DNA from: a virus
Length of the DNA: 25,305 bases
Virus record (IMG/VR): IMGVR_UViG_3300021373_001110
Coordinates: 1-25,305 of that record
Strand: one strand, 5' to 3'
The notes under the pieces were generated by a model. That model made no database searches. It was given only the letters and a program-made list of their open reading frames with translations, and was not told the origin of the DNA. Below are positions 1-25,305 of the stretch, piece after piece. The position numbers and the translations under genes were made by a program. Position 1 is the stretch's first letter. Every line of letters begins with the position of its first letter.

Positions 1-110
1 TCAACACCGTCGATTAAAGCGCTGCCCTTTCGGTCAGGATGCGTTTCTGTTTCTTTTTTTTCGTTAACAAACATAGCGCCAGTGTTATCTTTTTGCTCGT
101 AATTACTCAT
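1..110 (-). CDS. Small phage protein, N-terminal part only (runs off window)
   Basis: Only the first 36 codons lie in the window; the 3' end is beyond position 1. The ATG at 110-108 overlaps the TGA stop of the upstream nuclease gene in an ATGA junction, which fixes the start and points to translational coupling. The visible peptide is hydrophilic and charged. It begins MSNYEQKDNTGAMF and continues with a lysine/glutamate run and then HPDRKGSALIDGV. I recall similar short openings in small uncharacterised proteins next to recombination or replication genes of marine phages, but I cannot assign a function. It belongs to the same operon as the annealing protein and the exonuclease. Coding status is fairly secure; function is unknown. 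Confidence 0.7.
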   Translation of the reverse strand, partial: MSNYEQKDNTGAMFVNEKKETETHPDRKGSALIDGV

Positions 111-877
111 ACTAATTTCTCCAGTTTTGGTTCATAGTTTTTCGATAGCTTCCAGTATGAAAGCAGGTTTTTAAACATATCACAGTGCTTAACATGCGAT
201 TCTCTATCCCACACGTGATGCATTGCTATAGATGGATCTTCTCGGTCAATAAATACCGATATTCTTACAGGGTCGTCAAACCCCAGGCCCATTGCATAAG
301 CTGAAAGCTGCATGCCATGCTCATCGTACACAAGCTTGGCTGGGTCTTTCCCTTCCAGGTTATCCTTGGTTTTAAAATCCACTACTATCCCATGGGGTGA
401 ATACAGGTCCACCTTTCCGCCAAATCCAAGTGGATGACAAAAAGAGTTTTCCGGCGCCCAGGCTTGATGTGGATATAATCCCTCAAGTATGTAGTTAACA
501 GACTTAAATGGCTGGGTTGTTCTGTCTTCGCACAAAAATCCTCGCTCGATTTCAGCATGTATTTCTGACCCACGGATTGCCGCTCTCATGGATACCTCTT
601 TTGCCGCATCCTTAATTCTGTAAAGGTATGCCTGGTCAGACTCATCGGGACCCTGGTGATAAGCCATAGCAGCTTTTACCGCCTGGTCCACCTTCCAGTT
701 CTCCAGAGCAGGCTTAGCTGCCACCCCCAGGATTGATGTTACCGATGGAACAAGGTCATGCTTTCGAGCGTCACGAAGCGTAGTGTTTCGGACCTTACCG
801 TTAGCACCTTTGACTGTGTAAGCTGGCTGGCCATCGACGTCATACCAATGGCCAGATTCAGCTTTATAACTACTCAC
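107..877 (-). CDS. PD-(D/E)XK exonuclease (Cas4/RecB-like), phage recombination nuclease
   Basis: This 256-residue protein is probably the DNA end-resecting exonuclease that partners the Rad52-type annealing protein encoded just upstream. The PD-(D/E)XK signature is visible. GSEIHAEIE at 103-111 supplies the family's conserved His. GFGGKVDLYS at 151-160 carries the first metal-binding Asp (157). VVDFKTK at 165-171 carries Asp167 and the catalytic Lys169. QLSAY at 190-194 matches the QxxxY motif of RecB/Cas4-type nucleases. The start is GTG at 877. It overlaps the upstream stop (TAG, 872-870) by 8 bases, and no ATG occurs before residue 97, well inside the protein. The ribosome-binding site is weak (GGGCGG), so expression probably depends on coupling. 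The nuclease class is well supported; the polarity and the pairing with the annealing protein are inferred from context. Confidence 0.85.
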   Translation of the reverse strand: MSSYKAESGHWYDVDGQPAYTVKGANGKVRNTTLRDARKHDLVPSVTSILGVAAKPALENWKVDQAVKAAMAYHQGPDESDQAYLYRIKDAAKEVSMRAAIRGSEIHAEIERGFLCEDRTTQPFKSVNYILEGLYPHQAWAPENSFCHPLGFGGKVDLYSPHGIVVDFKTKDNLEGKDPAKLVYDEHGMQLSAYAMGLGFDDPVRISVFIDREDPSIAMHHVWDRESHVKHCDMFKNLLSYWKLSKNYEPKLEKLV

Positions 878-1256
878 TTGGAACCGCCCAGGATGGCATA
901 TTAATTCGCGTAGCGCCTTTCAGGTAATAAAGATATCTACCAATGCCAAACTTGACTGCAGCACGCTTGAATGCATCAGACATGCCGCCCTTCTCACCTT
1001 CAATGCTTGTGTCGCCAGCGCCGTCACACTTGGTAACCCACTCACCATCAACACGGATTGAAAGGTAGCAGATGATACGACCATGGCACTCTTCGTATCG
1101 GTCCTGCCAGTTCTCAGTGCCTACAACATCATCCAGGCGCTTCATTACATCACGCGCATTAATGTAAGCCAGCTCCCTACCACCCCCGCCCTGCCGCCAG
1201 CTCAGCTGACGGACTTCGAATGGCGCTTTGAGTTTAGCTTGAATATCATTCCACAT
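870..1256 (-). CDS. Rad52/Rad22-family single-strand annealing protein
   Basis: This 128-residue protein resembles the N-terminal annealing domain of Rad52/Rad22. Such proteins form rings that anneal complementary single strands during phage recombination and replication. The family pattern is clear: AYINARDVMKRLDDVVG, then a Trp and an acidic stretch, a central strand pair ending in WVTKCDGAGD, and the signature EKGGMSDAFKRAAVKFGIGR followed by YLYYL. The length is short and lacks any C-terminal extension, as is usual for phage members. I chose ATG at 1256 because it has a strong GGGGGAG site 6 bases upstream; a longer reading from 1331 has no such support and would overlap the upstream gene heavily. 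The first bases overlap the upstream 74-residue gene by 11 bases. The exonuclease follows directly, giving the usual annealase-nuclease pair. Confidence 0.87.
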   Translation of the reverse strand: MWNDIQAKLKAPFEVRQLSWRQGGGGRELAYINARDVMKRLDDVVGTENWQDRYEECHGRIICYLSIRVDGEWVTKCDGAGDTSIEGEKGGMSDAFKRAAVKFGIGRYLYYLKGATRINMPSWAVPSE

Positions 1257-1470
1257 AATTTGCTCCCCCTTCGGTTGCGTACCAGCCATCACACTCAGCC
1301 TGGGCGTACAGGTTTCCGTACTCCAGGTCATATGCTTCGGGCATGCCGACGCGCCATGGCTTGCTGTGTTTAAAATCGAGTCGAGCTATCAAGCGGTAAA
1401 AAGACATGCGTCTATCTTCTTGCTCGGCTGCCGCCTGCTCGTAAGCTTGGATAAGGTCTTTCTCAGTCAT
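1246..1470 (-). CDS. Hypothetical 74-residue early protein
   Basis: I do not recognise this family. It is a small, soluble-looking, acidic protein with no membrane segment. An N-terminal helix rich in Glu, Ala and Gln leads into an Arg/Lys-rich middle. The C-terminus is aromatic, with several Tyr, Trp and Gly residues. The ATG at 1470 has a GAGG site 8 bases upstream. It overlaps the annealing-protein gene by 11 bases, so the two are probably translated in a coupled way. It is the second gene behind the promoter near 1818-1846, separated from the first by a GC-rich hairpin. Its position suggests an accessory role in recombination or host takeover, but nothing in the sequence shows this. Confidence 0.7.
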   Translation of the reverse strand: MTEKDLIQAYEQAAAEQEDRRMSFYRLIARLDFKHSKPWRVGMPEAYDLEYGNLYAQAECDGWYATEGGANYVE

Positions 1471-1491
1471 TAGATTGTCCTCTTTATGAAT

Positions 1492-1507
1492 GCCCCCCGC
1501 AGGGGGC
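1492..1507 (-). other. GC-rich RNA hairpin between early genes
   Basis: The bases form GCCCCC-TGCG-GGGGGC on the transcribed strand, a perfect 6-bp stem with a 4-base loop. It sits 7 bases after the TAA stop of the 89-residue gene and about 13 bases before the GAGG site of the next gene. No T-tract follows it, so it is not a standard intrinsic terminator. It could be an RNA processing or stability element that separates expression of the two cistrons. Confidence 0.5.
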
Positions 1508-1514
1508 GATTGAA

Positions 1515-1784
1515 TTACTGGGCTTCGTATGGAATAACATCAATGCCGTTGCCTGGCTTGAAAACATTGACAACAGTGCAGCCAACATAACCCATGCCTT
1601 GCAGGTTAAAGGAAAAATGATCCTTGATGCTATCGCTGGATGATTTGACCTGGACCATACCTTTGGTCAGGTTGCCAGCTTTACGGATAAGGTGACGAAC
1701 ACCATCTGAATCGACACCTTCAAATCGGTACTTGCCGTTCTTCAGCTCGGTTGCAATGATGCGGTCAATAGAAAAGTTAGACAT
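1515..1784 (-). CDS. Hypothetical 89-residue protein, first gene of the early operon
   Basis: The family is not recognised. The protein is small and mixed alpha/beta by appearance, with short alternating strands (KYRFEGVDSDGVRHLIRKAG, then VQVKSSSD) and a C-terminal strand VGCTVVNVFKPG. It has one Cys and no signal peptide or membrane segment. The ATG at 1784 is preceded by GAGG at a 9-base spacing. It is the first gene downstream of a sigma70-like promoter (TATAAT at 1823-1818), so it should be the most directly expressed member of the recombination operon. First genes of such operons are often small host-interaction or DNA-binding proteins, but this one has no visible motif of either kind. 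Confidence 0.72.
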   Translation of the reverse strand: MSNFSIDRIIATELKNGKYRFEGVDSDGVRHLIRKAGNLTKGMVQVKSSSDSIKDHFSFNLQGMGYVGCTVVNVFKPGNGIDVIPYEAQ

Positions 1785-1817
1785 TTGGTATTTCCTCGTT
1801 TCGTTGAATGAAGCGTC

Positions 1818-1846
1818 ATTATAACGAGATGTATACAGAAATGCAA
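1818..1846 (-). promoter_or_regulatory. Sigma70-type promoter for the recombination operon
   Basis: On the minus strand there is a perfect -10 box TATAAT (1823-1818). It lies 17 bases downstream of TTGCAT (1846-1841), which matches the first three bases of the -35 consensus. The spacer holds the perfect 8-bp palindrome TGTATACA (1837-1830), a possible repressor or activator half-site. The -35 element starts 2 bases after the endolysin stop codon, and the first start codon is 34 bases past the -10 box. Confidence 0.7.
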
Positions 1847-1848
1847 AC

Positions 1849-2190
1849 TCAATAGGTCCAGGATTTACCTACACCATCACGAATATCAACATGCACAAAT
1901 GTTTTGGCAAGCCCTATGCCATTAAATCCCATTTCAAATGCTTTCTTCATGATTAGGTGTGCTTCGGCTGCGCTATTGATTTTAATGTCGGCAGCAATCC
2001 CCTGGGCGTGTGTCCCTGGGCGTGCTTTTCTAGACTCTATAGGGTGGGTGGGATCTCGATATCCGCTGGTGATAATAAACGGTATGCCGCACTGGTGGCG
2101 AAGCTCATCGAGCTTGTTAAGAAAGTCCCAGGACATTTTATTGTTGCCAGTATGCTGGCAGTCGAAGTCCTCTATTTTAAAGTATCTCAT
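1849..2190 (-). CDS. Endolysin: M15-family zinc peptidase
   Basis: This 113-residue protein is a Peptidase_M15_3-type enzyme that should cut peptide cross-bridges of host peptidoglycan (D-Ala-D-Ala carboxypeptidase or L-Ala-D-Glu endopeptidase type). The zinc site is complete. ITSGYRDP at 40-47 leads to THAQGIAAD at 60-68, giving ligands His61 and Asp68. FVHVDI at 98-103 gives His100 and the catalytic acidic partner Asp102. It has no signal peptide and no cell-wall-binding domain, so it needs the holin for release. The ATG at 2190 is preferred over the one at 2214: it has AAGAG 6 bases upstream, starts at the conserved family beginning (MRYFKIEDF), and lies one base after the previous stop. 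It is the last gene of the lysis cassette; a promoter follows immediately. Confidence 0.87.
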   Translation of the reverse strand: MRYFKIEDFDCQHTGNNKMSWDFLNKLDELRHQCGIPFIITSGYRDPTHPIESRKARPGTHAQGIAADIKINSAAEAHLIMKKAFEMGFNGIGLAKTFVHVDIRDGVGKSWTY

Positions 2191-2191
2191 T

Positions 2192-2674
2192 TTAGTCTCT
2201 TTGGTATGGGTCATTTAAGTAGTCAAGTCCACTCCACAGCTCCTCAACCTCACGCTGCAAAAGCTTCATGGTTTTGTCGTATCCCTCAATGTCATTTGCC
2301 AGCAGCTCGGCTTTAGCAACTGTGGCTCGCATTGCTTCAACATTTTTCTCAAGGTCAGTGATCTGTACCCTTAAAGCTAAAAGCTTTTCCTGCTTATCTA
2401 GGACTGTGCTTAGATTGACACCCAGCTCTGCAAGCTTGCTTTTTAACTGGCTTACGTCATTGTCTACAAGCTGCTGCTTTATTAATGATATCTTTTCTTC
2501 AAGTGGTTTAATGTCTGGTATTTCTACGGCTTCTACCGCCGTAAGACGACCGTATAATGAACTAGCTGTCCAAACTCCACCCCCTAAAGTGGTCGAAAGG
2601 CTCAACAAGATGGCTAGATAAACCCCCTTAAATGACCTATTCCCGATTTTTAACTCTGTCTCTTCAAGGCTCAC
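2192..2674 (-). CDS. Single-pass membrane coiled-coil protein, spanin-like candidate
   Basis: This 160-residue protein has a short charged N-terminus and one hydrophobic segment (about residues 18-40, Gly-rich at its end). The rest is a long heptad-like helical region from about 56 to 150, rich in Leu, Glu, Lys and Gln. That is the N-in, periplasm-out layout of inner-membrane spanins (Rz-type). Its place directly before the endolysin agrees with this. No outer-membrane spanin lipoprotein is visible nearby, so the assignment stays tentative; a structural or holin-modulating role is possible. The start is GTG at 2674, in a GTGA overlap with the upstream stop. No ATG occurs before residue 115, so this start is well constrained. 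It ends one base before the endolysin start. Confidence 0.55.
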   Translation of the reverse strand: MSLEETELKIGNRSFKGVYLAILLSLSTTLGGGVWTASSLYGRLTAVEAVEIPDIKPLEEKISLIKQQLVDNDVSQLKSKLAELGVNLSTVLDKQEKLLALRVQITDLEKNVEAMRATVAKAELLANDIEGYDKTMKLLQREVEELWSGLDYLNDPYQRD

Positions 2675-3492
2675 TGTGCGTACTCGCAGTTAATATTTTG
2701 TACTAGACAGTCATAACCGTACTGGGTCGGACCGTTGGTGTAAAACTCGCTTTGCTGGCCTAGTGACAAAACCTCGCTTTCACTTAGATACAAGTCCAAG
2801 CCAAAATTGCTACCGTTCACAAATACGGCTGTAGCGTTGCCGGTCATCCAGGAAACCTTCACCCACTGCTGTCCAGCATCATACGATAACGAAGCTGTCT
2901 CAAAGTTTGAGTTGTTGTTTTCCGCACCCTGCTGCAAAAACGTAGTCGCTTCTTTGTTTGCTGCGACGCCAAGATACGCTCCCGCATTGTTGCTGTGGGT
3001 CTCTATATCATCCAAAGATTGATTGTAGGTATTTACGGTTTCCTGGCTTATCTGCAGGTCGTTTGCCAATGTGTAGTCCTGGACCGCAGCTCGGTCATCC
3101 GGGGTCTGAGCCTGGTCAGCCATATCATTGACTTGAATCACTGTGCTAAGCTCCATTACAGCTCCTGTAAAGCTGTCTACGGCGTCGTGCATTTGATCCA
3201 ACTCAGAGTATGCCATGTCTTCTAAAAACGTCTGAGCGTCGCCATATGGCATGTAATTGGCCATTGAAGCCAATGCGCTATTGTATGCGTCTACTTGCTG
3301 CTGGGAAATATGCGCTGACGTAGATAGTCCGGGTGCGCCAATGTTTCCATTGTTAACTATAGCTGCGCCGACAAGCATCACGCCACGGTCAATCTGCGAT
3401 ACCAGGCTGGATGACGTATTTAATAAATCATCAATTTCGCTTGCTTGTACGGAACCGATCAGAAACGCTAATACCGCTATCTTCATTCTCAT
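2671..3492 (-). CDS. Exported protein of unknown function, lysis region
   Basis: This 273-residue protein opens with a classic Sec signal peptide: MRMK, hydrophobic IAVLAFLIGS, and a likely cut after VQA at residue 17. The mature part is mainly helical and acidic, with many Asp, Gln and Asn, from about 18 to 190. A beta-rich C-terminal part follows (WVKVSWMTGNATAVFVNG region, about 210-245). The last 12 residues hold two Cys (262, 269), a likely disulfide loop. The family is not recognised. I chose ATG at 3492 because AGGTGG lies 8 bases upstream; the longer GTG reading at 3504 lacks such a site. Its first 62 bases overlap the upstream exported protein gene in another frame. Between the holins and the endolysin, a periplasmic or envelope-acting role is likely. 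Host exclusion or a spanin substitute are possibilities only. Confidence 0.72.
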   Translation of the reverse strand: MRMKIAVLAFLIGSVQASEIDDLLNTSSSLVSQIDRGVMLVGAAIVNNGNIGAPGLSTSAHISQQQVDAYNSALASMANYMPYGDAQTFLEDMAYSELDQMHDAVDSFTGAVMELSTVIQVNDMADQAQTPDDRAAVQDYTLANDLQISQETVNTYNQSLDDIETHSNNAGAYLGVAANKEATTFLQQGAENNNSNFETASLSYDAGQQWVKVSWMTGNATAVFVNGSNFGLDLYLSESEVLSLGQQSEFYTNGPTQYGYDCLVQNINCEYAQ

Positions 3493-4051
3493 TGGGAGTG
3501 CCACCTATGTTTAGCAATTGCTTATAGTAGTCCTCTCGTTCTTGATAGTCGGGTATATATAGATCCGGGTTGGACTTCATCACCAAGTATGCACGCTTGC
3601 CAACTACAAGCTTTCCGTTGCTTAGTACCGGACACGGGGTTCCACTAACAAACATGCTTAACCAGGTAGCATTATTCTGGCATAACCTACCAATACTGGC
3701 TACCTTCATACCGACGTCGAACAGCATCTTAGCGTCACGACGTCTATTGCAGTCTTCATCTACCTTATACTTGCCGGAAGCGTAACCAAAAACCCCGGTC
3801 TGTAGAGATCCTGAAGTGCCTTTTAAGCAGGTCTCCAGGCCACTTGACAAATAGCTGCTGGATATAGCGCTAGAAACCGGGATCTCGCTAGAGGACCCGG
3901 CTCCGTTGTACGTATTGCTTACAGACTTATCTTCTGTGTTGTTGTGGCTATTGACCGTACTGTTTTCTGCGTTCGTATTCAAGCTGCCATCTTGTGTGGT
4001 CCCGGCAAATATAGATCCCGAAAGAAAACACAGAAAAAGCAGCCAGTACAT
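3431..4051 (-). CDS. Exported cysteine-containing protein of unknown function, lysis region
   Basis: This 206-residue protein starts with a signal peptide (MYWLLFLCFLSGSIFAG, likely cut near residue 16-17). A Ser/Asn/Thr-rich low-complexity linker to about residue 65 comes next, then a compact domain with four Cys (75, 101, 124, 140), enough for two disulfides. The C-terminus is charged and probably disordered. The central part (DAKMLFDVGMKVASIGRLC) looks helical. I recall similar sequences among uncultured marine phages, always without a function. I chose ATG at 4051 because it overlaps the upstream stop as TAATG and puts the signal peptide at the N-terminus; the longer reading from 4135 buries it. 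There is no lipobox, so it is not an obvious lipoprotein. It overlaps the next exported gene by 62 bases. Confidence 0.72.
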   Translation of the reverse strand: MYWLLFLCFLSGSIFAGTTQDGSLNTNAENSTVNSHNNTEDKSVSNTYNGAGSSSEIPVSSAISSSYLSSGLETCLKGTSGSLQTGVFGYASGKYKVDEDCNRRRDAKMLFDVGMKVASIGRLCQNNATWLSMFVSGTPCPVLSNGKLVVGKRAYLVMKSNPDLYIPDYQEREDYYKQLLNIGGTPNENEDSGISVSDRFRTSKRN

Positions 4052-4422
4052 TACTTCCGCAGATCCATTATCTTGCTTACGCCACGGATACCAAAGCTGC
4101 TGGATATAGCAATAAACAGCAAATACTGATACCACTCTGGCAGCTCAGATAACGCATTAAACCCTAGATGTACTCGGTCAATTATGGATGTGTCGTTTGC
4201 AATAATTGCATATCCAACCATAAACACAGGTATCGAAAGCACAATGGTCCAAAATTCATCTTTCCAGGATGTGGCAGATGCATCCGCCATCTTACTTTCC
4301 CAGTCAGCATCATTTTGTATTACAGACATTTTTGCCTGGTGCTTAGCCTGCTTTTCTTCCGCCTTGTTTTTAAAGTAGCCAGTTACTAATCCAGTTACTG
4401 GACCTATTAAGCTACTTAACAC
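4051..4422 (-). CDS. Holin-like protein (3TM-type holin family)
   Basis: This 123-residue protein resembles the small holins grouped as holin_3TM/GTA-type. An amphipathic, moderately hydrophobic N-terminus leads to a charged Lys/Gln/Ala stretch, then SWKDEFWTI followed by a membrane segment (about 57-75). LGFNALSELPEWYQ precedes a second membrane segment (about 97-112) and a basic tail. The Trp-Lys-Asp-Glu start of the first segment and the Leu-Pro-Glu-Trp-Tyr motif before the second are typical of this family as I remember it. Such proteins form lesions that let the endolysin reach the cell wall. The start is GTG at 4422, overlapping the upstream 55-residue holin-like gene by 11 bases with no clear ribosome-binding site, which suggests coupled translation. 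The exact membrane topology is inferred. Confidence 0.7.
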   Translation of the reverse strand: MLSSLIGPVTGLVTGYFKNKAEEKQAKHQAKMSVIQNDADWESKMADASATSWKDEFWTIVLSIPVFMVGYAIIANDTSIIDRVHLGFNALSELPEWYQYLLFIAISSSFGIRGVSKIMDLRK

Positions 4423-4579
4423 GGTTAGTCAGCTCGCGTACTGTTTCTGATTCCCAAATACGGATGCCAAACCAGACAATACTAAACAAACCAGCAACAG
4501 GTGGAACCCACAATGCCCAGGCAGCAACAGCTGTTGATCCAGCTGCAATGTCAATCATTTCTTTAGTTTCTTCAACCAT
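4412..4579 (-). CDS. Small membrane protein, putative holin (55 residues)
   Basis: This short gene encodes 55 residues, beginning MVEETKEMIDIAAGSTAVAA. A hydrophobic, Trp-rich stretch runs from about residue 11 to 42 with a central Pro-Pro, and the C-terminus is charged (WESETVRELTNRVK). The Pro-Pro splits the hydrophobic stretch, so it may form a hairpin of two short helices or a single long one. The ATG at 4579 has a strong GGAG site 7 bases upstream. Comparable short membrane proteins next to phage endolysins are usually called holins; I believe this type recurs in marine podoviruses. It overlaps the second holin-like gene by 11 bases. One of the two may act as the pore former and the other as a regulator (antiholin), but the sequence does not tell which. 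Confidence 0.7.
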   Translation of the reverse strand: MVEETKEMIDIAAGSTAVAAWALWVPPVAGLFSIVWFGIRIWESETVRELTNRVK

Positions 4580-4590
4580 TGGATTTCTCC

Positions 4591-4974
4591 TTATACCTGG
4601 CCAGTGCCGGGAACAACATAAATAAATGTTGATGACCCGCTGGCTGTCCGATGCCCACCAATAACAATGTTAGGTATCAATCTGTATACCGCTGAAGAAT
4701 TTGGCGGAACCTGGAAGGTATTTGCCTGATTTGTGAAGCCGGACTTTAGATATGCTCCCAGCTCAGCAGCTCCGTCAACACCCTCGTGCGCTAAATAACC
4801 AATCTGGACCCAATCATCGTTTGGGTTAGTAATTAAATACTCAGCCAAGTCCTGCTGCCCATCATAATATGGGCAATGCACGCCAAGCTCAGTGCCGCCT
4901 GCAGATGATGGTCGCGTATCAATAGGGACTTGGTTACCCATTGGGGTAAAAGGATACATTGAAGTTGTTGGCAT
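4591..4974 (-). CDS. Hypothetical 127-residue protein, possibly virion-associated
   Basis: The family is not recognised. The protein is beta-rich and Gly/Pro/Thr-rich, without signal peptide or membrane segment. It reads like a small jelly-roll or immunoglobulin-like structural domain: strands WVQIGYLA, TFQVPPNSSAVYRLIP and STFIYVVPG alternate with turns. The ATG at 4974 is preferred over an upstream reading at 5010 because AGGAG lies 7 bases before it. The start lies one base after the stop of the 81-residue gene upstream. Its place between the tailspike and the holins, and its composition, would fit a minor virion or tail-tip protein. That is inference; a role in lysis cannot be excluded. 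Confidence 0.65.
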   Translation of the reverse strand: MPTTSMYPFTPMGNQVPIDTRPSSAGGTELGVHCPYYDGQQDLAEYLITNPNDDWVQIGYLAHEGVDGAAELGAYLKSGFTNQANTFQVPPNSSAVYRLIPNIVIGGHRTASGSSTFIYVVPGTGQV

Positions 4975-4975
4975 T

Positions 4976-5221
4976 TTATTGCTCCTGTAATGTTGTTTGA
5001 TAGGCAGCAATAACAGATTCCGTATGCACTAAAGCGCAAACACCTTGCACCTCTGCACTTTCTGCGGAATAGTCTTCGCCTGGGTTAATAGTTTTACGGC
5101 TGTAGCTTGAGGATAATTCAACACCATCTTCTATAACAGCGGTTTTTGTTCTAACAAGCACAAACTTGTGCTCACCTACGATTTCAATTTTGTCTTCGGT
5201 TATTACTTTTTCTAAAGCCAT
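4976..5221 (-). CDS. Hypothetical 81-residue protein after the tailspike
   Basis: This small acidic protein starts MALEKVITEDKIEIVGEHKF and continues with VLVRTKTAVIEDGVELSSSY, a run of beta-type alternation ending in a turn. A motif TINPGEDYSAESAEVQ is followed by a C-terminal helix ending in QTTLQEQ. I recall this type (an EDKIEIVG..VQVRT opening and NPGxDYS) as common just downstream of tail fibre genes in marine phages, with no known role. I chose ATG at 5221 because AGGTG lies 6 bases upstream; the GTG at 5230 falls inside that site. It follows the tailspike gene after 41 bases and abuts the 127-residue gene, so it is probably translated with it. Confidence 0.7.
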   Translation of the reverse strand: MALEKVITEDKIEIVGEHKFVLVRTKTAVIEDGVELSSSYSRKTINPGEDYSAESAEVQGVCALVHTESVIAAYQTTLQEQ

Positions 5222-5262
5222 TTTTTTCACCTGTCAGTGCCCGGAATCCACCGTGCATATGG

Positions 5263-8200
5263 TTAAGGGGTAATATAAGTCAAATCAAATATTACTGTTG
5301 AAGTTCCGCCTGTATTCAGAGAGCTTGCATTTACAGATGCCGCTGAATTGTTTTGGCGATTATATTTTAGCTGCGCTGTGCTCGAATTGTGTATACCCTG
5401 AATATAAACATCTGGAGCTTCTGCATTAGTAAAGTTATTCAGCTGTACCGCGCTGTGACCTCGTGCTCCGCTGTTTGCTAAAATCGGGAAAGGTAACCCA
5501 GTAATACGAATTGCGCCTGAATTAACGCCAGTTGTATCAATACTAGCCATGTTTACACTTACATGTACAAGCCTTCCAACTTTAGTGTACTGACCTGTGA
5601 ATGTACTAGGCGAAACCCAAGGGGATGCATTGGCATTTGTCATGCCAGCGGTCCAGGTTCCTTTCTCATAGTCATCTAGCAGCTCATTATCAGTGTTGCT
5701 TCCAAATCTAACACCGCCGCTGACGTACAAATCTCTAAACTGACTTGTATCAGCACCAAGATCCATAGAGTCGTTGTAAACGCCATTGGTTGATGTTCTT
5801 GGCTGTACAGAGTTTGGGTTTATCTTAATTCCCTTATTTGTTGGCTCACACAAAATAGGCTTGTTGCCGGTAGTGCTATAAACTCTGAGCTGGTCAACAC
5901 CGCCCTGCTTTAGGGTTAGCATTGCTCCTTCATCTACAGTTCTGTTTGATACAAGCGGTGACTCATCCACACTTGTTGGCTGTACCAAAAACTCAGCAGA
6001 TTCTGCGGTAATAGTTTTAGCACGAACAGCACCGCCTTCTCTAAGCTCAATATGGTCGAGAGTTGAAGAAGACACAAGAGTATCGACTAATAATCTTCCT
6101 CGTTCATCAAACCTGGCAACCTCTCTTGCTTCCGTGCCGTCATCACTGTTGTTTGTGCCAAACGCTAAATAGCTGCTTGGAAATTGCTCCTGGTGGGCGG
6201 CAACAATAAACGCCTTAACGCCAGGCGACTGATTATCACTGCTCACAAAATCAATTGCGCCCATAGGCTGACCTTGCTCAACAAATGTATCAGTGCTGTT
6301 AAATCGTAGTCTGTGTGCCGTTGGGCTGAGAGTTACTAAGTTACCAACACTAGAAAACGACAATGAGTTATTGATTGTGTAAGTGCCTACACCGCCTGTA
6401 CCTGTACCTTGAGAAACAATAAATGTATTTGGCGGGATGTTTGTATTGTTACCTACAAGAAGTTCACCCACGCCTATTGTGCCTGGGGTTGCTCCCATTG
6501 ACTCAACTGTCAAAGTTGTTCCAGAGCAGCTTGCAGTGAAGTTTGATCGCCTGTTGTTTACTCTTCGTATTTCTATGTCAGCTTCAAATGTATCTAAAGA
6601 TCCGCCATCGCCAATACGTACTTGGTCATCAACTACTAAGTGATCGGTTCTGGTTTCACCTTCAACATCGAGCTTGGAAGAAGAGTTAGCTGTAGCGCCA
6701 ATTCTTACATTGCCGGTAACGGCGTTAAACTTGTGCGCTGTTACTCCATCATTAGTGCAGAAAAGCTGACTGCCATCAGATATCAATTCGAAGGATCGAA
6801 AACTATTAGATCCGTCATATCTAAAAAACGTATGCGACCCAAATGTATTTGTATGGCCCTGAGACCTATATGAAAGGCCGCCAGACTGGGTAGCTCCAGT
6901 AAAATAAGAACCAATCCTGCCTTCATTGCCTGCACTATCATTGTCTTTAAAAAACACGTACGGGTTCGCGCTTTCTACGGTCCATTGGTTGCATCGACCT
7001 GTACCGTCAACATCAAGCAATTGAGATGGGGTCCCTGTCCCAATACCTACGTATCCTTGTGTTCCATCAACAAACAGAGCATTACCGTCAGTGTCACTTT
7101 GCACTTTGAAGTCAACTGGCTGACCGTTACCATTGAAAATAATGCGGTCATTATCATTTACACCAGGGCTGTGTCGATATGAAAAAATTTCTTTATCTTG
7201 ACCGGCCTGCTTATTTGTTAGGTACAGCTCAGCGGTTTCTGATCCATTAGTAATAATTTCAGCTTTACCGTACAGACGTACAAAGTTATCTACTTTATAG
7301 CCAGCATCATTTTCAGTAGTTAAAACGATTTCGCCAATGTTGTCGTTTGGCGCTGGCGACGGGCTGTTTCTGTAAAACTCAAGTGTAGGACCAACACCCA
7401 CGCCTGCGTTTGTGCTAATCAGAGTAAGTGGAGGGTTATTGCCGTTAACTGTCATTGTATTAGGCGCAGTCGTAGCAATAGATGCTGGGGTGAATGATCC
7501 AATAGAAAGCGTATCAGCTTCCAAGTCACCTGTTACTTTAACGCCGCCATCTTTAGTGTTAAGCGTTTTAACGTCATTGTAGTATAGATCGACAGAGCCA
7601 TCTGAATTTGCTTCGATTAGCGTTTCTGCTCCGCTCTTACCTTTTAACTTAAAGTTAGTCTCAGTGGTAAGTAACAGCTGTCCTGTGCTGTTGTTTAGGC
7701 TTGCATTAGTACCATCATGCTGGATCGTAAAGTCGTTGCCTGATCCAAACTTTGCGTCACTGGTATCAGTGAATGTAATGTTATCCCCAGCACTTACGTC
7801 TATATCTGACCCGCCAGTTGATGCGCCAACACCAAGCACTTCAGATAAGCTATCTGTTGCTGATATCTGTGCATCTACATAGGACTTGATAGACTGCTGA
7901 GTTGCCAAAGCAGTGTTAGAGTTAGATGCCATATTGTCTTCATCTAAAACTCTGCTTACTGCTGAGCCTGATTGTCCCTCTAATTGGTCAAACGTAACCT
8001 TACCGGTTACATCAATGCCTGAAGAATTTGTAGTCAATCTCTCAACATCATTGTTGTAAAGTCTTACACCGCCATTTGCTGTGGCTTGTATGTAGCTTTC
8101 TCCAGCCTGAGACTCCACCCGCAGCTGTGTACCTTGAATAATTAGATTCCCAGCACCACTGTCACGAATAACAGATCCTGGAATTAATGGGTCGTGATAT

Positions 8201-9243
8201 ATCTTTAGATCACTGCTATCGCCAAATCTAACTTCTGCATTATCAGGCAAAAAAATAGAATCGCCAGTGCTAACATTTATGCTAGTACCGCCTGTAGTGT
8301 TTCCCAGGGCCAAGGTCTGAGCCAAGGTCTCACCAGGCCCGACAGTGTTGTCAACATAAGCTTTAATTGACTGCTGGGTTGCTAGAGACACAGGGCTGTT
8401 AGACGCCATATCATCTTCGTCTTTAATGTTGTTCACTGTTGCGCCGGTATCGCCCTTCAGAGTATTAAACTCTATTAGGCCATCGACATTTAAGCCAGCG
8501 TTATTGATAGATGCTTTTAAAGAGCTACCGAAATAAAAGTCTGTTCCGTTTAATCCAACACCCTTAATAATTACCTGGGGCTGTGCTGTCACAGAGCTGC
8601 CAAGCTCAATATTTGCATCTGCAGATATTTTTAAATTACCAAGTCCAACCTCTCTAATGTAGGTATCAGATCCATCGTGATAAATTTTTAGGTCGTTGTT
8701 AGTTCCGAACCTTAACTCTTCGCTGTCATTAAATTTAACATCGCCAGCAATAGTTCCGCCTGTAAGCGGCAGGTATGGGCCAGCAAATCCAATAAAAGAC
8801 GATCCGTCGTAAACTTTCATCAAGTTGACAGTTGTATCAAAGAATATATCGCCTACCTGAAGTGCAGTGCCATCACCTCTAGTGCTTGGAGCAGTAGAGA
8901 ATGCTCCCAGGTACTGTGTAATCTCTTCTACCTGGTTTAGGACAGTTGTTACAATACCTTCTGGGGCTTCGTAAACAGTCACGCCAGCCGCGTTAACCAC
9001 CTTAATAGAATAGGACCCGCCAGTGTAAAATGCGGCAGGGGTTCCCTGGTAGTACAGGTAGCCATTTGTGGTACCAATGGGCAGTGCTGCCGGAATACTT
9101 AATGCCTGATCGAAAAAAACCGGAATAGGGTTAGCTACCGGGTCTTTATTTACCTCACCAATGTAAATCTTGCCATTGTTAAGGGGCGTACCGTCAGTGT
9201 CTGCAAACTGGGGGAATCCAGCCTGGATAGCAATTGCTGTCAT
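5263..9243 (-). CDS. Tailspike/tail fibre with P22-type head-binding domain
   Basis: This 1326-residue protein should form the trimeric receptor-binding fibre. Residues about 5-100 match the P22 tailspike head-binding domain: GTPLNNGKIYIGEVNKDPV, then IPVFFDQ, and a strand series ending YSIKVVNAAGVTVYEAPEG. A short linker with FSTAPSTRGDGTALQVGD (115-132) follows. Residues 171-570 hold three divergent copies of a roughly 160-residue repeat marked by LKIYHDG (185, 347, 506 in degenerate form) and DEDnMASNS..LATQQSIK (275, 435). Around 900-955 is a Gly/Thr-rich insert (SGTTLTVESMGATPGTI to QGTGTGGVGTYTI) known from many phage fibres. The C-terminal 139 residues start with LLDDYEKGTWT and include YTKVGRLVHVSV. 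I see no endoglycosidase, lyase or self-cleaving chaperone domain, unlike P22 gp9. The ATG overlaps the previous stop (ATGA). Confidence 0.88.
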   Translation of the reverse strand: MTAIAIQAGFPQFADTDGTPLNNGKIYIGEVNKDPVANPIPVFFDQALSIPAALPIGTTNGYLYYQGTPAAFYTGGSYSIKVVNAAGVTVYEAPEGIVTTVLNQVEEITQYLGAFSTAPSTRGDGTALQVGDIFFDTTVNLMKVYDGSSFIGFAGPYLPLTGGTIAGDVKFNDSEELRFGTNNDLKIYHDGSDTYIREVGLGNLKISADANIELGSSVTAQPQVIIKGVGLNGTDFYFGSSLKASINNAGLNVDGLIEFNTLKGDTGATVNNIKDEDDMASNSPVSLATQQSIKAYVDNTVGPGETLAQTLALGNTTGGTSINVSTGDSIFLPDNAEVRFGDSSDLKIYHDPLIPGSVIRDSGAGNLIIQGTQLRVESQAGESYIQATANGGVRLYNNDVERLTTNSSGIDVTGKVTFDQLEGQSGSAVSRVLDEDNMASNSNTALATQQSIKSYVDAQISATDSLSEVLGVGASTGGSDIDVSAGDNITFTDTSDAKFGSGNDFTIQHDGTNASLNNSTGQLLLTTETNFKLKGKSGAETLIEANSDGSVDLYYNDVKTLNTKDGGVKVTGDLEADTLSIGSFTPASIATTAPNTMTVNGNNPPLTLISTNAGVGVGPTLEFYRNSPSPAPNDNIGEIVLTTENDAGYKVDNFVRLYGKAEIITNGSETAELYLTNKQAGQDKEIFSYRHSPGVNDNDRIIFNGNGQPVDFKVQSDTDGNALFVDGTQGYVGIGTGTPSQLLDVDGTGRCNQWTVESANPYVFFKDNDSAGNEGRIGSYFTGATQSGGLSYRSQGHTNTFGSHTFFRYDGSNSFRSFELISDGSQLFCTNDGVTAHKFNAVTGNVRIGATANSSSKLDVEGETRTDHLVVDDQVRIGDGGSLDTFEADIEIRRVNNRRSNFTASCSGTTLTVESMGATPGTIGVGELLVGNNTNIPPNTFIVSQGTGTGGVGTYTINNSLSFSSVGNLVTLSPTAHRLRFNSTDTFVEQGQPMGAIDFVSSDNQSPGVKAFIVAAHQEQFPSSYLAFGTNNSDDGTEAREVARFDERGRLLVDTLVSSSTLDHIELREGGAVRAKTITAESAEFLVQPTSVDESPLVSNRTVDEGAMLTLKQGGVDQLRVYSTTGNKPILCEPTNKGIKINPNSVQPRTSTNGVYNDSMDLGADTSQFRDLYVSGGVRFGSNTDNELLDDYEKGTWTAGMTNANASPWVSPSTFTGQYTKVGRLVHVSVNMASIDTTGVNSGAIRITGLPFPILANSGARGHSAVQLNNFTNAEAPDVYIQGIHNSSTAQLKYNRQNNSAASVNASSLNTGGTSTVIFDLTYITP
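7534..8733 (-). repeat. Three-copy protein repeat inside the tailspike gene
   Basis: Approximate units are 8733-8251, 8250-7771 and a partial 7770-7534, encoding residues 171-331, 332-491 and 492-570. Each begins with an RFG..DLKIYHD-type block; the first two also carry the DEDnMASNS and TQQSIK.YVD block. The copies are diverged at DNA level, so they are old duplications, not recent tandem repeats. Confidence 0.7.
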
Positions 9244-11198
9244 TTTCTAGGGTCCTTTAATGCTTTTTCAATTCGCGATTTTACTTCTGCATCTTTAACG
9301 TATTCTACGCCTTTGCGTAAAATTGTGACAGCCGGAATCGGAATCGTACCGCCTGTAACGCCAAACGTGCCTAAAGTATCTAGGTACTGGAATATTGCGG
9401 ATGAAGTGTTTGAGTAGTTAACAACACCAGGGGGAGCTGTATAAATGTCAGTAGCCAGGTCAGCCAGGTCTCGAAGCACTTGTGCGCTTTTCTTGCCAAA
9501 TAATCCGTCAAGCTTGCCTGCCTGGTCCAGCTCTCTAACTGTTTTTTGCAATCTATCTGGCGACAATATTGGCTGCCCGCGACTATCACGCTGACTTGGG
9601 CTGGTAGCTCGGTCCTGAATATACTGAATAGATGCAGCTTTTACGTCTGCCCAGGCTTGCTTCCCTTTTGGGCCAGCCTTCAAAAGAGTGCTTCGTAACT
9701 TGTTAATTTCTTCCATTGAAGATTTAACAATAATTTGGTCAAAAATCCGATCAACAGCAACTTTGCGCTCAGATGTTTTGCCCTTTGTTCCAAGCAGTCG
9801 TGCTGTGAGACCTGTATTTTCAAACTCTCTAGCATATCGAGATCTCTGAGACCTTGCGGCTTTGTACAGCTCTCCGCCTGCGCCTTCAGTTGCTGCGTCA
9901 ATTGACTGGTTGATTACTTTGGCAACTCGCCCATCATTTGGGTTGGTCCAATCTGTTCCCTGGTTCACAAATTTACGCAACAATTCCGTGTTGTTTAACG
10001 GTGTTTGCACGCCAACAAGTCGCCCGTCAGGGGATCTCTGCAAAGCTTTAAGACGCAGCGCTTCAGCTTCAACAGCAGAAATAATCGGGGTCAAACCTTT
10101 TTGCGGCTCTAATTCTGTTAACGTCGCCGCCAGGCTATCGGTAGCAACTGGCTCGGACATTTCTCCAGCTTCTTCAGCTCGTCTGTAAGACTCCTGGATT
10201 TGCTTTCGCAGCACCTCAGCTTTTGTCACCAGGGCATCATCTACCGCAGCACCAACATCTATCACCTCACGGGCAACTGGCGCGTTGATGTCAATCAGCG
10301 CATCGAAGTTATCTAGGAATCTGGCAGTTTGATTTTCTACTCTGGCAACTAGTGGTGCGCCCACTTCAAGCTTTGCTGTCTCTTTCTCAAATTTTAACTG
10401 GCTGGGATCTCTGGTTCTTTGCCCAAGAGTCAAAGCAGTTTCACCTTCAAACGGTACAGGCAAGCCTTCTGCGACGGTCTGCCGCTGTGTACTCATTGGA
10501 GCCTGAGCCGCGCCCACACTTCTTTCTGCCGGTATCACTTCACCAGTTGCTGGGAGCCTGCCCAACATTCCCTGGCCAGTACCACGCTCACCAATTACTC
10601 TGCCGGGTAGTTGACCTGCAGTGGTCATTGCCTGGCGCACAGCTGGTGTGGCTGTCATTGCACCCTCAACAATGGCTGGAGCTGCCATGGGGCCAACACC
10701 CAATACTGGGGGAGCCTGGCTCACCGCTTCACCTACAGCCTGCGTGTATTGCTGGCCAGTCGGGGTCTGCGGCTGAATAGTGCCTTCTCTCATGCCGGTA
10801 AGAGCTGCTTTCTCGATTAGGTCAGCAGCTTCTTTAGTGCCAAAGTTACCTGATAATATTTGTCGGGTAAGCTCACGGCCAAGTCCGACAGCATATCCAA
10901 CTGTTCCCGTAGTCGCGCCAGTTCCCATAGCCAGAGCTGTTTCACCTAAACCTACAGCACGCTCACCCATTGTTGGTGCTGGCTGTTGAACAGGGGGTGG
11001 CAATTGCTCACCAAGAACAGGCACTTCTGGGAATGCGCCAGAGGCCATGCCGCCAACCTGTGGCTGCTGTACAGGTTCTTGTACAGGTGCGGGAGTGACG
11101 GCGGTAAGTTCAGCCTGGATCGCTGCTGCAATCTGCTCGTCAGTAGTGCCGTCTGGGAAAGTAAATTTTTTACCGCCTGCTCTGACTGTTAATGGCAT
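9240..11198 (-). CDS. Ejection protein, P22 gp16-like by position and size
   Basis: This 652-residue protein is the third of three consecutive candidate ejection proteins. P22 gp16, the third of its trio, has 609 residues. The N-terminus (VRAGGKKFTFPDGTTDEQIAAAI, residues 5-27, shown as VRAGGKKFTFPDGTTD) is a short conserved module seen at the start of many phage internal virion proteins. Pro/Gln-rich low complexity follows to about residue 75, then a Gly/Ala-rich apolar segment near 87-115 that could be membrane-active. The rest is largely helical and charged. No lytic transglycosylase motif is visible. The ATG at 11198 directly abuts the previous stop (TAAATG). The protein is expected in the capsid and to enter the host envelope with the DNA. 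The family assignment rests on order, size and composition, not on clear residue identity. Confidence 0.68.
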   Translation of the reverse strand: MPLTVRAGGKKFTFPDGTTDEQIAAAIQAELTAVTPAPVQEPVQQPQVGGMASGAFPEVPVLGEQLPPPVQQPAPTMGERAVGLGETALAMGTGATTGTVGYAVGLGRELTRQILSGNFGTKEAADLIEKAALTGMREGTIQPQTPTGQQYTQAVGEAVSQAPPVLGVGPMAAPAIVEGAMTATPAVRQAMTTAGQLPGRVIGERGTGQGMLGRLPATGEVIPAERSVGAAQAPMSTQRQTVAEGLPVPFEGETALTLGQRTRDPSQLKFEKETAKLEVGAPLVARVENQTARFLDNFDALIDINAPVAREVIDVGAAVDDALVTKAEVLRKQIQESYRRAEEAGEMSEPVATDSLAATLTELEPQKGLTPIISAVEAEALRLKALQRSPDGRLVGVQTPLNNTELLRKFVNQGTDWTNPNDGRVAKVINQSIDAATEGAGGELYKAARSQRSRYAREFENTGLTARLLGTKGKTSERKVAVDRIFDQIIVKSSMEEINKLRSTLLKAGPKGKQAWADVKAASIQYIQDRATSPSQRDSRGQPILSPDRLQKTVRELDQAGKLDGLFGKKSAQVLRDLADLATDIYTAPPGVVNYSNTSSAIFQYLDTLGTFGVTGGTIPIPAVTILRKGVEYVKDAEVKSRIEKALKDPRK

Positions 11199-12548
11199 TT
11201 ATTCAGCCTCTTTTTCTACTGTGAAAGTAATTCCGCCAATTGTGACAGTCCGGGCCTGTGGGTTTACGTCTGATACAGTGCCAGGAACAGGAACATTACG
11301 ACCAAACTTCTTTTTAGCTTGTTCGGCGTTTTTCTTCAGCAGATCTTGTATCATTTTCAGGTTATCAACAAATTGATCCCGGCTCTGCCTAAATGACAGG
11401 GATCTGATACCATCTTCAAGTCTTGCGCCTTCAGCGTCAGTCAACGTACCCATGCCGGCCATTTTTGGCACTTCGCTCAAGAACACTTGAGATTTCAGGG
11501 TTTTAACAGCTTCTTCCAGGTCTGCAACATCCTGGTCGTAGGTAAACAAGCCTGACTGCATAGTACCAGTTGCTGTACCAAATACATCTGTAGCACCTAA
11601 GTAGTCACTTCTCTTACCAATGTCCATGATTTCGTCAATTAAAATCTCTGCTCTTTCTGCCTGGATCTGGGCCATAGTTATTTCGTTTTTCTTCTCTGCC
11701 GCCAGGTCAATAGCTTTTTGCTCAGCCTGCTGAACTTCCAGCGATAGCTTTTGTCTCTGCAATTCGGAAAGCGCCTTGGCTTCCTCACCTTTAAGCTTTG
11801 CAAGTCCCTCAATCTGCTTACGAATTTCTGGGTCCTTAATCTGGTCGGACAGGTCGAGTCCCATGTTAGCCAGGTTTGCTGCAGCAGTAGTATCTGCCCA
11901 CTTAGCATCAACGACCGCTTTGTTAGCCTTAGCTGTTGCTTCCCTTACTTCTTGTGGAGTCATTTGTTCTTTCTTAATAATATCCTGGCGTATATTAAGA
12001 TTTTCAAACATCTCCTTGGAACCTGGCACAGCGGTCAGGGTTTGACCCAGCATCATTTCTGCTGCCAATATCTGATCTTGACTGCCAAGTGTGCCGTCTT
12101 CGTTAACCATCATATTTCGCAGCGATTTAAAATATGCGCCTGATGACTTATCGCCTGTTTCATCTGCAGCCGTGATGCGCTGATTCAGAATATCAACAGC
12201 GTATTGGGGGTTGTAACGCAATGCTGACAAAAGCCTGCCGCCCTCGGTGACGATATTTTGATTCTGTAGATCTGTTTGACCCTCAAATGCTTGTTGCAGC
12301 TTACTTATGGATTCTCCACCCAGAGCAACACCAAGATTCATATAGTCATCATAGGTTCTCTCGCTCCCTGTGAATGTGTCAACCGCAGAAAGTTGTTTCT
12401 GCAGCTGTTGATTCGCCAAGTTTTGAGCCTGGTTAGCTTGTTGCTGAGCCTGCTGCTGTATCTGCTGGCCCTTTAGTGACTGCATATACGAAAGGTTTTC
12501 AGCAAATGAGGGGCCTGTATCAATATTGTAATTGAATGGTTGTACCAT
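11199..12548 (-). CDS. Ejection protein, P22 gp20-like by position and size
   Basis: This 449-residue protein is the second of the trio; P22 gp20 has 471 residues. It is almost entirely helical by appearance. A Gln/Asn/Ala-rich N-terminus (a long run of Gln-rich heptads, about residues 25-55) leads to a helical core. A coiled-coil stretch rich in Ala, Glu, Lys and Gln spans about 190-310. A further helical region follows, and the end is a short beta tail with TVTIGGITFTVEKEAE. Such proteins are packaged in the head and released before DNA. The ATG at 12548 lies 9 bases after the previous stop. Function is inferred from gene order, size and composition. A tail-fibre chaperone or other internal virion protein is less likely given both neighbours. 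Confidence 0.7.
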   Translation of the reverse strand: MVQPFNYNIDTGPSFAENLSYMQSLKGQQIQQQAQQQANQAQNLANQQLQKQLSAVDTFTGSERTYDDYMNLGVALGGESISKLQQAFEGQTDLQNQNIVTEGGRLLSALRYNPQYAVDILNQRITAADETGDKSSGAYFKSLRNMMVNEDGTLGSQDQILAAEMMLGQTLTAVPGSKEMFENLNIRQDIIKKEQMTPQEVREATAKANKAVVDAKWADTTAAANLANMGLDLSDQIKDPEIRKQIEGLAKLKGEEAKALSELQRQKLSLEVQQAEQKAIDLAAEKKNEITMAQIQAERAEILIDEIMDIGKRSDYLGATDVFGTATGTMQSGLFTYDQDVADLEEAVKTLKSQVFLSEVPKMAGMGTLTDAEGARLEDGIRSLSFRQSRDQFVDNLKMIQDLLKKNAEQAKKKFGRNVPVPGTVSDVNPQARTVTIGGITFTVEKEAE

Positions 12549-12557
12549 GATTTTTCC

Positions 12558-13286
12558 TTACGAGAATAATCCTAATTTACTTACGCCTGATTTGTCGTTA
12601 AACATACCCATTGAGTCAGCCATACCTAATTGGGATAGACCGCCAAACATCTGGCCTGCTGCACCAAATGTCCCTAAAGACTGGCCAGCTCGTGCCGCGC
12701 CCATTGTGGCTTCGCCCTGAGCAATAGCATTTCCACGGTTAAGTAGTGTCTGACCGACATTCGCTCCAAGAGCCATTGCACCAGTGCCTTCGCCTGCCGC
12801 TGCTGATTGTCCTGCAGACGCCAATCCAGCCAATCTACCGTATCTTTCATTTACTAAGCTGTTTAAAAGGTTAGGTCTAATCTCAGCCAATGCTCTTTGA
12901 GTGTCACCGCCGCGCAGGCCACCAGTAGCAGACGCGCCAGCCAGCTGGCCCTGTACTGCTTGGTCCTCATAAAATCGGAATTTCTCACCTTCAGCAATAT
13001 TTCTTAGTGCTTCAGCTTCAGCTTCAGGACCGGCCATTCCACCAAGAGCCATCATCTGCTCTAAGCCAACTAATCCTGCTTCCCGGAAGGGGGCCATTAG
13101 CTTACGCTGTAGGCCAAATTGCTCTTTCTGGAAGTCAATTGACTCGCGATTTGCTTGTACCTGGGCGTCAATACCTCTTCTAGCTGCCGCAGACTGGGCC
13201 TTTCCAGCTGCTCTTGCTCCCATAGCGCTCATTGCGCCAGCTCCAAGTGTGCCTGCTAGTATCGCTGTGCTAGTTGCTACCGCCAT
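12558..13286 (-). CDS. Ejection/DNA transfer protein, P22 gp7-like by position and size
   Basis: This 242-residue protein is the first of the trio; P22 gp7 has 229 residues. The N-terminal 25 residues are Ala/Gly-rich and apolar (TAILAGTLGAGAMSAMGARA), a possible membrane-inserting helix. A helical region with the motif ARRGIDAQVQANRESIDFQ and FGLQRKLMAPFREAG follows. This RxSIxFQ...QLxLxxPFxxAG-type layout is common to internal virion proteins of many podoviruses. The rest is rich in Gly and Ala. The ATG at 13286 lies two bases after the acetyltransferase stop. It probably helps form the channel that carries the genome across the envelope. The motif makes the virion-protein call stronger here than for its two neighbours. 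Confidence 0.72.
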   Translation of the reverse strand: MAVATSTAILAGTLGAGAMSAMGARAAGKAQSAAARRGIDAQVQANRESIDFQKEQFGLQRKLMAPFREAGLVGLEQMMALGGMAGPEAEAEALRNIAEGEKFRFYEDQAVQGQLAGASATGGLRGGDTQRALAEIRPNLLNSLVNERYGRLAGLASAGQSAAAGEGTGAMALGANVGQTLLNRGNAIAQGEATMGAARAGQSLGTFGAAGQMFGGLSQLGMADSMGMFNDKSGVSKLGLFS

Positions 13287-13288
13287 AT

Positions 13289-13729
13289 CTATAATCTCTT
13301 TGTGTAAGTGGTTTCAGCTAAACTGTAACCTTCGTTGATATAAATTTTTCTTACTACTTCTGGCATAGATGTTTCCATAAATGTCACACTAAATGTTGCA
13401 CATCCTTTATCTTTAGCTGCCTGCTCTAGCCACCGTAAAAGCTCTATGCCTATGCTGCTTTTGCGGTACTCTGGCTCTACCCACCAGGCAAGCTCAGCGC
13501 CAACAATAATCTCGTCATTGCCCATCAATGGAGACAATAAACCGCCAGCAGCGCCAACCAACTTGCCATCAACTTCGGCAACTACTAAAAGGTCATGGCT
13601 TAGACTTAACTCAAGAAAGGGCAGTGCAGAACCTTTTTTGTATTCAAACCCAGAGCCAGTGCTTGGCCAAAAATTCTCCACTAACCTTTCAATTCCTGCA
13701 ATATCTGCAGGCTCACCCCTTCTTATCAT
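13289..13729 (-). CDS. GNAT-family N-acetyltransferase
   Basis: This 146-residue protein has the GNAT fold pattern. It begins MIRRGEPADIAGIERLV (typical strand 1 and helix 1), then LVVAEVDGKLVGAAGG (strands 2-3). Motif A is LAWWVEPEYRKSSIGIELLR at 80-99, and KIYINEGYSLAET near 129-140 is the usual C-terminal motif. The acetyl-CoA pyrophosphate loop reads R-K-S-S-I-G, so the first Gly of the R-x-x-G-x-G pattern is Ser. That is seen in active members but may weaken binding. The substrate is unknown; it may modify a virion protein, a host protein or a small molecule. It sits where P22 has gene 14, between the needle position and gp7, and looks like cargo within the tail operon. The ATG at 13729 starts 3 bases after the previous stop. 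Confidence 0.88.
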   Translation of the reverse strand: MIRRGEPADIAGIERLVENFWPSTGSGFEYKKGSALPFLELSLSHDLLVVAEVDGKLVGAAGGLLSPLMGNDEIIVGAELAWWVEPEYRKSSIGIELLRWLEQAAKDKGCATFSVTFMETSMPEVVRKIYINEGYSLAETTYTKRL

Positions 13730-13732
13730 GAA

Positions 13733-14074
13733 TTAATCCTCTGTTGTTTCTCTCCCTGTCCCGCTAATCACTATGGTTCCACCCTGAGATGCAGATGCAA
13801 CCAGGGTTCCGCCAGCTAATATAACCTGGCCCACTATTTCTGGGCATTGGTATGTTTCAGTTGGCGCAATAGCACGCTGAAACAGGACAGCATTATTGTT
13901 CCCAAATGTACCACCAGAGTTTGGCAGATAAATAGTTACTGCCTGGCCAATATTCGACGTATTCGTCAAAGTAAGCTTGTCAACAATTGTGACTACATTT
14001 CTTGCAGTGTATAGGGTAACGGGTGATTGTGCTAGATGCTGCCGCCCGATAATGTTAGTGATCCTGGTAGCCAT
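13733..14074 (-). CDS. Small beta-rich structural-type protein (113 residues)
   Basis: The family is not recognised. The protein begins MATRITNIIGRQHLAQ and is otherwise a series of short beta strands rich in Thr, Val, Ile, Asn and Gly (for example DKLTLTNTSNIGQAVTIYLP), ending with an acidic tail. The appearance is that of a small beta-sandwich, such as a decoration or tail-accessory protein. The ATG at 14074 shares its A with the upstream stop (TAATG). I prefer it over the GTG at 14107, which would overlap the previous gene by 34 bases and lacks a ribosome-binding site. Its place between a jelly-roll-like protein and the acetyltransferase, within the tail module, supports a minor virion role. 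Confidence 0.7.
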   Translation of the reverse strand: MATRITNIIGRQHLAQSPVTLYTARNVVTIVDKLTLTNTSNIGQAVTIYLPNSGGTFGNNNAVLFQRAIAPTETYQCPEIVGQVILAGGTLVASASQGGTIVISGTGRETTED

Positions 14075-15234
14075 TATTGTTGTACCTGTGTTACTTGTAA
14101 AAGACACGCTGGCGCCGCTGGCGAATAGCTAGTTGCTGAAGTTGCCAACAAAGTTACATTTGTGTCGCTGGTTGCGTATTTTACTTGTATGTAATCGTTT
14201 GCTGCTAACCTGAAAAAGTTAGAGTTTGTGTAGTCAACATATGTTCCATTATCTTTTATTGAGACATATGCAGACGAATTAGCAATATTTGTACCATTCT
14301 TGGCAAACCAAAAATGCAAGTCCTTTACGCTGGAATTGTTAGACTTAATTTGTACGTTAAAGCTAAATCGGTACAATCCGCTGTTCTCTACCTTTACCTG
14401 GGTCTGTGGAGATCCTTCTAATACAACACCATGGCTTATTTCTGTGTTTGTGAAGTACAAAGTAGTCGCGGCGTTGGCAACACTGGGCGATTGCGTTGTA
14501 GTGCTAAACTCCCCGTAGTATTTGTCTTTTTGCTTTATAAAATCTACAAATATAACGCCATTTACAGCATCGGCAATTGTTACATACCCGACGTTAACAA
14601 TTTGATTTGGCGTTAACGGCTTATAGCCGGCAATACGACCTGGAACAGCAGCATCTGCATATAGCTCTTGTCCAGCGGTCCAAAATTCAAAGTAATCTGC
14701 CTGGATCGTGTCTAGGTCCCGCACAAGTCCATAAGATGTTGCCAGGCCAGTTTGGCCAGCCAGTATTGTCTCAGTGGTAACGCCTAAAACCTTGTGGACA
14801 TCCATAGATCCGTCAGCATTAAACTTTACAAATTTAACTCTGCCGTCTGCAGTAACGCCATCGAAAGCAACTAATGTGCCATTTTCTAGAGTTGCGCCAG
14901 TGTCATTATACCCGTAGGCATACACCTCTTGGCCGACCTGCTGCACCACACCATTACCATGACCGATGTTTAATGTGTTGTCTATATTGTTCCAGTGAAC
15001 CCTGCCGTTTTGCTCCAAAACCGGGGCGTTAAGATCAAAATCTATATAATCTGACTTTTGCTGCTGGGTAAGATTAGCTGTTTGACTGTCACCTTCGATC
15101 TGGCTTGTCGCAATTGCATTGTCATTTTCGACTACCGTCTTAAATGCTGTCTCCATAGCACGCACATCTCTTGGCTCTTTGTCACTAAAAAGCCTTCCAA
15201 GCATTTGACGGGTAAATATGACCGGAAATGGCAT
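14074..15234 (-). CDS. Virion structural protein with jelly-roll-like C-terminus, at the tail-needle position
   Basis: This 386-residue protein follows gp10, where P22 has the tail needle gp26. The N-terminus (MPFPVIFTRQMLGRLFSDKE, then a helix around 20-50) could be the tail-docking part. The middle (about 75-240) is beta-rich with many Gly, Asp and Val (for example VQQVGQEVYAYGYNDTGATL). It looks like repeats found in phage structural proteins. The last 140 residues (from about GEFSTTTQS) alternate strands in the manner of C1q/TNF-type jelly rolls: YFTNTEISHGVVLEGS, YRFSFNVQIKSN, LHFWFAKNGTNIANSS. Sf6 has a TNF-like knob on its needle, so a needle or fibre role is reasonable. Unlike gp26, no long coiled coil is visible, so a capsid or tail decoration role remains open. 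The TGATG junction with gp10 suggests coupling. Confidence 0.7.
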   Translation of the reverse strand: MPFPVIFTRQMLGRLFSDKEPRDVRAMETAFKTVVENDNAIATSQIEGDSQTANLTQQQKSDYIDFDLNAPVLEQNGRVHWNNIDNTLNIGHGNGVVQQVGQEVYAYGYNDTGATLENGTLVAFDGVTADGRVKFVKFNADGSMDVHKVLGVTTETILAGQTGLATSYGLVRDLDTIQADYFEFWTAGQELYADAAVPGRIAGYKPLTPNQIVNVGYVTIADAVNGVIFVDFIKQKDKYYGEFSTTTQSPSVANAATTLYFTNTEISHGVVLEGSPQTQVKVENSGLYRFSFNVQIKSNNSSVKDLHFWFAKNGTNIANSSAYVSIKDNGTYVDYTNSNFFRLAANDYIQVKYATSDTNVTLLATSATSYSPAAPACLLQVTQVQQ

Positions 15235-16727
15235 CAGTAAGCCATTGGCTCTAATTGAGCCTCCAGTCGCAACACGCTAATGAATGCCCTAGAATCGCCT
15301 CTAAATCGCTGTATGCGGAAGTTTCTAAGCATCCCTTGCTGACGCCACACCAATCTCTTGTTGCGGTCTCCGGGCTTCCCTGTGCTTATCCTGCGGTCCT
15401 GTGACCACACCTGACCGTCAACACTGTATGAAGTAGTAATTGTAGGGTCATCCTGGTTGGTAAACTCTTGGCCATTCCTGCCAGTAATAGCGACCAGCTC
15501 AAGCTCATGAACAAGAGCGCCATTTCCGCCGTTGTAAATAAACCCGGTACTAAACTCCCAGGGAATAATGCTACGGCCTTGTGTAGATATCTTGTCGCTA
15601 TACTCGCATCGCCTGCCTGTAAGATGCTCACAGACTACCCACTTGTTATTGTAGTACCAGATATCACGGTAATTGTATTTACCAACACCACTCTCTGCAG
15701 AAGATAGAATATGCCATGTGTAGCCGCCGCCCATTGCCTGGCCAACATTAGCATCAAACACTAAGGTCTTGTCTGGCAAATGCACCAGAAGCTCATCCAG
15801 GCTTTTGCCGGTTTTGGTTTCAAACCTTACTTTCGAAAGCTGCTCATCTGTGTAATCCAACAGCATAGTGTCCACAGTCTTGGTGCTGATTTTGACAGCT
15901 GCGCCATTTACCCCTAGATATATGGAAGGGGCCTCGTTTCGATATCCGCCCAAAAATGCAATGCTATCTTTATAAACACAGCAAGCATCTCGACCGATTG
16001 CTCCCTTCATAATCTGGGCGCCCTCTACTCTACGGAAGGGGAATCCTGTGCCACCAACATTCTGGAACACCTCGATAGTGTTTTTGTTAATAGCGTAAAC
16101 TTCGTTGCGTATTTTGTGCAGCGCAACCACCTCATCCGGGTCGATCTCAGAGCTTCCATATTTAAATGGGCTAAAGCTTGTAGGGTCGTCGATATCACTA
16201 ACCACTAAAAACTCGCCGTCAGTGGTCATGTAGTAGCCGTCAATGAATATGGCGTCTTTTACTACGCCAAGATCTGGATCTGTCACCTCAACAAATACTT
16301 CGCCAGTAGTTCCTACTTGGCCGCCTTTGTAGTTGTAAAGGTAAAGCTTGTTGTTTGAAGCGATTGAAATAAGGTCAAACCCATAGTCTAAACGTGCAGG
16401 TTTTTCTGGATCGTCTGCATGCGCTTCGATAACAATGTTATTTCCGCTGCTATCAACCAGGGATGTTATGGCGTCTCCATACCTAAAAAGCCTGTCGCCA
16501 ACCACACGAATAACGCCATCCTGGTTATAACCTGTCGGGCGTATCACTCCGCGTGATATAGCGTTAACAGCCTGGCCTAAGTGGGTAACACCATCAGTTG
16601 GCCGTAGGTTTCCAGCTGGACCGCTCACTTCGTTGGTTTGCGGAACTAAACGCATGTTTACAGGTAAAGCCGCCAGGAGATCTGGGCTGTTTGAAGTGTA
16701 AATCCCTTGCGCGATATTTATCTGCAT
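15234..16727 (-). CDS. Tail hub/DNA-stabilisation protein, P22 gp10-like
   Basis: This 497-residue protein matches P22 gp10 (472 residues), the second ring of the portal-tail adaptor, which holds the packaged DNA and binds the tailspike and needle. Matching landmarks are LLAALPVNMRLVPQ near 18-31, SRGVIRPTGYN, DGEFLVVSDIDDPTSF, NTIEVFQNVGGTGFPF, AQIMKGAIGRDACCVYKDSI, ELLVHLPDKTLVFDA, and WHILSSAE near the C-terminal third. The end KRLVWRQQGMLRNFRIQRF matches the gp10 C-terminus. Its length agrees with the family. The start is ATG at 16727, 4 bases after the previous stop. Unlike P22, it does not directly follow gp4; two other genes lie between. Family membership is well supported. Confidence 0.9.
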   Translation of the reverse strand: MQINIAQGIYTSNSPDLLAALPVNMRLVPQTNEVSGPAGNLRPTDGVTHLGQAVNAISRGVIRPTGYNQDGVIRVVGDRLFRYGDAITSLVDSSGNNIVIEAHADDPEKPARLDYGFDLISIASNNKLYLYNYKGGQVGTTGEVFVEVTDPDLGVVKDAIFIDGYYMTTDGEFLVVSDIDDPTSFSPFKYGSSEIDPDEVVALHKIRNEVYAINKNTIEVFQNVGGTGFPFRRVEGAQIMKGAIGRDACCVYKDSIAFLGGYRNEAPSIYLGVNGAAVKISTKTVDTMLLDYTDEQLSKVRFETKTGKSLDELLVHLPDKTLVFDANVGQAMGGGYTWHILSSAESGVGKYNYRDIWYYNNKWVVCEHLTGRRCEYSDKISTQGRSIIPWEFSTGFIYNGGNGALVHELELVAITGRNGQEFTNQDDPTITTSYSVDGQVWSQDRRISTGKPGDRNKRLVWRQQGMLRNFRIQRFRGDSRAFISVLRLEAQLEPMAY

Positions 16728-16731
16728 AGTC

Positions 16732-17205
16732 TTAGCTTATTTTATTTGCTGTTAAGAAAACACGTGTTTCAGCCAATGTAGTCACTGAACCAACTTGCCT
16801 AATTCTGAACCTAAAGTTAGTTTCGCTGCCACCTAAAGTAGTACGCTCTATATACCAGGCTAAAAAACTATTACTTGGCATTGCAATCCAGGAATTTGTG
16901 GCAGAGCCGCTTAGAGCAGCACCTTCCACATTATCAGCTCGCATTTCGTAATCGCCAGGCGTGCCAGCACCAGTGTGCCATTTAAAGCTGTCCTCGACAC
17001 CGTTCTGGGCGTTTCTAAAAAAACCAAACCCAGAAAGGGATGGAGTTGGCATATTGCTTAGCTCCCACGTTGCCCGGACCGTTGGCAGTCCAGACTTCGT
17101 AGAAAAAAACACATCACCCTGCTCATCAGACGGCAGGAATGCTTGATATCCTCCCGTCACTGCCTGCTCTTGAGTACCCCAAAGCTTCGGGCTACCCGGA
17201 TACAT
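16732..17205 (-). CDS. Hypothetical structural-type protein between gp4 and gp10 (157 residues)
   Basis: I do not recognise the family. The protein starts MYPGSPKLWGTQEQAVTGGY and is beta-rich, with many Gly, Ser, Thr and aromatic residues. Strands such as VFFSTKSGLPTVRATWELS and FLAWYIERTTLGGSETNFRF (partial: FLAWYIERTTLGG) suggest a beta-sandwich, as in small tail or capsid accessory proteins. No signal peptide or membrane segment is visible. The ATG at 17205 shares its A with the upstream stop (TAATG). It belongs to a pair, with the preceding 386-residue gene, that separates the two P22-like adaptor genes. That position suggests a virion protein, probably tail- or head-associated. Confidence 0.7.
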   Translation of the reverse strand: MYPGSPKLWGTQEQAVTGGYQAFLPSDEQGDVFFSTKSGLPTVRATWELSNMPTPSLSGFGFFRNAQNGVEDSFKWHTGAGTPGDYEMRADNVEGAALSGSATNSWIAMPSNSFLAWYIERTTLGGSETNFRFRIRQVGSVTTLAETRVFLTANKIS

Positions 17206-18365
17206 TATGCGAATCCTTTAAGAAGGTTCCCGTACCATACAGAGCCAACACGTGTTGCCTGGAGAACATCGACAGCGTTTGCTCCAGTGCTAAGTACCGG
17301 CGTTACACCGCCAGGCCATTTAAACTCTGAAGGCCAAGCGATAGTTCTGCTGCCAGTGCTATCCTGGGCGAATCGAATAACCAATCCTTGACCATCCGCC
17401 GCGTTTGTCACATTAAATGTAGTGACGTTTGCGCCCATGTCAACTCTGAACTGATTGGTTTGATCCATGTCAAGTGTAACCGTGCTTCCACTAGCTGCCA
17501 CAGTATCTATGTCCATGTAGGACGAAGCGCTAAATCTAACCTTACCGCTTAAAGTTGGGCCGCTTGAGAAGACTAAGTTACCTGCACCGCCTGTTGTGCC
17601 TACCACACCGGCCCGTAAATCAACAGCAGAGCCAGCTGACAAAAAGTTTTTCAGATCGCTGCCAACATTTGCTACATTGGCAATGGTATAACCAGTGCAG
17701 TTAGCCAGGTTTCCGCTTGTTACTGTCCCTAAGTTGGGCGTAATAAGTGTCGGGCTTGTTCCAAATACCAGATTTCCTGTACCAGTCTCGTTGGTAACAG
17801 CAGCGGCAAGCTGTGCTGACGTTGCAGCAAATGTGTTGTCGCTTAGGTCAATGGTTTTGTTGGTCAAAGTCTGAGCAGCAGTAGTAGTAACGATATCTGC
17901 GCCAGAGATCTGTGGGTTGTTTACAATTGTGTACCAGGTGCTTTGCAGCTTGTTAAATCGAATTGTAAAGGTAGATGTAGCACTAAAGCCAGACGGTACA
18001 CCTACTGTAGTGCCACCGTTGGCATTTACAGTCAGTGCAGTAATTGTCTGGGTAGATACAAAAATAATTTCCTGGCCATCGAAACAGTCTGCGGCGGCTG
18101 GCAGTGTAATAGTGCCTGTAGCCAAAGTGCCTGCTGGGTTTAAGATCACCTGAAGGTTGCTAGTAGCAGAGAGCTGCAGATTAAATCCAGTAACCGGCGC
18201 ACTGATCTGCACTTCGTAGTTTGGATCTGCAAAATTGTCTTTTACATACTGCAGCACAGTAGAGAATGATGCTTTTCTAGCATCTCCCTGGTTGCTGGAG
18301 TAAACAGGAACCTGGTCGGACCCGGCAACAGCATTTACTGCAGATAATTGGTTAATAGTCGGCAT
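17205..18365 (-). CDS. Beta-rich virion structural protein, fibre-like (386 residues)
   Basis: The N-terminus MPTINQLSAVNAVAGSDQVP, followed by VYSSNQGDARKAS and a helix, is an opening I know from structural proteins of uncultured marine phages. A beta-rich region with TLPAAADCFDGQEIIFVS follows. The block AAQTLTNKTIDLSDNTF leads into SAQLAAAVTNETGTGNLVF, GTSPTLITPNLGTVTSGNLA and NCTGYTIANVANVG; these are standard modules of tail fibre shafts. It ends with strands such as QTNQFRVDMGANVTTFNV and a C-terminal TRVGSVWYGNLLKGFA. The shaft modules and the lack of a head-binding domain suggest a side fibre or decoration protein. The start is ATG at 18365, 10 bases after gp4. The role is inferred; the structural class is fairly secure. 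Confidence 0.75.
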   Translation of the reverse strand: MPTINQLSAVNAVAGSDQVPVYSSNQGDARKASFSTVLQYVKDNFADPNYEVQISAPVTGFNLQLSATSNLQVILNPAGTLATGTITLPAAADCFDGQEIIFVSTQTITALTVNANGGTTVGVPSGFSATSTFTIRFNKLQSTWYTIVNNPQISGADIVTTTAAQTLTNKTIDLSDNTFAATSAQLAAAVTNETGTGNLVFGTSPTLITPNLGTVTSGNLANCTGYTIANVANVGSDLKNFLSAGSAVDLRAGVVGTTGGAGNLVFSSGPTLSGKVRFSASSYMDIDTVAASGSTVTLDMDQTNQFRVDMGANVTTFNVTNAADGQGLVIRFAQDSTGSRTIAWPSEFKWPGGVTPVLSTGANAVDVLQATRVGSVWYGNLLKGFA

Positions 18366-18375
18366 AAGTAATTCC

Positions 18376-18849
18376 TTAATTAAAGTCTAATTCGCCATCA
18401 TCTCCAGCCAGTAAAGGATCAGACGGCGGATTGATATATGGCCGATCTGTGTCCTTCTTACCTGCACCTCGCGGTAAGGTTCCAGGGAGCTGTTGTTCTG
18501 AGGGTTTTGCAAACCGCTCCAAGAGTGTTCTATATCCACTTCTTGCTTGCTGTTTGGTTTCTGGCATTACCGCTTTTCCGTATGAAGGGGCAAGCTTTAC
18601 ACCAAGATTAGTAATAATTGCTTCGTGAGCAAAATCTGGGACCATTGTTACTGTGTCCAGATCTGAATCAGATGGATTGTTGACCAATGGGTAGCCAAGG
18701 CGGATGCCATAGCTGTTCCACTGAGCAATCATAGTGTCTAAACGACGTAAGGCGCTTTGTAGTTGTTCTGGCGTCAAATCAAATACGTAATTAGCCAGGC
18801 CAATCTCTTCTAATGCCTGAGTAATGTATTCGCGCTTTGTCCATCCCAT
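18376..18849 (-). CDS. Tail accessory factor, P22 gp4-like head-tail adaptor
   Basis: This 157-residue protein resembles P22 gp4 (166 residues), which binds the portal after packaging and starts tail assembly. It shows the family pattern: TKREYITQALEEIGLANYVF, then TPEQLQSALRRLDTMIAQWN, a turn with YGIRLGYPL, and HEAIITNLGVKLAPSYGKAV followed by a long helix. The C-terminal 45 residues are Pro/Gly-rich and probably extended, as in gp4. P22 gp4 has been reported to have muramidase activity; I see no clear catalytic motif here. The ATG at 18849 has TGGAG 9 bases upstream. The gene is the first after the coat-protein terminator, so it needs read-through or its own start signal. The assignment is well supported by sequence pattern and by gp10 nearby. 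Confidence 0.87.
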   Translation of the reverse strand: MGWTKREYITQALEEIGLANYVFDLTPEQLQSALRRLDTMIAQWNSYGIRLGYPLVNNPSDSDLDTVTMVPDFAHEAIITNLGVKLAPSYGKAVMPETKQQARSGYRTLLERFAKPSEQQLPGTLPRGAGKKDTDRPYINPPSDPLLAGDDGELDFN

Positions 18850-18872
18850 CCCGTATCGCTCCAGTTGTTAAT

Positions 18873-18900
18873 AAAAAGGGGGCGGCGAACCACCCCCCTT
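18873..18900 (-). terminator. Intrinsic terminator after the coat protein gene
   Basis: On the minus strand the RNA folds as AAGGGGGGTGG-UUCG-CCGCCCCCTTTTT. This gives an 11-base-pair stem, counting two G-U pairs, with the very stable UUCG tetraloop, directly followed by a T-tract. It lies 18 bases after the coat-protein stop codon. The structure is textbook for Rho-independent termination and probably limits transcription into the tail genes. Confidence 0.9.
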
Positions 18901-18918
18901 AAACCTGTTAACCAAATA

Positions 18919-20202
18919 TTACTGGTTGAACAGAATGATACCAGACATCTCTGGCTGCTTGTTAACAACACCAAACAGAGTATCGCAGCGATACTTAGTA
19001 GTCATAGTGTTGATATCGTAGAACTTCTGCATAACCAGCTCAATGCCCTGGTCAGTAGTGCCACGAAGTACAGAAACACCAGCGTTATCAGGCATTGCAT
19101 AACGACCAGCAAGAAGCTCCATAGAGTCTTTCTGCCAGAATGGGTTAGCTGCAGCAGTAGTAGTGTTCAGGAAGGTGATCGCTTTGTTGTTAGCCTCGGA
19201 AGTCACTTCACAGTTCTTGTACTGATCGCCAGACTCAGCAGATCCCTGACCAGAAATAATTGGTGGGCTGATAGTCATGGTAGTACCAGAGTCAACAGAC
19301 ATAACACGGAAAGTCTTCAGCTGACCAGTGCTCTGCTTAGTGATGTGGTGAACGGCTTCTACACCTGCGATGGTGAAGCAGTCGCCAGCAGCAACATTAG
19401 TAGTAGCAGAAACAGTGATCTGGTCTGAACGGTTATCTACGTTGATCTGACCGCCAACAGCGGTGCTGGTAGCAGATGGCTCGTAGTAGTTGTTAGCAGA
19501 CGCACGCATGTCAACAGTCAGTGAACCGCCGCCAGCAGCAGCAGTCAGACGGTTTGCATAGTCAAGCTTGTAAGTGTCAAAGCTTGCTACCTGACCAACA
19601 AATGCACGCTCGTAAGCAGTAGCAGACTTGTCACCACCGAATGAACGGTTAGCACCGCCACCAGCAAGGTTACTTGCCATGCCATTGTAATCACGGCTTG
19701 AAAGAGCCAGGTAACGATCGTAGTCGGGAACACCCTGCTCGTTCATTACAGCTTCGATTTCAGCAACATCATCAAAACCAGTTGCAGCGCCTGTGCGCTT
19801 AACTACCAGGCTACCCTGAGTAGCAGCAACATCCATGATAGCGACGTTGATGTCAGATGCCAGCTTCTGCTTAGCAGCGTCAGCCAGGCGGTTTTCCTGG
19901 AGAGCATCACGCAGTTCTTTGGCGTCAAGAGTGAAAGGTACAGACTTGCTGAAACCAATAGTTGAAGGTACAGCCAGCTGAGTTGAATCCTTATACTGCG
20001 CTGAAATATCAGTGCCAGGTGCGGCATTGATAGATGTAGCAATGTAAGGCTGTGGGCGCCAGATAGTGTCGTTTGCACGCTCCATCATGGTCTGGTCAGT
20101 GTTATAAACACCAACATTTCGTGATAATACCAAAGCGTCTTGGAAACCTTCCAGGATGCTCTCAAACGCGACGCGTTCTTCTTTGTTAAATGCATTAGCC
20201 AT
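18919..20202 (-). CDS. Major capsid protein, P22 coat (gp5) family
   Basis: This 427-residue protein matches P22 gp5 (430 residues), a HK97-fold coat protein with an inserted I-domain. Matching landmarks are MMERANDTIWRPQPYIATS (39-57) for the P22 strip with NTIWMP, TLDAKELRDALQENRLADAA (91-110), and the following KQKLASDINVAIMDVAATQG (111-130) leading to SLVVKR. The Thr/Ser/Asn-rich middle agrees with the insertion domain. The ATG at 20202 has AGGA about 9 bases upstream in an AT-rich leader, suiting strong translation. Codon use differs from the neighbours: in the last 37 codons nearly all are favoured types (AAC, TTC, ATC, GGT, CTG, ACT), as expected of a highly expressed gene. Scaffold precedes it and a strong terminator follows. 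Confidence 0.92.
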   Translation of the reverse strand: MANAFNKEERVAFESILEGFQDALVLSRNVGVYNTDQTMMERANDTIWRPQPYIATSINAAPGTDISAQYKDSTQLAVPSTIGFSKSVPFTLDAKELRDALQENRLADAAKQKLASDINVAIMDVAATQGSLVVKRTGAATGFDDVAEIEAVMNEQGVPDYDRYLALSSRDYNGMASNLAGGGANRSFGGDKSATAYERAFVGQVASFDTYKLDYANRLTAAAGGGSLTVDMRASANNYYEPSATSTAVGGQINVDNRSDQITVSATTNVAAGDCFTIAGVEAVHHITKQSTGQLKTFRVMSVDSGTTMTISPPIISGQGSAESGDQYKNCEVTSEANNKAITFLNTTTAAANPFWQKDSMELLAGRYAMPDNAGVSVLRGTTDQGIELVMQKFYDINTMTTKYRCDTLFGVVNKQPEMSGIILFNQ

Positions 20203-20230
20203 TTTAAATATTCCTAAATTAAAAAATTAT

Positions 20231-21139
20231 TTAGGCTCGTTTCAGACTCCGCTTATACTGCATCACTTTATCCATGTTGCCAGTTTTAGCGGCTTCTTCA
20301 CGTAGCCGTTCTAAGGTTGAGTCAACAGCTCCGGAAGACTTAGTGCCTGACTTAAATGTCTTTTCGGGCTGGGCTTTCGCCTTGCGATTAGTTACTTTCA
20401 ATTGTGTCTCCAGTTTTGCTACCGCAAAGGCAAAGGACACAGGGTTGTCGATATCTGCTAGTTCTTTCGCCTTCTTTGGGTTTTTGCCAAGTGCATATAC
20501 CAATAGTGCAGGGTTTTCTGCTCCTTCAAGCAAAATACCTTGCTGGGTGTTGTTCAGCGTATTTTCAATTAAATGCTCAGCTGACTCAAAATCACGAACC
20601 TTTAGCTCTGATCGCTTTTGAGCGTATCCTTCAAGCTTAGACTGCCAAACCTCTTCAGCTTTTTTAAGCTTCTGCTGTTCGACGGCCTGCTGCTCATCCA
20701 TGTGCCGCTTATCGTCGTAATATTGCGCTAATTGCTTTTCATAAGCATTTACGTCATACCCAAGGTCTTCAAGGCTAGGCTTTACAAGCTCTTTAGGCGC
20801 CGGATTGGACTCAGCTGCCTGGTCGTTAAGCTTTGCTTCAAGCTCCTTGTTTTTTCGCTGCAACTCCCGATTAGTTTTACGTACTTCTTTAACCCATTCA
20901 GGCGCTGGACTGCTATCTTCGTCGGTGGGCGGCGCATCCTCACCAATCTGGACTATTACTTCGTCGTCATCTGACTCATCTGACTCATCTGCATCTTCCG
21001 AATCTGATTCCTCTGTGATCTCATCCTGGTCTGCATCAGACTGTTCAGGACTCTCTTCGGTTTCTTCTTCGACTTCAACTTCTTCGTCAATTGACTCCTC
21101 AATTACTTCATCCAGATTTTCATCTGCCAATTCGTTCAT
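20231..21139 (-). CDS. Scaffolding protein, P22 gp8-like by position and size
   Basis: This 302-residue protein sits directly before the coat gene, and P22 gp8 has 303 residues. The first 75 residues are extremely acidic (runs of Glu, Asp and Ser). A coiled-coil-like helix follows from about 82 to 110 and another from 135 to 180. The C-terminus is basic: LERLREEAAKTGNMDKVMQY (277-296), then KRSLKRA. In P22 a basic C-terminal helix-turn-helix binds coat, and this end would fit that role. Scaffold guides procapsid assembly and then leaves. The ATG at 21139 has AGGGG 6 bases upstream. The family is inferred from order, composition and length; direct residue identity to gp8 is low. Confidence 0.85.
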   Translation of the reverse strand: MNELADENLDEVIEESIDEEVEVEEETEESPEQSDADQDEITEESDSEDADESDESDDDEVIVQIGEDAPPTDEDSSPAPEWVKEVRKTNRELQRKNKELEAKLNDQAAESNPAPKELVKPSLEDLGYDVNAYEKQLAQYYDDKRHMDEQQAVEQQKLKKAEEVWQSKLEGYAQKRSELKVRDFESAEHLIENTLNNTQQGILLEGAENPALLVYALGKNPKKAKELADIDNPVSFAFAVAKLETQLKVTNRKAKAQPEKTFKSGTKSSGAVDSTLERLREEAAKTGNMDKVMQYKRSLKRA

Positions 21140-21224
21140 CGTTTTCCCCTGTTAAACTCACCCATTCAAACGGCTGGGCGGATGCCGGTACTACAATTCT
21201 GCTGTCATATACAGCATTTTGCAA

Positions 21225-21320
21225 TTATTTGCACATTTTTTTCTTGCCACCCTTCTTGGTGGTTTTTTTCTTAGGTGGTCGGCCCACTTTGCTGCCGTAT
21301 GTACCTTTACCTGCTGGCAT
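21225..21320 (-). CDS. 31-residue lysine-rich mini-protein
   Basis: The reading frame encodes 31 residues starting MPAGKGTYGSKVGRPPKKKT and ending in further Lys/Gly and a single Cys. The ATG at 21320 has a GGAG site 6 bases upstream, well placed for translation. I recall near-identical short proteins (MPAGKGTYGSxVGRPPKKK) in several marine phages at the same position before the capsid genes, so I regard it as real despite its size. The RPPKKK run is similar to minor-groove or nucleic-acid-binding tails. It follows another lysine-rich gene and precedes the very acidic scaffold. Function is unknown; DNA or scaffold binding are inferences. Confidence 0.7.
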   Translation of the reverse strand: MPAGKGTYGSKVGRPPKKKTTKKGGKKKMCK

Positions 21321-21329
21321 AATAGTCTC

Positions 21330-21599
21330 CTATTTACGTTTTGACTTAGCCCCGGAACATTTCCAGCGCTTTCTTGATAAATTGTTTGGAGTGTTAGGGT
21401 CATTTTGCTTTTTCTTAGGCAGTCTTTTCTTGATGCCTAAGCTTCGGGCGCAATATGAATCACCTTTACTGGTTCCAGGCTTCACTCTTGGCCCGCCACC
21501 CTTTGCTTTGCCGGCCTGGCCGTAGCTAACCTTTTTGCCGCTTGCAGTAACTTTAACTTTTGCCTTACCTTTTGCAGGACCTTTCTTCTTAACGGGCAT
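21330..21599 (-). CDS. Lysine-rich small protein (89 residues)
   Basis: This strongly basic protein begins MPVKKKGPAKGKAKVKVTAS and continues with Gly/Lys-rich sequence. A conserved-looking core KPGTSKGDSYCARSLGIKKR (59-66 is the CARS part) precedes a Lys/Arg/Asn tail. I recall the motif KGDSYCARS..GIKKR from a recurrent small family in marine phages (possibly DUF6321); its function is not known to me. The ATG at 21599 overlaps the end of the large upstream gene by 11 bases, so translation is probably coupled. The extreme basicity suggests nucleic acid or acidic-protein binding, for example inside the head. Confidence 0.72.
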   Translation of the reverse strand: MPVKKKGPAKGKAKVKVTASGKKVSYGQAGKAKGGGPRVKPGTSKGDSYCARSLGIKKRLPKKKQNDPNTPNNLSRKRWKCSGAKSKRK

Positions 21600-24500
21600 T
21601 TGCGCTTACCTCACTAGCTTGGCTTAGTGGTGATGGCAGGGCCTGTACAGAATCACGTACAGCACTTCTACCAAAACCAAAGTCTTTAATACCATATGCA
21701 GCCAGGATAGATAAACCAGCATATCCAAGTCGCGCCAATATTTCTTTTCGCACGCCCTCTGGCATTTGGTTGTATAGCTCCGCTACCGCAGCAGCTTGGT
21801 CAGCAACAGATGCATCACCTGCGTCACCCAGAGCCGTTCCTGGGATGCTTGCGTCACCTTGCAGGGCAATACCAGCTAATCCACCGGCTCTGATTGGCGT
21901 CTCAGTAATTAAAGCCTTTCTGATTGCTGGTGTTACAAACTTGTCAAATACCTCGCCAACACCTTTCTTAAACTGCTTATACTGTGGGCCATCTTTAATA
22001 ATTTCCTCAGACTCCAGCACCCGGTCCAGTCTAGATTTGTTTTCAGCATTTCGGCTTGGGTCTATCACAGATGCAATACTGCCGGCCAAAAACTTCACAG
22101 ACTCTTCAGCCAAATCACCAATTACACCAGTGGCAATTTCTGTGAGATCGACTGCTGGCTGGAACCTGCCTACCTGGTCTAATGGAGACCTGGGCGCACG
22201 CTGTGGCGCTCTAGGCGCAACATCAGCTGGGGGTGTGTCAGCATCAGGTCTACGAAGCAGCTCAGGCGGCTCTGGGCGCACTGTACGGGCTTCCGCTTCA
22301 CCACCTGGGGCAATCATAGCAGCACCGCCTACACCAGCTGTAGCGACTGTTCCAGGATGCATAAACGCAGTAAAGCTTCCTGAGTCTCTGTCTGCCCTAA
22401 TAGCTTCACGGATCTCATCGTTGAGCCTGATGCCATGTACAGGGATTAAGCTGTCAGTGTTGGTTCCATCGCCTTGCACATAGAATGTTTCGACCTTGGC
22501 GCCGTACCGCTTAACCATCTTGTTTAGCTTGTTAACGTAGGTCTTATCATAATACTGGTACATACCCTCGCCGCCGGTCTCGCCTTTCAGCTGCCCGTCA
22601 AAGCCAGTGAAGTCATCAGCGGATCTTAGCTGACCAGTCTTTGGGTCAGTCATTATTTCAATGGCGTTATCTTTGCCAAGGAATCTAACCAGCTCTGTGT
22701 CAATTCGTGCGCCAGGATCTGTATTTCCAGATGTAATCTCATTGCCGTCTTTGTATAGTATTATCTCGTAGCTGTCGCCAGATGGCATTACGCTTACATT
22801 GTCAAAAGTTTTAAGCTGGCGCGATCTAATTGCCTGCTCACGGCCCTGGGTTAATGTTATGAAGTCAAGGTCATCAGTGTTTGCAGCGTTAATAAGGGCT
22901 TTTTTCAGGCCCAGCTCATACCAGCTGCCTTGTAGTGGAACATTTGGTGGCGCTTGTTCTAATTTTCTTATATCGCCTTCTTTGCGGCGTGCTTTTGTGT
23001 AAGCATCCTGGGTTCTTTTCTCTAAGTCCTTGAGCATCGCCTCTGCGGCTTCTTCACCTTGTTCATCCCTTACCGCAGCATACAAACCATCCTTTCTGTA
23101 TCCACCTCTAAACTCTCTAAACTCTTCATGCAGCTTTTGTGCCTCTGCCTCTAAAACAGCCAGCTCTGTCCTTGCTGCTTCTAATTTTGCATCGTTTTCT
23201 GGGCCGCGATATCCTGAATCCCTGGCAGTTTGGTGCAGGTCTGATTGTAATTCGTCAATGTGCAGACTTTCGCCCTGATATGCACCCTTATCACCGACTT
23301 TAGTGAACACTGATCGCTCATTAAGGCGCATATGCATCACAGGGTTTGGATGGTCAGGGTAATGTGCTTGATCAACGAAAGGAATATCATCACTCTCTTT
23401 GAATAGCGTGTCTAGGCGCTTTATCTCCTGGACTGCCGGGGCAACACTAGGGTCGTACTCCGGCGCAAAGTCAAGTGGAGACATTCTGGTATATTTATCG
23501 GCCTTTTTAATTGCCTGGACAACAAGGTCATCGAGCTGCTCAGGGGTTCTGCCGGACAGCTCTTCAGGGGACATAGCAAATCTTCCAAGCTCTGGGCTGC
23601 TTAGAATATTTTTCATTACATCAACTGGGTTATCGCTTTCGCTAAAGACATACCCACTGTTTCTCAAAATATCTGCATTGCTCGCCCAGTTATCCATAGA
23701 GCTTTGCACTTCTTCGGCTTCACGGATAGCAGGGAGCAATTCTTTTCTCTTCTCATTGAGTCGTAGTCTTGCGCTCGGATACTGGAAAATTATTTCCATA
23801 TCGTTTGTTCTTTCGCCAGGCAACACCAGGTCATATTCTGTGTTGGCCCATCTTGGCGCTACATTCTCTTTCATCTCTAGCTGATGGCGCTCTTTCAGCT
23901 CAGCAAATATTTTATCTGCAGCTTCTTTATCTCCCTTGGCCAGCGCATCCTTCATTGGCGCTAAAGCTTGTGGCTCTAAGATACGGAAATAGTCTAGCGC
24001 TGTAGTAGTAGGATCTACCAGCATATCTTCGTAAATCTGATAGGGGTTAGTATTGATAAAATCAATCACTTCCTGTCTGGTAACATCCTGTCGGCCAGCA
24101 AAGTGTTCCCGGATGCCCATAGCTTCCAGCTCAGACTCCTTAACGCCAAACTTGTCTAGCTCGTTCAGGAAAGAGTTAATTGGGCCTGGCTTCTGTCTTA
24201 CAATCTTTTCTGCTACCTGCTGTGGCTTGTTACCAAACCCGGTGATGGGTCCGAAACGTGCGGCTTCTGCTTCTTCAGTGCCACCAAGCGCACCAGCGCC
24301 AACTACAGCGGGAAGTCCAAACCGTACAACAGCACTGCTATAAACAGGATGTAGCTTACCTCTGACAGATATCTCGCCAACTTTTTCACCCAAGGTGACT
24401 GTAGATTTTTCTTTAGTCGGGCGTAAACGCGGCTCAGTTTTCGACTGTTCATATCTGGCAAGGTCTACTCCTTCAGGGAATACCGTTTCCAATGTGTAGT

Positions 24501-25305
24501 AATGGTTCTTGCCATCTTCCACCGATATCAGTGGGAAGTTGCCATCAGGGTTAGGGTTATAGCCGTCAGGAACCTGTGTCCAATTCCAGCCAGCTTTTTT
24601 CTTAAACAGATTTGTTTTGATTTTACGGCCCTTACCTTCAGCTGGTAGCGGGCTGTATTTTTCGCCAACCAAAAACTGTGGCTTACCGTCAGGACCAACA
24701 GATAAGATTGCGTTATCAACTGTGTCACCAGTGATATCTACAAACTGATCTCCTTCCCTGGTTAAGTACCTTCCGCCAGGGGTTGGACCAAATGGGGCAG
24801 TAAATGGCTTGTAAGATTTATCATTGGGGTCGAAGAATCTTTGCGGCGCTGGGAACACGCTTCGCATTTCTGGCTTTGGTTCGCCGAATCCACGCAACTT
24901 TACAGCGGGTGGTTTTCTATCTTCTAGCGCCTGCCTTACTCTATCTTCGTTTTCTGGAGCATAATTAAAATACCCGTCATCATACAGCTTTTGCATCAGA
25001 TCTGGATCACGATTTACCCAAAACTTTGCCCCAGCTGGGGTTAAAAACGGAGATGGCTTGATGGTCAAGCCGGTCATTTCTCCAATAGCATCATACATCT
25101 CGCCGCCGATGCCTAAGCCGCGCAATAGTGGCGCAACCTCAGTATCGTCTGACGACAAAGATTCATCAATATTTTGACGCATAGACGCCTTACCGACAAA
25201 CTTACTTCCAGGGCCGCCATCGCCCTCATACACAAAGAAGTCAGCACTTTCATTACCTGGATCTGCACTGGTAGGGTTGCGGTCAATCTTGTACCCACGC
25301 TCTGC
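21589..25305 (-). CDS. Large multidomain phage protein, N-terminus outside window
   Basis: The frame is open from the window edge to the stop at 21589, so at least 1238 residues are visible and the true start lies upstream. A GTG at 25233 is just an internal codon. Visible parts, numbered from that GTG: an extended Pro/Gly-rich region to about 300; an apolar Gly/Ala segment near 24255-24335 ending EEAEA; a helical part; and a block with HIDELQSDLHQ (about 656-666). Further on are GSWYELGLKKALINAAN (about 766-782), GGEGMYQYYDKTYVNKLNK (about 888-906) and KRYGAKVETFYV. These match a recurrent domain of large polyvalent phage proteins (IEEIQSDWHQ / WxELxLKRxLxxAA / GGEGMxxFYDK). A second apolar segment ending GGEAEA lies near 22285-22355. 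Its position before scaffold suggests a co-packaged protein. The catalytic role is unknown. Confidence 0.82.
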   Translation of the reverse strand, partial: AERGYKIDRNPTSADPGNESADFFVYEGDGGPGSKFVGKASMRQNIDESLSSDDTEVAPLLRGLGIGGEMYDAIGEMTGLTIKPSPFLTPAGAKFWVNRDPDLMQKLYDDGYFNYAPENEDRVRQALEDRKPPAVKLRGFGEPKPEMRSVFPAPQRFFDPNDKSYKPFTAPFGPTPGGRYLTREGDQFVDITGDTVDNAILSVGPDGKPQFLVGEKYSPLPAEGKGRKIKTNLFKKKAGWNWTQVPDGYNPNPDGNFPLISVEDGKNHYYTLETVFPEGVDLARYEQSKTEPRLRPTKEKSTVTLGEKVGEISVRGKLHPVYSSAVVRFGLPAVVGAGALGGTEEAEAARFGPITGFGNKPQQVAEKIVRQKPGPINSFLNELDKFGVKESELEAMGIREHFAGRQDVTRQEVIDFINTNPYQIYEDMLVDPTTTALDYFRILEPQALAPMKDALAKGDKEAADKIFAELKERHQLEMKENVAPRWANTEYDLVLPGERTNDMEIIFQYPSARLRLNEKRKELLPAIREAEEVQSSMDNWASNADILRNSGYVFSESDNPVDVMKNILSSPELGRFAMSPEELSGRTPEQLDDLVVQAIKKADKYTRMSPLDFAPEYDPSVAPAVQEIKRLDTLFKESDDIPFVDQAHYPDHPNPVMHMRLNERSVFTKVGDKGAYQGESLHIDELQSDLHQTARDSGYRGPENDAKLEAARTELAVLEAEAQKLHEEFREFRGGYRKDGLYAAVRDEQGEEAAEAMLKDLEKRTQDAYTKARRKEGDIRKLEQAPPNVPLQGSWYELGLKKALINAANTDDLDFITLTQGREQAIRSRQLKTFDNVSVMPSGDSYEIILYKDGNEITSGNTDPGARIDTELVRFLGKDNAIEIMTDPKTGQLRSADDFTGFDGQLKGETGGEGMYQYYDKTYVNKLNKMVKRYGAKVETFYVQGDGTNTDSLIPVHGIRLNDEIREAIRADRDSGSFTAFMHPGTVATAGVGGAAMIAPGGEAEARTVRPEPPELLRRPDADTPPADVAPRAPQRAPRSPLDQVGRFQPAVDLTEIATGVIGDLAEESVKFLAGSIASVIDPSRNAENKSRLDRVLESEEIIKDGPQYKQFKKGVGEVFDKFVTPAIRKALITETPIRAGGLAGIALQGDASIPGTALGDAGDASVADQAAAVAELYNQMPEGVRKEILARLGYAGLSILAAYGIKDFGFGRSAVRDSVQALPSPLSQASEVSANAR

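Follow-up and report, generated by a model that had tools for sequence, protein, structure and literature searches.

A conserved three-gene envelope module of marine phages, proposed as a spanin-like outer-membrane disruption system without an obligatory lipoprotein

The stretch of DNA analysed in this work (the window, 25,305 nucleotides, positions 1 to 25,305 of the IMG/VR virus record IMGVR_UViG_3300021373_001110) has all its major genes on the - strand and contains a head module in which scaffold and capsid families are both present. Its lysis region (Table 1) holds three consecutive genes, here called P1, P2 and P3 (together, the trio), which lie between a holin-like gene and the gene of an M15 peptidase endolysin. 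Stop and start codons overlap between the holin-like gene and P1 (TAATG) and again between P2 and P3 (GTGA, an overlap of 4 nt), so that these genes look translationally coupled. The start assigned to the endolysin (ATG at 2190) is the one kept in relatives, whose proteins begin with MRYF; a longer frame runs from 2214. In the structural region, a 1214-aa protein (21589-25233) matches an endolysin family (phrog_7348, E 4e-9).

Table 1. Features of the lysis region of the window
Feature	Position	Strand	Evidence or detail
Small membrane protein, 55 aa, possible small holin or accessory	4412..4579	-	ORF call
Holin-like membrane protein, 123 aa, GTG start	4051..4422	-	phrog_2524 E 2.3e-38, family without assigned function
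P1, exported, 206 aa, ATG: signal peptide, low-complexity linker, 4-Cys core, C-terminal tail	3431..4051	-	
P1 core, residues ~72-155	3587..3838	-	hairpin in Cys75/Cys101, then helical part with Cys124/Cys140
P1/P2 reading-frame overlap, 62 nt	3431..3492	-	
P2, exported acidic helical protein, 273 aa, ATG, C-terminal Cys pair	2671..3492	-	
P3, 160 aa, N-terminal transmembrane helix, putatively periplasmic coiled coil, C-terminus ..NDPYQRD	2192..2674	-	
M15 peptidase endolysin	1849..2190	-	PF08291 E 8.9e-10; phrog_894 endolysin E 9.5e-30

The original prediction, made from the window alone, had described P1 and P2 as two exported signal-peptide proteins encoded in different, overlapping frames, the first with a low-complexity linker and four cysteines, the second with a helical body and a C-terminal cysteine pair, and both devoid of a lipobox. 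All of this holds: the frames, positions and lengths of the two proteins are as described, as is the extent of their overlap; the linker is present and the four cysteines (75, 101, 124, 140) fall in the mature part of P1; the helical body of P2 is recovered by AlphaFold2 (mean pLDDT 85), with the cysteine pair at its C-terminus; and the only lipobox-like frames of the window lie on the strand opposite its genes. The further statement that the pair resembles no known lysis family stands insofar as no named lysis family was matched, but P1 does fall in phrog_20531 (E 9.6e-11 for the window, E 1e-10 to 3e-18 overall), a family with no assigned function that takes in P1 but neither P2 nor P3.

P1 contains an N/S/T/G-rich stretch (residues ~17-70) and one further cysteine inside the signal peptide. 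In its AlphaFold2 model residues 15-71 are disordered, an amphipathic beta-hairpin is predicted, with lower confidence, between Cys75 and Cys101, and the helical part that follows has a pLDDT above 90; in the alignment, small and hydrophobic residues alternate along the hairpin columns. The four cysteines are invariant (79/79 homologues), and an export signal is recognised in 109 of 114 P1 proteins and in every complete P2. The model of P2 is extended and helical (pTM 0.70). P1 and P2 have no significant match in the PDB, by sequence or by fold, and the window P2 has no family match and no PDB fold match with E below 0.001; its best fold match, to HlyD, was rejected (E 0.056, TM-score 0.17). 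The median net charge is +2 for P1 and -34 for P2. Window-type P2 proteins are helical and 250-300 aa long, and the Pelagibacter-type ones are exported proteins of 430-700 aa whose middle part is acidic and whose C-terminus is conserved; homology between Roseobacter-type and Pelagibacter-type P2 is unsupported (hhalign 29%).

P3, in turn, is homologous between the Roseobacter and Pelagibacter types (hhalign 96.5%, E 8e-10). It combines a single N-terminal hydrophobic helix with a coiled coil, presumably oriented towards the periplasm, and its C-terminus carries the motif NPL in 76 of the 81 complete copies (mostly one or two residues from the end), the remainder having NPYE, DPYQRD (the window) or SPLQR. 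Its Pfam and NCBIfam matches were dismissed as coiled-coil noise. Two P3 homologues, gp51 of phage CRP-810 (L014:7318-7740) and gp73 of phage CRP-207 (L013:3292-3873), are labelled 'lysozyme'/'putative lysozyme' in GenBank, apparently wrongly.

A tblastn search with P1 matched 11 phage records: the Roseobacter phages CRP-207 and CRP-810, the Pelagibacter phages HTVC115P, HTVC033P, HTVC202P, HTVC023P, Baldr and the T4-like Mosig, the T7-like S28-C10 and two environmental genomes; the trio is spread over varied marine phages with Pelagibacter and Roseobacter hosts. Two P1 profile scans of IMG/VR each returned at least 600 matches (a scan with the single P1 sequence, whose patterns were too specific, returned none). 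In total 160 loci were kept, 114 of them non-redundant, and genes were called in all; gene calling, the export test and the lipobox test relied on our own heuristics, not on SignalP or Prodigal.

Co-occurrence and order of the genes in related phages had been proposed as a check on the original prediction, and the outcome is clear: P1, P2 and P3 follow each other in that order in 77 of the 78 non-redundant loci in which at least 2.6 kb follows P1, and even the sole exception (L022) encodes an exported protein together with a transmembrane coiled-coil protein ending in NPLSK, which the clustering had missed. The expectation that P1 and P2 belong together is therefore borne out, but the unit comprises three genes, and P3, which had been named as a possible partner only, is a full member of it and its most regular element. 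In isolate records, P2 and P3 relatives are found only in genomes that also carry P1, and P1 and P3 are conserved together even where P2 is an unrelated exported protein. The P1/P2 overlap is kept (56-98 nt, same relative frame) in 38/38 window-type loci, and since both frames are kept in homologues the overlapping frames cannot be due to chance. Against a 70-72% identical relative, dN/dS is 0.12 for P2 and 0.07 for P3; for P1, dN is 0.14 and dS is saturated.

The pairwise distances of P1, P2 and P3 correlate with each other at 0.79-0.91, compared with 0.37-0.51 against the holin and 0.60-0.83 against the M15 endolysin. Relatives of the holin-like protein are found near P1 in 27/114 loci, and homologues of the 55-aa protein in 15/114 non-redundant loci; the holin position varies, being 5' of P1 in the window and 3' of P3 in other loci (L005-L010). 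These correlations, together with the mobile holin position, indicate that the trio is inherited as a block. We conclude that P1, P2 and P3 make up a genuine envelope module of three genes, conserved and apparently not described before, and recognisable by its gene set and order, its overlap, export signals, membrane anchor, invariant cysteines, C-terminal motif and co-inheritance.

The setting of this module is in most cases that of lysis. A holin or an endolysin lies within ~4 kb of the trio in 34 of 43 loci, and in the T7-like S28-C10 it is flanked by tail fibre/holin genes on one side and terminase genes on the other, which is the slot of the T7 spanins 18.5/18.7. In the complete genome of phage HTVC202P, which encodes the trio together with an M15 endolysin and a holin-like protein, a lipobox scan of both strands found no lipoprotein frame, although the scan does recover lambda Rz1 and T7 18.7; hence no canonical o- or u-spanin is encoded there. 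The coding strand of the window has no lipobox frame either. In Baldr, a 54-aa lipobox frame (37082-37246, -) was judged an unlikely lipoprotein, with a mature part of ~19 aa and a location between convergent genes.

Other loci do have lipoproteins. Small ones occur near P1 in roughly a tenth of the loci, and a lipobox is present in P1 itself in three loci (L037, L040, L094) and in P2 in several others. In seven loci (L066, L063, L064, L080, L087, L091, L053) a ~53-aa lipoprotein (MNKLFLVLALLFALSACSVGKKCTYT..) is encoded ~150-215 nt upstream of P1, and in this sub-lineage P2 often has a lipobox too. Directly upstream of P1, the three Roseobacter-type phages CRP-810, MW202675 and CRP-207 encode a lipoprotein of 70-86 aa (lipoboxes LSAC, VAAC and LAGC), the C-terminal half of which is a paralogue of the P1 core: for CRP-810 the P1-core profile gives E 2.5e-6 and 24.3 bits (none of 500 shuffles exceeding 9.8), and a search in the reverse direction, with a profile of the lipoprotein, recovers P1 proteins. 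The CRP-207 gene is unannotated (70 aa, lipobox LLAGC, L013 ~1731-1940, + strand, overlapping the P1 start).

The P1 core is also found in cells, in two uncultured Alphaproteobacteria. Two adjacent chromosomal genes (L194:3838-6738 and L195:17-2908) encode proteins that combine collagen repeats with the P1 core; one of them also has an OmpA domain, in the arrangement signal peptide, collagen repeats, P1 core and OmpA wall-binding domain. A profile check refuted the idea that these are mere repeat matches, the 4-Cys core scoring E about 1e-25 and the OmpA domain (PF00691) E 6e-24. We regard them as a rare cell-surface protein family: a cell copy of the core was found in one of 289 Alphaproteobacteria genomes and no further one, and a search of 84,980 species genomes found, at the sensitivity used, no P1 beyond this pair and L193. 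The latter (JABBCA010000011.1) is a phage contig with the lysis region of the window and a P1 81% identical, placed in an Opitutales MAG and probably misbinned. No P2 or P3 adjoins the cell proteins, and phage P1 has no OmpA-like peptidoglycan-binding domain (PF00691); the presence of this domain in a cell homologue sharing the P1 core probably explains the label 'OmpA family protein' of CRP-810 gp53. The lipoprotein paralogue, the lipoboxes and the OmpA-family fusion together suggest an outer-membrane site for P1. In the Achromobacter phage phiAxp-2, a P1-core protein stands beside an exported low-complexity protein in a non-lysis region (L192:44598-45155, 45216-45710), and no P3 was detected with it. 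Independent occurrence in unrelated contexts, which the original prediction had counted against itself, thus applies to the P1 core (Achromobacter phages, rare OmpA-family cell proteins) and not to the P1-P2-P3 set.

The best explanation for these observations, to which we give about even chances, is that the trio would act in the manner of a spanin, disrupting the outer membrane without necessarily requiring a lipoprotein; in this respect the reading first suggested from the window, a new outer-membrane disruption system, is retained, although the exclusion and inhibition roles offered beside it are inseparable from disruption by sequence. We infer that P1, P2 and P3, produced late in infection, would assemble into a single envelope complex that spans the periplasm. 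The inner membrane would anchor P3, whose coiled coil would reach into the periplasm and whose C-terminal NPL tail would serve for docking; P1 and P2 would leave by Sec, the disulfide-stabilised core placing P1 at or in the outer membrane, and P2 would link P1 to P3. After holin firing and wall cutting by the endolysin, the complex would pull the membranes together or destabilise the outer membrane, which would complete lysis, and the trio would thereby take over the job of Rz/Rz1-type spanins. A bolder version, in which the trio is a categorically new class of machine (P1 assembled in the outer membrane by disulfide-closed amphipathic beta-hairpins, P2 bridging the periplasm and P3 engaging both by its NPL tail, with lipoprotein-free rupture or fusion upon wall loss), appears to us possible but doubtful; if true, many of the most abundant ocean phages would end lysis in this way.

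Several observations keep our confidence in the disruption role from rising above even. The related phages HTVC027P, HTVC200P and HTVC019P do not have the trio, which is consequently not indispensable for lysing SAR11, and the endolysin gene is distant from the trio in HTVC202P and Baldr; the nearby lipoproteins, the phiAxp-2 context and the lack of a significant PDB fold match for P1 and P2 weigh in the same direction. So does a pair consisting of a transmembrane coiled-coil protein and a small exported protein, which coexists with the trio in 11 of the 43 loci and might be the real spanin equivalent. HTVC019P (L188:5604-6178) and HTVC200P (L187:4712-5286) carry such a second SAR11-phage pair, with a coiled-coil protein ending in ..RANGNGTH (phrog_20984) and a ~70-aa exported two-Cys protein ending in ..KLILE (phrog_24646) and devoid of a lipobox; it may be a further lysis or envelope pair that has gone unrecognised.

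Superinfection exclusion or receptor masking, with P1/P2 at the outer membrane or surface, held there by P3 and blocking adsorption or DNA entry, would agree with the export of P1 and the link of its core domain to the outer membrane, with the presence of unrelated P2 proteins in the Roseobacter and Pelagibacter types (as for host-specific targets) and with the existence of related phages without the trio; additionally, the ~53-aa upstream lipoprotein has a weak match to the Cor exclusion protein (phrog_1119, E 0.01, in the signal-peptide part only). We nevertheless consider it unlikely, given that most loci place the trio with late lysis or packaging genes and not with early ones, that receptor blocking needs no obligatory inner-membrane coiled coil, and that P1 and P2 have no match to PADLOC defence models (P3 giving coiled-coil noise only). 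The small lipoproteins near P1, in those loci and in CRP-207, CRP-810 and MW202675, raise another reading, in which P3 and a small lipoprotein or other small exported partner make an ordinary spanin pair and P1/P2 have some other envelope role (adhesion, aggregation or nutrient uptake), and the P2 of one Pelagibacter-type phage indeed has a weak carbohydrate-binding match (PF02018, E 0.009). Most loci, however, have no lipoprotein in the flanks examined, the HTVC202P genome has none at all, and no isolate record shows P3 without P1 and P2, which leaves this reading with a low probability; where a small lipoprotein is nearby, P1/P2 might be accessories of ordinary spanins.

The adjacency of the trio to holin and endolysin in many loci could also mean that it regulates lysis timing, acting on either of them in an antiholin-like manner or protecting the envelope until late. 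Disulfide-bonded periplasmic proteins can sense the environment, as established for T4 RI. Nevertheless, the trio co-varies poorly with the holin (the correlations given above), the holin changes place relative to it, HTVC202P encodes holin and endolysin elsewhere, and three large proteins would be a costly regulator, all of which makes this role improbable. It is far less probable still that the proteins are associated with the virion or that their genes are neighbours by accident: the canonical Sec signals and the invariant cysteines of disulfide type misfit cytoplasmic assembly, and accidental proximity is excluded by the near-universal co-occurrence described above.

Among known systems, the disruption complex proposed here comes closest to Rz/Rz1 of lambda and 18.5/18.7 of T7, with which it shares the i-spanin topology (P3, predicted type II with a periplasmic coiled coil), overlapping genes and a lysis neighbourhood, in one T7-like phage even the same genomic slot. 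The difference lies in the partner, which is one small lipoprotein in Rz/Rz1-type systems and two exported proteins, mostly without a lipobox, in the trio. A nearby lipobox lipoprotein, the mark of an o-spanin, was looked for; it is absent from the coding strand of the window and from the HTVC202P genome and present only in some relatives, and for this reason we file the trio under no known lysis family. P1, P2 and P3 of the window match no spanin family, and the match of one relative's P3 to phrog_739 (E 0.09) is at noise level. Unimolecular spanins (T1 gp11; roseophage SIO1/cobavirus, PMC6775973) unite a lipobox and a C-terminal transmembrane domain in one protein; no window protein has both, and P1 and P2 have neither. 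Some Roseobacter phages, on related hosts, do employ an outer-membrane disruptor (PMC6775973). The disruptin of phiKT (cited in PMC12819732) disrupts the outer membrane without a lipoprotein, as proposed for the trio, but disruptins are short cationic amphipathic antimicrobial peptides, while P1 (206 aa) is near neutral and P2 (273 aa) strongly acidic. The collagen-repeat/OmpA-family cell proteins share the 4-Cys core with P1, but are chromosomal and fused to collagen repeats and an OmpA domain. In pelagiphages, the outer-membrane proteins of a CsgG/CsgF curli pore have been proposed for lysis or secretion (PMC9599517, PMC9004378); a curli identity was rejected for P1 and P2, neither of which has a Csg-type match.

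No recognisable spanin is found in about 13% of the Gram-negative phages surveyed, which poses the question of how such phages breach the outer membrane (PMC6139136, PMC12819732); Kongari et al. noted that spanin-less phages exist and that an outer-membrane protein might serve as o-spanin (PMC6139136). The pelagiphage literature that we consulted for the trio names no established outer-membrane disruptor. The trio is a concrete candidate for this function in very abundant marine phages, and the P1 core, together with a transmembrane coiled-coil protein ending in NPL, provides an annotation signature for genes now labelled 'hypothetical', 'lysozyme' or 'OmpA family'.
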